Assembly (NCBI GenBank): GCA_015068905.1
Contig: SVJQ01000001.1
Coordinates: 1-64,000, forward strand
Length of the DNA stretch: 64,000 nucleotides
Direction of reading: 5' to 3'
Source: Oscillospiraceae bacterium
GTDB lineage: Bacteria; Bacillota; Clostridia; UBA1381; UBA9506
Positions 1 to 64,000 of this stretch are shown here, piece after piece. Within the stretch, counting starts at the first letter, position 1. Each line of letters begins with the position of its first letter. The notes under the pieces were generated by a model. It saw only the letters and a program-made list of their open reading frames with translations. It did not search any database and was not told the DNA's origin. The position numbers were made by a program, and so were the translations under genes.

Positions 1-2
1 AA

Positions 3-863
3 GTCATCGAAAGCGTACCTGTTCACGAGGATATTAAACTGCGCCGTGGTGACTATCAGCGCTATATTGATAACTATAAAGAAAACATCCGCCGTCTGGC
101 AAAAGCCGGTGTTAAGTGTATTTGCTATAACTTTATGCCGGTGTTTGACTGGACGCGTTCGCGCCTGGATCAGCCACTTGCCGATGGATCAAATGCCCTT
201 GTGTATTACAGAGAAGATGTGGCAAAGCTCGACCCCACAAAAATGACCTTGCCCGGTTGGGATGCCTCTTATTCACCGGAAGAAATGACCGGACTGATAG
301 AAGAATATCAGAAAATCGGAGAAGAGGGTCTTTGGGAAAATCTAGGCTATTTTATTCGCGAGATTATGCCCGTTGCGGTAGAATGTGATGTCAATATGGC
401 AATTCACCCGGACGATCCACCATGGCCGATTTTTGGCATACCCAGAATCATTACCACAGAAGAAAATATTGATAGATTTTTGGCTCTATATGATGACAGC
501 CATCACGGCTTAACTCTCTGTAGCGGTAGCCTTGGTTGTGCCAAGTTTAATGATTATACGGCTATGGTGAGAAAGTACGGCAAAATGGGCAGAATTCACT
601 TTGCACATGTGCGGAACATCAAGATTTTGGAGGATGGCTCTTTTGAAGAGAGCGGCCACCTTTCAAAATGCGGCTCGCTGGATGTGGTTGAAATTCTAAA
701 AGCCTATCACGAAACCGGCTTTACTGGCTATCTGCGCCCTGACCACGGCAGAATGATCTGGGGCGAAACTGGCAAACCCGGCTATGGACTTTATGACCGC
801 GCTCTGGGTGCTATGTACATGGCAGGCATCTGGGAAACCTTAGAAAAAGGAGCAGACAAATGA
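3..863 (+). CDS. uxuA: Mannonate dehydratase UxuA (5' end outside window)
   Basis: Catalyses D-mannonate to 2-keto-3-deoxygluconate in glucuronate breakdown in the cytoplasm. The reading frame is open from base 3, so only about the last 286 residues of a protein usually near 350 residues are present. Recognisable UxuA segments are YNFMPVFDWTRS, the LCSGSLG stretch, the HFAHVRN motif and the C-terminal YLRPDHGR, which carry metal and substrate ligands in this TIM-barrel family. The stop codon overlaps the start of the next gene (ATGA at 860-863), so the two are translationally coupled. The missing N-terminus lies upstream of the window. Family assignment is secure; its place in a hexuronate operon is inferred from the neighbour. 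Confidence 0.95.
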   Translation, partial: VIESVPVHEDIKLRRGDYQRYIDNYKENIRRLAKAGVKCICYNFMPVFDWTRSRLDQPLADGSNALVYYREDVAKLDPTKMTLPGWDASYSPEEMTGLIEEYQKIGEEGLWENLGYFIREIMPVAVECDVNMAIHPDDPPWPIFGIPRIITTEENIDRFLALYDDSHHGLTLCSGSLGCAKFNDYTAMVRKYGKMGRIHFAHVRNIKILEDGSFEESGHLSKCGSLDVVEILKAYHETGFTGYLRPDHGRMIWGETGKPGYGLYDRALGAMYMAGIWETLEKGADK

Positions 864-1705
864 AATTACCTTTTGAGATAAATTTAACCGATAAAGTAGT
901 GGTTATCACCGGTGCAGGGGGTGTGCTTTGCTCAATGTTTGCAGAAGCCTTGTCTAAAACCGGCGCCAAAATCGCGTTACTTGATTTAAATGAGGCAGCA
1001 GCTAAAGAAAATGCTGAACACATCGTGGCGCAGGGTGGTATTGCCAAAGGCTATGCCTGCAATGTGCTTGAAAAAGAAAGTCTTGAGGCTGTGCACGAGC
1101 AGATTCTATCTGACCTTGGCACCTGCGATATTTTAATCAACGGTGCCGGCGGCAATAACCCAAAAGCTACCACGGATGATGAATATTTCTCTCCTGAAGA
1201 TTTGGGCAAGATGAAAACCTTTTTTGATTTGGATAAATCCGGTGTGGAATTTGTGTTTAACTTAAACTTTTTGGGCACACTTCTGCCCACACAGGTGTTT
1301 GCTAAGGATATGCTCACAAAGGATGATGCATCTATCATCAATATCTCCAGCATGAATGCCTACACCCCACTGACGAAAATTCCGGCATATTCCGGCGCTA
1401 AAGCTGCAATTTCAAACTTTACACAATGGCTTTGCGTGCATTTTTCGAAAACCAATATCCGTTGTAATGCCATTGCACCCGGGTTCTTTGTAACCAAGCA
1501 GAACGAAAAACTGCTCTTTAACTCTGACGGCACGCCAACCCCCAGAACCGGTAAGATTTTGGGTAGCACCCCTATGGGACGCTTTGGGGAGGCAGAGGAG
1601 CTCATCGGCACGCTGTTATTCCTGCTTTGTAAGGAAGCCTCCGGCTTTGTGAACGGTGTCATCATTCCTGTTGACGGCGGCTTTTCAGCTTATAGTGGAG
1701 TATAG
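860..1705 (+). CDS. uxuB: SDR-family D-mannonate oxidoreductase (fructuronate reductase)
   Basis: A 281-residue short-chain dehydrogenase that probably interconverts D-fructuronate and D-mannonate with NAD(H), feeding UxuA. The Rossmann glycine motif TGAGGVLC sits near residue 17, the catalytic serine in NISSMNAY and the YSGAK pair (YxxxK) lie mid-protein, and the C-terminus ends with the usual VDGGF segment. AAGGAG just upstream supports the ATG at 860, which overlaps the uxuA stop. Classical UxuB is a long-chain polyol dehydrogenase; in many Firmicutes an SDR protein next to uxuA takes this role. The exact substrate is inferred from that adjacency. Confidence 0.88.
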   Translation: MKLPFEINLTDKVVVITGAGGVLCSMFAEALSKTGAKIALLDLNEAAAKENAEHIVAQGGIAKGYACNVLEKESLEAVHEQILSDLGTCDILINGAGGNNPKATTDDEYFSPEDLGKMKTFFDLDKSGVEFVFNLNFLGTLLPTQVFAKDMLTKDDASIINISSMNAYTPLTKIPAYSGAKAAISNFTQWLCVHFSKTNIRCNAIAPGFFVTKQNEKLLFNSDGTPTPRTGKILGSTPMGRFGEAEELIGTLLFLLCKEASGFVNGVIIPVDGGFSAYSGV

Positions 1706-1734
1706 TGAGTATTTAATGGGGGAACAAAAAAACA

Positions 1735-2982
1735 ATGGCACTTCATATTTTAGATGAGGCAAACCGTTGCCTTGAATGTAAAAATCCCACCTGTCAGAAG
1801 GGTTGTCCTATCAGTACGCCAATTCCGCAGGTTATACATCTTTTAAAAGAAAATAAACTTGACGAAGCCGGAAAAATGCTTTTTGACAACAATCCTCTTA
1901 CCACAATCTGCAGTCTGGTCTGTAACCATGAAATGCAGTGTGAGGGGCATTGTATTCTTGGCAGAAAGGGTGCACCAGTTCATTTTTCGGCTATTGAAAA
2001 TTACATTTCGGATGCTTATGCACCCAAAATGGTTAAAGGTCCCGTTCCGTCTAATGGGCACAAGGTGGCGATTATAGGTTCGGGTCCGGCAGGCCTTACC
2101 ATTGCTATTATTCTTGCTCGGTATGGATATCAGGTGACGATTTTTGAGAGCAAGGATAAAATCGGCGGCGTACTGCGTTACGGCATTCCTGAATTCCGAT
2201 TGCCGAAAAGTGTGCTGGATGATCTGCAATATCGCCACATTGAATTAAAGGGCATTAAGGTGCGCCCCAACATCCGCATTGGTGATGCCGTCAGCATAGA
2301 TGACCTGTTTCGTGACGGGTATCGGGCGATATTCATCGGCACAGGTGTGTGGAGGCCAAACACCCTGAAAATTAAAGGTGAAACCTTTGGCAATGTACAC
2401 TTTGCCATCAATTATTTGAACAATCCCAGTGTTTATAAATTGGGAGACAGGGTTACGATTATTGGTGCAGGTAATGCAGCCATGGATGTTGCCCGTACCG
2501 TGGTTCGAAATGGTTGCCGGAAAGTAACATGCTTTTCCCTTGAAAGTAAAGTCGCAGCCAGTATGTATGAATATACCTATGCTCAGCTTGAAGGTATTCG
2601 GTTTGAGTATAATTTGAAACCCGTGGAAATTTTAGATGACGGTGTTATATTCAGGAAGGTGGTAGAAAGTCCTGATGGAACAATCAGAGAGATAGAGGGG
2701 AGCGATGCCTTTTATCCCTCAGACTCAGTGATTATTGCCATCAGTCAGGGGCCGAGAAATGTGATTGCCGCTACGACAACGGGGCTTAAGTCAAATGAGC
2801 GCGGTCTTTTGGTGGCAGATGAATATGGAAACACGGACAGAGAGGGAATATTTGCATCAGGTGATGTTGTTAACGGAGCCAGGACAGTCGTTGAGGCAGT
2901 GGCGCATAGCAAGATTGTGGCTGAAACCATGCACCAATATATTCAAGCAAAAATTAAGAAGGAAGAAAAACATGATGCATAG
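1735..2982 (+). CDS. GltD-like NAD(P)-dependent FAD/iron-sulfur oxidoreductase
   Basis: A 415-residue protein of the glutamate synthase small-subunit superfamily. The N-terminal 80 residues carry two cysteine sets for [4Fe-4S] clusters (CLECKNPTCQKGCP, then CSLVC and CEGHC). They are followed by the FAD motif IIGSGPAGLTIA near residue 113 and a second dinucleotide motif IIGAGNAAMDVA near residue 241 for NAD(P)H. The C-terminal FASGDVVNGARTVVEA is typical of the family. No large glutamate synthase subunit lies nearby, so it may pass electrons between NAD(P)H and another partner. It follows uxuB by 30 bases behind a GGGGGA box, suggesting one transcript. The electron partner is unknown. Confidence 0.85.
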   Translation: MALHILDEANRCLECKNPTCQKGCPISTPIPQVIHLLKENKLDEAGKMLFDNNPLTTICSLVCNHEMQCEGHCILGRKGAPVHFSAIENYISDAYAPKMVKGPVPSNGHKVAIIGSGPAGLTIAIILARYGYQVTIFESKDKIGGVLRYGIPEFRLPKSVLDDLQYRHIELKGIKVRPNIRIGDAVSIDDLFRDGYRAIFIGTGVWRPNTLKIKGETFGNVHFAINYLNNPSVYKLGDRVTIIGAGNAAMDVARTVVRNGCRKVTCFSLESKVAASMYEYTYAQLEGIRFEYNLKPVEILDDGVIFRKVVESPDGTIREIEGSDAFYPSDSVIIAISQGPRNVIAATTTGLKSNERGLLVADEYGNTDREGIFASGDVVNGARTVVEAVAHSKIVAETMHQYIQAKIKKEEKHDA

Positions 2983-2997
2983 GGGAGATATGTTGTT

Positions 2998-3045
2998 ATG
3001 AAATTTGTTCAAGTATCTGCCCAAAATAGATTACGTTTAGCTTAA
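2998..3045 (+). pseudogene. Very short frame, possible remnant of a gene cut by an insertion
   Basis: ATG at 2998 follows a GGGGAG box by ten bases, as a real gene start would, but the frame stops after 15 codons (MKFVQVSAQNRLRLA). It lies 15 bases beyond the GltD-like gene, where another operon gene would be expected, and the sequence beyond it belongs to the recombinase-bearing module. It could be the 5' stump of a gene interrupted by that module, or chance. Confidence 0.3.
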
Positions 3046-3137
3046 GTAATCGCGAAATAACTCAGGTGGCAAACTTATAATAAGACCCATAAGCACCGGA
3101 GCATTTCCCCAAATGATGCAGAATTATTGAAATCAAA

Positions 3138-3179
3138 AAACGGAGAAACGAATCTCGTTATGAGGCGGTTTCTCCGTTT
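3138..3179 (-). terminator. Rho-independent terminator of the DUF6076-like gene
   Basis: A 12-base stem (AAACGGAGAAAC with GTTTCTCCGTTT) encloses an 18-base loop. On the minus strand it is followed by a run of T (the A-run at 3135-3140), directly after the stop of the minus-strand gene. Confidence 0.75.
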
Positions 3180-3188
3180 GGTTAACTA

Positions 3189-4289
3189 TTAAATTCTCAT
3201 CCACTCATCATCCATAAACCAATCTTTAAACTCATCGGCAGAGATTTCGTCATTTCTGTAAGCGGTGAGTTTTTCTTTTGCTTTGATTTTCCAGACTTCA
3301 AATTCTGTTTTTAGAAGTGGGTTACGGCTGACTCTGGTGTTATAGCGCCGGCGTGCAGCGTAGAACTCGGCTTCAATGTCAGGAAGCTTGTTCTTATAAG
3401 TGTTAAGAGCGCCGATAGAAGCGCATTTATCCTTAAAGCCGAGCATAACTCTATCACAATAGACAGAATCAATCCTTCCTTTTGGGATAAAGGGCGTATG
3501 GCAGTTTTTGCAGAGCTTAATGGGTAGGTCGTTTTCCAAGGTGACAAGCAAATCATAGTACAGTAGCTGCAATGTTGAGGAGATAGAAACCGATAATGTT
3601 ATATTGCCATTTTCCGATAGATTAGACAGTAAGAATTTCGAGTTAGTAGCTTCCCCAAGGTCAACACTGAGCTGTGTCGGGAATTTTAAACCCAAGTAGA
3701 ATATTTTACGCGGATTTTCCAAATCAGTTAATTTGTTAAAACCAGTCAGTTCAGAAGGCGCATTGCAAATATCATATACATCGCTCTTTAACATTTGAAT
3801 ATCTGAATCAAACTTATCAAGTAACAGACTTGCGGCAAGGTTCCATAAAATGTGGCATTCTTTTGTGTCAAATGAACCTCCATTTTTTACTCTGGCAAGC
3901 TGCTTTGTGAACACAGTTATTGTATCTGGCTCAAAGAGTTTTATAAAATCCATTATACCGCCCAAAGAGTAGCGTGGATGTACAGCTTGCATTAAAGACA
4001 CTAGCATATATGAGATTTCGTGCAGATAAATACAATAATCATCAATTTTAAATAAGGCTTTTTCATAGGTATGAAAATTTTTATCAGTATCGCAATCAAG
4101 ATAAGCAATGTAAGCCTTAACTAAATCTTTGAAAAATCCTTCAACTTTTTCTCTGTTATAGGTGATAGCGGTTATGAGATGCTGGCCGATGGGGAATTCT
4201 GCTCCAATATAATCGGGATGAATAAAATTATCGCTAAAACTGCATTGCAGCATGTTTTCCTTTTTATATATGGTATGATAAATCTGCAT
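3189..4289 (-). CDS. DUF6076-like protein with a C-terminal zinc ribbon
   Basis: A 366-residue cytoplasmic protein with no signal peptide or membrane segment. The N-terminal two thirds is a helical region I do not recognise further. The last third has CKNCHTPFIPKGR followed by YCDR, a treble-clef or zinc-ribbon-like set of cysteines, and a tail rich in basic and aromatic residues. This layout resembles DUF6076 proteins, which often ride on Firmicutes mobile elements, but the family name is from memory of motifs only. AAAGGAG lies upstream of the ATG. It has its own consensus promoter, divergent from the recombinase side of the module. Function is unknown; nucleic-acid binding is a guess from the zinc ribbon. 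Confidence 0.6.
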   Translation of the reverse strand: MQIYHTIYKKENMLQCSFSDNFIHPDYIGAEFPIGQHLITAITYNREKVEGFFKDLVKAYIAYLDCDTDKNFHTYEKALFKIDDYCIYLHEISYMLVSLMQAVHPRYSLGGIMDFIKLFEPDTITVFTKQLARVKNGGSFDTKECHILWNLAASLLLDKFDSDIQMLKSDVYDICNAPSELTGFNKLTDLENPRKIFYLGLKFPTQLSVDLGEATNSKFLLSNLSENGNITLSVSISSTLQLLYYDLLVTLENDLPIKLCKNCHTPFIPKGRIDSVYCDRVMLGFKDKCASIGALNTYKNKLPDIEAEFYAARRRYNTRVSRNPLLKTEFEVWKIKAKEKLTAYRNDEISADEFKDWFMDDEWMRI

Positions 4290-4331
4290 TTTTCAGGGTC
4301 TCCTTTGTGAAAAATAAATATTTTCAAAAAT

Positions 4332-4375
4332 ATTATATACAAACTATTGACAAATGTCAAGAGGTATGTTAGAAT
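4332..4375. promoter_or_regulatory. Symmetric divergent promoter with overlapping -35 boxes
   Basis: The palindrome TTGACAAATGTCAA at 4347-4360 supplies two -35 boxes. On the plus strand TTGACA (4347-4352) is 17 bases from TAGAAT (4370-4375). On the minus strand TTGACA (complement of 4355-4360) is 17 bases from TATAAT (complement of 4332-4337). It would drive the DUF6076-like gene leftwards and the small protein and recombinase rightwards. Confidence 0.75.
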
Positions 4376-4583
4376 CTGTATATAATAAATGAAAAAATAA
4401 TAATTACATACAGTCCGCAAAGGCTTTAGATGCCAAAATGCTTGTATAACTGAACCTTGAAAAAGAAAGCGACACAATCGCAGAATTGTTGTTTTGTTTT
4501 TGCTTTGCAGCATCACAAAAGATATTGGAATATAATACTTTGGTTCTGGAAAAATTTATACTATATGGAAGGAGGCCAACCAG

Positions 4584-4721
4584 ATGAAAAAAAGTGACGA
4601 AAAATTAATGCTGAAAAAACAAACTCTTACAGCTTGGACTGAAATACTATTTGCAAAAGGAATGATTGACCTCGCCAAGTGTAATAAGATGAAGTCCTTG
4701 ATTGAAAGATTAACGGCATGA
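4584..4721 (+). CDS. Small 45-residue protein upstream of the recombinase
   Basis: The frame starts at ATG 4584 behind a strong GGAGG (4571-4575) and encodes a lysine-rich, helical 45-residue peptide ending in a segment of the type FAKGMIDLAKCNKMKSLIERL. The pattern of a glycine after a short helix, then a second amphipathic helix, resembles SHOCT-type or similar small proteins often found before serine recombinase genes on integrative elements; it might help recombination or DNA binding. No catalytic motif is present. The ribosome binding site and codon pattern make it likely to be translated; function is unknown. Confidence 0.6.
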   Translation: MKKSDEKLMLKKQTLTAWTEILFAKGMIDLAKCNKMKSLIERLTA

Positions 4722-4766
4722 AAAAAGCCGCGATTGCGGCACTACATAGAGGTTTTAATTTTAGTC

Positions 4767-4795
4767 TTGACTATTTTGTATCGGTATGGTATCAT
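4767..4795 (+). promoter_or_regulatory. Promoter of the serine recombinase gene
   Basis: TTGACT (4767-4772) is followed after 17 bases by TATCAT (4790-4795), 35 bases before the recombinase ATG. A small GCCGC/GCGGC hairpin lies just upstream at 4727-4740. Confidence 0.65.
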
Positions 4796-4830
4796 CATAA
4801 TATATTCAATGCAGAAAGTGAGGTAGAGCT

Positions 4831-6528
4831 ATGGATATATATTCAGTTGCCAATCAGATGAAGATGGAACGAAAAACCATATTTGATTTACCGCTCAATG
4901 TAACCTTTTACGCTCGTGTTTCTACCACGAGGGAAGAGCAGGAAAACTCCATTGAGCATCAGATCAGCTATTTTACAGAACTGATTGAAAATAATCCAAA
5001 CTGGACCTATGTCGAGGGTTATGTTGACCGAATCCGTGGTGAAAGTGCTGCAAACCGTGAAGAATTTATGCATATGATTGATGACGGAAAAAACGGATTG
5101 TTTGATTTGATTCTCACAAAGGAGGTCAGCCGTTTTGCAAGAAACACCATTGACAGCCTGACCTACACAAGAGACCTGCTCCGGCACGGTGTTGGCGTTT
5201 TCTTTCAGAATGATAATATCTGCACCATTGACACAGACAGCGAGCTTCGACTTACCATTATGTCAAGTATCGCGGCAGACGAGGTCAGAAAGCTTTCTGA
5301 GCGCGTTCGCTGGGGGCATAAGCGTTCCATTGAGCAAGGGGCCGTTATGGGCAACAATCGCATTTTTGGCTATGACAAAAAGGATTGTAAGCTTGTTATC
5401 AATGAAGCAGAAGCTGAGATGGTACGCTTTATTTTTGAAACATATTCTACCGGTGACTTTAGCACGAGAAAAATTGAGGAAATGATTTATAACAAAGGCT
5501 ACCGTGGCAGAAACGGCACTCGCATCCATCATAACACCATTTCAGGCATCATTCAAAATCCTAAATATAAAGGGTATTATTGCGGCAACAAGGTTAAAAT
5601 TGTTGATTACCGGACTAGAGAGCAACGTTTTCTTCCCGAAAATGAATGGATTATGTATAAGGACGAAACCGGAGAGACGGTTCCTGCCATTGTGGATGAG
5701 GACCTTTGGGAACGGTGCAATGCTATCTTTCGCGAAAGAAGCTCGGCCATTAAAAGCCGGGAGCGTTCTTTTAAAGATAAAAGCATTTTTACCGGCAAGA
5801 TTTGGTGTCGAGCCTGTGACAAGCCATACTGGCGCACCTGCTTTTCCAACCGAAAATCCAAGGGCGAATATGTGTATCAGTGGATTTGCAGCGAGAAAAA
5901 AAAGAGCGGTGCAAAAAGCTGTTTATCCATTGCGATTATGGAAGATGAGCTTTATGCAATGCTCGGTGAGTATTTTCAAAATATTGCAGAAAATGTTGAA
6001 GAATATGTGAATGACTTTATTGCCATCTACAAAGAAAGTGATAAGGATGTCAGCCATCAGCGAAAAATCCATGGTATTAAAAACCAGATTGACAAAGAAA
6101 AGCAAAAAAGAGAGAAATTATTTGATTTGTATGTTGACGGCGCCATACCGAAAAAAGAGTTCACAGAACGAAATGACAGCCTGAATATTACCATCAATCA
6201 GTTAGAAGAAGACCTTTTTGAGGCAGAAAAAACCGCTGAGAATGATAGTATCTATCTGGAAAATATTGAAGCTGTAAAACGGTATTTTGAAACCATGTAT
6301 GACCCGGAGACGACGATGGATAAAATCGCTGTGGATGCGATGGTTAAGGCAATTATCGATCGCATTGATGTGATCCCCAAGAACGAGACAACAATGGCTT
6401 TAGAGGTGAAATTAAAGACGGAAAATAAGGAGGGCTTAACCTATATTCGCAGCGGTGAACGGTATGCCCGGCGTTCCGGGGCCATCAGTAAGAAGATGGT
6501 TGAAGCTTACGAAAACAGCATTAAATAA
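4831..6528 (+). CDS. Large serine recombinase (site-specific integrase)
   Basis: A 565-residue recombinase that would integrate or excise the local element through a serine-DNA intermediate. The N-terminal resolvase domain has the catalytic serine in YARVSTTREEQENSIEHQ (about residues 28-45) and the RFARN motif near residue 105. The Recombinase domain follows with the typical NPKYKGYYCGN segment near residue 250. A zinc ribbon comes next (CRAC about residue 329, later CSEKKK and KSC), then a coiled coil (about 400-480) and a C-terminal tail. GAGGT lies before the ATG at 4831. Length fits the TnpX/large serine integrase group. No conjugation or relaxase gene is visible nearby, so the element is small or decayed. 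Confidence 0.95.
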   Translation: MDIYSVANQMKMERKTIFDLPLNVTFYARVSTTREEQENSIEHQISYFTELIENNPNWTYVEGYVDRIRGESAANREEFMHMIDDGKNGLFDLILTKEVSRFARNTIDSLTYTRDLLRHGVGVFFQNDNICTIDTDSELRLTIMSSIAADEVRKLSERVRWGHKRSIEQGAVMGNNRIFGYDKKDCKLVINEAEAEMVRFIFETYSTGDFSTRKIEEMIYNKGYRGRNGTRIHHNTISGIIQNPKYKGYYCGNKVKIVDYRTREQRFLPENEWIMYKDETGETVPAIVDEDLWERCNAIFRERSSAIKSRERSFKDKSIFTGKIWCRACDKPYWRTCFSNRKSKGEYVYQWICSEKKKSGAKSCLSIAIMEDELYAMLGEYFQNIAENVEEYVNDFIAIYKESDKDVSHQRKIHGIKNQIDKEKQKREKLFDLYVDGAIPKKEFTERNDSLNITINQLEEDLFEAEKTAENDSIYLENIEAVKRYFETMYDPETTMDKIAVDAMVKAIIDRIDVIPKNETTMALEVKLKTENKEGLTYIRSGERYARRSGAISKKMVEAYENSIK

Positions 6529-6577
6529 GTAAGCCTTATTCCGGGTACAGCAACGTAGCTTGCTTGCGCCCTAAAGA

Positions 6578-6625
6578 AGGCAGAGCTTATCGAACCCGAC
6601 AGGATTGAGAAGCTCTGCCTTTTTG
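6578..6625 (+). terminator. Terminator after the recombinase gene
   Basis: An 11-base stem (AGGCAGAGCTT with AAGCTCTGCCT) encloses a 21-base loop and is followed by TTTTT at 6621-6625. It ends the plus-strand recombinase transcript just before the convergent xerD gene. Confidence 0.8.
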
Positions 6626-6664
6626 TTATGCCAAAATACATACAAGGATTGCCAAGGGGTCTTG

Positions 6665-7546
6665 CTAAGCACGGGGATGTGCTTTTTTATAAACATCCTT
6701 AAGCCGACTGCCGGCCAGTCTTGCATATACCTGTGTGGTAGATATATCTGCGTGACCCAGCATGGACTGGATAGAGCGCAGGTCTGCGCCGTTTTCTAAT
6801 AGATGCGCCGCAAAGGAATGCCGCAGGGTGTGGGGTGTTATATCTGCATTGATGCCTGCGGAAAGTGCATATTGTTTTAAAATTTTCCAAAAGCCCTGAC
6901 GGGACATACGGTGACCTAAAAGATTTAAAAACAGGGCGTTTTCGTTTTTTGCCTTTACAAGCAGCGGTCTTGCAGTATTAATATACTCTGTCAAAGCAGT
7001 GGTACAGATTTTTCCGATGGGGATAATGCGTTCATGACTGCCGGAACTGCAGTGAATGAAACCCATATCCAGATTCACATCAGAAAGGTCTAGTTCCATC
7101 ATCTCTGACACCCTTATGCCGGTAGCATATAAAAGCTCAAGCATCGCCTTATCACGAAAGCCCTTTAAATCAGTTGCCCTTGGCTGGTCCAAAAGCAGGT
7201 CGATTTCGTTTGGGGTTAAAATGTGAGGCAGCTTTTTTTCAACCTTCGGTGCTTTCACTGTTTCGGCTGGGTTTGTGCTGACGATGTTGACAGAGATTAA
7301 ATATGCATAAAAGTTTTTAAGTGTCGCCAAACACCGGGAAATGGTGGTGCCGGCTCTGCCTTTTTTCTTCAGCATTTTAAAAAATTCCTGAATGGTGTCG
7401 CCGGATACATCCGGTAGTGCAACGGATTTTTGATTCGTAAATGTCAAAAACAGCTTCAGATCATTTTCGTAAGAGGTCAAGGTGTTTTTAGACAGCTTTT
7501 TTTCTTTTTCTAAATATCGGATAAAGCTATTCACTAAATCTGACAT
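6665..7546 (-). CDS. xerD: Tyrosine recombinase XerD
   Basis: A 293-residue tyrosine recombinase that resolves chromosome dimers at dif together with a partner. It has the N-terminal SAM-like DNA-binding domain (KNTLTSYENDLKLF) and the C-terminal catalytic domain with the arginine in LLYATGIRVSE, the HTLRHSFAAHLL motif, LGHADISTTQ and the nucleophilic tyrosine of QVYARL. Length matches XerD. It lies 37 bases downstream of spoIIM on the same strand; a spoIIM-xerD order is common in Clostridia, so I treat it as chromosomal housekeeping and not part of the neighbouring serine-recombinase module. Confidence 0.92.
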   Translation of the reverse strand: MSDLVNSFIRYLEKEKKLSKNTLTSYENDLKLFLTFTNQKSVALPDVSGDTIQEFFKMLKKKGRAGTTISRCLATLKNFYAYLISVNIVSTNPAETVKAPKVEKKLPHILTPNEIDLLLDQPRATDLKGFRDKAMLELLYATGIRVSEMMELDLSDVNLDMGFIHCSSGSHERIIPIGKICTTALTEYINTARPLLVKAKNENALFLNLLGHRMSRQGFWKILKQYALSAGINADITPHTLRHSFAAHLLENGADLRSIQSMLGHADISTTQVYARLAGSRLKDVYKKAHPRA

Positions 7547-7583
7547 ATGTAAATTCTATCCTTTCTCAGTCAGACTTGCACCA

Positions 7584-8210
7584 TCAGGGTAGATACAAGC
7601 CGGAAATCAAGCGAATCAGTAACGGTTCAATATAAGCCTGCAAAAGTGTTGCCATGGTCGCCAGCACAAAGAAAAGTGCCAGCGTAGCTAAAAGGCGTGG
7701 TATCGTTTTTGTAAGCTCTTGCTTTTCGCGGATCAGGGAAAGAGAAAATTTAAGGCAAACCACACAAAGGCACAAGTAGCAAGGGATCAGAAGTAAATAG
7801 TGTGGCAGCATACCGAGCAAAAAAAACAATCCGGCACGAATGCCGTAAACCCTGAACATAAAAAACAAAGTAAAGCAATGTATAAACCCTTTAAATGCTG
7901 AAAAAGCCGCAATAAAGGGAGCGCCAATTACAGTAACCGAGAAGAAAAACAAGAACCCGAAATTCTTCAGGTTCGAAAGCAGCCCGGAACGAAACAAAGC
8001 GGCAGAATCTGCGCCGCTTCCTTCAATGTTCCGGAAAAAATCTTCTAAATACAATAACAGCTCCTTGCAGGACAGTTCCGGCAGGGTAAAGGCAAAGACG
8101 GCGGCAATAATGCCGCCGATTGTAAATGATGCCAAAATACAAATGTAAAAATATAAGTCTTTTTGTAAATAGGGTAACCAGAATTTTGGTGTATGAACTC
8201 TTTTTCTCAC
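7584..8210 (-). CDS. spoIIM: Stage II sporulation protein M
   Basis: A 208-residue integral membrane protein, predicted to act in the DMP (SpoIID-SpoIIM-SpoIIP) complex that remodels septal peptidoglycan during engulfment. About five hydrophobic segments are visible, starting with FYICILASFTIGGIIAAVFAF after a short basic N-terminus, and the middle has the polar stretch FFSVTVIGAPF typical of SpoIIM. The start is GTG at 8210, supported by GAGGGAG upstream. It heads a likely two-gene unit with xerD. Its presence points to an endospore former. Confidence 0.9.
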   Translation of the reverse strand: MRKRVHTPKFWLPYLQKDLYFYICILASFTIGGIIAAVFAFTLPELSCKELLLYLEDFFRNIEGSGADSAALFRSGLLSNLKNFGFLFFFSVTVIGAPFIAAFSAFKGFIHCFTLFFMFRVYGIRAGLFFLLGMLPHYLLLIPCYLCLCVVCLKFSLSLIREKQELTKTIPRLLATLALFFVLATMATLLQAYIEPLLIRLISGLYLP

Positions 8211-8299
8211 GCTTATACTCCCTCTTTCTTATCACATGTTTGGACAATCTTTATATAAACGTATGATAGAAACGGGAGAAAAATAACCTTTCAGATGGC

Positions 8300-9586
<1,287 letters not shown>

Positions 9587-9638
9587 CTAAAATCTGTGAT
9601 TTTCGGGCACAGATATAATATCATAACACTACCTTATT

Positions 9639-9667
9639 ATTATAGCGAAGTTTTATGTAAATTGCAA
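9639..9667 (-). promoter_or_regulatory. purA promoter
   Basis: On the minus strand TTGCAA (complement of 9662-9667) is followed after 17 bases by TATAAT (complement of 9639-9644), about 70 bases before the purA start. Confidence 0.65.
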
Positions 9668-9707
9668 GGGTATATTCTTATAAAAAGGGAAATTTCTTTT
9701 AAACCGC

Positions 9708-9737
9708 TTGACAGAGAAAGAGTCTATCCGATACAAT
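9708..9737 (+). promoter_or_regulatory. Promoter of the HAD phosphatase/transposase pair
   Basis: TTGACA (9708-9713), an 18-base spacer and TACAAT (9732-9737) precede the TTG start at 9769 by 31 bases. Confidence 0.65.
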
Positions 9738-9768
9738 AAAGATATTATGACATAAAGGACTGAGAAAT

Positions 9769-10407
9769 TTGTATTATGTATTTGATATGGACGGGGTTTT
9801 GGTGCGGTCAGCATCAGTAACGATTCATGCTGCACAGTTGATTTTAGAAGAATACGGCATCACGGCAGAGCCTTCTGAATTTGCCCCCTTTATCGGTGCA
9901 GGGGAGGCTCGGTTTATCGGCGGTGTAGCAGAAGCCCATGGCCTTACCTATGAGCCGGTTATGAAAGAAAAGCTGAATAACAAGTATGCTGAAATTGTTG
10001 GCGATGAACTGCCACCCTATCCAAGCGGCAAAAAGGTTTTAGAAAAGCTCAGGGAGCAAGGAGTGAAATTTGCTTTGGCTTCCAGCGCGGACATGGTTAA
10101 AATTAAAGCCAATTTAGGTGCGGCAGGGATTCCTCTTGATTGGTTTTCTGCCATTGCCTCAGGGGAGGATGCCGAACGCAAAAAACCGGCGCCGGATATT
10201 TTTCTGGCGGCGGCAAAACGTTTGGGGGCTGACCCAAAGGACTGCCTTGTGGTGGAAGATGCCATCAACGGCATTGAGGCGGCACGGTCGGCAGGGATGA
10301 AGGTTGTGACTATTACCTCTTATTTTGACAGAGAAACTCTGAAGAAGCACCAGCCCGATGCAGTCATTGATGATTTGATGGAGCTTTTGGAGGTAGAAAT
10401 AAAGTGA
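9769..10407 (+). CDS. HAD-family phosphatase or beta-phosphoglucomutase-like protein
   Basis: A 212-residue HAD hydrolase of the subclass with a helical cap. Motif I is FDMDGVLV near residue 5 (nucleophile and acid Asp), motif II is LASSAD, and motifs III/IV are the Lys in ERKKPAPDIF and VVEDAINGIEAARSAGM. This pattern fits beta-phosphoglucomutases and small sugar-phosphate phosphatases; the substrate cannot be told from sequence. The start is TTG at 9769 with AAAGGA nine bases before it. Its stop TGA shares a base with the ATG of the following transposase gene, so the two are translationally coupled, an unusual pairing. Confidence 0.9.
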   Translation: MYYVFDMDGVLVRSASVTIHAAQLILEEYGITAEPSEFAPFIGAGEARFIGGVAEAHGLTYEPVMKEKLNNKYAEIVGDELPPYPSGKKVLEKLREQGVKFALASSADMVKIKANLGAAGIPLDWFSAIASGEDAERKKPAPDIFLAAAKRLGADPKDCLVVEDAINGIEAARSAGMKVVTITSYFDRETLKKHQPDAVIDDLMELLEVEIK

Positions 10408-10922
10408 TGCATGATTTGCCAAAACGGAAACCAACAAGGTTGCATGGATATGATTATAGTTCGCCAGGTGTGTATTTTGTGACGGTGTGTACAAAAGGGC
10501 GCAGGGAGTTGTTGTCAAAAATTGTAGGGACCGGCGTCCTCGACGGTCCAAAGAACTTTCTGACATCTTATGGTGAAATTGCGCATAAACATTTGGTGGG
10601 TATGAGCGATTTTTATGATAATGTTAAAATAGATAAATTTATTATTATGCCAAATCATATTCATTTATTGATTCATATACATGAAGGGAAAAGGGGAAAC
10701 GGACCGTCGTGGACGCCGGTCCCTACGAATTCCTTAATTGTACGACTTATCAGTACCTTTAAAAGATTTTGCAACAAAGAGTATGGTGAAAATATTTGGC
10801 AACGTTCATTTCATGACCATATTATCCGCAATGAGCAGGATTATCTAAAAATATGGAATTACATAGACACAAACGCCGATAAGTGGGAACAGGATTGTTT
10901 TTATGTAAAAGAAAAGGAGTAG
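10407..10922 (+). CDS. RAYT / IS200-type Y1 transposase
   Basis: A 171-residue HUH single-strand transposase of the REP-associated family. The metal-binding HUH motif is MPNHIHLLI, and the catalytic tyrosine is probably in NEQDYLKIWNYID, followed by DKWEQD near the C-terminus. ATG 10407 overlaps the stop of the HAD gene; GGAGGTAG at 10389-10396 supports it, and a GTG one codon earlier is possible. The coding sequence contains two near-perfect inverted copies of a 26-bp sequence (10524-10549 and 10701-10726), translated as VGTGVLDGP and GPSWTPVPT. Such proteins normally act on REP-like hairpins, so the internal repeats may be substrate-like sequences. Confidence 0.88.
   Translation: MHDLPKRKPTRLHGYDYSSPGVYFVTVCTKGRRELLSKIVGTGVLDGPKNFLTSYGEIAHKHLVGMSDFYDNVKIDKFIIMPNHIHLLIHIHEGKRGNGPSWTPVPTNSLIVRLISTFKRFCNKEYGENIWQRSFHDHIIRNEQDYLKIWNYIDTNADKWEQDCFYVKEKE
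10524..10549 (+). repeat. Left arm of 26-bp inverted repeat inside the transposase gene
   Basis: The arm begins GTAGGGACCGGCGTCC and ends GACGGTCC. Its reverse complement matches 10701-10726 at 25 of 26 positions, although both lie in coding sequence. Confidence 0.9.
10701..10726 (+). repeat. Right arm of 26-bp inverted repeat inside the transposase gene
   Basis: The arm begins GGACCGTC and ends GGACGCCGGTCCCTAC, the reverse complement of the left arm with one mismatch. The arms are separated by 151 bases. Confidence 0.9.
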
Positions 10923-10943
10923 CCTTTTGGCGACTCCTTTTTT
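10912..10943 (+). terminator. Terminator overlapping the transposase stop codon
   Basis: AAAAGGAGTAGCC pairs with GGCGACTCCTTTT around a TTTT loop, with one A.G mismatch, and is followed by more T. The left arm includes the transposase stop codon (10920-10922). Confidence 0.7.
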
Positions 10944-10968
10944 AGGACTGATAGAAAAATTGTGCAGA

Positions 10969-11026
10969 TTGGACAAACTGAACCCGTAGGCGTGCTTTGG
11001 CACGCTGAGAGGTGAAGTTTGTCCAA
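10969..11026. repeat. Long imperfect palindrome between transposase and hydrogenase genes
   Basis: TTGGACAAACT (10969-10979) pairs exactly with AGTTTGTCCAA (11016-11026), and an inner perfect hairpin GCGTGC-TTTG-GCACGC lies at 10990-11005. There is no T-run, so it is not an ordinary terminator. Its position next to a RAYT gene suggests a REP-like or transposase-recognised element. Confidence 0.7.
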
Positions 11027-11044
11027 AACACAAGGCATAAAAAT

Positions 11045-11078
11045 AGAAGGAATTTGTCAAACGACAAATTCCTTCTTT
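11045..11078. terminator. Bidirectional terminator downstream of hydA
   Basis: A 14-base perfect stem (AGAAGGAATTTGTC with GACAAATTCCTTCT) closes on an AAAC loop (11059-11062). It is flanked by T-rich sequence and lies about 95 bases beyond the hydA stop on the minus strand. Confidence 0.75.
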
Positions 11079-11173
11079 AATTTTGAACTATTTTAATGTT
11101 CGCAGCCTAAACCAAAGGCTTTTATATGTTTCGTTTGCCTTGTGTGCTGTACACATTTTGCTACAGTTCTATA

Positions 11174-12916
11174 TTAATATTTGGGTCTTTCCTGATAATG
11201 TGTATGCAGGAGTTTGTGTGACTTGTGACCACAGGGTTCGCCCAGATATTCCTCATACAGCTTTTTGATGTAGGGATTTTCGTGGGACTTTCTGAGGCCG
11301 GCAGCCTTATCTTCAGCATACAGAGCCTTAGCACGTTCTGCCTTTAAGTCAATTTCAGCAGCAACCTTTGCAGGCTGAATCGGCTGACCACCACCGGTTA
11401 CGCAACCGCCGGGGCAACCCATGATTTCGATGAAGTGATAGTTAGCTTTGCCTTCACGAATGCTGTTAAGCAGCTTTCTTGCGTTGCCCAGACCGTGAGC
11501 AACAGCAACGTTAACATCCATATCACCGATTTTAACGGTAGCTTCTTTAATGCCTTCAGTACCACGAACTTCGGTATAATCAACCTTGTCTAAGGACTGA
11601 CCGGTCAGTACGTCAGCAACGGTACGCAGAGCAGCTTCCATAACACCGCCGGTAGCACCGAAGATAACGCCGGCGCCGGTAGCTTCATCACCGAAGGGTG
11701 AATCAAAGACCGCGTCTTCCAGCTCGTTGAACTTAAGACCAGCTTCTTTAATCATCTTAGCCAGTTCGCGAGTTGTGATAACTGCATCAACATCAGGATA
11801 GCCTGTGCCGGAGAGTTCGGGGCGCTGAGCTTCGAACTTCTTAGCAGTACAGGGCATTACAGATACAACGTAGATATCTTTCGGGTCGATACCAGCTTTT
11901 TCAGCATAGTAGGACTTTAAGATTGCACCGTACATCTCGTGAGGAGATTTAGCGGAAGATAAGTTGTCCAAAAAGTCGGGGAAGTTATGTTCACAGAACT
12001 TAACCCAACCCGGGCTACAGGAAGTGATTAAGGGGAGCTTGCCGCCGTTCTTAATACGGTTTAACAGCTCGGTACCTTCTTCCATAATTGTCAGGTCAGC
12101 AGCAAAGTCTGTATCGAAAACCTTGTCAAAGCCAAGTGCTTTTAAAGCAGCTGCCATCTTGCCGGTAACAGGAGTACCGATGGGGAGACCAAACTCTTCA
12201 CCCAGCGCAGCACGAACAGCAGGAGCTGTCTGAACAACAACGTGCTTGGTTTCGTCAGCTAAAGCCTTCCAAACGGGAGCTAAGCCGTCTTTTTCATACA
12301 GCGCGCCAACGGGGCAGACAGAGATACACTGACCGCACATTGCACAATCTGTTTCATTTAAGCTCTTTTCAAAAGCGCTGCCGATTTTGGTGTTAAAGCC
12401 TCTCTGTGTTGCGTCGATTGCACCAACAGTCTGAACCTTTTTACAAACTGCAATACAACGACGGCAGAGGATACATTTGCTGTTGTCGCGAACGATAGAG
12501 GGAGAAACATCGTCAATGGTAGACGGTGTCTGTGCACCTTCGTAAGGCAGCTCAGTAACGTTTAATTCTTCAGCTAAGGTCTGCAGTTCGCAGTTTCTGT
12601 TTCTTGCACAGGTCAAGCACTTTTTGTTGTGGTTAGAAAGCATCAGCTCTAAGACTGCCTTTCTTGCCTTTCTAACACGTTCGGTCTGAGTGAATACCTC
12701 CATACCTTCGTTAACGGGGTATACACAAGCGGTAACCAGTGTTCTTGCACCTTTTACCTCAACCAGACACATTCTACATGCGCCGATTTCGTTAATATCT
12801 TTTAAATAGCAAAGCGTGGGGATGTCAATACCTGCTGAACGAGCAGCCTGCAGGATAGTGTAATCCTTCGGTACTGAAATGCTTTTGCCGTTAATTGAAA
12901 TTGTAACCATTTCCAT
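11174..12916 (-). CDS. hydA: [FeFe] hydrogenase catalytic subunit HydA
   Basis: The 580-residue catalytic subunit of an NAD-linked, probably electron-bifurcating hydrogenase. The N-terminus has a plant-type [2Fe-2S] set (CYLKDINEIGACRMC and later C), the His-cysteine cluster motif HNKKCLTCARNRNC, and two [4Fe-4S] sets (CILCRRCIAVC, CAMCGQCISVC). The H-cluster motifs are TSCSPGW, MPCTAKKFE and GCPGGCVTGGGQ. It ends near HKLLHTHY without the extra C-terminal [2Fe-2S] domain seen in Thermotoga HydA. AGGAGG lies 11 bases before the ATG at 12916. It is last in the hydCBA operon, whose NuoF- and NuoE-like partners give NADH and ferredoxin coupling (known for HydABC complexes; bifurcation here is inferred). 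Confidence 0.96.
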   Translation of the reverse strand: MEMVTISINGKSISVPKDYTILQAARSAGIDIPTLCYLKDINEIGACRMCLVEVKGARTLVTACVYPVNEGMEVFTQTERVRKARKAVLELMLSNHNKKCLTCARNRNCELQTLAEELNVTELPYEGAQTPSTIDDVSPSIVRDNSKCILCRRCIAVCKKVQTVGAIDATQRGFNTKIGSAFEKSLNETDCAMCGQCISVCPVGALYEKDGLAPVWKALADETKHVVVQTAPAVRAALGEEFGLPIGTPVTGKMAAALKALGFDKVFDTDFAADLTIMEEGTELLNRIKNGGKLPLITSCSPGWVKFCEHNFPDFLDNLSSAKSPHEMYGAILKSYYAEKAGIDPKDIYVVSVMPCTAKKFEAQRPELSGTGYPDVDAVITTRELAKMIKEAGLKFNELEDAVFDSPFGDEATGAGVIFGATGGVMEAALRTVADVLTGQSLDKVDYTEVRGTEGIKEATVKIGDMDVNVAVAHGLGNARKLLNSIREGKANYHFIEIMGCPGGCVTGGGQPIQPAKVAAEIDLKAERAKALYAEDKAAGLRKSHENPYIKKLYEEYLGEPCGHKSHKLLHTHYQERPKY

Positions 12917-12937
12917 TTTAAATTCTTCCTCCTTTCC

Positions 12938-14821
12938 TTACTCAACAATGATTGCACCGAATTTACATTTTTCGATACAAGCACCACATTTAATACATTT
13001 GGAAGTGTCAATCGTGAAGGGACTCTTGATTTCGCCGGATATTGCGTTAACAGGACACTGTCTAGCACAGAGGCTGCAGCCCTTACATTTGTCAGCAACA
13101 ATCTTGTAGCTAACAAGTGCCTTACATACGCCGGCAGGACACTTTTTGTCAACAACGTGAGCTTCATATTCATCTCTGAAGAAGCGGATAGTTGAAAGAA
13201 TCGGGTTAGGAGCTGTCTGACCCAGACCGCACAGAGCAGATTCTTTAATAGAATAAGCCAGCTGTTCCAGCTTGTCGATATCTTCTAAAGTACCGTTACC
13301 CTTGGTGATTCTTTCCAGAATCTCAAGCATTCTCTTAATACCGATACGGCAGGGAGTACATTTACCGCAGGATTCGTCAACGGTGAACTCTAAGAAGAAC
13401 TTAGCGATGTCAACCATACAGTTGTCTTCGTCCATAACAATCAGACCACCGGAACCCATCATAGCACCGTTCTGAATCAGAGAGTCATAGTCGATGGGGA
13501 TATCCATTAAGGAAGCAGGGATACAACCGCCGGAAGGACCACCGGTCTGAGCTGCCTTGAACTTCTTACCATTGGGGATGCCACCACCGATTTCTTCAAC
13601 GATTTCGCGCAGGGTTGTACCCATGGGAACTTCTACAAGGCCGGTATTGTTGATCTTACCACCTAAAGCAAATACCTTAGTACCGGTGCTCTTTTCAGTA
13701 CCGATAGAGGTGAACCATTCAGCACCGTTTAAGATGATCTGCGGAATGTTTGCATAGGTTTCAACGTTATTTAAAAGGGTCGGTTTGCCCCACAGACCTT
13801 TAACAGCCGGGAACGGCGGACGGGGTCTGGGTTCGCCACGCATACCTTCGATAGAGGTCATCAGCGCTGTTTCTTCACCGCAGACGAAAGCACCTGCACC
13901 GAGGCGGATGTCTAAGTCGAAGTTAAAGTCAGTACCGAAGATGCCTTTACCTAAGAGGCCGTATTCACGAGCCTGGTCGATAGCGATCTGCAGACGTTTA
14001 ACTGCGATGGGGTATTCTGCACGGATGTAAATGTAACCCTGTTCAGCGTTTACAGCGTAAGCTGCGATTGCCATTGCTTCGATAACAGCATGGGGGTCAC
14101 CTTCCAAAACGCTTCTATCCATGAATGCACCCGGGTCACCTTCGTCGGCGTTACAGCAAACGTATTTGCCGATTACGTTGGGGGATTTAGCAGCCAGCAT
14201 CCATTTGATACCGGTGGGGAATCCGCCGCCGCCACGGCCACGAAGACCGGAGTCTTTAATCACGTCAATAACCTGTTCCGGTGTCATTTCAGTCAGAACC
14301 TTGGACAGGGCTTTGTAACCATCTAATGCTATGTATTCATCAATGTTTTCAGGGTCGATAACACCACAGTTACGCAGAGCGATACGCATCTGCTTTTTGT
14401 AGAAGTTGGTTTCGTTCAGAGATTTAATAGAATCTTCCTGAACGGTTTCTTCATACAAGAGGCGGGTTACGATGTTACCCTTTACCAGATGTTCGTCAAC
14501 GATTTCAGCTACATCTTCTACCTGAACGGTGCTGTAGAAAGCGCCTTCGGGGTAAACGATAACGATGGGGCCTAAGGCACACAGACCAAAGCAACCGGTC
14601 TGGATAACCTTAACTTCATTTTCAAGACCCTTTGCAGCAATCTGATCATTAAATTCTTTAATGATTTTCGGGCTGCTTGATGAGGTACAGCCTGTACCAC
14701 CGCAGACCAAAACTGTTGCTCTGACAGAATCTGCATGGTCGCATGCGCTGTCTTCTTTACGCATATCGACAAAGTCTTTCATTTTGCTTTTTATTGCTTC
14801 AAGCTCAGCTAAACTTTTCAT
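12938..14821 (-). CDS. hydB: Hydrogenase NuoF-like subunit HydB
   Basis: A 627-residue flavin and iron-sulfur subunit that binds NAD(H) and FMN in the HydABC hydrogenase. In order: a thioredoxin-like [2Fe-2S] domain (CGGTGCTSS, then CFGLC), the NuoF FMN/NADH fold with GRGGGGFPTG and a NADEGDPGAF-type segment, the [4Fe-4S] motif SCGKCTPCRIG, and a C-terminal two-cluster ferredoxin domain (CKGCSLCARQC and CIKCGACIEKC). An upstream in-frame start at 14875 exists, but GGAGA directly before ATG 14821 and a normal N-terminus (MKSLAELEAIK) favour the shorter form. Twenty-one bases separate it from hydA. Confidence 0.95.
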   Translation of the reverse strand: MKSLAELEAIKSKMKDFVDMRKEDSACDHADSVRATVLVCGGTGCTSSSSPKIIKEFNDQIAAKGLENEVKVIQTGCFGLCALGPIVIVYPEGAFYSTVQVEDVAEIVDEHLVKGNIVTRLLYEETVQEDSIKSLNETNFYKKQMRIALRNCGVIDPENIDEYIALDGYKALSKVLTEMTPEQVIDVIKDSGLRGRGGGGFPTGIKWMLAAKSPNVIGKYVCCNADEGDPGAFMDRSVLEGDPHAVIEAMAIAAYAVNAEQGYIYIRAEYPIAVKRLQIAIDQAREYGLLGKGIFGTDFNFDLDIRLGAGAFVCGEETALMTSIEGMRGEPRPRPPFPAVKGLWGKPTLLNNVETYANIPQIILNGAEWFTSIGTEKSTGTKVFALGGKINNTGLVEVPMGTTLREIVEEIGGGIPNGKKFKAAQTGGPSGGCIPASLMDIPIDYDSLIQNGAMMGSGGLIVMDEDNCMVDIAKFFLEFTVDESCGKCTPCRIGIKRMLEILERITKGNGTLEDIDKLEQLAYSIKESALCGLGQTAPNPILSTIRFFRDEYEAHVVDKKCPAGVCKALVSYKIVADKCKGCSLCARQCPVNAISGEIKSPFTIDTSKCIKCGACIEKCKFGAIIVE

Positions 14822-14884
14822 ATTCAATCTCCATTTCCCACTGCGGCAAACCGCAGATGTTATTTTTTTGCACAAAAATTGTGC

Positions 14885-15382
14885 TTAGTCGGTGTACTTT
14901 GACAGAATTCTGTCAACATCATCAACAGTCAGCTTACCGTAAACTTCGTCATTGACAGTTAAAACGGGAGCCAGACCGCAGGCACCGATACAACGGGTAG
15001 CCTCAATGGAGAACTTGCCGTCGGGTGTGCAGGTGCTGTCACCTGTGAGACCGATTTTTTCTTTAATTTTATTGAAAATATCGCCTGAACCTTTAACGTA
15101 GCAGGCAGTACCCAGACAAACGCCAATGTGGTATTTCCCCTTGGGCTCGGTAGTAAACTGGGTGTAGAAAGTGACTACGCCGTAAATCTCAGCCATGGGT
15201 ACATCCAGATTTTTAGAAATCATGGACTGAACCTCGATGGGCAGATACCCGTAAATGTCCTGTGCTTCATGCAGAACAGGGATGAGGGCGCCGTCTGTTC
15301 CTTTGTGGCGAGCGATGACTTCCATCAGCTGCGCTTCTTGCTCTTTGGTGCCGTTAAAAGCAACCGTTCCTTGTTTGTTCAA
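14885..15382 (-). CDS. hydC: Hydrogenase NuoE-like subunit HydC
   Basis: The 165-residue thioredoxin-fold [2Fe-2S] subunit of the hydrogenase, passing electrons between the flavin subunit and the cluster chain. The four ligands are in CLGTACYVKGS and TRCIGACGLAP. The N-terminal helical domain (HEAQDIYGYLPIEVQ) is typical of NuoE. The start is TTG at 15382, supported by AAGGGGGT eight bases upstream; no ATG follows at a sensible distance. It is the first gene of hydCBA. A short GC hairpin (CTGCGG/CCGCAG) lies between this gene and hydB. Confidence 0.94.
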   Translation of the reverse strand: MNKQGTVAFNGTKEQEAQLMEVIARHKGTDGALIPVLHEAQDIYGYLPIEVQSMISKNLDVPMAEIYGVVTFYTQFTTEPKGKYHIGVCLGTACYVKGSGDIFNKIKEKIGLTGDSTCTPDGKFSIEATRCIGACGLAPVLTVNDEVYGKLTVDDVDRILSKYTD

Positions 15383-15458
15383 GAAAAATTACCCCCTTAT
15401 AGTTAGTTGCGCAGAAAAATCTGCGATATTTATGGTATTTGTCGGCCCTAAGAGAGGT

Positions 15459-15476
15459 TTGTTAATACTTTAACAA
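15459..15476. promoter_or_regulatory. Rex operator upstream of hydCBA
   Basis: TTGTTAA-TACT-TTAACAA at 15459-15476 is a perfect inverted repeat matching the known consensus for the redox repressor Rex (TTGTTAA-N4-TTAACAA). It lies about 77 bases before the hydC start and 20-30 bases downstream of a minus-strand TATAAT (complement of 15498-15503 region), where a bound repressor would block transcription. Rex releases DNA when NADH is high, so hydrogenase expression would follow the NADH/NAD ratio. Confidence 0.85.
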
Positions 15477-15494
15477 ATAAATCTCCAGAACCTT

Positions 15495-15530
15495 ATTTAT
15501 TATACCACTACAAAATCAAAAAGTCCATAC
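15495..15530 (-). promoter_or_regulatory. Likely hydCBA promoter
   Basis: Reading the minus strand, TGGACT is followed after 17 bases by a good TATAAT box (GTGGTATAAT). The -35 is weak. The rest of the 325-base gap between hydC and truB is AT-rich and holds a small CGCAGA/TCTGCG hairpin at 15411-15426 in the hydC leader and a TACAAT box at 15663-15668 that may belong to truB. Confidence 0.5.
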
Positions 15531-15719
15531 TTATTTATTATAATTTTATTAAATTTATTGATTTTTGGCGATTTTCATAAAAAAATAAGCCTCTTCTGCT
15601 TGATTATAAATAAAAATAAAAAACTATTAAAATAAAGCTTTTCTTTACGGCTTTTTTATGATACAATGTATATAAGTATTAAATAAATTTAAAAGCATTG
15701 TTTTAACGTGCAGAGCAGG

Positions 15720-16634
15720 ATGGACAGGGGTGAGTGTTTGCTCGGAATTATTAACTTACATAAGCCGGCGGGCAAAACATCACACGATATGGTCTCTTTT
15801 GTGAGGAAAACATTAGGGTTAAAGCGTGTCGGGCATGCAGGGACTTTGGATCCTGATGCAACGGGTGTGCTTCCTGTTTTAGTCGGCAAGGCAACAAGCC
15901 TTTCAGACCTTTTGACTGAAAAAACAAAAACCTATGTTGCCACGGTGCGATTGGGCGTTGAAACCGACACCTATGATTCGTCGGGGCAGGTGACAAACCG
16001 TTCTGACAAACGACCGACTGAAGCGGAAATCTGCGAGGCGGCAAAAGGCTTTTTGGGTGATATTTCTCAGGTGCCCCCTATGTATTCTGCCATCAAGGTT
16101 GGTGGCAAAAAGCTGTATGAGCTGGCGCGTAAGGGTGAGACCGTTACAGTAAAGCCAAGAGAAGTCACAATTTATAGTCTTCGTTGTTTTGGTTTTGGTG
16201 AAGATACATTTTCTATGGAGGTCAGTTGCTCCAAGGGGACTTACATTCGCTCTCTGTGTCACGACTTAGGTCGTGCCCTCGGGACATGTGCCTGTATGGA
16301 TGCTTTGGTCAGAACACAGAGCGGACCTTTTCTCATAGAAAATGCATACACGCCTGAAGACATTGAGCAGGCAGTGCAGGGTGGGAAACTTGAGCAGATT
16401 CTGTTGCCGCCTGAGGTGGTGCTTTCGGGCTATCCGGCGGTAACACTTACCGAACAAACAGTTTTGAAAATCAAAAACGGTCTCAGAATGCGACCGGATC
16501 AGCTTGGTATTTCAGATGCCAAGGAGGGTGACATTTTTCGCCTGTATGACGGGGAAAGCCTTCTTTGCCTTGTGAAGGCCATTCAAAGTGAAAATGCCTT
16601 GGTGCTTTCTATTGAAAAAACATTTTTTGGCTGA
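15720..16634 (+). CDS. truB: tRNA pseudouridine-55 synthase TruB
   Basis: Modifies U55 in the T-loop of tRNAs. The catalytic aspartate is in HAGTLDPDATGVLPV, preceded by the family start LGIINLHKPAGKTSHD. The KVGGKKLYELARKG and CSKGTYIRSLCHDLG segments are also typical. The C-terminal PUA-like region is present. The start is uncertain: ATG 15720 (304 residues) has a close AGCAGG, while a GTG at 15708 adds four codons. It is followed by ribF, a common pair. Confidence 0.94.
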   Translation: MDRGECLLGIINLHKPAGKTSHDMVSFVRKTLGLKRVGHAGTLDPDATGVLPVLVGKATSLSDLLTEKTKTYVATVRLGVETDTYDSSGQVTNRSDKRPTEAEICEAAKGFLGDISQVPPMYSAIKVGGKKLYELARKGETVTVKPREVTIYSLRCFGFGEDTFSMEVSCSKGTYIRSLCHDLGRALGTCACMDALVRTQSGPFLIENAYTPEDIEQAVQGGKLEQILLPPEVVLSGYPAVTLTEQTVLKIKNGLRMRPDQLGISDAKEGDIFRLYDGESLLCLVKAIQSENALVLSIEKTFFG

Positions 16635-16702
16635 GTCAAATTTCTTCGACGGCAGATGCCGGGCGAAGACGATAATATATATTATAAGGGGAGGTAATTC
16701 AA

Positions 16703-17614
16703 ATGAATACGGTTTGGTATGATTACAGCAAAATCGAATCCAGAAACGGCACAGCGGTTGCGATGGGTAATTTCGATGGTCTCCACAAAGGACATATGAA
16801 ATTATTATCCATGCTGATGGATGTGGCACAGGATAATGGTCTGCATTCAGTGGCATACACCTTTGATGTGCATCCTATCAATGTTATCAAAGGGGCTAAC
16901 ACCCTAAAGCTTATTGCTGACAATGACTATAAGCAAGAGCTTTTATCTTCCTGCAATTTAGATACGCTGTTCTTTGAAAAGTTCGAAGATGTCAAAGATC
17001 TTTCTCCCGAGGAATTCGTGCGTGATGTATTGGTTGGAAAACTGAATATGAAGGTTGCTGTTGTGGGCTTACATAACCACTATGGCAAAAATTCAGAAGG
17101 CGATGTGAAATTGCTCAGAGAACTGGGTCAGAAATACGGTTTTCTGGTGCATATGATCAAGCCTTTATATTTTGACGATATTTTGTGCTCCAGCACAAAA
17201 ATCCGTGAGCTGATTGAAGTCGGCGATGTGGAAATGGCGGCTGAACTGTTAGGTCGTCCTTTCAAAATCACAAAGCCTGTTGTAGTTGGTAAAAAGCTTG
17301 GCAGAGAGCTGGGTTATCCCACAGCCAATATGGTTCCCGAACCGGGTCAACTGATTCCGAAAGTTGGCGTGTATGCGTCTAACGCCTATGTTGACGGCGA
17401 TGCATATAAATCCATCACAAACGTTGGTTATGCACCCACAGCCGGCGGTGGTGACCTTCAGGTTGAAACCCACATTATCGGCTTTGACGGCGATGTTTAT
17501 AATGAAACTCTGGAAATTGAATTTTTATATAAAGTCAGAGACGAACAAAACTTTGGCAGCTTAGATGAGCTTAAAGCACAGCTTGCTGAAGATGTAAAAG
17601 TAAGATTGTCATAA
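16703..17614 (+). CDS. ribF: Bifunctional riboflavin kinase / FAD synthetase
   Basis: Makes FMN from riboflavin and then FAD. The N-terminal nucleotidyltransferase domain has AMGNFDGLHKGHMKLL near residue 20 and the SSTKIRELI motif near residue 170. The C-terminal flavokinase domain has GRELGYPTANM and the VETHIIGFDGDVY stretch. The product is 303 residues, the usual size. One family motif that is normally YGGFRFG-like is shortened here (VGLHNHYGKN). GGGGAGG precedes the ATG. It lies 68 bases after truB and is closed by a strong terminator. Confidence 0.94.
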   Translation: MNTVWYDYSKIESRNGTAVAMGNFDGLHKGHMKLLSMLMDVAQDNGLHSVAYTFDVHPINVIKGANTLKLIADNDYKQELLSSCNLDTLFFEKFEDVKDLSPEEFVRDVLVGKLNMKVAVVGLHNHYGKNSEGDVKLLRELGQKYGFLVHMIKPLYFDDILCSSTKIRELIEVGDVEMAAELLGRPFKITKPVVVGKKLGRELGYPTANMVPEPGQLIPKVGVYASNAYVDGDAYKSITNVGYAPTAGGGDLQVETHIIGFDGDVYNETLEIEFLYKVRDEQNFGSLDELKAQLAEDVKVRLS

Positions 17615-17628
17615 TCAAAGGAATTTTA

Positions 17629-17668
17629 AAATCAGCCTTTGCGGTTATATGCAAAGGCTGATTTTTTT
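17629..17668 (+). terminator. Terminator after ribF
   Basis: A 14-base perfect stem (AAATCAGCCTTTGC with GCAAAGGCTGATTT) around an 8-base loop is followed by a T-run. Confidence 0.9.
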
Positions 17669-17697
17669 GCATACATGGCTGTTTTTAGCAAAAGGAA

Positions 17698-17726
17698 TTG
17701 ACAATGAAATAGCTGAATGGTATAAT
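17698..17726 (+). promoter_or_regulatory. Consensus promoter of the LCP-rsmA unit
   Basis: TTGACA (17698-17703), 17 bases, TATAAT (17721-17726): a full consensus sigma-A promoter, about 58 bases before the LCP gene. Confidence 0.85.
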
Positions 17727-17784
17727 GTAAAGTGATTCTTTTTAACAATTAGGATGCTTGTACATAAGCGAAAGGACATAGGTA

Positions 17785-18705
17785 ATGAAAGCATTTTTTA
17801 TATCAATGATTACAACAGTTTTGGTTGTTGCGTTGCTGTTTTTGGGTTTGCAAGCAGCGGAGATTTTTTGGGGTACGAGTCTTTCTGATGAAATAGCCAG
17901 ATTCCTCGATAAAGCAACCGACGATAAAATAAATATTTTGTGTCTGGGGCTTGATAAGGACGGAATCCGTTCAGATGTTATTATGGTTGTGTCCATTGAC
18001 CCGGATACGGAGCAGATTAATATTTTATCTATCCCCCGTGATACCAGAGTGAAGTATCCGAACGGAAAGTATGACAAAATCAATCACGCTATGGGCTACA
18101 AAAAGCCGGAGGAGACCATTATCGGTCTGGTTAAAAATGTAACAGGTATGCCCATTCACTATTATTGTGAAATTGATTTTGAGGGCTTTCGTAACGTGAT
18201 TGATATCTTAGGCGGCGTTGAGTTTGACGTGCCGATGGATATGCATTATGACGACCCGACTCAGGATTTACACATTCACGTCAATAAAGGTTTTCAAAAG
18301 CTTGACGGTAAGCAGGCGGAAGGTGTTGTGCGCTATCGTGCGGGTTATGCTACCGGTGACAGCGGCAGAATCCCTGTTCAACAGGACTTTCTCCGTGCGC
18401 TTTTCAAGCAAAAGTTAAAACCGCAGTACCTTGTCAAGGCCCCGTCTTTGATTAAAGAAATTTATGAAAATGTAGAGACGAATTTCTCAGTTGCAGATGC
18501 ACTGGACTATGTTTCAATGCTCAAAAAACTGGACGGAGAATCTATGAATACCTACATTTTGCCGGGTGGCAGTGCCTATATCGGCGGTGTTTCTTATTAC
18601 GTGCACGATGAAGAGGCAACACGGCAGATGATTTTAGAAAAGTTTGGTTATCCTGAAGAGGAAGCGAAAAAAATAGCAGAGCAGGCAGCAGCCAAAGGAG
18701 AATAA
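17785..18705 (+). CDS. LytR-CpsA-Psr (LCP) family cell-wall polymer ligase
   Basis: A 306-residue membrane-anchored extracytoplasmic enzyme that probably attaches anionic or capsular polymers to peptidoglycan. One N-terminal transmembrane helix (about residues 4-28) is followed by the LCP core: LCLGLDKDGIRSDVIMVVS, the IPRDTRVKYPNG arginine motif, KINHAMGYKKPE, and the VRYRAGYATGDSGRIPVQQDFLRAL motif with its pyrophosphate-binding arginines. GAAAGGA lies before the ATG. The stop is followed after one base by the rsmA start, so the two are cotranscribed. The polymer substrate is unknown. Confidence 0.92.
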   Translation: MKAFFISMITTVLVVALLFLGLQAAEIFWGTSLSDEIARFLDKATDDKINILCLGLDKDGIRSDVIMVVSIDPDTEQINILSIPRDTRVKYPNGKYDKINHAMGYKKPEETIIGLVKNVTGMPIHYYCEIDFEGFRNVIDILGGVEFDVPMDMHYDDPTQDLHIHVNKGFQKLDGKQAEGVVRYRAGYATGDSGRIPVQQDFLRALFKQKLKPQYLVKAPSLIKEIYENVETNFSVADALDYVSMLKKLDGESMNTYILPGGSAYIGGVSYYVHDEEATRQMILEKFGYPEEEAKKIAEQAAAKGE

Positions 18706-18706
18706 G

Positions 18707-19567
18707 ATGGATTTTTCTTCAAAAAAAGCTGTTAGAAATCAGCTTGCCGGTGAGGGCCTTCGACCGAAAAAAGGGCTGGGGCAGAATTTTCTGACTGATG
18801 AATCTGTACTTTCAGATATTGTGTCGGCGGCAGAACTTGATGCAGACAGCTGTGTGTTGGAAATTGGTCCCGGCATGGGCGTTTTAACCCGTGAACTGGC
18901 AAAAACAGCAGGCAAGGTAGTGGCGGTTGAAATTGACACGACTATTTTGCCGGTGCTTTCAAAAAATTTGGCTGAATTTGATAATGTGTCGGTGATTAAT
19001 CAGGATATCTTAAAGGTTGACTTAGACGCACTTTTTACAGAACATTTTGGTGACAGACCTGTTAAGGTTATTGCCAATTTGCCCTATTACATAACCACGC
19101 CGATTATTATGAAACTGTTAGAGCATTCGCGCATCGCATCCATTGTGGTTATGATTCAGCGAGAGGTTGCCCGCAGGCTTTCAGCAAAAGCCGGGTCAAA
19201 GGATTTTGGCGCCATTACATTGGCGGTTGATTATCGTGCTGTGGCAGAGCCTGTTCGCGATGTACCGCCGGAGGCTTTTATGCCCGCACCGAAGGTCTGG
19301 TCTTCGGTGATTCGTTTAGTGCGACGTGAGGCACCGCCTGTCACGGTGTTAAATGAAAAACATTTCTTTGACCTGATTAAAGGCGCCTTTTCTCAACGGC
19401 GCAAAACCTTTGTAAACAGCGTGGGCAGTTATCCGGCACTTAACACGAATAAGGAAGAGGTTAAAGCAATTTTAGAAACATTAAATATTTCTGAAACTGT
19501 CCGCGGCGAGGCGCTTGATATTGAGGCGTATGCAAACATATCAAATGAGATGGTAAAGGGAATGTAA
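18707..19567 (+). CDS. rsmA: 16S rRNA dimethyladenosine transferase RsmA (KsgA)
   Basis: Dimethylates A1518 and A1519 of 16S rRNA during 30S assembly. The 286-residue protein begins with the usual KKGLGQNFLTDE, has the SAM motif EIGPGMGVLTRELA near residue 48 and the catalytic NLPYYITTPI near residue 124. The C-terminal helical domain with FSQRRKT is complete. It follows the LCP gene directly and ends in a strong terminator. Confidence 0.96.
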   Translation: MDFSSKKAVRNQLAGEGLRPKKGLGQNFLTDESVLSDIVSAAELDADSCVLEIGPGMGVLTRELAKTAGKVVAVEIDTTILPVLSKNLAEFDNVSVINQDILKVDLDALFTEHFGDRPVKVIANLPYYITTPIIMKLLEHSRIASIVVMIQREVARRLSAKAGSKDFGAITLAVDYRAVAEPVRDVPPEAFMPAPKVWSSVIRLVRREAPPVTVLNEKHFFDLIKGAFSQRRKTFVNSVGSYPALNTNKEEVKAILETLNISETVRGEALDIEAYANISNEMVKGM

Positions 19568-19585
19568 AAAAAGTCCAGAATGCAA

Positions 19586-19625
19586 AAAAGGCGATGTAAA
19601 ACTATATTTTTACATCGCCTTTTTG
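19586..19625 (+). terminator. Terminator after rsmA
   Basis: AAAAGGCGATGTAAAA pairs perfectly with TTTTACATCGCCTTTT around a 6-base loop and continues into T. Confidence 0.9.
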
Positions 19626-19747
19626 TGTGTTTAAAAATGTGATAATTTTTCTTAAAGAAACATATACTATCAGTGATTGGCATCGGATAAATTGTTGAAT
19701 TTTGTTTGACGCCATATTTGCCGTATCATTTTATGAGGAGGAAAATC

Positions 19748-19900
19748 ATGAAAAGCAAAATTTTAATAGCTGTTGTGGCCATTATGATTACAGCAAGTAG
19801 CTTAGTGGGCTGCAATGCAATGAAGCAGGGTATGGATGAGGTTATGCCCTCTGATACCCCTTCAACCCAGTCCAAGGCATCGCCGATTATGGGTAATTAA
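19748..19900 (+). CDS. Small secreted lipoprotein, 50 residues
   Basis: A 50-residue peptide with a basic start (MKSKILIAVVAIMITASSLVGC) and the lipobox LVGC, so it should be lipid-anchored outside the membrane after cleavage before Cys22. The remaining 28 residues are short and unstructured, with no known domain. AGGAGG lies seven bases before ATG 19748. It is followed by its own bidirectional terminator. Such tiny lipoproteins are of unknown function. Confidence 0.65.
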   Translation: MKSKILIAVVAIMITASSLVGCNAMKQGMDEVMPSDTPSTQSKASPIMGN

Positions 19901-19901
19901 A

Positions 19902-19935
19902 AAAACAGCTGTGACGATTGTCACAGCTGCTTTTT
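19902..19935. terminator. Bidirectional terminator between small lipoprotein and flavin reductase
   Basis: CAGCTGTGAC pairs with GTCACAGCTG around GATT, with A-runs on the left and T-runs on the right, so it can serve both convergent genes. Confidence 0.85.
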
Positions 19936-19940
19936 TAATT

Positions 19941-20450
19941 TCAGTCTTTTTTTAATACCTTTACAATTTCACCAATATATACTGTGTGATAATCCTTGTC
20001 GGGGTAAATTTTGGCATCAATTTCCGGCACTAAAATGGCATCGGGATTGACGGTGCCTGCATATAATTTTTTACAGATGATAACCAGATTGCCTTCTTCA
20101 AAATAAGGTGCGCCTTCTGCGTGGGAGGTAGTAAAACCGCATTTTGCGATTTTATCCTCGTCACGACCGCTGACGGTGCCGAAATATTGTAAATCCTTTT
20201 TGTAGCTTTCATCAAAAAAGGTCAGTGAAAAATAATCGCCGGCGTCTAAAAATTCCTTGGTGTAGCGCTGGGGGCGAACAAAGCCGAAGACTACGTTTTT
20301 GTTCCACAAAACGCCAACACCACCCCAGGAAGCGGTCATGGCATTGACGCCATCATCTTTTTCAGCGCCAATCAACATCCATTCCTTACCAATCATGGTA
20401 AAGGGATTTTTTTCAATCTGTTCAGGTGTGATTTCGTAAAATTGACTCAT
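19941..20450 (-). CDS. Flavin reductase family protein
   Basis: A 169-residue FMN-binding split-barrel protein of the flavin-reductase-like family, probably NAD(P)H- or ferredoxin-dependent. Family features are the N-terminal NAMTASWGGVGVLWNKNVVFGFVRPQRYT block, which binds the FMN phosphate, and SLTFF followed by GRDEDK. No extra domain is visible. AGGAGG precedes the ATG at 20450. It follows spmB by 21 bases on the same strand and may be cotranscribed with spmAB. The physiological partner is unknown. Confidence 0.85.
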   Translation of the reverse strand: MSQFYEITPEQIEKNPFTMIGKEWMLIGAEKDDGVNAMTASWGGVGVLWNKNVVFGFVRPQRYTKEFLDAGDYFSLTFFDESYKKDLQYFGTVSGRDEDKIAKCGFTTSHAEGAPYFEEGNLVIICKKLYAGTVNPDAILVPEIDAKIYPDKDYHTVYIGEIVKVLKKD

Positions 20451-20471
20451 AATAAGTCCTCCTTCAAATAT

Positions 20472-20996
20472 TTATCGAAAAAATAGGTAACAAATCCACG
20501 TTCCTGCCAAAAGCCCTGTCAGGTCAGCACACAGTGCCGCAGGAACTGTGTGGCGGGAATTTTTAATTTTAACAGCACCGTAGTATACTGCTAAGGTGTA
20601 AAAAGTTGTTTCCGTTGACCCCATTACCACAGAGGCAATCCGCCCGACCATAGAATCAGGACCGGCACTTTGCAAAATGTCACTGACGATGGCAAGAGAG
20701 CCACTGCCGGATACCGGTCGCAACAGCGCCAAAGGCATAATTTCTGCCGGGATGCCAAGGGGCTTTGACAATGGTGCTAAAGCTAGCGTTAAAAATTCTA
20801 AGGCGCCGGAGGCACGAAATAAACTAATGGCTGTCATCAAACCGACAAGGGCCGGCAAGATAGAAAACAGGCTTTTAAGCCCCTCTTTTGCTCCAACTAA
20901 AAAAGCATCGAAAATATCGATTTTTTTAATCAAGGCATAGCCGATGACAAGTAAAAAAATGATGGGCATCACATAGGCAGAAAAGCCGGCTAGCAT
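20472..20996 (-). CDS. spmB: Spore maturation protein B
   Basis: A 174-residue multi-pass membrane protein with the nucleoside-recognition (Gate) fold. SpmA and SpmB are needed for proper spore core dehydration in Bacillus and Clostridium. Conserved stretches are FLVGAKEGLKSLFSILPALVGLM and LLRPVSGSGSLAIVSDIL. I place the start at ATG 20996, which overlaps the spmA stop by seven bases behind AAAGGGGG; a longer frame from 21080 would add an atypical basic N-terminus inside spmA. Confidence 0.92.
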   Translation of the reverse strand: MLAGFSAYVMPIIFLLVIGYALIKKIDIFDAFLVGAKEGLKSLFSILPALVGLMTAISLFRASGALEFLTLALAPLSKPLGIPAEIMPLALLRPVSGSGSLAIVSDILQSAGPDSMVGRIASVVMGSTETTFYTLAVYYGAVKIKNSRHTVPAALCADLTGLLAGTWICYLFFR

Positions 20997-21595
20997 GACA
21001 GCCGCCCCCTTTGCCGTCTGTGCCCCAACCATTTTGCGACAATTACGCCAACGCCGGCTGACATTACTGAACAGACCCATACAGGCAGAATAATGCCAAA
21101 GGGGTCAACAGAGCCGGCAGCTGACCGCAGGGTGATGACCGTAGTGGGAATCAGGCTGATGGACGCTGTGTTGATGACCACAAACATACACATTTCATCA
21201 GATGCGGTGCCGGGGGTCGGGTTGATTTTATCAAGCTCGTGCATAGCGGCAAGCCCTAAAGGCGTTGCAGCGTTAGAAAGCCCTAAAAAATTTGCCGTCA
21301 TATTCATCACCATGGCGCTGACGGCAGGGGAGTCAGGCGAAAGCTTTGGGAACAAAAGCTTTGTCAGGGGGCGAATCAGTCGAGCAAGCTTTTCTGTCAG
21401 CCCGGCACGCTTGGCTATTTCTAAAATACCTGACCAAAAACACATCATCCCTAAAAGAGAAAATGCCATAGTAACTGCTTTTTCAGCACCTGTGAGGGCG
21501 GCTTCTGCCACGGCATCTGCCTGACCGCCTATTACGCCGAAAAAAACGGCTGCGATAATCATTCCGCCCCAAATGTAACCCATCATAGACACCAC
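20990..21595 (-). CDS. spmA: Spore maturation protein A
   Basis: A 201-residue membrane protein of the nucleoside-recognition family, partner of SpmB. It has GVIGGQADAVAEAALTGAEKAV near the N-terminus, the MVMNMTANFLGLSNAATPLGL motif in the middle and a hydrophobic C-terminus. AAGAGGTGG lies upstream; either of the first two methionines could be the start. It overlaps spmB by seven bases, so the two are coupled. This supports a spore-forming host. Confidence 0.93.
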   Translation of the reverse strand: MVSMMGYIWGGMIIAAVFFGVIGGQADAVAEAALTGAEKAVTMAFSLLGMMCFWSGILEIAKRAGLTEKLARLIRPLTKLLFPKLSPDSPAVSAMVMNMTANFLGLSNAATPLGLAAMHELDKINPTPGTASDEMCMFVVINTASISLIPTTVITLRSAAGSVDPFGIILPVWVCSVMSAGVGVIVAKWLGHRRQRGRLSC

Positions 21596-21667
21596 CTCTT
21601 TCTCTATTAAGATATGAGAGAATAGGTGGTTATATGATGGCGGAATTTGTGTTTTGCTTTTATTTGA

Positions 21668-21702
21668 GAAGGGGAACGGTTACCGTTCCCCTTCGTTTTT
21701 TT
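21668..21702. terminator. Strong hairpin downstream of pheT
   Basis: GAAGGGGAAC pairs with GTTCCCCTTC around GGTTACC. The T-run is on the plus strand, so by polarity it is a plus-strand terminator, yet it sits where the minus-strand pheST transcript would end. Confidence 0.6.
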
Positions 21703-21727
21703 ATTATGTTTTGGTTAGAATTTGGAA

Positions 21728-24103
21728 TTATCTGAGTGTTGCACCCAGTTCCTTTTCAAGTGCTGTGAGAATATCCTGAACGGTTTCGTTGATCTCTGCA
21801 TCCGTCAGAGTTTTATCCATAGACTGCAGGGTCAGCTTATATGCCATAGATTTTTTACCCTCAGGTACCTGCTGACCTTTATAAACATCAAACAGAGTGA
21901 GGCCTGCAAACAGCTTTTTAGCCTTTTTCTTCATGATAGCTTCCACATCTGCCGCCAGCACTGTGTCATCTGCCAAAATGGCAAGGTCACGGGTTACTGC
22001 CGGATATTTCGGCAGGGGACTATAGGTCTTTGTGCTCTTTGCATAGGTCAAAAGGTCGGGCAGGTTAATCTGTGCCACATAAATTTCGGTGTCAATACCG
22101 TAGTTATCACAAACATCGGGGTGAATCTGACCCAGTACGCCGATTTCCTTTTTACCTACTAAAATACTTGTGCAGCGACCGGGGTGGAAGGTGGGGTTTT
22201 CACTTTCGGGAACAAACCGTGCGCCGGAAAGACCAACACCGTCAAACAGGGTCTCTACAATGCCCTTAGCATCAAAAAAGTCACAAGCACCGTACATTCC
22301 TAAAGAAACAACCTTACGTTCTTCAGGCAGCTTGCCGGCATCCTCATCAGGGATGTAAATGGTAGCAAGCTCAAACAGTTTAGCACTTTCAGCCTTAAAG
22401 TTCCGGTTGCGAGCCAGCGTCTCCAGCATAGAGTGGATAGCGGTGGTACGCATAATAGAATTTTCTTCACCCAAGGGGTTAGAAATGGTTACTGTCTTAC
22501 GCAGAGGGCTGTCAGCCGGCAGGCAAAGTTTGTCAAACAGATTGGGGTTAGTAAAGCTATAAGTCACAATCTCGTTCATGCCGCAGGCACAAAGCAGAGT
22601 TTTGACAGTATCTTCAAGCTTCTGTGCCGGGGTTTTAACGCTGTGAGCCGTTTCGCCGCACATTAAGGTTGAAGGAATTTTATCATAGCCGTAAATACGC
22701 AGCACTTCTTCTGCTACATCGGCAAAACCCTCAATGTCCTTACGGAAGGAGGGAGGTGTTACAGTGTCTTCTGTCACAACACAGTCGAGAGCCTTTAAGG
22801 TTTTATCCATAAATGCTTTATCAATATTAGTGCCTAAGAAGTTGTTGATTCTGTCAGCGTCATAAGGAATCACGTTGGGTTCTTCCTTTGCGCCGCGGAT
22901 ATCAATCATGCCGTCAACCACTTCGCCACAGCCCAACTCTTCAACCAGCTGGCAGGCACGCAGAATTGCCGGTTCTGTATTTTCAGGGTCAAGACCCTTT
23001 TCATAGCGGGCAGAGCTTTCTGTTCTCAGGCCCAGCTTTCTGGCTGTTTTGCGAACCAGCGCACCGTTAAAGGTAGCAGACTCAAATAAAATGGTGGTGG
23101 TATCATCTTTGATTTCAGAGTTCTGACCACCCATAACACCGGCAACGCCGACGGGTTTTACGCCGTCACAAATCATCAGCATAGAGTCATCCAAGGTGCG
23201 TTCAATATCATCAAGTGTTGTTAAGGTTTCGCCGGCTTTGGCGCGGCGCACGTTAACAGCAGCGCCTTCTAAATCACGCAGGTCAAAGGCGTGCATAGGC
23301 TGACCATATTCCAGCATGATATAATTTGTAATGTCAACAATGTTAGAAATAGCACGAATACCGCAAGCCTTTAAGCGGTCCTGCATCCACTTGGGAGAGG
23401 GGCCGATTTTAACGTTTTTAACCACCTTACCGCAGTAACGCATGCAACCTTCTTTGTCATCCACAGAGATGGATACATAGTCAGAAATGTCGCCGCCACA
23501 GCCTTTAACGGTGGGCTTTAGCAGGTTAAAGGGCTTATCGAAGGTGACAGCCGTTTCACGGGCAAGACCGATGACAGACAAGCAGTCCGGGCGGTTTGAG
23601 GTGATTTCAAATTCAACAATGTTCTCGTTTAAGCCAAAAACTTCACGAATGTCTGTACCTGCAACGAGGGCATCGTCTAAAATCAAAATGCCGTATTCAG
23701 CATCAGGAAAGTCAGCTTCTGTCATGCCCAGTTCTTCATAAGAGCAGAGCATACCGGCAGATTCAACGCCGCGAAGCTTGCCGGTTTTGATTTTTGTGCC
23801 GTCAGGCAGCAGGGCACCATCTAAGGCAACGGGAACAGTCTGACCGGGTTTTACGTTAGGTGCACCGGTTACAATCTGCAGAGTTTCTGTGCCTACGTCA
23901 ATTTTGCAGACAACCAGTTTATCTGCATCAGGGTGTGGGGTGATGTCTAAAATTTTACCAACCACAACGTTTAACAGCTTGTCACCGGCATTTTCAATGC
24001 CCTCGACCTTAGAACCGGTCATAGTCATGGCGTGGTTATATTCAGCGGGAGTAATCCCGGAGATATCAGTATAGTCGCTCAGCCAACTCATTGGGATTTT
24101 CAT
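21728..24103 (-). CDS. pheT: Phenylalanine-tRNA ligase beta subunit
   Basis: The 791-residue beta chain of PheRS. It has the N-terminal EMAP-like tRNA-binding domain (KILDITPHPDADKLVVCKIDVG), the B3/B4 editing domain, the B5 domain (around FRKDIEGFADVAEEVLRIYGYDKIP) and the C-terminal anticodon-binding FDX-ACB domain (YPAVTRDLAILADDTV). Length is standard. It lies 25 bases downstream of pheS under the shared T-box. Confidence 0.97.
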   Translation of the reverse strand: MKIPMSWLSDYTDISGITPAEYNHAMTMTGSKVEGIENAGDKLLNVVVGKILDITPHPDADKLVVCKIDVGTETLQIVTGAPNVKPGQTVPVALDGALLPDGTKIKTGKLRGVESAGMLCSYEELGMTEADFPDAEYGILILDDALVAGTDIREVFGLNENIVEFEITSNRPDCLSVIGLARETAVTFDKPFNLLKPTVKGCGGDISDYVSISVDDKEGCMRYCGKVVKNVKIGPSPKWMQDRLKACGIRAISNIVDITNYIMLEYGQPMHAFDLRDLEGAAVNVRRAKAGETLTTLDDIERTLDDSMLMICDGVKPVGVAGVMGGQNSEIKDDTTTILFESATFNGALVRKTARKLGLRTESSARYEKGLDPENTEPAILRACQLVEELGCGEVVDGMIDIRGAKEEPNVIPYDADRINNFLGTNIDKAFMDKTLKALDCVVTEDTVTPPSFRKDIEGFADVAEEVLRIYGYDKIPSTLMCGETAHSVKTPAQKLEDTVKTLLCACGMNEIVTYSFTNPNLFDKLCLPADSPLRKTVTISNPLGEENSIMRTTAIHSMLETLARNRNFKAESAKLFELATIYIPDEDAGKLPEERKVVSLGMYGACDFFDAKGIVETLFDGVGLSGARFVPESENPTFHPGRCTSILVGKKEIGVLGQIHPDVCDNYGIDTEIYVAQINLPDLLTYAKSTKTYSPLPKYPAVTRDLAILADDTVLAADVEAIMKKKAKKLFAGLTLFDVYKGQQVPEGKKSMAYKLTLQSMDKTLTDAEINETVQDILTALEKELGATLR

Positions 24104-24128
24104 TATCTATCTTCCTTTCTCTTACCGA

Positions 24129-25148
24129 TTAAAATTGATTTAAGAAGCGCAGGTCATTATCGTATAAATGACGCATATCATCGATGTTTAAGCGGCGCAT
24201 AACGATACGTTCAAGACCCAGACCAAAGGCAAAACCGCTGTAGACTGAGGTATCAATACCGCAACGCTCTAACACCTTAGGATGTACCATGCCGGCGCCT
24301 AACAGCTCGATAAAGCCTTCGCCTTTACAAACACGGCAACCCTTGCCGCCGCAAACGAAGCAGGAAACGTCAACTTCAGCACTTGGCTCGGTAAAGGGGA
24401 AGTGGTGGGGACGGAAGCGGAGCACAGCATCGTTTCCGTACAGGGTTTTCATAAATACCTCTAAGGTTCCCTTTAAGTCACCCATGGTGATGCCCTTGTC
24501 AACCACTAACCCCTCAATCTGATGGAAGACGGGGGAGTGGGTAGCGTCAACCGCATCGCTACGGTATACACGACCCGGCGCAATCACACGGATAGGCGGC
24601 TTCTGATTTTCCATGACGCGCACCTGAACGGAAGAAGTCTGTGAACGCAGAACCACATTGTCGTTAATATAGAAGGTATCCTGTGTATCACGGGCAGGAT
24701 GATCTGCCGGGATATTTAATGCTTCAAAGTTGTAATAGTCATATTCCACCTCAGGACCTTCCACAATAGAAAAGCCCATACCTACAAAAATATCTTTAAC
24801 CTCGTCTAAAACGGTGGTTAAGGGATGGGTTTTACCGATAACCGGCTTTTTGCCTGCCATGGTTACGTCCAAGGTTTCTTTTTTTAGTTGCTCGGTTCTG
24901 GCAGATGCTAAGAGCGCTTTCTTCTGTTTTTCAATCTCGGCTTCAATAAAGCTTCTTACCTCATTAGCAAGCTGACCAATCACAGGGCGTTCTTCTGCAG
25001 ACAGTCCACCCATACCGCGGAGAATTGCGGTCAGTTCACCTTTTTTACCTAAAAGGCTGATGCGGATATCCTCCAAATCCTGCAAGGTTTTGGCACTGGA
25101 GAGTGCATTACTTGCTTTTTCTTTCATACTTAAAAGCTGTTCTTTCAT
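24129..25148 (-). CDS. pheS: Phenylalanine-tRNA ligase alpha subunit
   Basis: The 339-residue catalytic subunit of PheRS. An N-terminal coiled coil ([16 protein letters not shown]) is followed by the class II aminoacylation core with [11 protein letters not shown], the motif 2 stretch [21 protein letters not shown] and motif 3 [23 protein letters not shown] seven bases before ATG 25148 fixes the start; an upstream in-frame codon falls in the leader. A cysteine set ([16 protein letters not shown]) typical of many bacterial PheS proteins is present. Confidence 0.97.
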
Positions 25149-25177
25149 TTCGTTCTCCTTTCTATACTTACGAACGG

Positions 25178-25435
25178 ACATAAAAAAGCCCGCCCCTGTA
25201 AAAGGGACGGGCATAAAGTGCTCGTGGTACCACCCTTATTCCCAAAGCAATGCTTTGGCTTCATTGACGCGTAACGTGCGTTTGCGGCGCAGTCTAATAG
25301 CTAAAAGCGTTCAAAAGCGCAGCTCCGGAGTGAAATTTCAAATCTGCCCTTAACCGGGTTTCCTCTCAGCCGGTGAAAAACCCTCTCTTTTTAGGTGGTG
25401 GCGATTCTACTTTGCTCCATCATAGCTTTTCTTTC
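25178..25435 (-). ncRNA. T-box leader (tRNA-Phe sensing) of pheST
   Basis: On the minus strand the leader shows the T-box sequence AAGGGTGGTACCACG, which pairs with the uncharged tRNA acceptor end. It is followed by a GCCCGTCCC/GGGGCGGGC terminator hairpin and TTTTTT at about 25179-25210. Upstream, Stem I has the AGTA and GAGAG elements and a plausible TTC specifier in AAATTTCACTCC. The codon TTC (Phe) agrees with the downstream genes. When tRNA-Phe is uncharged, readthrough is expected. Confidence 0.93.
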
Positions 25436-25451
25436 TTATATAACGAAAAAT

Positions 25452-25480
25452 ATTATATCATAAAGTTTATTTTTTTGCAA
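25452..25480 (-). promoter_or_regulatory. pheST promoter
   Basis: On the minus strand TTGCAA (complement of 25475-25480) precedes TATAAT (complement of 25452-25457) by 17 bases, immediately before the T-box leader. Confidence 0.7.
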
Positions 25481-25498
25481 GAGTTTTTTTTATTCCAC

Positions 25499-25759
25499 TC
25501 AGGATTCCTTTGTATTAACCGTCAGGGCTTTCACTTTAGACAGGTACATACCGATAAGGCCGAGACCGACAAAAACAGATGTGAACTTAATCACCCACGG
25601 AAAATATGTTTTATGAATCCACACACAAAGGCTGGTGGCGGCTTCGCCACCCATGCAGAAAGCAACAACAAAACCGACGAAAGATAAAGCGCCGGCCATC
25701 AGGGCAGCAAGAACACCGACAGAAAAAATGCGGAGTAGAATATCGCTTACTTTTTTCAT
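25499..25759 (-). CDS. Small two-helix membrane protein paired with TRAP permease
   Basis: An 86-residue protein with two hydrophobic helices (about residues 12-36 and 55-74) and a polar C-terminus. It has a good ribosome binding site and lies 12 bases downstream of the TRAP-type permease on the same strand, so it is almost surely cotranscribed. Its place would normally be taken by the small DctQ subunit, but DctQ has four helices and about twice the length. I do not recognise the family; it could be a reduced small subunit or an accessory peptide. Confidence 0.65.
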   Translation of the reverse strand: MKKVSDILLRIFSVGVLAALMAGALSFVGFVVAFCMGGEAATSLCVWIHKTYFPWVIKFTSVFVGLGLIGMYLSKVKALTVNTKES

Positions 25760-25771
25760 TTTTTATTCCTC

Positions 25772-27115
25772 CTATATTCCCAGTATAGGCAAAATGCCAA
25801 GCAAGCAAAGAACGGCGAGCAGGTAATGTATTCCAACCCAAATTAAACAATTCAGGGTTGTTTCTTTAAATTTTGATTCTGCAATGCCCATAGCGGTATA
25901 CATACAAAGGGCAAGAGGCGGTGTCATGCCTTCCATAGCACCGGTGATAACCGGCAGCATAACGGCAACGAGCAGAGGGTTAGCCCCTGCTGCAGCAAAA
26001 ATAGCGATAATGGTTGTGCCGAAAATTTTTGTTTGGGCAGAACCGGGAAAAACCATACCTAAAATGGCAGTGATAAGTGGCACAATAAATGCAAGGGCTA
26101 CAACTGATAAATTCCAGCTTTGTATGTACTCCCCAATGGCGACACCGATGTTTGTGGCAGCAAAGAGATTGCTGATGCAGTAGGCAAAGAAGATGGTTGC
26201 CCCAACAGGCACAATGCCTGAAACGGATTTTTTAATGGTTTCGGTAAGCTTTTCTTTGCATTTTTTTCTGTTTACAATGAGAGCATACACTGCAGCGATG
26301 CCTGGGGTGAACAGCAGAAGGCAGCTTGAGAAATTGCTTGCTCCGTCGCCGAGTCTTTCTGCAAAAAGTGTTGTTTTAAACAGATAGTCAAGCACAAAGG
26401 GCGCCAGAATAATAACAGGTAGCAGCAGATTTTTCCAGCCCTCTTTTAAAGTTTTTTTCAGGCTGGGAATTTCTTCTTTCGCCATGGGCTTTACTTTATA
26501 GTAACGGCAAAATACAAAAACAGTGAGTATTCGTTGGATAATAAACCAGATGGCAACACCCCAGCAGGCAATCCAAAATGCAGATTGAGACATTTCGCTA
26601 CCACTGAATTCGTTATAGCAGGCAAGAGCAGTTAAAATAACGCCGGATGGGGGAATCATGTTACCCATAGTGCTGCTGGCGCTTTCGATGTTGGCGGCAA
26701 GGTGTGCCGGTACGCCGGACTTTTTCATGGCAGGGATAGTAAATACACCGGTTGTTGCAACATTGCCGGCACCGCTACCGGACAGGGCACCCATAAAGGT
26801 GCTGCCGATAACAGCCGTATATGCTGCACCGCCGCGAAAACGTCCAAAAACAGAAATGATTACGTTTACAACGGAATCAATGGCGTGGGTAGCATCTAAA
26901 ATTTTTGCGAGAACCAAAAAGGCGATAATGGAGTAAAACAGAGTATCAGTACTTGTCTTACCTATGTAGGTAAAAAAGTTTTTGTATTCTCCTGTCAGAA
27001 TCACCATCAGAATGTATCCGTACAGCATACATTCATAAATGGGCCGTTTAAAGAGCAGGAAAGCTACACAGATAATGGCAAGCAGAGCCACAATAAAAAG
27101 CACTTCAATAGGCAT
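25772..27115 (-). CDS. TRAP transporter large permease subunit (DctM-like)
   Basis: A 447-residue integral membrane protein with about 12 hydrophobic segments, a member of the ion-transporter superfamily to which TRAP DctM and TAXI-TRAP permeases belong. The motif GALSGSGAGNVATTGVFTIPAMKKSGVP, read in pieces, and the later VFPGSAQTKIFG and EGMTPPLALCMYTAMG repeat match this group. It would bring in a carboxylate or similar solute with sodium. No substrate-binding protein gene lies nearby, and the only partner is an 86-residue protein. Start ATG 27115 has AAAGGAAGAG upstream. Confidence 0.85.
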   Translation of the reverse strand: MPIEVLFIVALLAIICVAFLLFKRPIYECMLYGYILMVILTGEYKNFFTYIGKTSTDTLFYSIIAFLVLAKILDATHAIDSVVNVIISVFGRFRGGAAYTAVIGSTFMGALSGSGAGNVATTGVFTIPAMKKSGVPAHLAANIESASSTMGNMIPPSGVILTALACYNEFSGSEMSQSAFWIACWGVAIWFIIQRILTVFVFCRYYKVKPMAKEEIPSLKKTLKEGWKNLLLPVIILAPFVLDYLFKTTLFAERLGDGASNFSSCLLLFTPGIAAVYALIVNRKKCKEKLTETIKKSVSGIVPVGATIFFAYCISNLFAATNIGVAIGEYIQSWNLSVVALAFIVPLITAILGMVFPGSAQTKIFGTTIIAIFAAAGANPLLVAVMLPVITGAMEGMTPPLALCMYTAMGIAESKFKETTLNCLIWVGIHYLLAVLCLLGILPILGI

Positions 27116-27155
27116 GTTTCTCTTCCTTTCTTTTTGTAATTAAAATAATCTTGCA

Positions 27156-27243
27156 AACTTGTTATATTCATTATAGCACTAAAATAAACAGAAAATCAAG
27201 TATTTTTCTATATTTTATAATGTTATTATATATATAACAAGTT
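27156..27243. promoter_or_regulatory. Paired inverted operator-like sites around the TRAP promoter
   Basis: AACTTGTTATAT at 27156-27167 recurs as its exact reverse complement at 27232-27243, one just after the -10 box and one upstream of the -35. The upstream copy is part of a longer near-palindrome TGTTAT-N7-ATAACA. A regulator binding both could loop the promoter. Confidence 0.5.
27170..27199 (-). promoter_or_regulatory. TRAP permease promoter
   Basis: On the minus strand TTGATT (complement of 27194-27199) is followed after 18 bases by TATAAT (complement of 27170-27175), 55 bases before the permease start. Confidence 0.65.
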
Positions 27244-27250
27244 GAATAGC

Positions 27251-27278
27251 AAAAAAAGTGGCACCCATTGGGTGCCAC
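27251..27278 (-). terminator. Terminator of the cysteine-capped membrane protein gene
   Basis: GTGGCACCC pairs with GGGTGCCAC around ATT; on the minus strand seven T follow. Confidence 0.85.
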
Positions 27279-27303
27279 AGGGCTTCTTTTGTTTTCAAAT
27301 TTA

Positions 27304-27714
27304 TCAGTTATCGCACTCGTTACAACCTAAGTTGCATTTTATCAAGCAGGCGGTGGTTGTCAGCGTGAGGGACAGGAAGAACAGCAACACGCCGGCGATG
27401 ATGGCACCTAAAATACTGGTGGCGGCAAAGCCTACACCAAGCAGGATGACGGCGGAGAGCGCCGTGCCTAAAATGCCTGTTAGAACAGCGGTAGCGGTGC
27501 TGCAAATGCAAGCTCTTCTCGACAGCGTGCCGGATGAAGCTAATAGCACTGCAAGATATACAACGGCAATGCCCAGAGCAACCCACAAAAACGCGGGTGT
27601 GATTGTGATGGTTGCTGTGAAGGTAAGAGCGGCTGCAATAATGCCGATAATGAAACTTGCGATGGCTGCAAGCGTGACGCAGCTACATGTGCAACTGCAA
27701 GAATTTTTACCCAT
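27304..27714 (-). CDS. Cysteine-capped four-helix membrane protein of unknown function
   Basis: A 136-residue protein with four hydrophobic helices (about residues 12-36, 38-60, 72-97 and 98-122), rich in Ala, Ile and Leu. Both ends are cysteine-rich: MGKNSCSCTCSC at the N-terminus and CLIKCNLGCNECDN at the C-terminus, with two more (CICS) in the central loop. These could bind metal, form disulfides or be acylated. AGGAGGTGAAATT gives a strong start at 27714. The gene stands alone, with terminators on both sides. I do not recognise the family. Confidence 0.7.
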   Translation of the reverse strand: MGKNSCSCTCSCVTLAAIASFIIGIIAAALTFTATITITPAFLWVALGIAVVYLAVLLASSGTLSRRACICSTATAVLTGILGTALSAVILLGVGFAATSILGAIIAGVLLFFLSLTLTTTACLIKCNLGCNECDN

Positions 27715-27763
27715 AATTTCACCTCCTGCTTCAATATATGAAGTTTGCCATCGGGAGGTGAAA

Positions 27764-27810
27764 AAAAGAAGCTGTCTTTTTTACAAAAAAATGTATAAAA
27801 AGACAGCTTT
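27764..27810 (-). terminator. Terminator after murB
   Basis: On the minus strand AAGCTGTCTTTTT pairs with AAAAAGACAGCTT around a loop of about 14 bases and is followed by a T-run (complement of the A-run at 27761-27767). Confidence 0.8.
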
Positions 27811-27826
27811 TGCACTCGGTGTAAGA

Positions 27827-28744
27827 CTATAAGGTATCGGAAAAATCCCCAATCATACGTACCTCAGGTTCTAAGGTTACGCCATATTTTTCGAGGACTG
27901 TTTTCTTGACAAAGTTCATGAGGTCGCAAACATCTTTTGCGGTTGCGCCACCTGTGTTAATGACGAAGCCTGCGTGCTTTTCTGAAATTTGTGCCCCGCC
28001 AAAGGTGGTGCCTTTCAGACCTGCATCTTCAATCAGTTTGCCGGCAAAATGCCCCTCGGGGCGCTTGAAAAAGCTACCGGCAGAGGGGAAGCTTAAGGGC
28101 TGCTTATCTTTTCTGCGGGCGTTCAGGTCAAGCATCAGGGCGCGGATGTCCTCTTGCTTTCCCGGTGTCAATTTCATACGGGAGGAAAGGACAATGCCAC
28201 CTGTTTCTGAGAAGAAGCTGTGGCGGTAAGAAAAGTTGTGCGCCTCGCCTGTTACTGTGGCAACGTTGCCGTCCTTTGCAAGGTACTCTGTTTCAACGAC
28301 AACATCTTTCATTTCACCACCGTAGGCACCGGCGTTCATAAACACAGCACCGCCCAACGAGCCGGGAATGCCACTGGCAAACTCAAGACCTGAAAGGGAA
28401 GCAGATAATGCTTCAGCTGCGAGTTTTGCAAGGGATACACCTGCTTCTGCGGTGATGTATTCACCCTCTACCTTTACCTGATTCAGGGGCTTTGCCAAGC
28501 GGATAACAGCACCGCGAATGCCGCTGTCAGACACTAAAATGTTTGAACCGGCACCGAGAATGAGAGGGGTGATGCCCTCTTCTGCTAAAATCCTGTAGCA
28601 GGAGATTAATGCTTCTTTTGTGGCAGGCTCAAGCAAAAGGTCTGCCGGACCGCCGATTTGGAAGGATGTATATTCAGCCATGGGGGTATTTTGCCGCATG
28701 GTTAAATTCTTTTGCTCACTTAATTTTGCAATCAGTTTTTGCAT
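27827..28744 (-). CDS. murB: UDP-N-acetylenolpyruvoylglucosamine reductase
   Basis: Reduces UDP-GlcNAc-enolpyruvate to UDP-MurNAc in cell-wall precursor synthesis, using FAD and NADPH. The 305-residue protein has the FAD-binding segments TSFQIGGPADLL and ILGAGSNILVSD, the GIPGSLGGAVFMNAGAYGGEM block, the YRHSFFSE region and the C-terminal catalytic glutamate in LEPEVRMIG. TTGGAGG before ATG 28744 sets the start; a frame extends four codons upstream into that ribosome binding site. It is followed upstream by PHP and hprK, a frequent Firmicutes order. Confidence 0.96.
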   Translation of the reverse strand: MQKLIAKLSEQKNLTMRQNTPMAEYTSFQIGGPADLLLEPATKEALISCYRILAEEGITPLILGAGSNILVSDSGIRGAVIRLAKPLNQVKVEGEYITAEAGVSLAKLAAEALSASLSGLEFASGIPGSLGGAVFMNAGAYGGEMKDVVVETEYLAKDGNVATVTGEAHNFSYRHSFFSETGGIVLSSRMKLTPGKQEDIRALMLDLNARRKDKQPLSFPSAGSFFKRPEGHFAGKLIEDAGLKGTTFGGAQISEKHAGFVINTGGATAKDVCDLMNFVKKTVLEKYGVTLEPEVRMIGDFSDTL

Positions 28745-28761
28745 GATTTCCTCCAATATTT

Positions 28762-29514
28762 TTATTCGGGCTTTGTGTTTTCAAAGCGGGACCTTTCAAA
28801 GCCCTTGCGACGGCAAAGGTATGACAAAAAGCTTTCTGCCGTCAGGTTTACAATCTGCTCTTCACGGATGCCGGCTTCCATAGCCATGTTCCAGCAAAGC
28901 TCGGTGTCACCCAAGTCATAGATGCTGTGTGCATCGGTAGTCAGCACAACGTTCACGCCCATTTCAGCACAACGACGGGCGATTTTTGAACAGATTTCAA
29001 CACTTTGCTTACGCATATAAAAGGTGTGGTTATTAAGCTCAATGGCTTTGTCTAATCGTTTGGCAGTCTCTAAAACCGCATCAATATCATAGCTGTATGC
29101 AGGGTAGCCGCTGTGCCCCAATGCATCAATATAGGGGTTTTCCAGCGCCTTGATATAGGTAATGGTGTGGTCTTTTTCCGTCCCCGGGTCAAGACAGGGT
29201 CTGTGAATGCTGGCAATGACCCAATCGAGTCGCTTTAAAAGTTCATCGGGCAAATCCACATTGCCGTTATAATCCACAATGTTGGCTTCAGCGCCTTTTA
29301 GCAGGTAAAAGTCTCCAATTTTCCGGGGCAGAACCTTCAGGTTCATAAAATGCCAGGCGTCAGCACCGTCACGGGTTGCAGGGCCATGGTCTGTGACAGC
29401 GAGCAGTGAAATGCCCAGGCTTTTCGCGTGGCTGACCAGCTCGCCCACCGTGCTGTATGCGTGGTGGCTGACTAAGGTGTGGGTATGGACTTCTGTGTTA
29501 ATCTTACTCTTCAA
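28762..29514 (-). CDS. PHP-domain phosphoesterase (YcdX-like)
   Basis: A 250-residue metal-dependent phosphoesterase of the PHP family. Metal ligands are visible in EVHTHTLVSHHAYST, AVTDHG, ASIHRP, the GHSGYP stretch and TTDAHSIYDLG. Its start overlaps the end of hprK by 11 bases, and murB follows 17 bases later, so hprK-PHP-murB is likely one transcript. The substrate is not known; YcdX relatives dephosphorylate small phosphate esters. Confidence 0.9.
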   Translation of the reverse strand: MKSKINTEVHTHTLVSHHAYSTVGELVSHAKSLGISLLAVTDHGPATRDGADAWHFMNLKVLPRKIGDFYLLKGAEANIVDYNGNVDLPDELLKRLDWVIASIHRPCLDPGTEKDHTITYIKALENPYIDALGHSGYPAYSYDIDAVLETAKRLDKAIELNNHTFYMRKQSVEICSKIARRCAEMGVNVVLTTDAHSIYDLGDTELCWNMAMEAGIREEQIVNLTAESFLSYLCRRKGFERSRFENTKPE

Positions 29515-30427
29515 TGTTTTCCATAAGCCTCCTGTTTAATTCCTCAGCGGCGTTATAGCCCATTTTCCGCTGTCTGTGGTTCATAGCGGCAACCTCGATG
29601 ATGATAGCAAGGTTACGGCCGGGCTTTACAGGGATGGTCAGCGAGGGGATATTCAGCCCCATGATATCAGTTGTAAAGGTGTCAAGCCCCAAACGGTCAT
29701 AGTGCTTGCCTGCCTGCCAGGGCTCTAAGTGAATAACCAAGTTAATGTTTTCAGTATCTTTAACGGCACCGATACCGAAAATACGTTTAACATCAATAAC
29801 GCCAATGCCGCGCAACTCAATAAAGTGGCGAATGATGGCAGGGGATGAACCCACTAAGGTTTTGCGGGACACTTTTTTGATTTCAACAGCATCATCGGCA
29901 ACCAGACGGTGACCGCGCTTAACAAGCTCAATAGCGGTTTCACTTTTACCGACGCCGCTTTCACCCATAAGCAAAATACCTTCACCAAAGACCTCAACCA
30001 AAACGCCGTGGACGGTGGTCATGGGCGCTAAGGAAACAGAGAGGGAAAGGATTAAGTCACTCATAAACCGTGAAGTGGTTTCATGGGTGCGAAGCAGGGT
30101 GACATCATATTTTTCTGCACAGGAAAGCAGTTCAGGAAAAACATCCATATTACGGGTAATGACAACTGCCGGAATCTTTTTCTCAAACAAGGGCTCCAGT
30201 CGTTTTAACCGTTCTTCTGAGCTTAACTCTTCAAGATAAGTATATTCAACCATACCGAAAATCTGAATCCGCTTCGGATCAAAATGTTCAAAAAAACCTG
30301 CCAGAGGCAGACTGGGTCTGTTAACCTCAGCAATGGTAATGGGTAAATTTTCATAGTCACTTGCGCCATAGATAAGCTCTAATGACTGCTCCTGTATCAG
30401 CGCACCTAATTTTACGAAGGTATCCAT
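29504..30427 (-). CDS. hprK: HPr kinase/phosphorylase
   Basis: Phosphorylates and dephosphorylates Ser46 of HPr, the core of Firmicutes carbon catabolite control. The 307-residue protein has an N-terminal domain, the P-loop GESGVGKSETA around residue 155, the catalytic LVADDAVEIKK and the ELRGIGVIDV signature, and the C-terminal HprK motif. Standard length. AAAGGAAG precedes the ATG. It links the many sugar-use genes in this window to global carbon control. Confidence 0.96.
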   Translation of the reverse strand: MDTFVKLGALIQEQSLELIYGASDYENLPITIAEVNRPSLPLAGFFEHFDPKRIQIFGMVEYTYLEELSSEERLKRLEPLFEKKIPAVVITRNMDVFPELLSCAEKYDVTLLRTHETTSRFMSDLILSLSVSLAPMTTVHGVLVEVFGEGILLMGESGVGKSETAIELVKRGHRLVADDAVEIKKVSRKTLVGSSPAIIRHFIELRGIGVIDVKRIFGIGAVKDTENINLVIHLEPWQAGKHYDRLGLDTFTTDIMGLNIPSLTIPVKPGRNLAIIIEVAAMNHRQRKMGYNAAEELNRRLMENIEE

Positions 30428-30583
30428 TTGACCGCTTCCTTTCTGTCGTAAAAAACTTCCATTATAAGTATATCACAGATTTTATTTTCTGTAAATTAAA
30501 AAAAGAAATTTCTTACACTTAGGACTAGATTTTTTCCCTGTATTGGTGTAAAATGTTAATAGTTAAATTGAGGAGGTTATATC

Positions 30584-30853
30584 ATGCGTGCAGTGATTAC
30601 CGTGGTAGGACACGACAAAATCGGTATTATTTATGAGGTCAGCCGCGTTCTGGCCAAAAATGATGTTAATATTCTGGATATCTCTCAGACGATTATGCAG
30701 GATATGTTTACTATGATTATGCTGGTAAACACAGAAAAATCCGGCGCGAGCTTTAAAGAACTGTCTGAAACCTTAGACAGTTTAGGCAAAGAGCTTGGCC
30801 TTTCTATTCAGATTCAGCATGAGGATTTGTTCCAGTCCATGCACAGAATTTAA
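30584..30853 (+). CDS. ACT-domain regulatory protein (UPF0237 type)
   Basis: An 89-residue single ACT domain (AVITVVGHDKIGIIYEVSRVLAKNDVNILDISQT), the fold used for small-ligand, often amino-acid, sensing. AGGAGG precedes ATG 30584. It is followed 12 bases later by the PFL-family gene; this pair is widely conserved in Firmicutes and likely functions together. The ligand is not known. Confidence 0.92.
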   Translation: MRAVITVVGHDKIGIIYEVSRVLAKNDVNILDISQTIMQDMFTMIMLVNTEKSGASFKELSETLDSLGKELGLSIQIQHEDLFQSMHRI

Positions 30854-30865
30854 GGAGGGCGCGCT

Positions 30866-32227
30866 ATGCTTAATTCAATGGAGATTATGGAAACCATTAA
30901 AATGATTTCCGAAGAGCATTTGGATATCCGTACTGTTACCATGGGCATTTCTCTTTTGTCCTGTACGGATTCTGATGCGAAAAAAGTTTGCGATAATGTA
31001 TATGAAAAAATTACCCGTCAGGCTGAAAAGCTGGTAGAGACAGCAGAGAATATTGAAACGGAATATGGGATTCCCATTATCAATAAACGCATTTCCGTCA
31101 CCCCTGCGTCTATGTTACTCGGTGCAAGCGAAAATCCCGATGATTTTGTTATGCTTGCAAAAGCCTTGGACCGTGCGGCTAAAACCACCGGTGTTAATTT
31201 TATCGGCGGCTATTCTGCTTTGGTACATAAGGGTATGAGTATTGGTGATAAGGCGTTGATTGCATCCATCCCTGAGGCACTTTCTGTGACGGAACGGGTT
31301 TGCTCCAGCGTGAATGTGGGAACCACCCGCGCCGGCATCAATATGGATGCTGTGGCGCAAATGGGTAGAATTATTAAAGAAACGGCAGAGAAGACCAAAG
31401 CGCAGGACGGATTCGGCTGTGCGAAATTGGTAGTCTTTTGCAATGCAGTAGAAGATAATCCCTTTATGGCTGGTGCATTCTGCGGCGTAGGCGAACCGGA
31501 TGCGGTTATTAATGTTGGCGTTTCCGGCCCCGGTGTTGTAAAGTGTGCCTTAGAACAGGTAAAGGGTGCTGATTTTGGCGTGGTGGCAGAAACGATTAAG
31601 AAAACTGCCTTTAAGATTACCCGTATGGGTCAGCTTGTGGCGCAGGAGGCATCCCGCCGCTTGGGTGTGCCCTTTGGCATTGTGGATTTATCCTTGGCAC
31701 CCACCCCGGCTGTCGGGGACAGTGTTGCCTATATTTTAGAAGAAATGGGTCTTGAAAAGTGTGGCACCCACGGCACAACGGCAGCACTTGCTCTCTTAAA
31801 TGATGCTGTTAAAAAGGGTGGCGTTATGGCAAGCTCTTATGTTGGTGGTCTTTCCGGTGCATTCATTCCCGTCAGCGAAGATGCAGGTATGATTGAGGCA
31901 GCAAAACTTGGCGCCCTGTCACTTGACAAGCTGGAAGCTATGACCTGCGTATGCTCTGTGGGTCTTGATATGATTTGCGTTCCCGGTGATACCACGGCAG
32001 AAACCATTTCGGCAATCATTGCAGATGAAGCGGCAATTGGTATGGTGAACAACAAAACCACAGCGGTGCGTATTATTCCTGCACCGGGTAAAAAGGTAGG
32101 AGATACCGTGGAATTTGGCGGACTCCTCGGTACCGGCCCTGTGATGCCGGTGAATGGCAACAGCAGCGCAGAGTTTATCCACCGCGGCGGACGGATACCG
32201 GCACCGATTCATAGTTTGAAGAATTAA
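30866..32227 (+). CDS. PFL-family protein (UPF0210, DUF711)
   Basis: A 453-residue protein of the DUF711/UPF0210 family, distantly related to pyruvate-formate-lyase-like folds but without the glycyl radical segment. Family stretches include [28 protein letters not shown], the [14 protein letters not shown] block and a glycine-rich C-terminus ([15 protein letters not shown]). Function is unproven. AAGGAGG before the ATG and the close ACT-domain gene suggest an ACT-regulated enzyme. A terminator follows at 32263. Confidence 0.93.
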
Positions 32228-32262
32228 AAAGGATGCAGAAAACAGTGTCGTAGAACAAGTTG

Positions 32263-32289
32263 GGGAGGGTTTTTATGCCCTCCCTTTTT
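32263..32289 (+). terminator. Terminator after the PFL-family gene
   Basis: GGGAGGG pairs with CCCTCCC around an 8-base loop and is followed by TTTTT. Confidence 0.8.
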
Positions 32290-32299
32290 ATACTATTTT

Positions 32300-32326
32300 C
32301 GGGAGGGCGCGGAGACCCTCTCCTAC
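32300..32326. repeat. REP-like element ending in GTAGGAGAGGG
   Basis: On the minus strand the sequence runs GTAGGAGAGGGTCTCC to CCTCCCG, GC-rich against AT-rich flanks. It shares the GTAGG terminus with the arms inside the RAYT gene and with the element at 32376. Confidence 0.55.
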
Positions 32327-32328
32327 GA

Positions 32329-32474
32329 AAAAGAGGCTGTCTCATTAAGCATTAATTGTGAATATACAAGCTTTTGTAGGGGGCGCATTTATGCGCTCCG
32401 CGGAATGGATAAATCCATTCCCTACGATTTGTGTATATATTCATCAATATGCAATGAAAGAGACAGCCTCTTTT
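32329..32474. repeat. Nested palindromic (MITE-like) element
   Basis: The outer arms AAAAGAGGCTGTCTC (32329-32343) and GAGACAGCCTCTTTT (32460-32474) are exact inverted repeats. Inside them an AT-rich imperfect repeat (about 32351-32367 and 32433-32448) surrounds a 50-bp GC-rich core, 32376-32425, that runs GTAGGG...CCCTAC. The core holds two hairpins (GCGCAT/ATGCGC and GGAATGGAT/ATCCATTCC). The outer stem, with its T-run, could also end the minus-strand HAD transcript. Confidence 0.75.
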
Positions 32475-32483
32475 AATATACTT

Positions 32484-33044
32484 TTATTTCCAATCTGTAA
32501 TGGTATCACCTTTTACGAGGTATGCTTTTTCGGCAAGCTCTGCCATAGGCGTGTCAGAGTAAGAGTCTGAATAAAATTCTTCTACTGAAGCATCAGGGAA
32601 AAGTGCGCGAAAACGGCGGACCTTTTCCTTTCCGTGGCAGTTTTCACCTCTGTGCTTGCCTGTTTTTGCATCCACAGGGGAGGCGATTAAATGCCTGATG
32701 CCCAGCATATTGCAGGCGGGCTTTAAAAAGAACTCCGGCGAGGCAGAAATGATGACATCATCCTCCTTTTGCTGTGCCTTATAAAAGTCTTTTACCTTAT
32801 AAATGTTTTTCGCCCAGAAATCCGTTAATGCTTTATCCATATCGGGAATGTCCTGAAAATACTCATAAAAAATTTCTTTCATCTGCGTTTTGGTAATGGT
32901 GTGCAAAACATAGTGCCGCAAAAACGCCCAAAGCTGACGGGGCAGACGGAGAAAAATTTTTTTATACTGACGCAGGCAGTACAGATAAAAGTCTGTGCTG
33001 CTGTCATTTTTATAAATGGTTTTGTCAAAATCGTAGCTGTTCAT
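32484..33044 (-). CDS. HAD-IB family hydrolase (phosphoserine-phosphatase-like)
   Basis: A 186-residue HAD protein. Motif I is YDFDKTIYKND at the N-terminus, motif II is VIISASPEFF, the lysine is in the CHGKEKVRRF region and motif IV is YSDSYSDTPM. This is the HAD-IB arrangement of phosphoserine phosphatase-like enzymes, often acting on small phosphomonoesters. The helical cap region holds a hydrophobic, basic stretch. The gene stands alone between palindromic elements. The substrate is unknown. Confidence 0.88.
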   Translation of the reverse strand: MNSYDFDKTIYKNDSSTDFYLYCLRQYKKIFLRLPRQLWAFLRHYVLHTITKTQMKEIFYEYFQDIPDMDKALTDFWAKNIYKVKDFYKAQQKEDDVIISASPEFFLKPACNMLGIRHLIASPVDAKTGKHRGENCHGKEKVRRFRALFPDASVEEFYSDSYSDTPMAELAEKAYLVKGDTITDWK

Positions 33045-33103
33045 ATTGCCTCCGGAACCAAGAATGTTATTTTAATTATATGGTAGCAGGGGATAGTTGT
33101 CAA

Positions 33104-33145
33104 GTATAAAAGAAGCGGTGCATAGGCACCGCTTCTTTTATACTA
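33104..33145. terminator. Bidirectional 19-bp terminator
   Basis: AGTATAAAAGAAGCGGTGC pairs with its full complement around an ATAG loop. It overlaps the last codons of the phosphohexomutase gene. Confidence 0.85.
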
Positions 33146-34856
33146 ATAATTCTTTATATGCTTTTTTGAGTTCATCCAATTTCTTTTGACTGTCATCATA
33201 GCTTGTGCCTACAACCGAGGAATACAGCTTGATTTTCGGCTCTGTGCCGGAGGGGCGCAGAATAAAGAATCCGCCACCGGAAAGCTCGAAATATAAAACG
33301 TTAGAAGGCTCATAGTTCAGCGCTTCCTTTTTGCCGGTGGCATAGTCTAAGCGGAAGCCTTCTTTATAGTTTCTGAAAGCGGTAATCTGCACATCGCCAA
33401 TATTGCGGAAGGGGTTTTCTGCTACCTTTTTCATTAGGGCAGACATTTTTTCCATACCGTCAATCCCTTCCATATAAATGGATTCGGTATTTTCAAGAAA
33501 ATAGCCATATTTTTCATAGATATCCGTCAAGGCATCTGACAGCGTTTTGCCTTGCTTTTTATAAAAAGCAGCCACCTCACAGACTAACAGCGCTGCGCTG
33601 ACGGCGTCTTTGTCACGGGCATAGGTGCCGGGGAGATAGCCATAGCTTTCCTCAAACCCGAAAAGATACTCGCCGCCGTCTGGATTTTGCTCGTGGTCTT
33701 TAATAACACCTGCAATGAACTTAAAACCGGTGTATACCTGATACAGCTTCACGCCGTATGCCTTTGTAATGGGAGTGAGCATATTGGTTGAAACGACGGT
33801 GCTGACGATGTAATCCTCAGGCTTTAAATCCTTTTTCTGTGACAGGATATACTCTGTCAATAACACACCGGTCTGGTTACCGTTAATAATCTGATAACCG
33901 CTCTCTGTTTTGCACAAAACGCCAATGCGGTCAGAGTCAGGGTCTGTTCCGATGATAATATCGGCGTCCTTTTCCTTGGCAAGGTCGAGTGCCATATAAA
34001 AGCCTTCAGGATCTTCAGGGTTGGGGGATTTAACAGTAGAGAAATCAGGGTCTTTTACTGCCTGTTCGGGGACGGGGTAGACCTGTGAGAAGCCCACCTC
34101 AGAAAGTGTGCGCATAACCGGCTTGTAGCCTGTGCCGTGGAAAGGGGTATAGACGATTTTTAAATCATCTTTCATTTCATCAATCACCGCAGGGTTTTTG
34201 ATGCAAGCTTTGACTGCATCCATATAAGGCAGCAGCACATCTTCGCCGATAACCCGCAAAAGGCCGCTGTCTTTGGCAGTCTGTGCGTCAGTATATTTTA
34301 CACCGGTGAACATATCGGTTTCGTTGATAAAGGATAAAACAGTGGCAGAATCTTTTGTATTCATCTGTGCTCCGTCTTCACCGTAAACTTTATAGCCGTT
34401 ATATTTTGCCGGGTTGTGGCTGGCGGTAATCATAATGCCGGAGACGGTGTTTAAATGCCGGACAGCAAAGGAGAGAGCCGGTGTTGGCTGCATTTCATTA
34501 TAAATGTACACATGGATGCCGTTTGCCGCTAATACACAGGCAGCTTCCCAGGCAAATTCTTCAGAATAGTGCCGGCAGTCATAGGAAATGGCAACGCCAC
34601 GTTTTATAGCATCTTCACCCTTTTGCAGAATATAAGAAGCAAGCCCCTGTGTGGCACGGCGCACCGTATAAATGTTCATGCGGTTTGTGCCGGCACCTAA
34701 AATGCCGCGGAGACCGGCGGTGCCGAACTCTAAATGCTTATAAAAACGGTCTTCAATTTCTTTTTCGTTATCAGCAATTTCTGCAAGTTCGGCTTTTGTA
34801 ACAGAGTCAGCCAATGTGCACCATTCACGGTATTGCTTTTTATATTCCTTTTTCAT
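33138..34856 (-). CDS. pgcA: Phosphoglucomutase/phosphomannomutase family protein
   Basis: A 572-residue alpha-D-phosphohexomutase interconverting hexose 1- and 6-phosphates. The phosphoserine loop is TASHNPAKYNGYK, the metal loop is GTDPDSDRIG, the sugar-binding loop is GFEESYGYLPG and the phosphate-binding C-terminal motif is RPSGTEPKIK. Length and motif order match the PgcA-type Firmicutes enzyme used in glucose-1-phosphate and teichoic-acid precursor supply. Gene symbol is by similarity. Confidence 0.93.
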   Translation of the reverse strand: MKKEYKKQYREWCTLADSVTKAELAEIADNEKEIEDRFYKHLEFGTAGLRGILGAGTNRMNIYTVRRATQGLASYILQKGEDAIKRGVAISYDCRHYSEEFAWEAACVLAANGIHVYIYNEMQPTPALSFAVRHLNTVSGIMITASHNPAKYNGYKVYGEDGAQMNTKDSATVLSFINETDMFTGVKYTDAQTAKDSGLLRVIGEDVLLPYMDAVKACIKNPAVIDEMKDDLKIVYTPFHGTGYKPVMRTLSEVGFSQVYPVPEQAVKDPDFSTVKSPNPEDPEGFYMALDLAKEKDADIIIGTDPDSDRIGVLCKTESGYQIINGNQTGVLLTEYILSQKKDLKPEDYIVSTVVSTNMLTPITKAYGVKLYQVYTGFKFIAGVIKDHEQNPDGGEYLFGFEESYGYLPGTYARDKDAVSAALLVCEVAAFYKKQGKTLSDALTDIYEKYGYFLENTESIYMEGIDGMEKMSALMKKVAENPFRNIGDVQITAFRNYKEGFRLDYATGKKEALNYEPSNVLYFELSGGGFFILRPSGTEPKIKLYSSVVGTSYDDSQKKLDELKKAYKELLV

Positions 34857-34883
34857 TGGACTTTCATCCTTTCCTATGATCTG

Positions 34884-37190
34884 TTATTCGCTCCACACAA
34901 TTTCGTCATCGTCACTTTCTGCAGGGGGGAGTGCCGGCTCAGAAGGAGTAGTGGTGCCGGACTCTGGACTTGGTGGCGTGGTCGGATTCACAGCTTCACC
35001 TTCTGCGGGTGGGTTGTGTGCACCACTGCCGGGAGCAATTTCGTTTAAGCCCTGCTCTTCGTTTTCAATGGTATCGTCAATCTCGTCCTCCGGTGCTTCA
35101 TCTTCATCGTGAGATGAACAGAAGCTGTTGGGCTGTGTGCCGGATTTAAAATATTCAGTTCGCAGATTTGTACAAGTATCGCTGGCTATTCTGCCGGATT
35201 CCTGACAGATGCTTCTTGAAACCATGCCATCAGGGATAGGGATTGTCTTAATGGCTTCGCCTTGGTGAATGGTAGTCATAACCTGTCTCCAGACACTGGG
35301 GCTGGGACTACCCATACCGCTTGTGGATCTCGGTGTGTCATAACCAAACCAGACAACGCCTACATAGTTGGGTGTAAAGCCGGCAAACCAACGGTCAACA
35401 TAGTTATCGGATGTGCCGGTTTTACCGCCGGCAAAAATACCGGCAGGCTTTGCTGCAGTACCGGTACCATAGGTGACAACACCGGTCATCATCTGAATCA
35501 TAGAATACGCTGTGGTTTCACTCATAGCGCGAACGGTCTCTGGCTTGTTCTCTAAAATAACACGACCGCTTGCATCTATTACCTTAGTATATGTGGTAGG
35601 CTTGGTGTATATACCACTATTTACAAAGGCTGAATAAGCGGCGGTCATCTCTAAAACAGAAACGCCATCCGTTAAACCGCCCAAGCCTAACGAACTTAAG
35701 TATTTATCGGTATGCACCTCACCGTCAGCACGTTTTTCTGAGCTGACCAGCGTGGTAAAGCCAAGTTTTTTTGTCATAAAATCAAAGGAACGGTCAACGC
35801 CAACCTTGTCAAGGACGCGAACAGCCGCCAGGTTACGGGATTTCTCCAGCGCAACGCGGGTAGTGATGGGCCCTAAGAAGGCGCCATCGGCATTATGGGG
35901 GGTCCAGTTGCCGATTTGCAGGGGTGAATCGTGAACGATAGTTGCCGGTGTAATGACGCCGTATTCAATGGCGGGTGCATACACGGCAAGAGGCTTAATG
36001 GTAGAACCGGGCTGGCGCAGGGTTTGGGTTGCGCGGTTTAAAACACGGTTACCGACTTTTTCACCACGGCCACCGACAATGCCTTTAACCTGACCGGTGT
36101 AGGGATCCATAACGACCATAGAAGATTGAGGCTTGTTCTCGCCGGAACCGGGGAAGTTGCTTTCGTTTCCGAAAACGGATTCCATAGCGTTTTGCACTTT
36201 GGGGTCAACGTTAGCGTAAATTTTCAGTCCGCCTTTAAAGATTGCCTTGGTGGCTTCACTTTCAGACATTTTATTTTTGGTCATCAAGTCGTTCATAACG
36301 TCAATGATGAGCTGGTCTGTGTAATAGGACTGAATGCTGCTGTTTTTAATCTGAGCAGTACCCTTAATCAGGTTTAAAGGCTCGTTGACAGCAGCATCAT
36401 GCTCTTCCTGAGAAATGTAACCAAGCTCCAGCATTTTGGCAAGCACAAGCTCTTGCTTATTCTTATGTGCTTCATAATTAACAAGAGGGTCAAACTTACT
36501 GGGGTATTGGGTTATGCCTGCGATAGAGGCACACTCAGCCAAAGAAAGTTTTGACACATCTTTGCTGTAATATACGTTAGAGGCAGTCTGAACACCGTGG
36601 CAACCCTGACCTAAATAAATGGTGTTCATATACATTTCAATAATTTCGTCTTTCGACATCTTTTTTTCCAGATTCAGCGCCCGGACAATTTCCTGAATCT
36701 TACGGATGGGTGAACGCTTATTGTCACCGGTAATGTTTTTAATGAGCTGTTGCGTAATAGTAGAACCGCCGTGAGAGTTGTTGCCTTTAAAAATGTACCC
36801 GATAACCGCGCTGAGGGTACGCTTCCAGTCAACGCCGTGATGCTCTAAGAAACGTTCATCCTCAATGGCGATAAAGGCTTTACTCAGCATTTCGGGCGTG
36901 TTTTCCAAATCGACCCAAATGCGGTTCTGGTCTGCATGCATGCGGTCGTATTCCACTTCTTTACCGGTTGCTTCATCAATGTAATACACAACTGAGGCAA
37001 GGTCTAAGTTATACTCCTGAGCAATCAGATCAGTACTGTTATCAATAAACCCAAAAGCCGCTCCTGCAATCACAGATGCAAGTAATACAGCAACAATGCA
37101 GCAGATACAAACAATCCGCTTCAAAACTTTTCCAATGGACACTTTTTTCTTTTTGTGTCTTCGTTTGGGACTTGTTTCGGTTCTTCTCAT
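34884..37190 (-). CDS. Class A penicillin-binding protein (PBP1a type)
   Basis: A bifunctional peptidoglycan synthase of 768 residues. It has a short basic cytosolic tail, one transmembrane helix (about residues 24-48), the GT51 glycosyltransferase domain with its catalytic Glu in IAIEDERFLEHHGVDWKR near residue 110, and the transpeptidase domain with STIKP, the SRN motif and KTGTSDNYVDRW. The last 80 residues are acidic and Pro-, Ser- and Thr-rich, typical of secreted tails. The start at ATG 37190 follows an AAAGGATG box; an upstream TTG at 37214 lacks one. Confidence 0.94.
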   Translation of the reverse strand: MRRTETSPKRRHKKKKVSIGKVLKRIVCICCIVAVLLASVIAGAAFGFIDNSTDLIAQEYNLDLASVVYYIDEATGKEVEYDRMHADQNRIWVDLENTPEMLSKAFIAIEDERFLEHHGVDWKRTLSAVIGYIFKGNNSHGGSTITQQLIKNITGDNKRSPIRKIQEIVRALNLEKKMSKDEIIEMYMNTIYLGQGCHGVQTASNVYYSKDVSKLSLAECASIAGITQYPSKFDPLVNYEAHKNKQELVLAKMLELGYISQEEHDAAVNEPLNLIKGTAQIKNSSIQSYYTDQLIIDVMNDLMTKNKMSESEATKAIFKGGLKIYANVDPKVQNAMESVFGNESNFPGSGENKPQSSMVVMDPYTGQVKGIVGGRGEKVGNRVLNRATQTLRQPGSTIKPLAVYAPAIEYGVITPATIVHDSPLQIGNWTPHNADGAFLGPITTRVALEKSRNLAAVRVLDKVGVDRSFDFMTKKLGFTTLVSSEKRADGEVHTDKYLSSLGLGGLTDGVSVLEMTAAYSAFVNSGIYTKPTTYTKVIDASGRVILENKPETVRAMSETTAYSMIQMMTGVVTYGTGTAAKPAGIFAGGKTGTSDNYVDRWFAGFTPNYVGVVWFGYDTPRSTSGMGSPSPSVWRQVMTTIHQGEAIKTIPIPDGMVSRSICQESGRIASDTCTNLRTEYFKSGTQPNSFCSSHDEDEAPEDEIDDTIENEEQGLNEIAPGSGAHNPPAEGEAVNPTTPPSPESGTTTPSEPALPPAESDDDEIVWSE

Positions 37191-37370
37191 ACCGTCACAT
37201 CCTTTTTGCAACAATTTCGCTATAAATTTTTACATCGCGTAAAACTTTTGTTTTTATAAAACATCTTATCATATATATTATAATCAATAAACTTTACAAA
37301 AGTATTACAGAATGCTGTTTTTTATATTAAATACAAGAATCAGCAGAAAACGTGTATTTTTCACGCAATA

Positions 37371-37400
37371 AAAAAAGACCGCCGATTAGCGGTCTTTTTT
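37371..37400. terminator. Terminator of the creatininase-family gene
   Basis: AAAAAAGACCGC pairs with GCGGTCTTTTTT around a 6-base loop; the run of T on the minus strand serves the creatininase-like gene. Confidence 0.85.
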
Positions 37401-37404
37401 ATTG

Positions 37405-38151
37405 CTACTGAATTGCTTTGTTTAAATATTCCAATGATTTTGCTACCATTTCGTCGCCCAGTTCTGTGGAGGCTTCAGCGGCACTGGCGGTGAACCAATG
37501 CTTGATATCGCCTAATCTTTCGAGCTTGACAGCATCAGGGTAGAGCGACATTAAAATGGAGCATTCATATTTGCCGGCGTGGTCATAACCGGTAGCGTTC
37601 TGCACTTCTGTGCTCATTGTGGGGATAACCTTAATCCAGGAGAAGGGGTCATCGCCGCCGCCTAAATTTTCATAATAGGACGCGTAAGTTTCGCTGCCCC
37701 ACCAGCCTCTGCCCTGAGTTTTTTCTAAATATCTCATAATGGCTCTTTGAGAAGCCTTCATATAGGACAAGGTCATAGGCTTTAAATTTTCCTGCTCAAA
37801 CTGGTGGTGAATGACAACATAAATATTTCTGAGGCCTGCATCTAACATATTGGTGAAAATATTCATGAGGTATGCTTCAAAAATATCTTCTTCAATGTGT
37901 ACCGTGCCGCTGGTTTCATCAGCTACAGCATAGCTTGAAGGACTGTAGTAAATAGAAGGGGCAATCATCAGCTCTTTTGTTTCAGCCAGCTTTTTGATTA
38001 ACCCTTCAGCTACCAGTGTATCACATCCATAAGAGCAATGTGGACCGTGATATTCAACGGTACCACCGCAAATAACGAAGGGAATCCGGTTTTCCTTTAC
38101 ACGGTTAAGCTCTCTGGGAAAGCTCATATTCATTTCCATATTAATTTCCAT
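37405..38151 (-). CDS. Creatininase-family amidohydrolase
   Basis: A protein of about 248 residues in the creatininase/FAPy-hydrolase fold, a metal-dependent cytoplasmic amidohydrolase. Family features are VEYHGPHCSYGCDT (the E and His/Asp metal ligands), the VVIHHQFEQEN histidine pair and YDHAGKYECSI. The start is unclear: a row of methionines follows (38151, 38139), with AAAGGAT just upstream. Creatininases open cyclic amides, but the substrate varies widely. It lies 112 bases downstream of a creatinase-like gene on the same strand, as in creatinine pathways, so the two may act in sequence. Confidence 0.85.
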   Translation of the reverse strand: MEINMEMNMSFPRELNRVKENRIPFVICGGTVEYHGPHCSYGCDTLVAEGLIKKLAETKELMIAPSIYYSPSSYAVADETSGTVHIEEDIFEAYLMNIFTNMLDAGLRNIYVVIHHQFEQENLKPMTLSYMKASQRAIMRYLEKTQGRGWWGSETYASYYENLGGGDDPFSWIKVIPTMSTEVQNATGYDHAGKYECSILMSLYPDAVKLERLGDIKHWFTASAAEASTELGDEMVAKSLEYLNKAIQ

Positions 38152-38245
38152 ATCCTTTCTGCCCACAAATAATCACTTATAACAGCACGCCTTTCATCGT
38201 GGGCGGATAAAGCGAGCAGTATAATTTTCTTTCATTTAAAAATTG

Positions 38246-38274
38246 CCGAGCCCGGCAAAAATGCCGGAGCTCGG
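38246..38274 (-). terminator. Hairpin after the creatinase-like gene
   Basis: CCGAG-CCC-GGC pairs with GCC-GG-AGC-TCGG with one bulge around AAAAAT; on the minus strand a T-run follows at 38239-38243. Confidence 0.6.
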
Positions 38275-38290
38275 ACAAAACAGTTCTATA

Positions 38291-39463
38291 TTAGAATTCC
38301 AGTTCAATGATGCCCTTGTTTAAGTAGTCGGTCATCTTGCGGCAGCCGTCTTTTGTGATAGCAGCGCCGATTTCCCATCTGCAGCCGAAGCCCTTACCCA
38401 TAATAAAGGTATCAACCTGGAAGGTCATGTTTTCTTCCAGCGGATAGTCACTGGTGGTTTCCATCCAGGGAGCTTCAACCTCGATCATACCGGTACCATG
38501 GCAGGGGCCGTAAACGAAGCTGTCTTTATAGCCGTTTTCAACATACATATTGTAGAAGCCCTTAGCAACATCAGAAGCGATAACGCCAGCCTTGAGCTGA
38601 TCGATGGTCCAATCGTGAGCCTGCTTACAGAACTCAACAACCTGTCTTCTTTCGCCTTCCAGTTTACCCATAACAACGGGAAGACCGATAGCAGGGGAGT
38701 AACCGTCAATCTTAGCGGACAGGTTCAGCTGAACGATGTCGCCCTTGTTGATGGTACGATAGCCGGAACGGCTGATTGCGTGGCTGGTGGATTTTTCGCT
38801 GAAGACATACATGGGCAGACCTTCATATTCAGCGCCTTCTTCATAAATAACACGCTGAGCCACACCAACCATCTGCAATTCGGTTACGCCGGGCTTTAAC
38901 TGACGGATAACTTCATCAGTTGCCAGGTCAACGATACGGAAGCCTTCCTGAATACAAGCCAGCTCGTTAGCACTCTTGATTTTACGGAGCTCAACCATAA
39001 TGTCGTTGCACTTGGAAATTTCAGCTTTGGGGAAGCTGTCCTTTAAGCCTTCATAGATGGGCAGGGTGCATTCAACATAGCTACCCAGACCGATTTTGAT
39101 ATGTTCACCGGTTACACCGATTGCTTTAAATACGTCAGCAAAAGTGCTTGCCTGCAGCTCGGGGTAAGAGGGGTCAGCAGATTCTCTGAACTCACGCAGG
39201 CAGAAGATTTTATCCATCTTAGCAACGTCCTGTGCGAAGATGATACATTCAGGGCCAACCATAAGTGCTGCCTGACCGTTTGCAGCAATAGCAACACCGG
39301 CACGTTCAAACAGGGGCCAGAAGCCGCTGAAGTATCTGGCATTAGCATAGTCAGACTCAGTGGAGCAAACCACCATAACGTCTAAGCCTTTGTCTGCAAC
39401 TAATTTTGCAGCTCTTTTAATTCTTTCCTGATATTCGTAATCAGGGATACAAATTCTTGACAT
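38291..39463 (-). CDS. Creatinase-like M24 family hydrolase with altered metal site
   Basis: A 390-residue pita-bread-fold protein with an N-terminal creatinase domain and a C-terminal M24 domain. Of the five usual metal ligands in aminopeptidase P, the first two aspartates are absent (N247 in VQLNLSAK, and A258 in PAIG), while H322 (CHGTG) and E364 (RWEIG) remain and the third acid is D351. Loss of the Asp pair is known in metal-free creatinase, so a hydrolase of a guanidine or urea-like compound is possible. AAAGGAGATG before ATG 39463 sets the start; a longer upstream frame is disfavoured. Confidence 0.85.
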   Translation of the reverse strand: MSRICIPDYEYQERIKRAAKLVADKGLDVMVVCSTESDYANARYFSGFWPLFERAGVAIAANGQAALMVGPECIIFAQDVAKMDKIFCLREFRESADPSYPELQASTFADVFKAIGVTGEHIKIGLGSYVECTLPIYEGLKDSFPKAEISKCNDIMVELRKIKSANELACIQEGFRIVDLATDEVIRQLKPGVTELQMVGVAQRVIYEEGAEYEGLPMYVFSEKSTSHAISRSGYRTINKGDIVQLNLSAKIDGYSPAIGLPVVMGKLEGERRQVVEFCKQAHDWTIDQLKAGVIASDVAKGFYNMYVENGYKDSFVYGPCHGTGMIEVEAPWMETTSDYPLEENMTFQVDTFIMGKGFGCRWEIGAAITKDGCRKMTDYLNKGIIELEF

Positions 39464-39589
39464 AAAAACATCTCCTTTAAAATAAGATAATGTGTTACTT
39501 ACAGTATATCGCACCTGTTTGGATTTGTATTTAGAAAATCTTTAATACTTTTTGTATTATTTTAAATTTATTTAATTTTAGATAAACTA

Positions 39590-39617
39590 TTGACATATGA
39601 ATTCTGCGTGATACAAT
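39590..39617 (+). promoter_or_regulatory. Promoter of the first AraC regulator
   Basis: TTGACA (39590-39595), 16 bases, TACAAT (39612-39617), 31 bases before the regulator start, in the divergent gap to the creatinase-like gene. Confidence 0.65.
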
Positions 39618-39647
39618 AGAAGTGAATCTTAAGGGGTGATAAGGCTT

Positions 39648-40520
39648 ATGGAATATAAATTGAAGCGGTTTTGCTATGCAATCACCGTCAGTAAAATTGC
39701 AAATTTGCACTATTTTGAGTTTACAAATCAGTTTCACACAGAGAAGGAAAGTCACGCCTTTTGTGAGCTTTTATATGTTGACAGCGGCTTTATCACCGTT
39801 GATGCTGACAATTATCAGGGCATCGTCAGAGAAAACCAGGTGATTGTTCATAAAAGTAATGAGCCACACTCGCTTTCCTGCCCGGAGGATGAGGCGTCAA
39901 ACGTCATCATTATCGGCTTTGCCTGCGATAATCGTGAGCTGGATGTTTTTTCTGAAGCACCGGTAACCTTGAATGAATCTCAAAAGAAACTGCTGACTGA
40001 GATTATCCGTGAGGGGCGAAATGTTTTTGAAGCACCTTATGATATTCCCGGACAGAAGGATATGAAAAAAAGAAAAGAGTATCCCTTTGGCGCCGATCAG
40101 CTGATAAAGATTAAGCTTGAAAATCTTTTTATTGAGCTGATTCGGAGCAAAAACAACGTTTTCGTGGATGAACCAAGGGATATTTCTGATGATAAAATTC
40201 AGGAAGTGCTTAGATATCTCAATGAAAATTTTAAAGAAAAAATCAAGCTTTCTGAACTTTGCTTTTTATTCGGAACCAACGCCACAACCCTTTGCAATAA
40301 ATTCCGTGATGCTTACGGCGAAACCATTATTTCCTATATTAATAAACGGAAAATTAAGGAAGCAAAACGTTTGATGCGAAGCGGCAGCTATAACCTGACT
40401 GAGATTGCATCCATCGTTGGTTTTTCTTCAGTGCATTATTTCAGCCGTATTTTTAAGCAGTATGAAAAGCAGGCACCTACTGCCTATCTGAAGACGATTA
40501 AGGCAAGGCTTATGATGTAA
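39648..40520 (+). CDS. AraC-family transcription regulator
   Basis: A 290-residue regulator with an N-terminal cupin-like sensor half (about residues 10-105, including VIVHKSNEPHSLSCPE) and two C-terminal helix-turn-helix motifs (IKLSELCFLFGTNATTLCNKF and NLTEIASIVGFSSVHYFSRIFK). ATG 39648 follows AAGGGG. It is divergent from the creatinase-like/creatininase pair with a shared gap of about 185 bases, so it probably controls them, using an unknown effector. Confidence 0.9.
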   Translation: MEYKLKRFCYAITVSKIANLHYFEFTNQFHTEKESHAFCELLYVDSGFITVDADNYQGIVRENQVIVHKSNEPHSLSCPEDEASNVIIIGFACDNRELDVFSEAPVTLNESQKKLLTEIIREGRNVFEAPYDIPGQKDMKKRKEYPFGADQLIKIKLENLFIELIRSKNNVFVDEPRDISDDKIQEVLRYLNENFKEKIKLSELCFLFGTNATTLCNKFRDAYGETIISYINKRKIKEAKRLMRSGSYNLTEIASIVGFSSVHYFSRIFKQYEKQAPTAYLKTIKARLMM

Positions 40521-40619
40521 TGCATTTCTTTCGGTCTGTATTCTTGCAGGAATGCTGTCATATAAAAGGAAAGGCGTGTCAATATAAAAATAAATTTTAA
40601 ATATTTAGCAGAAAAATGC

Positions 40620-40648
40620 TTGACAAACTGAAAAACTTATAGTAAAAT
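40620..40648 (+). promoter_or_regulatory. tRNA-Met promoter
   Basis: TTGACA (40620-40625), 17 bases, TAAAAT (40643-40648), 17 bases before the tRNA. Confidence 0.75.
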
Positions 40649-40664
40649 ACTATTTGTTGTTTAT

Positions 40665-40741
40665 GGCGGCGTGGCTCAGTTGGTCAGAGCAAACGGTTCA
40701 TACCCGTTAGGTCGGCGGTTCGAATCCACCCGCCGCTACCA
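40665..40741 (+). tRNA. tRNA-Met (CAT), elongator type
   Basis: A 77-base cloverleaf with encoded CCA. The acceptor GGCGGCG pairs with CGCCGCT, the anticodon loop is TTCATAC, and the T-loop is GGTTCGAATCC. The first pair is G-U, not the C/A mismatch of initiators, so it is elongator Met; tRNA-Ile2 (lysidine) is a less likely reading. Confidence 0.93.
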
Positions 40742-40742
40742 G

Positions 40743-40775
40743 AAAAAGCGACTTGTTTCGACAAGTCGCTTTTTT
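40743..40775 (+). terminator. Terminator after tRNA-Met
   Basis: AAAAAGCGACTTGT pairs with ACAAGTCGCTTTTT around a TTCG tetraloop, followed by T. Confidence 0.9.
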
Positions 40776-40808
40776 CAATGAAATTTGCCTTGCGGCACAT
40801 GAACTGAT

Positions 40809-41624
40809 TTAGCTTTTTCTATACCGACTTGGCGGTGCACCGAAATGTGCCCGAAAGCAACGGGTAAAATAATTTGCATCAGAAAAACCGCATTCTGCAG
40901 CGACTTGGCTTATGCTCAGGTCGCTGTTTTTTATTATCTCCTTCGCTTTTTCCAATCGAAAGATTTTTAAATAAGTCATAGGCGAAAGGCCGGTGGCTTT
41001 TTTAAATTTGCGGCAAAGATGCGCCGGGGTATAGCTAAAAGTTTCGCAGAGAGTGGCGGTGCTGATTTCCTGCCCGGCGTTTTCTTCCAGAAAGTCAACA
41101 ATTTTTCTGACAGAATGGTTTTGCGGTTTTGCGTGCAATTCGGCAAGTTCCTTTTGAAACAATAGCCCGAGCAGGCGATAAATGTTCGCGGTTGTTTCCC
41201 ACGCGTTGTTTCTGTCACTCTTACAAATGTTGTCTGTACAAAAGAGAATGTCTTGATCTGATGTGATGCTGTTAAAAACAGCACGACCGTCATAGATTGC
41301 CGGAAGTGTGCTTTTACAAATTTCAGTTTCGTTATAAAAACTGCGGATATCAAACATTAAAACGTCATATTCTACAGCCTCTTTTGCGGTATAGCCTTTG
41401 TGCAATACCTTGGGCGGTATGATTGCCAGTTCACCTGCCGAGAGAGTCAAGTGGCGAGTGTTATGTTCAAGGTGCATTGTGCCGCGTCTGATGCGCAAAA
41501 GCTCTATGCGGTCGTGCCAATGAAGACGAAAGCAACTGCTATTTGGTTTAATGTAAAAATGCAATACCTTTACGGCGGCTGCACTGTATTCTATGGGGCT
41601 TTGTTCCAATAAATTCTGTTTCAT
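40809..41624 (-). CDS. AraC-family transcription regulator
   Basis: A 271-residue regulator: an N-terminal cupin sugar-sensing half with FRLHWHDRIELLRIRRG and IPPKVLHKGYTA, then two helix-turn-helix units (ISTATLCETFSYTPAHLCRKF and SISQVAAECGFSDANYFTRCF), ending in PPSRYRKS. GGTGA lies before ATG 41624. It is divergent from the Gfo/Idh/MocA gene across 114 bases, its likely target. Confidence 0.9.
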   Translation of the reverse strand: MKQNLLEQSPIEYSAAAVKVLHFYIKPNSSCFRLHWHDRIELLRIRRGTMHLEHNTRHLTLSAGELAIIPPKVLHKGYTAKEAVEYDVLMFDIRSFYNETEICKSTLPAIYDGRAVFNSITSDQDILFCTDNICKSDRNNAWETTANIYRLLGLLFQKELAELHAKPQNHSVRKIVDFLEENAGQEISTATLCETFSYTPAHLCRKFKKATGLSPMTYLKIFRLEKAKEIIKNSDLSISQVAAECGFSDANYFTRCFRAHFGAPPSRYRKS

Positions 41625-41738
41625 TTTTTTCACCAAAATATCAAAATTATGCTAAAAAACGCAGGAAATATCCTATTAAAAAGCATAAATGTATGCTATC
41701 ATAAATTCAAAGAAAAATCAAGCAAGGGGAGAAAAAAG

Positions 41739-43037
41739 ATGAAACAATATTCTGTTCTTTTGATTGGGGCAGGAAGCCGTGGGTTGGCCTATACAAACAT
41801 TATGAAAAACTGCCCGAATCAGTTTAAGGTGGTTGCGGTGGCAGACCCCATAAAAAGCCGCGGTGACTTTATCTGTCGTGAACATAACATACAAGCAGAC
41901 GGGTGCTTTTCCTCCTGGGAGGAGGCGCTGTCCCGTCCGAAAATGGCAGATGTTGCGCTGATTTGCACAATGGATGATGAGCATTATGAACCGGCAATGC
42001 GGGCGATTGAGCTTGGCTATGACATTCTTTTGGAAAAACCGGTGGCACAAACGGCAAAAGAATGCGCCGATATTGCCCGTGCAGCGGCAGAAAAAGGGGT
42101 TAAGGTGCTGGTTTGCCACGTTTTGCGCTACACACCCTTTTATAAAAAGGTTAAAGAGCTTTTAATGGAGGACACCATTGGAGAGGTAATGTCTGCCATC
42201 TTGGTTGAGGCGGTGGGGCATACCCACCAGAGCCACAGCTATGTGCGCGGCAACTGGCACTCTGAGGAAGAAACAACACCGATGCTGCTTGCTAAAAGTT
42301 GCCACGATATCGACATTATCCAGTGGCTGCTCGATAAACCCTGCAAAAAGGTACAATCCTTCGGCAAGCTTTCTTATTTTTGCAAAGAAAATGCACCGGA
42401 GGGTGCGCCGGTGCGGTGTATTGACGGTGGCTGCCCCGTTGAGGCGACCTGCCCGTATAATTGCAAAAAGCTTTATTATGATGATAAGGACAATCAATGG
42501 TTCAGAAAGGCAAGCACACGGGGCATTGCCAAAGATGAAATCCCCACAGATGATGAGGTGATGGAAGCCCTTAAGACAACGGATTATGGCCTGTGTGTTT
42601 TTCATGCCAATAATGATGTGGTAGACCATCAGGTTGTGAATATGGAGTTTGACGGTGGCACAACCGTGTCCTTTACCATGAATGCTTTTAACCGGGGCGG
42701 TCGGTATATCAGGCTTTTTGGCACAAAAGGTGAGTTGTATGCCTATGCCGGTGATGATAACATTACAATTTTTACTTTTGAAGATGAAAAGATTGAAAAA
42801 ATCCCTATTCCCAAAGCGGATGAAAGCATTACCTCCGGTCACGGTGGCGGTGATATGGGCATTGTGAGTGAACTGTATGACTACCTCGGCGGAAATTACA
42901 CAGGGTTCTGTGCGGCGGATATTAACATTTCGGTGAAAAATCACTTAATCGGTTTTGCGGCAGAAAAAGCACGCCGCGCAGAAACCGTGGAGGATGTTGA
43001 TACATACTTTGCTGAGTACGGTTTTACGAATCAATAA
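41739..43037 (+). CDS. Gfo/Idh/MocA-family oxidoreductase
   Basis: A 432-residue NAD(P)-dependent sugar or cyclitol dehydrogenase. The N-terminal Rossmann motif is LLIGAGSRGLAY, followed by the family motif DILLEKPVAQT (EKP) and a C-terminal alpha/beta domain with the HDIDIIQWLL segment. A cysteine-rich insertion (CIDGGCPVEATCPYNCKK) is visible in the C-domain and resembles that in a known subgroup. GGGGAG before ATG 41739 sets the start; upstream in-frame codons have no ribosome binding site. It is divergent from an AraC regulator and convergent with the GH31 gene. The substrate is not known. Confidence 0.9.
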   Translation: MKQYSVLLIGAGSRGLAYTNIMKNCPNQFKVVAVADPIKSRGDFICREHNIQADGCFSSWEEALSRPKMADVALICTMDDEHYEPAMRAIELGYDILLEKPVAQTAKECADIARAAAEKGVKVLVCHVLRYTPFYKKVKELLMEDTIGEVMSAILVEAVGHTHQSHSYVRGNWHSEEETTPMLLAKSCHDIDIIQWLLDKPCKKVQSFGKLSYFCKENAPEGAPVRCIDGGCPVEATCPYNCKKLYYDDKDNQWFRKASTRGIAKDEIPTDDEVMEALKTTDYGLCVFHANNDVVDHQVVNMEFDGGTTVSFTMNAFNRGGRYIRLFGTKGELYAYAGDDNITIFTFEDEKIEKIPIPKADESITSGHGGGDMGIVSELYDYLGGNYTGFCAADINISVKNHLIGFAAEKARRAETVEDVDTYFAEYGFTNQ

Positions 43038-43055
43038 AATTTGTCAGACTAAAGA

Positions 43056-43088
43056 AAAAAAGACTTTGCATACGCAAAGCCTTTTTTT
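43056..43088. terminator. Hairpin terminator between Gfo/Idh/MocA and GH31 genes
   Basis: The core CTTTGC pairs with GCAAAG around ATAC, extended by A- and T-runs on either side, so it can serve both convergent genes. Confidence 0.7.
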
Positions 43089-43094
43089 CTTTTA

Positions 43095-45563
43095 TTAAAA
43101 TTCCTCTTCTGTCAAAATGAGCTGCTCGCGCAGGGCGGAGCAAAGCTCTCGCATGTTCTGACCTGTCATGGCCTCGCGGTGCATTTTAACGATTCTGCTG
43201 TGAATGCTCTTTGTAGAATCGGTCAGCACTTCCTGCAGGGTTCTTTTTAAGACATAGTTTATTTGTGCTTTTTGCAGAACGGCAAACACTCTGTCAGCCA
43301 GCGGTGCATTTTCGCTGATGGCTGCATTTTCTAACCGAATCTTAACAGCTGCTGATTTTGGTGCGGTGACTGTCAGAATCCAGGAATGGGTTTCCGGCTG
43401 ATACACAGAGGCTACATCAATTTTTTCTTCATTGACAAAGGCACTGCAAAGAGTTTCCTTTGCAAAGCCTCTGAAAATTAACTGCCAGGTTCTTTCTTCG
43501 GGGATGCAGGCGGCATTTCCTTCAGGTGCGGCAATGCAAAATTCTGCTACGTTCCCCCAATGCAAAGAAAGGCTTGTTTTTGCGTAATCGCCCTTTTGGT
43601 ATTCCATACCGTCGCCGGCATCTTCATATAGGGTAAAGTTGCCGTCCTGCCCCGGGAAAATGACAATGCTCATTTCCTTGTTTTCGCCCAGCAGCAGGTC
43701 GTTTTGCATGGGGACAATGGCACCTGCTTTTGCAAAGACCGGTGTTTCCTCAAGTGCGCGGTGCACGGTTAGTGTTCTGTGCTTTTCTGCGTGGTAATGG
43801 GTGCCGCTTGAAAAATCAAACCAATCGCCCTTGGGCAGCCAAACCTCAGCACCGGCGAGGGTAGAGGTGGCATCACAGGGCTTGGTGATGGGTGCAACCA
43901 GCAGTTCTGACCCGAACATAAACTGGTTATCTGCCCGATAGGCACCGTCGCATTTCGGATAGTCATAGTACATGGGCTGGACGAGGGGCGAAAGCTCCGT
44001 ATGATGACGGTATGCCATAGTATAAATATAAGGAAACAGCCGGTGACGGAGCCTGAGGCTTTCGGAAAGAATTTTTTCAATCCGCTCAGGGAAGCACCAA
44101 GGCTCTTTTTTAATAAAATCATTCACAGTGCTGTGTAATCTGTTAATGGGGGAGAAAACACCGAGTTGTACCCAACGGGTAATCAGCTCATCGTCACAAT
44201 AACCGCATAAGTGACCGCCAATATCGTGGCTCCACCACCCATACCCGATGTTGGAGGCGGTAGCGGTAAAATACGGCTGAAATTCAAGAGACTCCCAAGT
44301 GATAAAGGTGTCGCCGGAAAAGCCCACAGGGTAGCGGTGGCTGCCCGGGCCGGCATAACGGGAGAAAAACATTGGCCGCTTGCCAAAGCGGCTGATGTCC
44401 TTAATATGTAAGTGATTTAAAAGCCACAGAGGGGAGACGGCTTCACGCTCATCTGCCAGCTTGCCCTCTGTGTTAGGCTCATGTATCCACCAGAAATCGT
44501 CGCCTTGTTGCCAGTCCATCCACCAAAAGTCAACACCGTCTTCCTCGTATGGGTGATGGAGCACATCAAAGTATTTTTCCATAAAGGAGGGGGACAAAAT
44601 GTCTAAGGGAACGCGGCTTTCGGTTTTGGGGTCTATCCCTGCTGCCAAAGCCATTTCAGCATACATTTCTTCATGGGGTCCGATGCCCTCTGCCGGATGC
44701 AGGTTTAAGGAGGTGTGCAGGTGGTGGTCTTTTAAAAACCGTAAAAATGCCTTGTAATCAGGGAACAGTTCCCGATTCCAGGTATAGCCTGTCCAGCCCG
44801 TAGAAAAACGCTTGTCATCGTCTTTTTTATCCTCGGGAATCTGGGTTATGTGCCAGTCCATATCAATGACGGCAACGGAAAAGGGAATGTCCTTTTCTTC
44901 AAATGACAGAATCAGGTTCTGATATTCTTCCTGAGTATATTTATGGTATCGGCTCCACCAGTTTCCCAGTGCATAGCGGGGCAACATCGGCGGTGCGCCG
45001 GTTAAACGGTAAAGGTCTTTGATTGCCTCGCGGTACTGATAGCCATAGCCGAAGAAATAAAAGTCCTTTGTATCGGGCTGTCTGACAGCAATCCAGCCTT
45101 CTTCATCAAGCAGAACGGTGTGGCTGTCATCAATCACTGAAAAACCATTTCTTGAGCAAACACCGATGCCCAAGGGGAGGCTGCCGTTTATTAAGTCAAG
45201 GGTGCTGACGGTGCCGCCCAAGTGTTCAAAATCATCACCAAAATGCCAGGTGGAGGCAGGCTCGTCTTTTAAGGAAATGGAAAGGTTTTCTGCAGAAAAA
45301 GGTGCATTCTCTACATATATGATTACAAGCTTTTGTGTTTCAATGATAAGGGTTTGATTTTCTCTATATACGGAAAAAGTATTTTCAGGAAAATTTCTGA
45401 AAAAAACACTCTGGCTTGCCCGGTCCTCAAAAATACCGCTTTCGTCGTATTCCATACGGATTAAACAGTCAGTCAACACCGTAAAACGGTAGCATTTGCC
45501 CGTGATACAGTTTTGGTTCAGTGCTTTTGGGGCGGTATGATACAGAAATCTGTTTGTTTTCAT
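43095..45563 (-). CDS. Glycoside hydrolase family 31 (alpha-glucosidase-like)
   Basis: An 822-residue enzyme without signal peptide, so probably intracellular. It has the N-terminal galactose-mutarotase-like domain, the TIM-barrel with VAVIDMDWH and the DFWWMDWQQGDD stretch holding the likely nucleophile Asp, RYAGPGSHRYPVGFSGDT holding the likely acid/base Asp, the YGWWSHDIGGH segment, and a C-terminal beta domain. The family removes alpha-linked glucose, xylose or galactose; the sugar cannot be read from motifs. GGAGGA precedes ATG 45563. It is divergent from an AraC regulator at 45682. Confidence 0.94.
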   Translation of the reverse strand: MKTNRFLYHTAPKALNQNCITGKCYRFTVLTDCLIRMEYDESGIFEDRASQSVFFRNFPENTFSVYRENQTLIIETQKLVIIYVENAPFSAENLSISLKDEPASTWHFGDDFEHLGGTVSTLDLINGSLPLGIGVCSRNGFSVIDDSHTVLLDEEGWIAVRQPDTKDFYFFGYGYQYREAIKDLYRLTGAPPMLPRYALGNWWSRYHKYTQEEYQNLILSFEEKDIPFSVAVIDMDWHITQIPEDKKDDDKRFSTGWTGYTWNRELFPDYKAFLRFLKDHHLHTSLNLHPAEGIGPHEEMYAEMALAAGIDPKTESRVPLDILSPSFMEKYFDVLHHPYEEDGVDFWWMDWQQGDDFWWIHEPNTEGKLADEREAVSPLWLLNHLHIKDISRFGKRPMFFSRYAGPGSHRYPVGFSGDTFITWESLEFQPYFTATASNIGYGWWSHDIGGHLCGYCDDELITRWVQLGVFSPINRLHSTVNDFIKKEPWCFPERIEKILSESLRLRHRLFPYIYTMAYRHHTELSPLVQPMYYDYPKCDGAYRADNQFMFGSELLVAPITKPCDATSTLAGAEVWLPKGDWFDFSSGTHYHAEKHRTLTVHRALEETPVFAKAGAIVPMQNDLLLGENKEMSIVIFPGQDGNFTLYEDAGDGMEYQKGDYAKTSLSLHWGNVAEFCIAAPEGNAACIPEERTWQLIFRGFAKETLCSAFVNEEKIDVASVYQPETHSWILTVTAPKSAAVKIRLENAAISENAPLADRVFAVLQKAQINYVLKRTLQEVLTDSTKSIHSRIVKMHREAMTGQNMRELCSALREQLILTEEEF

Positions 45564-45681
45564 AATGTCCTCCTTGCAAAAACGTAAAAAAGTGGTATAA
45601 TTATATTATATTACAGTTTTTATAATTGTATAGAGAGTATTTTAAGAAAAAATAACAGTATTTTACGATTTTGGTGATAAT

Positions 45682-46548
45682 ATGAAACAGTATCGGGAGA
45701 CCCTTAAACGGGGAACGGCGGATTTTCCCTTGTCGGTGTATACCACCAAGCGGGAAAGCGGATTTGAAAATACAACCAGACTTCATTGGCACCCCGAGAT
45801 AGAAATAGTCTATGTTTATGAGGGTGAGGCAGTGGTTAAAATCGGTGAAGAGCAGGTGCGCCTTGGTGCAGGGAGCCTTTGTTTTATCAACCCTGAGGAA
45901 CTGCATCTCATTGCCCCGAACTGCTTGCCGCTACATTATAAAGCTGTCGTATTTTCTACTTTTTTGCTGAATTTTCCACCGGAACACTATTTATCGAAAA
46001 CTGTTACCCTCCCGTTGCTGCAAGGGCAGCTTCAGCTTCCACGTCGGGTGGATGTAAATCAACCAGAGTATGCATCTTTAAAACCGGTTGCAGAGGCTCT
46101 TTTTGACGAAGGGGCAAATAAAACAACTCTTTTTGCAAACCTGATTCTGCTTCTCGGCTTTTTTGCAGAGTGTGGACTTATGGTGCCCGCCCCAAAAACC
46201 GTTGTGCAAAAAACCACAGAGGATATCAAAAACTGTCTGGCATATATGGCAGAGCATTATGCAGAAAAGGTCACCTTAGAAGACCTGAGCCGGATAGCTC
46301 ACGTTTCGCCAAACTATTTTTGCAGCTTTTTTAAACGTTATACGGGCACAACGCCCTTTACCCATCTTACCTGTGTTCGCATTCAGAAAGCAGCAGAGAT
46401 GCTTGCAGGCGGCAACGACTCTGTGGAGAGGATTGCTGCACAATGCGGCTTTTTAAATGTCAGCTTTTTTATAAAAAAGTTCAAAGAGGAAAAAGGCACA
46501 ACACCGTCACAGTATAGAAAGCTAAAGCAAATGCCCACCGGCCGATGA
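45682..46548 (+). CDS. AraC-family transcription regulator
   Basis: A 288-residue regulator with an N-terminal cupin region (TRLHWHPEIEIVYVYEGEA, then INPEELHLIAPN) and C-terminal helix-turn-helix motifs (VTLEDLSRIAHVSPNYFCSFFK and DSVERIAAQCGFLNVSFFIKKFK). It is divergent from the GH31 gene across 118 bases and 129 bases upstream of the NagA-like gene, so it may control both. The RBS TTGGTGAT is weak. Confidence 0.9.
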   Translation: MKQYRETLKRGTADFPLSVYTTKRESGFENTTRLHWHPEIEIVYVYEGEAVVKIGEEQVRLGAGSLCFINPEELHLIAPNCLPLHYKAVVFSTFLLNFPPEHYLSKTVTLPLLQGQLQLPRRVDVNQPEYASLKPVAEALFDEGANKTTLFANLILLLGFFAECGLMVPAPKTVVQKTTEDIKNCLAYMAEHYAEKVTLEDLSRIAHVSPNYFCSFFKRYTGTTPFTHLTCVRIQKAAEMLAGGNDSVERIAAQCGFLNVSFFIKKFKEEKGTTPSQYRKLKQMPTGR

Positions 46549-46621
46549 TGATTTCGCAGAAAATAAGGAAAAAGAGCATCTGAGAACGCCGCCAATATTC
46601 ATAAATTTCCCAAAGAAACAA

Positions 46622-46650
46622 TTGACAGAACCGGTTTTAACAGGTATAAT
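46622..46650 (+). promoter_or_regulatory. Consensus promoter of the NagA/NagB-like pair
   Basis: TTGACA (46622-46627), 17 bases, TATAAT (46645-46650): full consensus, about 30 bases before the NagA-like gene. The spacer holds ACCGGT and a TTAACAGG stretch that could bind a regulator. Confidence 0.8.
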
Positions 46651-46680
46651 AGAAAGTAGTGTTTAAAAGGAGTTGATATG

Positions 46681-47823
46681 ATGCGTGCGATTATCAATGC
46701 AACACTTGTTATGAAGGATCATTATATCCCTAATGCCGTTTTATTGATGGATGGCGACAAGATTGTTGATTTTGGTGCAGCTAAGAATTTATCCGTTCCT
46801 GATGGCTGTGAAGTGATTGATGCTGAAGGTCTGTTTGTTGGCCCCGGTTTGATTGATATTCACACCCATGCTGACGGAGATACATATTTTCACGAAGACC
46901 CGGTTAAATGCTCTGAAACCTTGCTGAAGCATGGTGTAACATCGGTTCTGCCGGCACTTTTCTACAGCATGAACAAGCAGGAGCATTTAGATGCCATCAA
47001 AAAGTTTAAGGATGCCATCGCAGCCGGCAAATGCCAGAATATTTTTGGCGTGTATATGGAAGGCCCTTATTTAAACCCTGATTTTGGTTGCGATAAGGAA
47101 AAGAACGTCTGGAAAGACGCCATTGTCGAAAAAGACTATGCCGAGGTTGTTTTAGCGGCTAAAGACTTTGCCAAGGTTTGGTGCGTAGCCCCTGAACGTG
47201 AAGGTATTTTAGACTTTGTTAAATTTGTTAAACGTGAGATTCCTGACATTGTGTTCTCTGTAGCACATTCTGAGGCAACCCCCGAACAGATTGAAGCCTT
47301 AATGCCTTACGGCTTAAAGCTTGGTACCCATCACACCAACGCAACCGGTACTTTGGAAAATTATCCGGAAGTCCGTGGTGTTTGTGTGGATGAGACGGTT
47401 AACTATAACAGTGACATTTATGCAGAAATCATCTGTGATTCTATGGGTGTTCATGTACATCCTTATAACATTCGTCTGATTAAGAACATTAAGGGTCCGG
47501 ATAAAATCATTCTGATTGCTGACTCTTTTGTGGCAGACGGTCCGCCGATTCCCGGCCTTGAGGATGCATTTGACATTAACTTTGACTGGGGCGGTGACAT
47601 TGCCGGCTCTAAGCTGACACTGGATATTGCCTGCCATAATATGATGATTCACACAGGCGGTTCTGTTTGTGATGTGTTTAAGTATGCATCCACGAACCCC
47701 TCAAAACTGCTTTCTTTGACAGACAGAGGTATTATCGCCAAAGGAAAGCGGGCTGACCTTATATTCGTCGACTACCAGTTTGACGTTAAACACGTTATTC
47801 TTGGTGGCGAGAAGATACATTAA
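46681..47823 (+). CDS. NagA-like amidohydrolase (amino-sugar phosphate deacetylase family)
   Basis: A 380-residue protein of the N-acetylglucosamine-6-phosphate deacetylase family, a cytoplasmic metal-dependent amidohydrolase. It has the N-terminal GLIDIHTHADG (HxH), the YMEGPYLNP Glu ligand, AHSEAT and THHTNAT with metal-binding histidines, and the catalytic aspartate in LIADSFVADG, where classic NagA has TDAM. AAGGAG lies eight bases before the ATG at 46681 (a second ATG at 46678 is possible). It is followed 34 bases later by a NagB-like gene, so the pair probably deacetylates and then deaminates or isomerises an amino-sugar phosphate. The usual substrate is not proven. Confidence 0.88.
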   Translation: MRAIINATLVMKDHYIPNAVLLMDGDKIVDFGAAKNLSVPDGCEVIDAEGLFVGPGLIDIHTHADGDTYFHEDPVKCSETLLKHGVTSVLPALFYSMNKQEHLDAIKKFKDAIAAGKCQNIFGVYMEGPYLNPDFGCDKEKNVWKDAIVEKDYAEVVLAAKDFAKVWCVAPEREGILDFVKFVKREIPDIVFSVAHSEATPEQIEALMPYGLKLGTHHTNATGTLENYPEVRGVCVDETVNYNSDIYAEIICDSMGVHVHPYNIRLIKNIKGPDKIILIADSFVADGPPIPGLEDAFDINFDWGGDIAGSKLTLDIACHNMMIHTGGSVCDVFKYASTNPSKLLSLTDRGIIAKGKRADLIFVDYQFDVKHVILGGEKIH

Positions 47824-47857
47824 GTCAAATAATAAAAAAGATAAAGGAGAAAAAACA

Positions 47858-48832
47858 ATGAGTAATTTTATTACCGATCCGGCAACAAAATTTGATTTCC
47901 AGCCTCATGAATTTGTTCCTTTTAAGGACAAGAAGGTTTGCGACTATGTTCGTAGCCTCAGCGGCAAGGATCTGGAAAAGAGAGAAGACTGGTGGCATCC
48001 CGAATTTAACGTAAAGGTTATGATGAACCCCCATCCCGTTCTGATTGCAACTCTGTTTGAACGCTTAAGAGCTGCATCTGAAGCAGGCAAAAGCTTTACC
48101 ATGATTCTGGGTAACCCTGAACCCGATACTTACATTCCTCTGGCACAGCTCATCAACTACTTTGGCATCGACTGCTCTAAGGTTCACCTGGTTGCAGAAG
48201 ATGAATGGGCTGACGAAGCAGGTAACATCGCTCCGATTACATATGAAGCAGGTTTTGCTCATTCTATGATCAAATACCTCTATATGCAGATTGATGAAAA
48301 ACTGCGTATGCCTATGGAAAACGTTCACTTCCCGACCAATGCAAACATCAAGGATTATTCCAAGATTATTGATGATATTACTGAAGGCACAGGTGCTGAT
48401 ATTGCTTCTACCTCTCCGGGTTGGGCAGGTCACATGGCTTTCGTTGATCCTATCCCTGAATTCATCGGCAGCGGCGATATTGAAGAATGGCTCAACCAGC
48501 CGGCTCAGATCGTTAAACTGCATCCCATGACCATTATGCAGAACTCCTTAAACGGTACCTTCGGTCAGTCCGGTGATATCGCTAACGTTCCGCCTTGTGC
48601 AGCAACCATCGGCCCCTTAGACGTAATGCGCGCTAAGGAAAGAATCGAAGTTCATGCACTGGCAACCTGTGGCACCTTCTCTTCATGGCAGAGAATGACC
48701 AGCCGTCTGTGTACACACGGCCCGATCACTCCGTATCTGCCGAGCTCTATGCTCCAGACCAAGAAGACTCAGGTTTATATCAGCGAAGAACTGGCTGCTC
48801 CTTTCGAATGTTGGGAAAAAGTTGGTTATTAA
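47858..48832 (+). CDS. Glucosamine-6-phosphate deaminase/isomerase-like protein (NagB superfamily)
   Basis: A 324-residue protein aligning by motif with NagB: AEDEWADEAGN (residues 114-123) corresponds to the LDEY region, YLYMQIDEKLRMPMENVHFP to the NagB lid-side segment, and STSPGWAGHMAFVDP (184-198) to the GxDGHIAFNEP loop. The general-acid Asp of that loop is replaced by A190, while H192 remains and the Glu is D197, so activity may differ from NagB. It is about 60-80 residues longer than NagB. AAAGGAG before ATG 47858 fixes the start; a longer upstream frame overlaps the NagA-like gene. Confidence 0.8.
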   Translation: MSNFITDPATKFDFQPHEFVPFKDKKVCDYVRSLSGKDLEKREDWWHPEFNVKVMMNPHPVLIATLFERLRAASEAGKSFTMILGNPEPDTYIPLAQLINYFGIDCSKVHLVAEDEWADEAGNIAPITYEAGFAHSMIKYLYMQIDEKLRMPMENVHFPTNANIKDYSKIIDDITEGTGADIASTSPGWAGHMAFVDPIPEFIGSGDIEEWLNQPAQIVKLHPMTIMQNSLNGTFGQSGDIANVPPCAATIGPLDVMRAKERIEVHALATCGTFSSWQRMTSRLCTHGPITPYLPSSMLQTKKTQVYISEELAAPFECWEKVGY

Positions 48833-48840
48833 TCAACATA

Positions 48841-48873
48841 AGAAAAGCGGTAGGTTTTACCTACCGCTTTTCT
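48841..48873. terminator. Bidirectional terminator after the NagB-like gene
   Basis: AGAAAAGCGGTAGG pairs with CCTACCGCTTTTCT around TTTTA. It overlaps the 3' end of the HTH gene. Confidence 0.85.
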
Positions 48874-49081
48874 ATTCTTCTGTCTTTTCTAATAAGTCGC
48901 TGATATCGCAGTCCAGAACACTGCAAATCTTTCCAAGAACATAACTGTCATAGCGAATGACTTTGTTTTTATAATAATTATCAATAATCTGATAGCGAAT
49001 GCCGGTTTGCTTTGCAAGCTCATACCGGCTGATGTTACGTTTTTTTAAAGTTTTGTCAAGACGTAATCGAATGATGGTCAT
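48872..49081 (-). CDS. Small XRE-like HTH regulator
   Basis: A 69-residue Cro/CI-type DNA-binding protein made of one helix-turn-helix domain: RLDKTLKKRNISRYELAKQTGIRYQIIDNYYKNKV followed by LGKICSVLDCDISDLL. GAGGAG precedes ATG 49081. It has no effector domain. It is divergent from the diguanylate cyclase gene, and a palindrome overlapping that gene's -10 box is a likely operator. Confidence 0.85.
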   Translation of the reverse strand: MTIIRLRLDKTLKKRNISRYELAKQTGIRYQIIDNYYKNKVIRYDSYVLGKICSVLDCDISDLLEKTEE

Positions 49082-49128
49082 GCTATCAACTCCTCAAATC
49101 ATATATATTTTAATAAATGTATACGCTC

Positions 49129-49164
49129 TTGACAATTTCCTTATTTAGATATATACTTAAATAA
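49129..49164. promoter_or_regulatory. Divergent promoters and palindromic operator of the HTH/GGDEF pair
   Basis: For the GGDEF gene: TTGACA (49129-49134), 17 bases, TATACT (49152-49157). For the HTH gene on the minus strand: TTGTCA (complement of 49130-49135), 17 bases, TAAAAT. The -35 boxes overlap. A 24-bp near-palindrome TTATTTA-N10-TTAAATAA (49141-49164) covers the plus-strand -10. Confidence 0.75.
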
Positions 49165-49194
49165 AGGCATAAGATATACAAAGAAGGAATTTTT

Positions 49195-49758
49195 ATGGTA
49201 ATCACTTTAGTTTGCGTTGTATTTTTGATTTTAGTCATAGTTCTTGCATTTACACTGTACGAGAATTATAAGCTTCGTCGGCAGATTCAAACCTTTGACG
49301 AGGCAAGAAAATGGTATCGAATGGCATTTCGTGACGATTTGACCGGTCTAAATAACCGTACTGCCTATAACCAAAAGATAGAGGAACTTCAAAAAGGCAA
49401 ACGTCGGGGTTCTACAGGCATTATTCTATTTGATGTAGATAACTTTAAAATGATAAATGACACGAAAGGTCATCCTGAGGGTGATCGTGTGTTACGATAT
49501 GTTGGCTCGGTTCTTTCTGAAATTTTTTCCTCAACGCTGTACTCGGTTTACCGGATTGGTGGCGACGAGTTTGCCGTTATCGGTGAACGTGTGATGGAAG
49601 AGGATGTTATTGAAGTTTTGCTTACTGTCAGGGAACGCTTTATGAAAGATGGCGACATTCGGCTTTCAAAGGGCTATTCTATGGTAGGCAAGGATGTTAC
49701 AAAAGCAATTAACGATGCCGACAAGATGCTGTATGTTGATAAAGGCGCAAAAAAATAG
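49195..49758 (+). CDS. Membrane-anchored diguanylate cyclase (GGDEF)
   Basis: A 187-residue protein with one N-terminal transmembrane helix (about residues 1-22) and a complete GGDEF domain: FRDDLTGLNNRTAY, ILFDVDNFKMINDTKGHPEGD (the metal Asp), and VYRIGGDEFAVI, ending in ADKMLYVDKG. The GGDEF signature is intact, so it should make c-di-GMP. No RxxD inhibitory I-site is seen five residues before GGDEF. No PAS or EAL domain is present. AGAAGGAA precedes ATG 49195. Confidence 0.92.
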   Translation: MVITLVCVVFLILVIVLAFTLYENYKLRRQIQTFDEARKWYRMAFRDDLTGLNNRTAYNQKIEELQKGKRRGSTGIILFDVDNFKMINDTKGHPEGDRVLRYVGSVLSEIFSSTLYSVYRIGGDEFAVIGERVMEEDVIEVLLTVRERFMKDGDIRLSKGYSMVGKDVTKAINDADKMLYVDKGAKK

Positions 49759-49764
49759 ATACAT

Positions 49765-49809
49765 AAAAAGGGCTATGGAGAAATATATTTATTCTCTATA
49801 GCCCTTTTT
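49765..49809 (+). terminator. Terminator after the GGDEF gene
   Basis: AAAAAGGGCTAT pairs with ATAGCCCTTTT, extended by GAGAA with TTCTC across a single bulge, around an 8-base loop, followed by T. Confidence 0.85.
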
Positions 49810-49842
49810 AAAAGAAAAATATTGTAAGACACAGCGAATTTA

Positions 49843-49871
49843 TTGACTTTTTTTTCTCGGAGGGATATAAT
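49843..49871 (+). promoter_or_regulatory. ddh promoter
   Basis: TTGACT (49843-49848), 17 bases, TATAAT (49866-49871), 36 bases before the ddh start. Confidence 0.75.
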
Positions 49872-49907
49872 AAAGGATAGAAAATTTTCATAGAAAAGAG
49901 GAAGCAT

Positions 49908-50891
49908 ATGAAGATAAGAATTGGTATTGCAGGCTACGGGAACTTGGGCAGAGGTGTTGAGTGCGCCATCTTGCAGAACCCTGACATGGAGCTTTTTGGT
50001 ATTTTTACACGTCGCAACCCCGCGGATGTAAAAACGCTGACAGGTGCTTCCGTTTATCACATTGATAACATTGAGACTTATAAGGATAGTATTGATGTTT
50101 TAATTCTTTGCGGTGGCAGCGCCACAGATCTGCCGGTACAGACGCCGGCACTGGCAGAGCATTTTAACGTGATTGACAGCTTTGACACCCATGCAAAAAT
50201 TCCTGAGCATTTTGCAAATGTTGATGCTGTAGCAAAGGCGTCAGGCAATGTTGCTATTATTTCCGTTGGTTGGGATCCGGGTATGTTCTCTTTAAACCGC
50301 TTGTATGCAGGTGCCATCCTGCCTGACGGTGAGGATTATACCTTCTGGGGTAAAGGCGTCAGTCAGGGGCATTCTGATGCTATTCGCAGAATTTCCGGCG
50401 TTAAAAATGCAAAGCAGTATACCATCCCTGTGGACAGCGCTTTAGAGGCTGTGAGAAGTGGTGTAAATCCGTCTTTATCTGTTCGCGAAAAGCACACAAG
50501 AGAGTGCTTTGTTGTGGCAGAAGAGGGGGCAGATCTTGCAAAAATTGAGCAGGCAATTAAAACTATGCCTAACTATTTCGCTGATTATGACACCACTGTT
50601 CATTTTATTTCAGAAGAAGAACTTTCCCGTGACCACAGCGGTATTCCCCACGGTGGTTTTGTCATTCGCTGCGGCAAAACGGGCTTGCACGGAGAAAATA
50701 AGCATATTATTGAATATAGCTTAAAGCTTGATTCTAATCCTGAATTTACCTCATCTGTTTTAGTGGCGTATGCAAGAGCTGCATACCGTATGAACAAAGA
50801 AGGACAGTCAGGTTGTAAAACTGTTTTAGATGTAGCACCGGCATATCTTTCACCGAAGAGTGCAGACGAACTGCGAGCAACGCTGGTGTAA
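49908..50891 (+). CDS. ddh: meso-Diaminopimelate D-dehydrogenase
   Basis: A 327-residue NADPH enzyme that makes meso-diaminopimelate directly from tetrahydrodipicolinate, giving lysine and the peptidoglycan cross-link residue. The Rossmann motif is IGIAGYGNLGRGVE near residue 4, and later VGWDPGMFSLNRLYAG and FWGKGVSQGHSDAIRRI are diagnostic. GAGGAAG precedes the ATG. It is followed by a pyrophosphatase gene 15 bases later. Standard length. Confidence 0.94.
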   Translation: MKIRIGIAGYGNLGRGVECAILQNPDMELFGIFTRRNPADVKTLTGASVYHIDNIETYKDSIDVLILCGGSATDLPVQTPALAEHFNVIDSFDTHAKIPEHFANVDAVAKASGNVAIISVGWDPGMFSLNRLYAGAILPDGEDYTFWGKGVSQGHSDAIRRISGVKNAKQYTIPVDSALEAVRSGVNPSLSVREKHTRECFVVAEEGADLAKIEQAIKTMPNYFADYDTTVHFISEEELSRDHSGIPHGGFVIRCGKTGLHGENKHIIEYSLKLDSNPEFTSSVLVAYARAAYRMNKEGQSGCKTVLDVAPAYLSPKSADELRATLV

Positions 50892-50906
50892 AAAAGGAGG
50901 AACACT

Positions 50907-51440
50907 ATGGGAAACATCTGGCATAACATTAATCCGAAACGCATCAGTCCCCGGGATTTTATAACAGTTATTGAAATTCCCAAGGGTGGCAAGCTGAAAT
51001 ATGAGCTTGACAAAGAAACCGGTATGCTGATGCTTGACAGAATTTTATACACATCCACCCACTATCCGGCAAACTACGGCTTTATCCCCAGAACCTATGC
51101 TGAGGATTTTGACCCTCTTGATGTTCTTTTATTGTGTTCAGAGGACATTCAGCCCATGACCCTGGTACGGAGCTATCCTATTGGCGTGATTACTATGATG
51201 GATAACGGCAGAAACGATGAAAAAATCATTGCGATTCCTTACGGTGACCCCACGTACAGCCAATACACCAGCATTGACCAGCTGCCACAGCACATTTTTG
51301 ATGAAATGAAGCACTTTTTCTCCGTATACAAAGCACTGGAAGGTAAGGAAACAGCAGTCAATGAGGTGCAGGGTCCTGAGGCAGCGGTTGACATCATCCG
51401 AAGCGCTATCGACCGTTACATAGATTGTTATTGTAAATAA
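50907..51440 (+). CDS. ppa: Inorganic pyrophosphatase (family I)
   Basis: A 177-residue soluble family I pyrophosphatase. Motifs are VIEIPKGGKLKYELDKETGMLMLDR, YGFIPRTYAEDFDPLDVLLL with its metal aspartates, and IAIPYGDP. It hydrolyses pyrophosphate from biosynthesis. AAGGAGG lies eight bases before the ATG. It ends in a strong terminator and appears cotranscribed with ddh. Confidence 0.95.
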   Translation: MGNIWHNINPKRISPRDFITVIEIPKGGKLKYELDKETGMLMLDRILYTSTHYPANYGFIPRTYAEDFDPLDVLLLCSEDIQPMTLVRSYPIGVITMMDNGRNDEKIIAIPYGDPTYSQYTSIDQLPQHIFDEMKHFFSVYKALEGKETAVNEVQGPEAAVDIIRSAIDRYIDCYCK

Positions 51441-51443
51441 GCG

Positions 51444-51475
51444 AAAAAAGAAACCTGATTACAGGTTTCTTTTTT
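51444..51475 (+). terminator. Terminator after ppa
   Basis: AAAAAAGAAACCTG pairs perfectly with CAGGTTTCTTTTTT around ATTA. Confidence 0.9.
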
Positions 51476-51477
51476 GG

Positions 51478-51506
51478 TTGAAATTTATGCTGGTGTATGA
51501 TACAAT
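51478..51506 (+). promoter_or_regulatory. Promoter of the deacylase gene
   Basis: TTGAAA (51478-51483), 17 bases, TACAAT (51501-51506), 32 bases before the start. Confidence 0.65.
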
Positions 51507-51538
51507 AAATTGTGATATACATATTAGGAGTGAAAAAC

Positions 51539-53098
51539 ATGTACGATATTGTCATCAAAAACGGTAAGATTATTGATGGTACCGGTAGTCCGTCTTTTTT
51601 TGCAGACGTTGCAATTTCGGACGGAAAAATTGCCCGTATCGGCAAACATATAGAAGGTGGCAAAGAGGTCATTGATGCTAAGGGTCTGACAGTTACACCC
51701 GGCTTTGTGGATTCTCACGGTCACGGTGATAATGCAGTTTTAACTTACCCTGACCAGATTGAAAAAATCGAGCAGGGTATCACTGTCAGCGTTGGCGGTC
51801 AATGCGGTGACACCAGTGCGCCAATCGGCAAGCACCTTTTGGCAGAAGAGCCTGTTCAGATTGCTGAGTTTGGTACAAATCACGAGGTTTTCCGTACTAT
51901 GGGTACCATGCTTGATATAGCAAAAGACGTGCCTCAGGGCACAAACACCATCACCTTTGTGGGTCACAATGCCCTGCGTACAGCGGCAATGGCAAATGAA
52001 GACCGTGAGCCCACAAAAGAAGAAATGGACATCATGAAAGAACTTCTGATAGAGGCTATGGACCATGGTGCTTTGGGTATTTCTTTCGGCCTTTTCTATG
52101 CTCCGGGTTGCTATTCTAAAATCGATGAGGTGAAAGAGCTTGCCAAGGTTGCGGCAGAGCACGGGGGTATGATTTCAGCCCATATCCGCAACGAGGGTTA
52201 TTTTGCCTATCGTGCTGTTGAAGAAATGATTGAGGTAGCAAAATATTCCGGCGCGCGTTGTGTGCTGTCCCACCACAAGGCAGAGTACAAAGAGAACTGG
52301 GGCAAGGTGAACCACACCCTGCGTATGATTGATGAAGCAAATGAAGCGGGTTATGACATTTATTGTGATGTTTATCCCTATAACGCTTCTCATACTTATC
52401 TGCCGTCTATGGTGATCCCGGAGGAATACCGCACAGAGGGGGATGCCGGTATCTGCCGTCATCTGGCAAACCCGGAGACCCGTCAGATTATTAAAGACTA
52501 TTTAAAAGACAAATATGGTGAAGACTATAGCTGGATTCAGATTGCTATTTGCGGTGCCCATCCGGACTATCAGGGGAAAACCGTGCCCGAGATTGCTAAA
52601 ATGCGGGGTACAGACTGTTATGACGCTATGTTTGATATGATTGTTGATTGCAAGGGTAATTGCTCCGGTTGCTACTTTACTATGTGTGAAGAGGATATTG
52701 AAACCGTTTTGGCGCATCCCCGTGCTATGGTTTGTACCGACTCAAGCGTTGCTCGTGCAAACAAGGTGTATCACCCCAGACTGCGTGCAACCTTCCCCAG
52801 AGTTTTGGGTAAGTATGTAAGAGAAAGAAGGGTTACCACCCTGACGGAGATGATTCGCAAAATCACAGCTATGCCGGCTGTGGTTTACGGTCTTAAAAAT
52901 AAAGGTCTTTTAAGAGAGGGCTTTGATGCCGATATCTGTATTTTTGATGAAAATACAATTATTGACCGTGCAAGCTTTGCTGATTGCACTAAACGGGCAG
53001 AAGGACTTAATTACGTCATTTTAGGCGGTCAGGTCGTTGTAGAAAATGCGGTTTATAATGGCAAACGTATGGGGCGCATTTTGTTGCGTAATCAATAA
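51539..53098 (+). CDS. N-acyl-D-amino-acid deacylase family amidohydrolase
   Basis: A 519-residue D-aminoacylase-type amidohydrolase with a beta-sandwich and TIM barrel. It starts MYDIVIKNGKIIDGTGSP, the metal-binding motif is GFVDSHGHGDN, the mid region has SVGGQCGDT, SAHIRNEGYFAY and the LSHHKAEYKENWG stretch, and the C-terminus has MVCTDSSVARANK and GFDADICIFDENT. It probably releases D-amino acids from N-acyl-D-amino acids or related dipeptide-like wall fragments. AGGAG precedes ATG 51539. It is followed by a lipoprotein gene. Confidence 0.92.
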   Translation: MYDIVIKNGKIIDGTGSPSFFADVAISDGKIARIGKHIEGGKEVIDAKGLTVTPGFVDSHGHGDNAVLTYPDQIEKIEQGITVSVGGQCGDTSAPIGKHLLAEEPVQIAEFGTNHEVFRTMGTMLDIAKDVPQGTNTITFVGHNALRTAAMANEDREPTKEEMDIMKELLIEAMDHGALGISFGLFYAPGCYSKIDEVKELAKVAAEHGGMISAHIRNEGYFAYRAVEEMIEVAKYSGARCVLSHHKAEYKENWGKVNHTLRMIDEANEAGYDIYCDVYPYNASHTYLPSMVIPEEYRTEGDAGICRHLANPETRQIIKDYLKDKYGEDYSWIQIAICGAHPDYQGKTVPEIAKMRGTDCYDAMFDMIVDCKGNCSGCYFTMCEEDIETVLAHPRAMVCTDSSVARANKVYHPRLRATFPRVLGKYVRERRVTTLTEMIRKITAMPAVVYGLKNKGLLREGFDADICIFDENTIIDRASFADCTKRAEGLNYVILGGQVVVENAVYNGKRMGRILLRNQ

Positions 53099-53122
53099 CA
53101 ATATCCTTCAAGGAGAATAAAG

Positions 53123-53734
53123 ATGAAAAGAAAAGTGTTTTTATGCGTTTTGGCTTCGGCGTTTTTATTGTTCTGTTCCGGCTGCCGGAATTCTATGTAT
53201 GAGGCAGACCAGGAGACTATGAAGCTGGCGGGAACGGTTGCAGAGCCAACGGTATCAGAGCCGAGTCCGGAGCCGGTGCCGTCAAGAAAAGGGTATACCC
53301 GTGAGGAACGAAACGATCTGACTCAGAACTATAAGCTTATGTGGCAGGAAGCTGACAAGAAGATTACGAGCTATGATATGAGCGAGGATTCTAACGGCGT
53401 GAAACGTTATAGCAACAGTAACGTTTTAAGAAAGCTTGAAATCGGTCAGGACACATACGGGACAAAGGATTTGAGTTACGAAAGAGAGTATTATTTTGAT
53501 GAAGATGGTATTCTGTATTTTGCCCGTCTGACACAGGGCGAGAAGGAGATGCGGTTTTATTTTCACGAGCATCAGCTGCTTCGGTGGATTGATGACAAGA
53601 ACAATGCATATGATGACCCGGATGCACATTCTGACTTTGAAGTCTATGAAATCAAGCTTTTATCTGAGACTGACAGGTTAGTGGAAGAATTTGAAGCTGA
53701 ACAGGTTATTTTAAATTCATATGTAGTAGGTTAA
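53123..53734 (+). CDS. Lipoprotein of unknown function
   Basis: A 203-residue protein with a signal peptide and lipobox (LLFCSGC, about residues 15-21), then a low-complexity Pro/Glu/Ser linker (SEPSPEPVPS) and a mixed alpha/beta domain rich in Tyr and charged residues (EREYYFDEDGILYFARL, then FYFHEHQLLRWID). AAGGAG lies before the ATG. It lies 24 bases after the deacylase gene, so it is likely cotranscribed. I recognise no family. Confidence 0.7.
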   Translation: MKRKVFLCVLASAFLLFCSGCRNSMYEADQETMKLAGTVAEPTVSEPSPEPVPSRKGYTREERNDLTQNYKLMWQEADKKITSYDMSEDSNGVKRYSNSNVLRKLEIGQDTYGTKDLSYEREYYFDEDGILYFARLTQGEKEMRFYFHEHQLLRWIDDKNNAYDDPDAHSDFEVYEIKLLSETDRLVEEFEAEQVILNSYVVG

Positions 53735-53744
53735 AAATTTTAAT

Positions 53745-53779
53745 AAAAAAGCTGAGGCAAATTTGCCTCAGCTTTTTTT
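53745..53779. terminator. Bidirectional terminator between lipoprotein and glnA
   Basis: AAAAAAGCTGAGGCAAA pairs with TTTGCCTCAGCTTTTTT as one 34-base perfect palindrome, ending in T. Confidence 0.9.
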
Positions 53780-53792
53780 GTAAGGTGTTATC

Positions 53793-55217
53793 TTATAGAT
53801 TATAATACAGATCAAATTCTGCAGGGTGGGGAATAGCTGCCAGTTTGCGACATTCTTCACGCTTGGTTTTGATGAAGTTTGTAAGCAATGCTTCGGGGAA
53901 CACGCCGCCTGCTGTCAGGTAGTCGTGGTCAGCCTCCAATGCATCCAGCGCCTGTTCCAGTGATGTGGGCAGATGCTTGAGCTTTGCCTTTTCTTCATCA
54001 CTTAAGTGGAAGAGGTTCATATCATAAGGCCCCCAACCATTTGCGTGGGGATCAATCTTGTTCTTAATGCCGTCAATACCTGCCATTAAGATAGCTGCAT
54101 AACAGAAGTAGGGGTTACAGGTTGCGTCGGGATTACGAAGTTCAAAACGGCGTAATTCGGGGGCTTTTGCATAGGCAGGAATACGAATAACTGCACTACG
54201 GTTTGAAGTTGCGTAACCAACGGTAACAGGCGCTTCAAAACCGGGTACCAGACGCTTAAAGGAGTTGGTGCTGGGGTTAGTCAAAGCACAAAGTGATGCA
54301 ATGTGTTTTAAAAGACCGCCCATAAAGTAATGGGCTTCTTCACTTAAGTTTGCATAGCCACCATCTTTAGAGAATACGGGCTGACCGTCTTTTAACAGAA
54401 GCATATGCACGTGCATACCGTTACCTGCTTCGCCCATAACCGGCTTCGGCATAAAGGTTGCGGACATACCGTATTTTTTAGCTGTGTTGTGAATGATGTA
54501 TTTAATCATCATAGTAGCATCTGCCATTTCAGACATTTTGCCAAGCTCAGGCTCAATCTCAAACTGACCGGCAGCGCCAACCTCAGGGTGGTGGTAGTTC
54601 AGCTTGATGCCTGCATCATCAATGAGCATACACATTTCGCTACGGGCTTCGTAAGATACATCATAGGGTTTAGCAATGTGATAGTTCTTCTGTTTGGGGA
54701 CAACACAACCGGTACCTTCTGATGCTGTGTTCCAATGTGCCTGCTGAGCATCTAAAGACATGCCGATGGAATTAGGCTGAACGTCCCAGCCGATTTCATC
54801 AAACAGATAAAATTCAAATTCAGGCAGAATCAGCATAGTGTCTGCAATGCCGCTGTCTTTTAAGTACTGTTCAGCTGCCAGCACAATGTTACGGGGATAC
54901 TGTGCAAGGGGGCGGTTTTCAGGGTTATCAATAATCATTGCATTACCGGTCATTGACAGGGTAGGAATCTGACAGAAGGGGTCAATGGTTGCAGTATCCG
55001 GATCAGGGATGAACACCATATCACTCTTTTCGACCACAGCGTAGCCATAGTTTGATGCGTCAAAACCGATGCCGTTTTTCATAGTTTTTTCTGAAAAGTT
55101 CTTTGCAGGAATGGTAACATGGCGGAATTGACCGTTAATGTCAACCATTTTAAAATCGACCATTTTAATGTCGTTTTCCTGAATCATTTTAATAATGTCT
55201 TGAACTGATTTTGCCAT
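53793..55217 (-). CDS. glnA: Glutamine synthetase type I
   Basis: Makes glutamine from glutamate, ammonia and ATP in the cytoplasm. The 474-residue product has the N-terminal beta-grasp domain, the latch IEPELGKMSEMADATMM region, the catalytic NGMHVHMLL and RSAVIRIPAY blocks and the RRFELRNPDATCNPYFCYAA motif. AAGGAG before ATG 55217 supports the start; eight more codons upstream lack an RBS. It is closest to GSI. It is a single gene facing the TGAAAT hairpin array. Confidence 0.95.
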   Translation of the reverse strand: MAKSVQDIIKMIQENDIKMVDFKMVDINGQFRHVTIPAKNFSEKTMKNGIGFDASNYGYAVVEKSDMVFIPDPDTATIDPFCQIPTLSMTGNAMIIDNPENRPLAQYPRNIVLAAEQYLKDSGIADTMLILPEFEFYLFDEIGWDVQPNSIGMSLDAQQAHWNTASEGTGCVVPKQKNYHIAKPYDVSYEARSEMCMLIDDAGIKLNYHHPEVGAAGQFEIEPELGKMSEMADATMMIKYIIHNTAKKYGMSATFMPKPVMGEAGNGMHVHMLLLKDGQPVFSKDGGYANLSEEAHYFMGGLLKHIASLCALTNPSTNSFKRLVPGFEAPVTVGYATSNRSAVIRIPAYAKAPELRRFELRNPDATCNPYFCYAAILMAGIDGIKNKIDPHANGWGPYDMNLFHLSDEEKAKLKHLPTSLEQALDALEADHDYLTAGGVFPEALLTNFIKTKREECRKLAAIPHPAEFDLYYNL

Positions 55218-55403
55218 TCGTATGCTCCTTTTCTTTTTCATTATTATAAACCAAGTGTTGTTAAATAAAAACTTACAAACATAATTTTAACACAAAGCGG
55301 TGAAAAAAACAATAGTTTCTAAAAAAGGCAATAAATATCTCCCCGTTATACAGGGGATATTTATTTGGTTTTTCGTGTACAAAATTGATACAGCGTATTT
55401 AGG

Positions 55404-55576
55404 TGAAATATCTCGCTTTGCTCGATGTGAAATAATTTACTCTGTAAATTGTGAAATAGAAAACTTTGTTTTCTATGAAATGAAATAAATCCATAGGCTG
55501 TAAGGTGTATTTCATATTGCGAAACAATATTTCATGCCTAAAGGGTATTTCACAAATCCTGAAAGGATTTATTTCG
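55404..55576. repeat. TGAAAT/ATTTCA hairpin array
   Basis: TGAAAT occurs at 55404, 55428, 55452, 55476 and 55481, at a nearly regular 24-base spacing. The complement ATTTCA follows at 55509, 55529 and 55547, then a degenerate ATTTCG at 55571. The stretches between words form small hairpins: AATTTAC/GTAAATT (55432-55450), TAGAAAAC/GTTTTCTA, ATATTG/CAATAT and AAATCC/GGATTT. The region from 55242 to 55403 before it is AT-rich and has no convincing gene. Confidence 0.85.
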
Positions 55577-55578
55577 TT

Positions 55579-55619
55579 GAAAAAAGCACCAATCTTATAT
55601 CAAGATTGGTGCTTTTTTC
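55579..55619. terminator. Terminator after the tRNA cluster
   Basis: AAAAAAGCACCAATCTT pairs with AAGATTGGTGCTTTTTT around ATATC. It follows tRNA-Cys on the minus strand. Confidence 0.85.
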
Positions 55620-55693
55620 TGGAGGCGCCACCCAGATTTGAACTGGGGGTAAAGGTGTTGCAGACCTCTGCCTTACCACTTGGCTATGGCGCC
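55620..55693 (-). tRNA. tRNA-Cys (GCA)
   Basis: Minus-strand cloverleaf of 74 bases with encoded CCA. The acceptor is GGCGCC, the anticodon loop CTGCAAC reads GCA and the T-arm is CCCAGTTCAAATCTGGG. Confidence 0.92.
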
Positions 55694-55797
55694 GTGCTAT
55701 ATTATATTGTATGCAAATTCTTAAAACAAAGTGTATGTCTTAAGAAACTTTCTTACAAAAAAACTTGCCTCTAAAGGCTTAGAAGCAAGTTTTAAAT

Positions 55798-55872
55798 TGG
55801 AGCGGAAGACGAGATTCGAACTCGCGACGTTCACCTTGGCAAGGTGACGCTCTACCACTGAGCCACTCCCGC
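55798..55872 (-). tRNA. tRNA-Gly (GCC)
   Basis: Minus-strand 75-base cloverleaf with encoded CCA. The acceptor is GCGGGAG with CTTCCGC, the anticodon loop TTGCCAA reads GCC, and the T-arm is GCGAGTTCGAATCTCGT. Confidence 0.92.
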
Positions 55873-55892
55873 ATAATAACCAAGCATGAAGT

Positions 55893-55969
55893 TGGTGCCT
55901 CCGGGTGGAATCGAACCGCCGACACAAGGATTTTCAGTCCTTTGCTCTACCGACTGAGCTACAGAGGCA
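55893..55969 (-). tRNA. tRNA-Phe (GAA)
   Basis: Minus-strand 77-base cloverleaf with encoded CCA. The acceptor is TGCCTCT with GGAGGCA, and the anticodon loop ACTGAAAAT reads GAA. Confidence 0.92.
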
Positions 55970-55973
55970 GGTT

Positions 55974-56050
55974 TGGCGACCCGAGGGGGGCTCGAACCCC
56001 CGACCTCCAGCGTGACAGGCTGGCATTCTAACCAACTGAACTATCGGGCC
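55974..56050 (-). tRNA. tRNA-Asp (GTC)
   Basis: Minus-strand 77-base cloverleaf with encoded CCA. The acceptor is GGCCCGA with TCGGGTC, and the anticodon loop CTGTCAC reads GTC. Confidence 0.92.
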
Positions 56051-56067
56051 ATGACACTGGGATGAAA

Positions 56068-56143
56068 TGGTGGGCGCTACAGGGCTCGAACCTGTGACCC
56101 TCTGCTTGTAAGGCAGATGCTCTCCCAGCTGAGCTAAGCGCCC
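56068..56143 (-). tRNA. tRNA-Val (TAC)
   Basis: Minus-strand 76-base cloverleaf with encoded CCA. The acceptor is GGGCGCT with AGCGCCC, and the anticodon loop CTTACAA reads TAC. It is first in the Val-Asp-Phe-Gly-Cys transcript. Confidence 0.92.
56077..56077. other. Order note for the tRNA cluster
   Basis: Transcription on the minus strand would give Val, Asp, Phe, Gly and Cys in that order, with gaps of 17, 4, 20 and 104 bases. Confidence 0.6.
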
Positions 56144-56176
56144 GATTTTTGTTTCCATCCCTTAGCGACAAATAGT

Positions 56177-56205
56177 ATTATACACGAAACTACCCCTCAT
56201 GTCAA
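56177..56205 (-). promoter_or_regulatory. Promoter of the tRNA cluster
   Basis: On the minus strand TTGACA (complement of 56200-56205), 17 bases, TATAAT (complement of 56177-56182): a full consensus, about 33 bases before tRNA-Val. Confidence 0.9.
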
Positions 56206-56340
56206 GAGAAATTTTCAATTTTTTTTAATTTTTTTTTGAAAACCTTGAAAATGGCTTGAAATGGGGGGTTTGCGGGTGCTTTTTAATGGAAAATTGCTCT
56301 GGTTTGAGCAAAAAAATAAAAAACTTTTTTAAAAATTAAA

Positions 56341-56370
56341 AAACCGGTGCTAAAGCAGCACCGGTTTTTT
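56341..56370. terminator. Terminator of the SNF symporter gene
   Basis: AAACCGGTGCT pairs with AGCACCGGTTT around a 5-base loop, with A-runs to the left and T-runs to the right. The region 56206-56340 is AT-rich with no gene. Confidence 0.8.
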
Positions 56371-56375
56371 CAGAC

Positions 56376-57923
56376 TTACATTTCGTCCCAGGATTTTTCT
56401 TCAGCTTCTAATTGTGCAAACCGCTTCTTGCTTTTAACAATGATGCGAATGATAAAGCCGCTGATAATAGAGAAGGCAGTTACAGCCCAACCGCCAATAA
56501 TTTGTGCATACATGGGATAGCCGCCATAGCCTAAGAATTTGCCGGTTTCAGGGTCAATAGATGTAAAGTAGCTACGCAGGTTCCAAACAAGCAGAACAGT
56601 TAGCAGTACAGGTGCCACAACTTTAATAGAGGTGTTGAACCACCAACCGGGCATTTTATATTTAATGGTGTTACGATTAACCTCGTCTAAAACCTTAGAG
56701 GTTTTAAAGAACCAGCCGACAGCCAGCGCTTCTAAAATACCAATGATTAACATATTATACTGATTGGTCCAGTTGTCTACAATGTCCAGCCAAGCCACAC
56801 CGGCACCGGTTGCAAAGATAAAAGAAATCAGACCGGCAACACAGCAGATAGCAATGGTTGTCTTTTTAGGATGCAGACCGAATTTATCGGAAACCGCTGA
56901 GGAAACACCTTCTACTATAGAAAACGCTGAATCAATAGCAAGTGTTGCAAGACACAGATAGAAAAGTACGCCAAACAGAGCATTGAACCAACCGATGTTT
57001 GTCATATTAACGATGGCCATAGGATAAATTTTAAACGCGGTTGCGATGCCGGAGGCAGACATATCTTCCAGCATACCAACACCGCCCATAGTAGAGAACA
57101 TAACAACGCCTGCAAGGACACTGATTGCCATATCGGAGAATGCGATGATAACGGCATCAACTGCGATGTTGGCACTATCATCCAAATAAGAGCCATAGGC
57201 AAACATAATAGCCATCATAATAGACAGACTGTAAAAAACCTGCCCGATAGCGTCAACCCATAAATTAGACTGTGACAATGCTGAAAAATCAGGAATAAAT
57301 AACTTCTGCATGGCTGCGCCTGCACCGGGCATAGTCAAGCCCTTAATTGCCATAATAACCATAATAACAACCGGCGCAAAAACAGTGAATTTAACAACCT
57401 TGCTCACACTATGTGCACCGTTTCGGATGCAATAGTAAATAAAGCCCCATGCGACTAAAATTGCGACCAAAGTGGCGGTAGAAATAGTTCCCAGCCCATC
57501 AACGCTCCAGGTTGTTTTAATGGTGGTTTCCCATAGTGTGCTGGCAGCCTCAGCATTTCCTGTCATACCGGCAAATTTAAAGCTCATCACCATCATAAGG
57601 AGCACCCAACCGAAAACAGCTGCATAATAGCATGCAATTAAAAATGCATTTGCTGTTGCACCCCAGCCGATATATTCTGCTTTTTTATGAATACCTCGCA
57701 GAGACCCGGGGGCACCTTTTTTCATTTTGCGACCAATGGCAATCTCCATTGTTAAAAGTGGAATACCCAGAACCAGCATAGCGATCAGATATACCAACAA
57801 AAAAGCACCGCCGCCATGCTTTGCCACTAAGCCCGGAAAACGCCACGCGTTACCCAAGCCGACAGCAGAGCCGATGGCTGCTAAAATAAAAGTGCTTCTT
57901 GATGCCCAACTTGCTCGTTTCAT
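56376..57923 (-). CDS. Sodium-dependent transporter of the SNF (NSS) family
   Basis: A 515-residue sodium:neurotransmitter symporter-type protein, probably importing an amino acid with Na+. About 12 hydrophobic segments are visible. The first helix carries the SNF signature SAVGLGNAWRFPGLVAKHGGGAF, and EIAIGRKMKKGAPG follows. A middle helix has QVFYSLSIMMAIMFAYGSY, and a later one has AIDSAFSIVEG. Substrate is not readable. The C-terminus is charged (RFAQLEAEEKSWDEM). It is a single gene. Confidence 0.92.
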   Translation of the reverse strand: MKRASWASRSTFILAAIGSAVGLGNAWRFPGLVAKHGGGAFLLVYLIAMLVLGIPLLTMEIAIGRKMKKGAPGSLRGIHKKAEYIGWGATANAFLIACYYAAVFGWVLLMMVMSFKFAGMTGNAEAASTLWETTIKTTWSVDGLGTISTATLVAILVAWGFIYYCIRNGAHSVSKVVKFTVFAPVVIMVIMAIKGLTMPGAGAAMQKLFIPDFSALSQSNLWVDAIGQVFYSLSIMMAIMFAYGSYLDDSANIAVDAVIIAFSDMAISVLAGVVMFSTMGGVGMLEDMSASGIATAFKIYPMAIVNMTNIGWFNALFGVLFYLCLATLAIDSAFSIVEGVSSAVSDKFGLHPKKTTIAICCVAGLISFIFATGAGVAWLDIVDNWTNQYNMLIIGILEALAVGWFFKTSKVLDEVNRNTIKYKMPGWWFNTSIKVVAPVLLTVLLVWNLRSYFTSIDPETGKFLGYGGYPMYAQIIGGWAVTAFSIISGFIIRIIVKSKKRFAQLEAEEKSWDEM

Positions 57924-58023
57924 AATGAATCCTCTCCTAAGTCAAAAATATATTTAATTATACCAAAACTTTCCACGAAAATCAAGATATTGTTTGGTTT
58001 TACGACAAAAATCGAAGAGGAAG

Positions 58024-58707
58024 TCAGTTATCCATAGAAATATAATCCAAAGGGTTTAATGTGTTGCTATTTTGCGTCAATGAAAAGTGAAGGTGAGGCA
58101 CATCTGAAAGCTCAGCAGAAGCAGAGTTACCGCCTGTGCCGATTTTTTGACCTTGTGTTACTGCGTCGCCCTCTTTGAGGGCGTCACAGTCGGTCAGGTT
58201 TTGATAAATTGTCCGAAAATCCTCCTGGTGTGCGATAACAATGGTGCATCCCATCAGGGAGTCGTGGTATACTTTTTCAACAACACCGTCTGCTGCGGCA
58301 AAGACGGAGTTATCTGTCACAGCAGAAAAGTCAATGCCGTCATGGGTGCGCCAGTCTGACAGGGTTTTAGAATACAGCAAAGTGTCATTGGAAAAGGGCT
58401 TGATAATGTCACCTTCTGAAGGCCTTTGTATCTGAAAAGGTTCCGGTTTAGCCACTACAGGCTCAACCTCAGGGGTAGGTTCCGGCTCGGGCGTGGTGGC
58501 AGGCGGTGCAGGCGGCGTGGGCAAAACCGCTTGCGAAGGGGGGAGGGAAAGACTCATATCTTTTTCTGACGGTACCAGAGTTCGCGTAGCATAGCGTACA
58601 GACAGAATGCTGATAAGCCCGGCAACGATAAAGGTCAAAACGCCTATGTAAGACGTTTTCTTAAAAAAGGATATTTTTTCTTTTTGCTTTTTCTTTTTCT
58701 GCTTCAT
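58024..58707 (-). CDS. Membrane-anchored M23 (LytM) protein, SpoIIQ-like
   Basis: A 227-residue protein with a lysine-rich tail, one transmembrane helix (about residues 19-41), a long Pro/Glu/Thr linker and a C-terminal M23 domain. The metal ligands HDGIDF (HxxxD) and PHLHFSL (HxH) are kept, so it may be an active endopeptidase. In sporulating Firmicutes this shape is SpoIIQ, the forespore partner of SpoIIIAH during engulfment; Clostridia keep the active-site residues. A vegetative wall hydrolase is the alternative. Confidence 0.8.
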   Translation of the reverse strand: MKQKKKKQKEKISFFKKTSYIGVLTFIVAGLISILSVRYATRTLVPSEKDMSLSLPPSQAVLPTPPAPPATTPEPEPTPEVEPVVAKPEPFQIQRPSEGDIIKPFSNDTLLYSKTLSDWRTHDGIDFSAVTDNSVFAAADGVVEKVYHDSLMGCTIVIAHQEDFRTIYQNLTDCDALKEGDAVTQGQKIGTGGNSASAELSDVPHLHFSLTQNSNTLNPLDYISMDN

Positions 58708-58846
58708 AGTATTGCTCCTTTTTTTGTTTTGTTGTTAGAATATCCCAAAAGTCAAAAAGTATACGGGAAAAACATTTGAAAAATGGCTTGTATTTTTTAA
58801 CCAAAAGAGGTACAATAATAAAAGAACAGGAAAGGAGGAAAAGGTT

Positions 58847-59005
58847 ATGAAATATGAATGCACTGCTTGCGGTTATGTATATGACCCTGCAGAAGGTGAT
58901 CCGGAAAACGGTATTGCTCCCGGTACAGCCTTTGAAGATTTGCCGGAGGATTGGGTTTGCCCCCTTTGTGCATTAGGCAAGGATGTTTTTGAAGCTGTAG
59001 AATAA
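58847..59005 (+). CDS. Rubredoxin
   Basis: A 52-residue one-iron electron carrier. The iron ligands are in [10 protein letters not shown] and [10 protein letters not shown] (two CxxC). Core residues of the family ([26 protein letters not shown]) are intact. AAAGGAGG lies before ATG 58847. It may serve oxygen or peroxide defence, or pass electrons in the same redox network as the hydrogenase and thioredoxin reductase. It is followed by a hairpin that overlaps the next gene's RBS. Confidence 0.96.
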
Positions 59006-59023
59006 TTGTTTTGTACAAATTCT

Positions 59024-59084
59024 AAAAAAAATACCACCACTATATACTGATAGTAATATCAAATAGATAGGGTGGTATTTTTTT
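59024..59084 (+). terminator. Terminator hairpin that also holds the next gene's RBS
   Basis: AAAAAAATACCACC pairs with GGTGGTATTTTTTT across a 33-base loop. The right arm contains GGGTGG, the only ribosome binding site for the peptidase TTG at 59083. Confidence 0.6.
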
Positions 59085-59994
59085 GTTTATTGTAAAACCT
59101 CAAAACTATACCTATGATGTTTTGAAAAGTCATATTGCAGCTCTTTTGCAGGAATACCCCTTTCTGCGCTCCTTTTCGATAGGGCGTTCTGTGGCAGAAA
59201 GAGAACTTTCTGTCCTTGTGTGGGGGACAGGGGATAAAAGAATCTTTTTAAACGGCGCCCATCACGGCATGGAGTGGATTACATCGCTTTTGCTGATGCA
59301 AATGCTGGAAACCTGCTGTCATCATTATGCAAACCGCACCTCCATAGGGGAAACAAACTTTTATGAGCTGTTTTCTCGCGTCACCCTTGCTGTTTGCCCC
59401 ATGGTGAACCCTGATGGTGTAGAACTGGCAATCTGCGGTCTTTCGGAAAAACTACCGCCCATTACCAAAACCCGTTTGAAAGCCTATAACGGTGACAGCA
59501 CGGATTTTTCAAAGTGGCAGGCGAACTTAAACGGTGTAGATTTGAACCACAACTATGATGCGGCGTTTTATAAAGGGGTTTTTATGCAACACAAGCTGGG
59601 CATTTTCTCCCCGGGGCCAACCCGTTATAGCGGAAATGAGCCGGAAAGTGAGCCGGAATCCCGGGCGGTGGCTGACTTTACCCGTAGCTTTAAGCCCGAT
59701 ATCGCTGTGGCATACCACACCCAGGGGGAAGTGATTTACCACGATTTTGAATCAAAGGCAACGGCTAAAAGCCATCAAATGGCTCAGGCTCTTTCGGAAA
59801 TCAGTGGCTATCAGTTGGATGAAACGGATGGTATGGCAAGCTACTCGGGGTATAAGGACTGGGTGATTGATGCTTTTGGGATTCCGGCTTTTACCGTTGA
59901 GGCAGGTCTGGGCGAAAACCCCTTGCCCCTGCGCCAAATTGATAAAATTTATCAGGATAATCTGCCGATGCTTTTGTACCTGCTTAAAGCATAA
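59083..59994 (+). CDS. M14 family metallocarboxypeptidase (gamma-D-glutamyl-diamino-acid peptidase-like)
   Basis: A 303-residue zinc peptidase with no signal peptide. The metal ligands are GAHHGMEW (HxxE) and the distal H in AYHTQGEVIY; the catalytic Glu is in FTVEAGLG. Other family motifs are VNPDGVE and VDLNHNYDAAF. It resembles gamma-D-glutamyl-L-diamino-acid endopeptidase I, which cuts peptidoglycan peptides, consistent with a wall-recycling role. The start is TTG at 59083, with GGGTGG seven bases upstream in the rubredoxin hairpin. Substrate is inferred. Confidence 0.87.
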   Translation: MFIVKPQNYTYDVLKSHIAALLQEYPFLRSFSIGRSVAERELSVLVWGTGDKRIFLNGAHHGMEWITSLLLMQMLETCCHHYANRTSIGETNFYELFSRVTLAVCPMVNPDGVELAICGLSEKLPPITKTRLKAYNGDSTDFSKWQANLNGVDLNHNYDAAFYKGVFMQHKLGIFSPGPTRYSGNEPESEPESRAVADFTRSFKPDIAVAYHTQGEVIYHDFESKATAKSHQMAQALSEISGYQLDETDGMASYSGYKDWVIDAFGIPAFTVEAGLGENPLPLRQIDKIYQDNLPMLLYLLKA

Positions 59995-59996
59995 AA

Positions 59997-60037
59997 AACC
60001 GCCCTGTCAGTTGAGTACTGACGGGGCGGTTATATTT
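59997..60037 (+). terminator. Terminator after the M14 gene
   Basis: AACCGCCCTGTCAG pairs with CTGACGGGGCGGTT (one mismatch) around TTGAGTA and is followed by a T-rich tract. It lies between two convergent genes. Confidence 0.8.
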
Positions 60038-60039
60038 TT

Positions 60040-60411
60040 TTAATCTTCTTCTGTTTCGTCATCTTCCATGTGAATGCCGCAGGCAGGGCAGAAGGCAAAG
60101 TCTGCATCCATTACCTTTTTGCAACGGGGACAGATTTTTTTGCCTGCAAGATCAGCCGCTTTGGCTTCCTGCTCAGACAGGGTTTGCTTGAGCTCGTCAA
60201 TTTCGGCAATGAGTTCTTCGGCGTCATACTCGGGCATATCCTCGCCTTTGGTGGCAAAATAAGTCAGCTCACCCAGTCGGATCACTTTTTCACGAATGGC
60301 ATTTTTGGTTTCGGTCATCGCCATTTTTGTTTTTGTCAGCTCGATTATTTCACCGGATTTTTTAACGGCACCATCTACCGTGTTTTTTAAATCATAGAGA
60401 ATTTTTTCCAT
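60040..60411 (-). CDS. Coiled-coil zinc-ribbon protein of unknown function
   Basis: A 123-residue protein. The N-terminal 85 residues are helical and coiled-coil-like (KMAMTETKNAIREKVIRLGELTYFA and an acidic heptad run). The C-terminus holds a zinc ribbon, ICPRCKKVMDADFAFCPACG, and an acidic tail. The pair of CxxC motifs spaced by about 12 residues fits a single zinc site. AAAGGAG precedes the ATG. This is a common orphan architecture; it may bind RNA or protein. Function unknown. Confidence 0.75.
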   Translation of the reverse strand: MEKILYDLKNTVDGAVKKSGEIIELTKTKMAMTETKNAIREKVIRLGELTYFATKGEDMPEYDAEELIAEIDELKQTLSEQEAKAADLAGKKICPRCKKVMDADFAFCPACGIHMEDDETEED

Positions 60412-60569
60412 TTTGTTTTCTCCTTTCTGATTTTATATCAATATCCTTCACTACTTATTATACTCTTTTTATCGCAAAAAAACAATCCATTCTTTTCAGT
60501 TTTTACGCTGTATGTAAAAAAGAAAAGAGGCAATACTGAAAATAGACGAAAAAGAGAGGATGTTTCAAG

Positions 60570-61829
60570 GTGGAAAAGTTTGTAATTTGCGGTGGTAAGT
60601 CACTTTGCGGAACGGTTTCGGTTTCAGGCTCTAAAAATGCGGCACTTCCTATATTGGCGGCATCCATTTTGTCAGGTGGACGGGTTGTTTTAGACAATAT
60701 TCCGCGGCTTTCTGATGTGGTATCCATGTGTGACATTTTATCATCGATAGGCTGTGGCGTTTCTTTCTCAGCGGGTGACAGGGTTTTGATTGATGCAACC
60801 CGTTTGAACAGCAATGTCATTTCCTATCAGCTGGCAGGTCGGCTGAGAGGGTCTTTTTTAGTGATGGGTCCGCTTCTTGCAAGGCTTGGCTCAGTCAGCA
60901 TTTCTATGCCCGGAGGCTGTCCCATTGGTGCCCGACCCATTGACCTGCACATAAAGGGCTTGGCTGCCCTTGGAGCCTGCATTGAAAACAGGCAGGGGAG
61001 TGTTGTTGCCAAAGCTAAAAAGCTTGTTGGCACAAAAATTTATCTGGATTTTCCCAGCGTTGGCGCAACAGAGAATATTATGAGTGCTGCAGTGTTGGCA
61101 GAGGGCGCAACGGTGATTGAAAATGCCGCAGTTGAACCTGAAATTGTGGATCTGGCAAATTTCTTATGCGCTATGGGAGCCAACATTTTCGGTGCCGGCA
61201 CCGATACCATTAAAATTGAAGGTGTGAAAATTCTTAAGCCTGCCAACTATTCAGTTATTTCTGACCGCATTGAGGCAGGCAGTTACCTGATAGCGGCAGC
61301 GGCAACCGGAGGATGCGTGACTGTGCAAAACATTTTGCCGGATTATGTCAAGCCCCTGACCGCCAAGATGAAGGAAATGGGCATTCCTTTAGATATAGGA
61401 GAGAACTACATTGCAGTAAACAGCGAGGGTAATTTTCATGCTGTTGATATTAAAACCTTACCTTTTCCCGGCTTTCCTACGGATATGCAGGCACAGATGA
61501 CGGCATTGCTTGCTCTATCTGAGGGGACAGGCATCATCACCGAAACTATTTTTGAAAATCGGTTTATGCACGCCTCTGAGCTTGCCCGTATGGGGGCATC
61601 CATCAAGGTGGCCGGCAGAAGCGCCGTTGTTGAAGGAAAAAAAGCCTTGACCGGTGCAAAGGTCAAGGCTACAGATTTACGTGCAGGGGCAGCGCTTGTG
61701 ATTGCGGGACTTGCCGCACGGGGGGATACTGAAATTTCGGATATTTATCATATAGACCGGGGGTATGTGGCTCTTGAACAAAAGCTGACACAGCTTGGTG
61801 CCGACATCCATCGGGAAGCTGAGCACTAG
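60570..61829 (+). CDS. murA: UDP-N-acetylglucosamine 1-carboxyvinyltransferase
   Basis: The first committed step of peptidoglycan synthesis: transfers enolpyruvate to UDP-GlcNAc. The 419-residue EPSP-synthase-fold protein starts MEKFVICGGKSLCGTVSVSGSKNAALP, has the catalytic cysteine in PGGCPIGARP, and the RAGAALVIAGLAA motif near the C-terminus. The start is GTG at 60570, behind AGAGGATG. Its stop overlaps the trxB stop on the other strand by four bases. Confidence 0.96.
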   Translation: MEKFVICGGKSLCGTVSVSGSKNAALPILAASILSGGRVVLDNIPRLSDVVSMCDILSSIGCGVSFSAGDRVLIDATRLNSNVISYQLAGRLRGSFLVMGPLLARLGSVSISMPGGCPIGARPIDLHIKGLAALGACIENRQGSVVAKAKKLVGTKIYLDFPSVGATENIMSAAVLAEGATVIENAAVEPEIVDLANFLCAMGANIFGAGTDTIKIEGVKILKPANYSVISDRIEAGSYLIAAAATGGCVTVQNILPDYVKPLTAKMKEMGIPLDIGENYIAVNSEGNFHAVDIKTLPFPGFPTDMQAQMTALLALSEGTGIITETIFENRFMHASELARMGASIKVAGRSAVVEGKKALTGAKVKATDLRAGAALVIAGLAARGDTEISDIYHIDRGYVALEQKLTQLGADIHREAEH

Positions 61830-62737
61830 TGCTCGCTTACATATCGGAGAGCAGAAAAGGCTGCCACAGCACCATCAGATGCGGCTGTGATAACCTGACG
61901 GAGAAGCTTTTGACGCACATCACCGGCGGCAAACACGCCGTCGAGAACAGTTTTCATCGCCTCGTCTGTGACAATGTAGCCTTGCTCATCTAAGGGCAGT
62001 TGCTCTTTTAAAAGTGTTGTGTTAGGAACGGTGCCGACAGCAATGAAGACACCGTCTAAGGCAATTTTGTGGGCTGAGCTGTCGTTGCAGTTTTCCACTG
62101 TGATACTTGTAACCTTGTTTTCGCCTTCGATTTCTGTTACAACATGGCTTAAAACAAGTTCAACATTATTTAAAGTCTTCACCTTTTCTGCAAGGGCGTG
62201 TGTCCCTCGGAAGGTATCACGCCGGTGAATGAGGTAGACTTTTTCACAATATTTAGAGAGAAACAGCGCATCCTCTAAAGCTGTGTCACCACCGCCAACA
62301 ACGGCAACGGTTTTGCCTTTATACAGAGCACCGTCGCAAGTAGCGCAGTAAGAGACACCACGGGCGCGAAACCGGTCCTCACCCTTTGCCCCTAAGGGTC
62401 TGGGGGAAGCGCCGGTGCATAGAATGACAGCTTTTGCCTCAAAAGTTTCTTTTTTTGTTGTGATTTTCTTGACTTCTCCCGAAAGATCTAAGGAGAGAAT
62501 TTCATCATAGCGGATTTCGGCGCCGGCACCTCTTGCCTGTTCTTCCATTTGCATGGCAAGGGTCACAGCATCAATGCCATTGGGAAAGCCGATATAATTT
62601 TCTAAGTTAGAGGTGGTTGCCATTTGCCCACCGGCAAACATTTTTTCAAGCAAAAGGCAGGAAAGCCCGCTACGGGCAGCATAGAGTGCCGCATTTAAAC
62701 CGGCAGGGCCACCGCCGGCAATGATGACATCATACAT
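61826..62737 (-). CDS. trxB: Thioredoxin reductase
   Basis: A 303-residue FAD/NAD(P)H disulfide reductase. The FAD motif is IIAGGGPAGLNAALYAARSG, the active dithiol is CATCDGALYKG, the nicotinamide motif is VVGGGDTALEDALFL, and the C-terminal segment is VFAAGDVRQKLLRQVITAASDGA. It recharges thioredoxin or a related acceptor. It is convergent and overlapping with murA. AGGTTTTTTT precedes the ATG. Confidence 0.95.
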   Translation of the reverse strand: MYDVIIAGGGPAGLNAALYAARSGLSCLLLEKMFAGGQMATTSNLENYIGFPNGIDAVTLAMQMEEQARGAGAEIRYDEILSLDLSGEVKKITTKKETFEAKAVILCTGASPRPLGAKGEDRFRARGVSYCATCDGALYKGKTVAVVGGGDTALEDALFLSKYCEKVYLIHRRDTFRGTHALAEKVKTLNNVELVLSHVVTEIEGENKVTSITVENCNDSSAHKIALDGVFIAVGTVPNTTLLKEQLPLDEQGYIVTDEAMKTVLDGVFAAGDVRQKLLRQVITAASDGAVAAFSALRYVSEH

Positions 62738-62751
62738 AAAAAAACCTCCGT

Positions 62752-63318
62752 TTACTCTTCGTCTTCGTTATAGTCAGAGAGCAGTGTACTGAACTTTTCA
62801 TAAAAACCGTAGGGGTCGTGGCGGAAGGCACGGCACATAGTCAGCGCCTTGTTTTTGTTGCCTGCAAAAATAGAAAGAGTCAAAAGAGAGGCCTTGCCCT
62901 CTTTGAGCTCAAGCTCTACCTGAAACATCTGATCCCCCAAGGGCACAACATCACACCGCAGAGATTTTCTTGCAGTTTCGTTTTTATAGTACTGGTCAAC
63001 AGAGTTTTTGATGCTGGATTTTACACTGGGGAGAAGCTTATTTTCAAACATAGAAATCATATCCTCGCCGGAGGGGGTGAGAACATATTTATCCATCTCG
63101 TCACGCCATACAGTTTTCATGTGATTTTCATCTAAAAGCTGCCCTATGATATCACACAGCTCTAAGAAGTCAACGCTGGTGCTTTCTAACATACAATGCT
63201 TCAGTTCCACATCGCTGACAGGAATATCAGCATAAAAGATAACATATAAAATCGCCAGCTTGATTTCAACCGGGTCTTTGAGTCTATAATATACATTTTC
63301 CCAAATGTTTTTTTTCAT
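62752..63318 (-). CDS. DUF4364 family protein
   Basis: A 188-residue helical cytoplasmic protein of a conserved Firmicutes family with a winged-helix-like N-terminus (KLAILYVIFYADIPVSDVELKHCML, then LCDIIGQLLDENHM). The C-terminal part (QVELELKEGKASLLTLSIFAG and CRAFRHDPYGFYEKF) is typical. Possibly a transcription factor; target unknown. It is 14 bases upstream of trxB on the same strand. AGGAGGCG precedes the ATG. Confidence 0.85.
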   Translation of the reverse strand: MKKNIWENVYYRLKDPVEIKLAILYVIFYADIPVSDVELKHCMLESTSVDFLELCDIIGQLLDENHMKTVWRDEMDKYVLTPSGEDMISMFENKLLPSVKSSIKNSVDQYYKNETARKSLRCDVVPLGDQMFQVELELKEGKASLLTLSIFAGNKNKALTMCRAFRHDPYGFYEKFSTLLSDYNEDEE

Positions 63319-63468
63319 ACGTTTCGCCTCCTGTAATTAGTTATAACATATTAAAAAAAGGAAATCAACAAAAATATGGTTTTAGTTGAAAAAAAACTCA
63401 ATCTGTAGTAAAATATATTTATATGTAAGAATAATGATGTTTATCTCTGTTACAGGTGAGGAAAGATT

Positions 63469-64000
63469 ATGAAAAAAAGAATTTTGTATGCCGTTATTGC
63501 GGCTTTTGCTCTGCTCAATGTGTGCGGTTGCCAAAGGCAGAAGCCGGCAGAGCCTGTGGCTGCCGAGCCGGTGCCTGTACATGAGGAAATAACCCTGCTT
63601 GCGTTGGGGGATAACCTTCTGCATATGCCGGTGGTAAACAGCGGCAAACAGTCAGACGGAACATACCATTATGCCCATTTGTTTGAAAAACTGCAACCGG
63701 GGATTAAAAATGCAGATATTGCTGTAATCGGTCAGGAAACTGTTTTTGGCGGTGCGGCGCTGGGGTATTCCGGTTATCCTTTGTTCAATTCACCATCAGA
63801 CATGGGCAAAAGCCTTGTAGAAGAGGGCTTTGATGTAGTGTTGCATGCCTCTAACCACGTTCTTGACCGTGGCGCATTGGGCGTTGAAAATACCTTGAAC
63901 TTCTGGGAAGAGTATCCTGCTATACAGGTACTCGGCATTCACGCAAGTACTGAGGAGCAAAACAGTGTCAATGTGCAAACAGTTAAAGGTGCTGACATTG
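63469..64000 (+). CDS. CapA-family lipoprotein (3' end outside window)
   Basis: The first 177 residues of a CapA/poly-gamma-glutamate synthesis-like protein in the metallophosphatase-fold family. A signal peptide with lipobox NVCGC (about residues 15-20) gives membrane anchoring, then a Pro/Glu/Ala linker, then the fold with LLALGDNLLHMPVV (the D near residue 53), GYPLFNSP and VVLHASNHVLDRG. GAGGAAAG precedes ATG 63469. The C-terminus lies beyond 64000. The substrate may be a wall or capsule polymer. Confidence 0.88.
   Translation, partial: MKKRILYAVIAAFALLNVCGCQRQKPAEPVAAEPVPVHEEITLLALGDNLLHMPVVNSGKQSDGTYHYAHLFEKLQPGIKNADIAVIGQETVFGGAALGYSGYPLFNSPSDMGKSLVEEGFDVVLHASNHVLDRGALGVENTLNFWEEYPAIQVLGIHASTEEQNSVNVQTVKGADI

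Follow-up and report, generated by a model that had tools for sequence, protein, structure and literature searches.

Why should a transposase gene carry a near-perfect inverted repeat within its own reading frame? The question is raised by a gene in the window (i.e., the whole 64,000-nucleotide stretch of Oscillospiraceae DNA analysed here) that encodes a RAYT (REP-associated tyrosine transposase, TnpAREP), a type of nuclease believed to spread copies of small hairpin repeats (REPs) through genomes. An earlier note on this DNA had proposed, among other readings, that the two arms of the repeat are REP copies that inserted into the gene and became coding. We examined the gene, its product and its relatives with this proposal and its alternatives in view.

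The RAYT gene of the window and its product

The RAYT / TnpAREP coding sequence spans positions 10404-10922 of the plus strand and specifies 172 amino acids from a GTG codon at 10404. An alternative in-frame start, ATG at 10407, overlaps the TGA (10405-10407) of the upstream neighbour, a gene on the plus strand (9769..10407) named as that of a putative HAD-type hydrolase by inspection of its sequence and also present in a genome of the same genus, G007. As the RAYT start and the upstream stop overlap in TGATG (10405-10409), translation of the two genes may be coupled.

The HUH motif of the protein (H85-I-H87, 10656..10664, plus strand) lies between the two arms of the repeat, and Y153 (10860..10862, plus strand), within the motif YIDTN, is the predicted catalytic tyrosine on the basis of its Y---N motif. 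Residues H85, H87, Y153 and N157 were invariant in an alignment of 42 sequences. The protein was matched by the NCBIfam model NF047646 (REP_Tyr_transpos) with an E-value of 1.6e-17 and a score of 63.7 bits, which is under the curated cut-off of 80 bits. Pfam gave no match for the window protein itself, and its Y1_Tnp family was matched by 28 of the 42 family members. Escherichia coli TnpAREP (4er8) was the top solved structure in a family-profile search (5.1e-11) and also came first by fold when an AlphaFold model of the window protein (mean pLDDT 79) was used as query (2.3e-7). Residues W132, Q133, D138, H139 and R142 (10797..10829, plus strand) align with W94, Q95, E100, H101 and R104 of 4er8, which contact GTAG in the E. 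coli enzyme according to the main text of PMC6006769. These contact positions are, by this alignment, mostly conserved in the window protein, with E100 replaced by D. An HUH motif with a single tyrosine in a Y---N motif, a family and structure match, and an association with GTAG-hairpin REPs are thus found together, and the assignment of the gene as a RAYT / TnpAREP is supported. An origin of the gene from a plasmid or phage was rejected, as only distant matches (about 30-34% identity) were found. One distant RAYT relative (34% identity) lies at 109-591 of MT839559.1, an unannotated 4.8-kb phage record from human faeces.

Two REPs within the reading frame

The inverted arms were found exactly where the earlier note had placed them, at 10524..10549 on the plus strand and 10701..10726 on the minus strand, and are complementary at 25 of 26 positions. 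They extend to 31 nt at 90% (10519-10549 and 10701-10731), with 151 nt between them. Both are translated, as VGTGVLDGP (residues 41-49) and GPSWTPVPT (residues 100-108), and flank H85-I-H87 as had been claimed. Chance would be expected to yield about 2e-9 such inverted 26-mers per gene of RAYT length.

What had been overlooked is that each arm alone consists of GTAG and then a hairpin whose loop has four bases. Because each arm has a GTAG foot and a hairpin of its own, we identified it as a REP: the first reads GGACCGGCGTCCTCGACGGTCC on the plus strand, and the second, which is inverted, reads GTAGGGACCGGCGTCCACGACGGTCC on the minus strand. Model R1 scored the two arms at 36.2 and 42.8 bits, respectively, values to be read in light of the fact that the model was built from the window arms together with related arms.

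The arm region has a fold z-score of -7.0 as DNA and -8.6 as RNA. Folding of the mRNA, a check suggested in the earlier note, gave a very stable predicted structure in which arm 1 is paired with arm 2 (-84.4 kcal/mol). This structure is what would be expected if the repeat acted at the RNA level, with the mRNA forming either one long helix or a pair of hairpins that limits translation or is bound by the RAYT as a form of autoregulation. By contrast, the hairpins lie deep within the coding sequence and away from the start site, no match to the arm region was found in Rfam, and arms that differ from one another each keep their own hairpin at the expense of arm-to-arm pairing (see below), which disfavours the long helix as the conserved unit. 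We consider control at the RNA level improbable.

Conservation of the hairpins among relatives

The arms were compared with those of related RAYT genes from metagenome assemblies of Clostridia, including gut Clostridia, of which 64 genes were examined for embedded REPs. A REP followed by an inverted REP (order +,-) was found inside 47 of the 64 genes, usually with one REP type per gene. Alignment of the RAYTs, which had been recommended as a means to recognise the arms as in-frame insertions, revealed arms in most relatives and their absence from a few, with the rest of the protein conserved. At the two sites shared with the window gene, embedded hairpins of at least eight types were distinguished by sequence. 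Peptides encoded by arm 1 include VGTGVLDCP, VGEGLCALP, VGQGLAPAE, VGDDAYIVP and VGAIHELPE, among others, and each is accompanied by the reverse complement of its coding sequence at the second site.

These comparisons bear on whether VGTGVLDGP and GPSWTPVPT are functional parts of the protein, with the DNA repeat as a by-product. A similar peptide is indeed found among close relatives of the same type. The peptides are, however, completely different between types, the reading frame of arm 2 varies among REP types, and one or both arms are missing from some relatives in which the rest of the protein is conserved. Where the earlier note would have given up its proposal had relatives kept the same peptides and lost the repeat, the reverse was observed: the peptides of relatives differ and the DNA hairpin persists. 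A function for the peptides as such is, in our judgement, very improbable.

The hairpin is conserved by compensated change. In an alignment of 25 distinct arms of the long type, both partners vary in 7 of 9 stem pairs, and pairing is kept in 91.6% of cells compared to 71.2% in shuffles. Among 66 genes in which both arms occur, arm 1 and arm 2 differ at 16 stem pairs, of which 13 remain paired within each arm, a result somewhat favoured by data selection in that only arms with a detectable hairpin were counted. The arm 2 of a gene also fits its own arm 1 far better than do permuted partners (1468 vs 723 +/- 41). An origin of the inverted repeat by chance or codon usage was rejected on the basis of the expectation of about 2e-9, the stem covariation and the permuted-partner test. 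Since stem changes are compensated within each arm, the conserved unit is the single DNA hairpin and not the peptide or the arm-to-arm helix.

REP type also goes with the protein core. Genes of the same REP type in different genomes have a core identity of 73% compared to 38% for genes of different types. The ends of the protein barely differ in this respect (72% identity within a REP type vs 63% between types).

Embedded versus flanking REPs

The density of REPs in the set of 64 genes is 2.91 per kb within the gene compared to 0.34 and 0.22 per kb in the two 1-kb flanks. In a hairpin scan, the 1-kb flanks of the window gene contained no REP, and covariance models likewise detected none nearby. 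Three genes lack an embedded REP (L042, L072 and L085) and have 4-5 flanking REPs each (Fisher p 0.0013, with n = 3 genes and kinship ignored); the flanking REPs of L042 and L072 form inverted pairs on both sides. A phylum-wide sample showed the same tendency: an embedded pair without any REP in the flanks was found in one gene (L210), several REPs in the flanks but none within the gene were found in six (L207, L212, L213, L215, L216 and L224), and four (L209, L211, L217 and L218) contain REPs in both places. REPs thus tend to be either embedded or flanking, and embedding seems to take the place of flanking, because REP pairs tend to flank those RAYTs that have none inside.

The main rival to a role for the embedded pair is passive insertion, by which abundant REPs land near or in RAYT genes and two loops of the protein tolerate nine extra residues, so that the pair has no function in the gene. 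In the AlphaFold model, the arm-encoded stretches are loops of low pLDDT (about 67 and about 44) and are predicted to be disordered; both stretches are absent from E. coli TnpAREP in the alignment to 4er8. Tolerance of this kind is also consistent with in-frame tandem duplication of embedded REPs or REP-containing units, which lengthens the loop in four genes (L027, L033, L040 and L186), and with the presence of in-frame REPs in many unrelated genes (Di Nocera et al. 2013, PMC3733652). Passive insertion fits poorly, however, with the retention of the +,- pair, usually of one type, in most of the genes examined, with the compensated changes that keep the hairpins intact, with the tracking of the protein core by REP type, and with the tendency of embedded and flanking REPs to be mutually exclusive. 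We therefore regard passive insertion into tolerant loops as unlikely, if still the strongest of the alternatives.

REPs elsewhere in the genomes

Copy numbers of REPs were determined by pattern and model searches. In the genome of the window (1.73 Mb in 35 contigs, 87% complete), a search for the arm sequences, as proposed in the earlier note, had a divided outcome: the exact type of the window was found only in the gene itself, together with one decayed copy (C21:17191), and the REP of a second RAYT has multiple copies. The view that the window arm is a multicopy REP in the genome that carries it is therefore unsupported at the exact type, and there is no sign that the window RAYT now spreads REPs in this genome, since the exact type is otherwise absent apart from the decayed copy. 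The second RAYT (L059, C7:20669-21175) carries the embedded REP GTAGGGCAGGGGCTTGCTCCTGCC, of which 10 exact copies were detected, two in the gene and 8 elsewhere, compared to 0 for the reversed control. Other REP types are present in the same genome, often as inverted pairs a few bases apart.

Within the window, the intergenic region 32259-32425 contains two REP pairs, one at about 32259 (plus strand, with a decayed foot) and 32300-32326 (minus strand), the other at 32376-32400 (plus strand) and 32401-32425 (minus strand). The second pair (32376-32425) is located mid-way in a longer imperfect palindrome (about 32331-32474) with the ends AAAGAGGCTGTCTC, which is MITE-like in appearance.

In the genomes of relatives, REPs of the embedded types are dispersed. 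A RAYT with window-type REPs in genome G025 is accompanied by 8 further copies outside the gene, 6 of them exact. By a hand tally of four REP types across 61 genomes, dispersed REPs of the same type were found in 10 of the 18 genome-type pairs with a matching RAYT compared to 24 of the 226 pairs without (p 1.5e-5, kinship ignored). A dispersed copy was absent in 8 of the 18 pairs with a RAYT, and REPs without a matching RAYT occurred in 24 pairs; both kinds of mismatch could be caused by gene loss or incomplete assemblies. REPs detected by model R1 were present in 27 of the 30 genomes with a RAYT and in 6 of the 31 without (p 2e-8, with embedded copies counted and kinship ignored), or in 25 of 30 when G006 and G017, whose embedded copies are seemingly their only ones, are left out. 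One small genome, G012, harbours at least six RAYT genes (L064, L154, L156, L161, L164 and L172), which belong to four REP types.

Taken together, the location of the arms at two loops, their presence in most relatives but not in a few, and the dispersal of their types in the genomes of relatives agree with the proposal that the arms are REP copies turned coding. That the arms are REPs embedded in the RAYT gene, and that REPs of the cognate type lie within it, are real and well-supported findings.

Core deletion and proposed cassette exchange

The HUH core has been lost by deletion between the arms in several relatives, and a double-foot REP is left in the clearest cases. At the locus of G007 orthologous to that of the window, where both sides align, including the upstream HAD-type gene, a RAYT remnant was found that lacks the HUH core and whose two arms have fused to form the double-foot REP GTAGGGGCGATTCGTGAATCGCCCCTAC. 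A comparable in-frame collapse was detected in G072, a collapse joined inside the hairpins in G050, and a partial collapse in L047. Slippage suffices to explain these events, as the 5' half of each near-palindromic arm is repeated directly at the 5' half of the other arm. The middle of the G007 remnant is nearly identical to that of a second remnant on the same contig and the outer parts are not, which indicates cassette conversion.

An empty orthologous site that would define the ends of the element was not obtained among the genomes compared: G002 is without the RAYT but differs downstream, and the sequence of G005 has diverged too far. Downstream of the RAYT gene, a segment of about 228 bp (10944-11171) contains imperfect inverted repeats and has no counterpart at the orthologous locus of G007; a portion of this segment matches L205, in inverted orientation.

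Discussion

REPINs, pairs of a REP and an inverted REP with their GTAG feet outward, were reportedly described by Bertels and Rainey in 2011. The explanation that we consider probable is that the RAYT has its REPs within the reading frame and not next to the gene, with two opposite REPs in two loops around the HUH core, such that the gene resembles an enlarged REPIN with the nuclease core as spacer. The protein would bind and cut the same type of single-stranded GTAG hairpin that its gene carries; judged from sequence, the embedded REPs are likely the enzyme's own target. Embedding would keep nuclease and substrate together during exchange of the cassette by gene conversion or horizontal transfer, and instability would be a side effect, since slippage between the arms can delete the core and leave a double-foot REP. 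The fuller evolutionary reading is offered more tentatively: in this clade, the embedded inverted pair would have replaced flanking REPs, and enzyme and target would form a cassette (a REPIN with the core as spacer) that is exchanged between loci as a unit, such that REP type and core are set jointly, and whose collapse destroys the enzyme but leaves a double-foot REP.

Like a REPIN, the window pair is inverted with GTAG feet outward, and other REPs of the window genome form such short pairs; the spacer here is, however, about 150 nt and codes for the nuclease core. The gene shares with the canonical E. coli REPtron (4ER8) the HUH/Y1 nuclease fold, GTAG-hairpin REPs and most GTAG-contact positions, but the REPs flank the gene in E. 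coli and are inside it here.

In-frame REPs in RAYT genes have already been reported for TnpAREP subclass 2.4 (Quentin 2018, PMC6006769). As described in the main text of that report, subclass 2.4 / RAYT group 4 resembles the genes studied here in its NH[IFV]H and WQ motifs, long GTAG REPs, in-frame internal REPs and double-foot REPs. Its insertions are generally between HuH and Y, with flanking REPs in addition, whereas the genes studied here add a second site before HuH, have an inverted pair and have few flanking REPs. The Y motif of subclass 2.4 is given there as YIxNNP; that of the window is YIDTNA, with YIENNP or YIDTNP in some relatives, and NHIH and WQ are present in the window protein. 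Intragenic REPs and the Rickettsia RPEs (PMC3733652) are likewise palindromic repeats translated in frame in apparently functional genes, but they occur in varied genes and mostly at different sites, whereas here the sites are fixed and the host gene is that of the presumed enzyme for the repeat. For TnpAREP from two further groups, REP recognition and cleavage have been described (Corneloup et al. 2021, PMC8266576). An inverted pair at two fixed sites flanking the core, spread of this pair through a clade with swapping of types, a tendency of the pair to replace flanking REPs, and collapses were not found in the literature consulted, which included the main text of PMC6006769; Figure S10 of its supplement may show part of this. 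Embedded REPs per se are thus already known, and what is apparently new is the occurrence, throughout a clade, of an inverted pair at two sites in place of flanking REPs.

To our knowledge, the recognition of individual REPs by their RAYTs and the origin of new REP families are understood only in part. Deletion between the arms offers a concrete route to double-foot REPs, and the arrangement also offers one by which enzyme and target are exchanged jointly. Should the enzyme act on the REP embedded in its gene, each such gene would state its target in its own sequence, and the family would provide dozens of natural enzyme-target pairs from which a recognition code could be read and tested.
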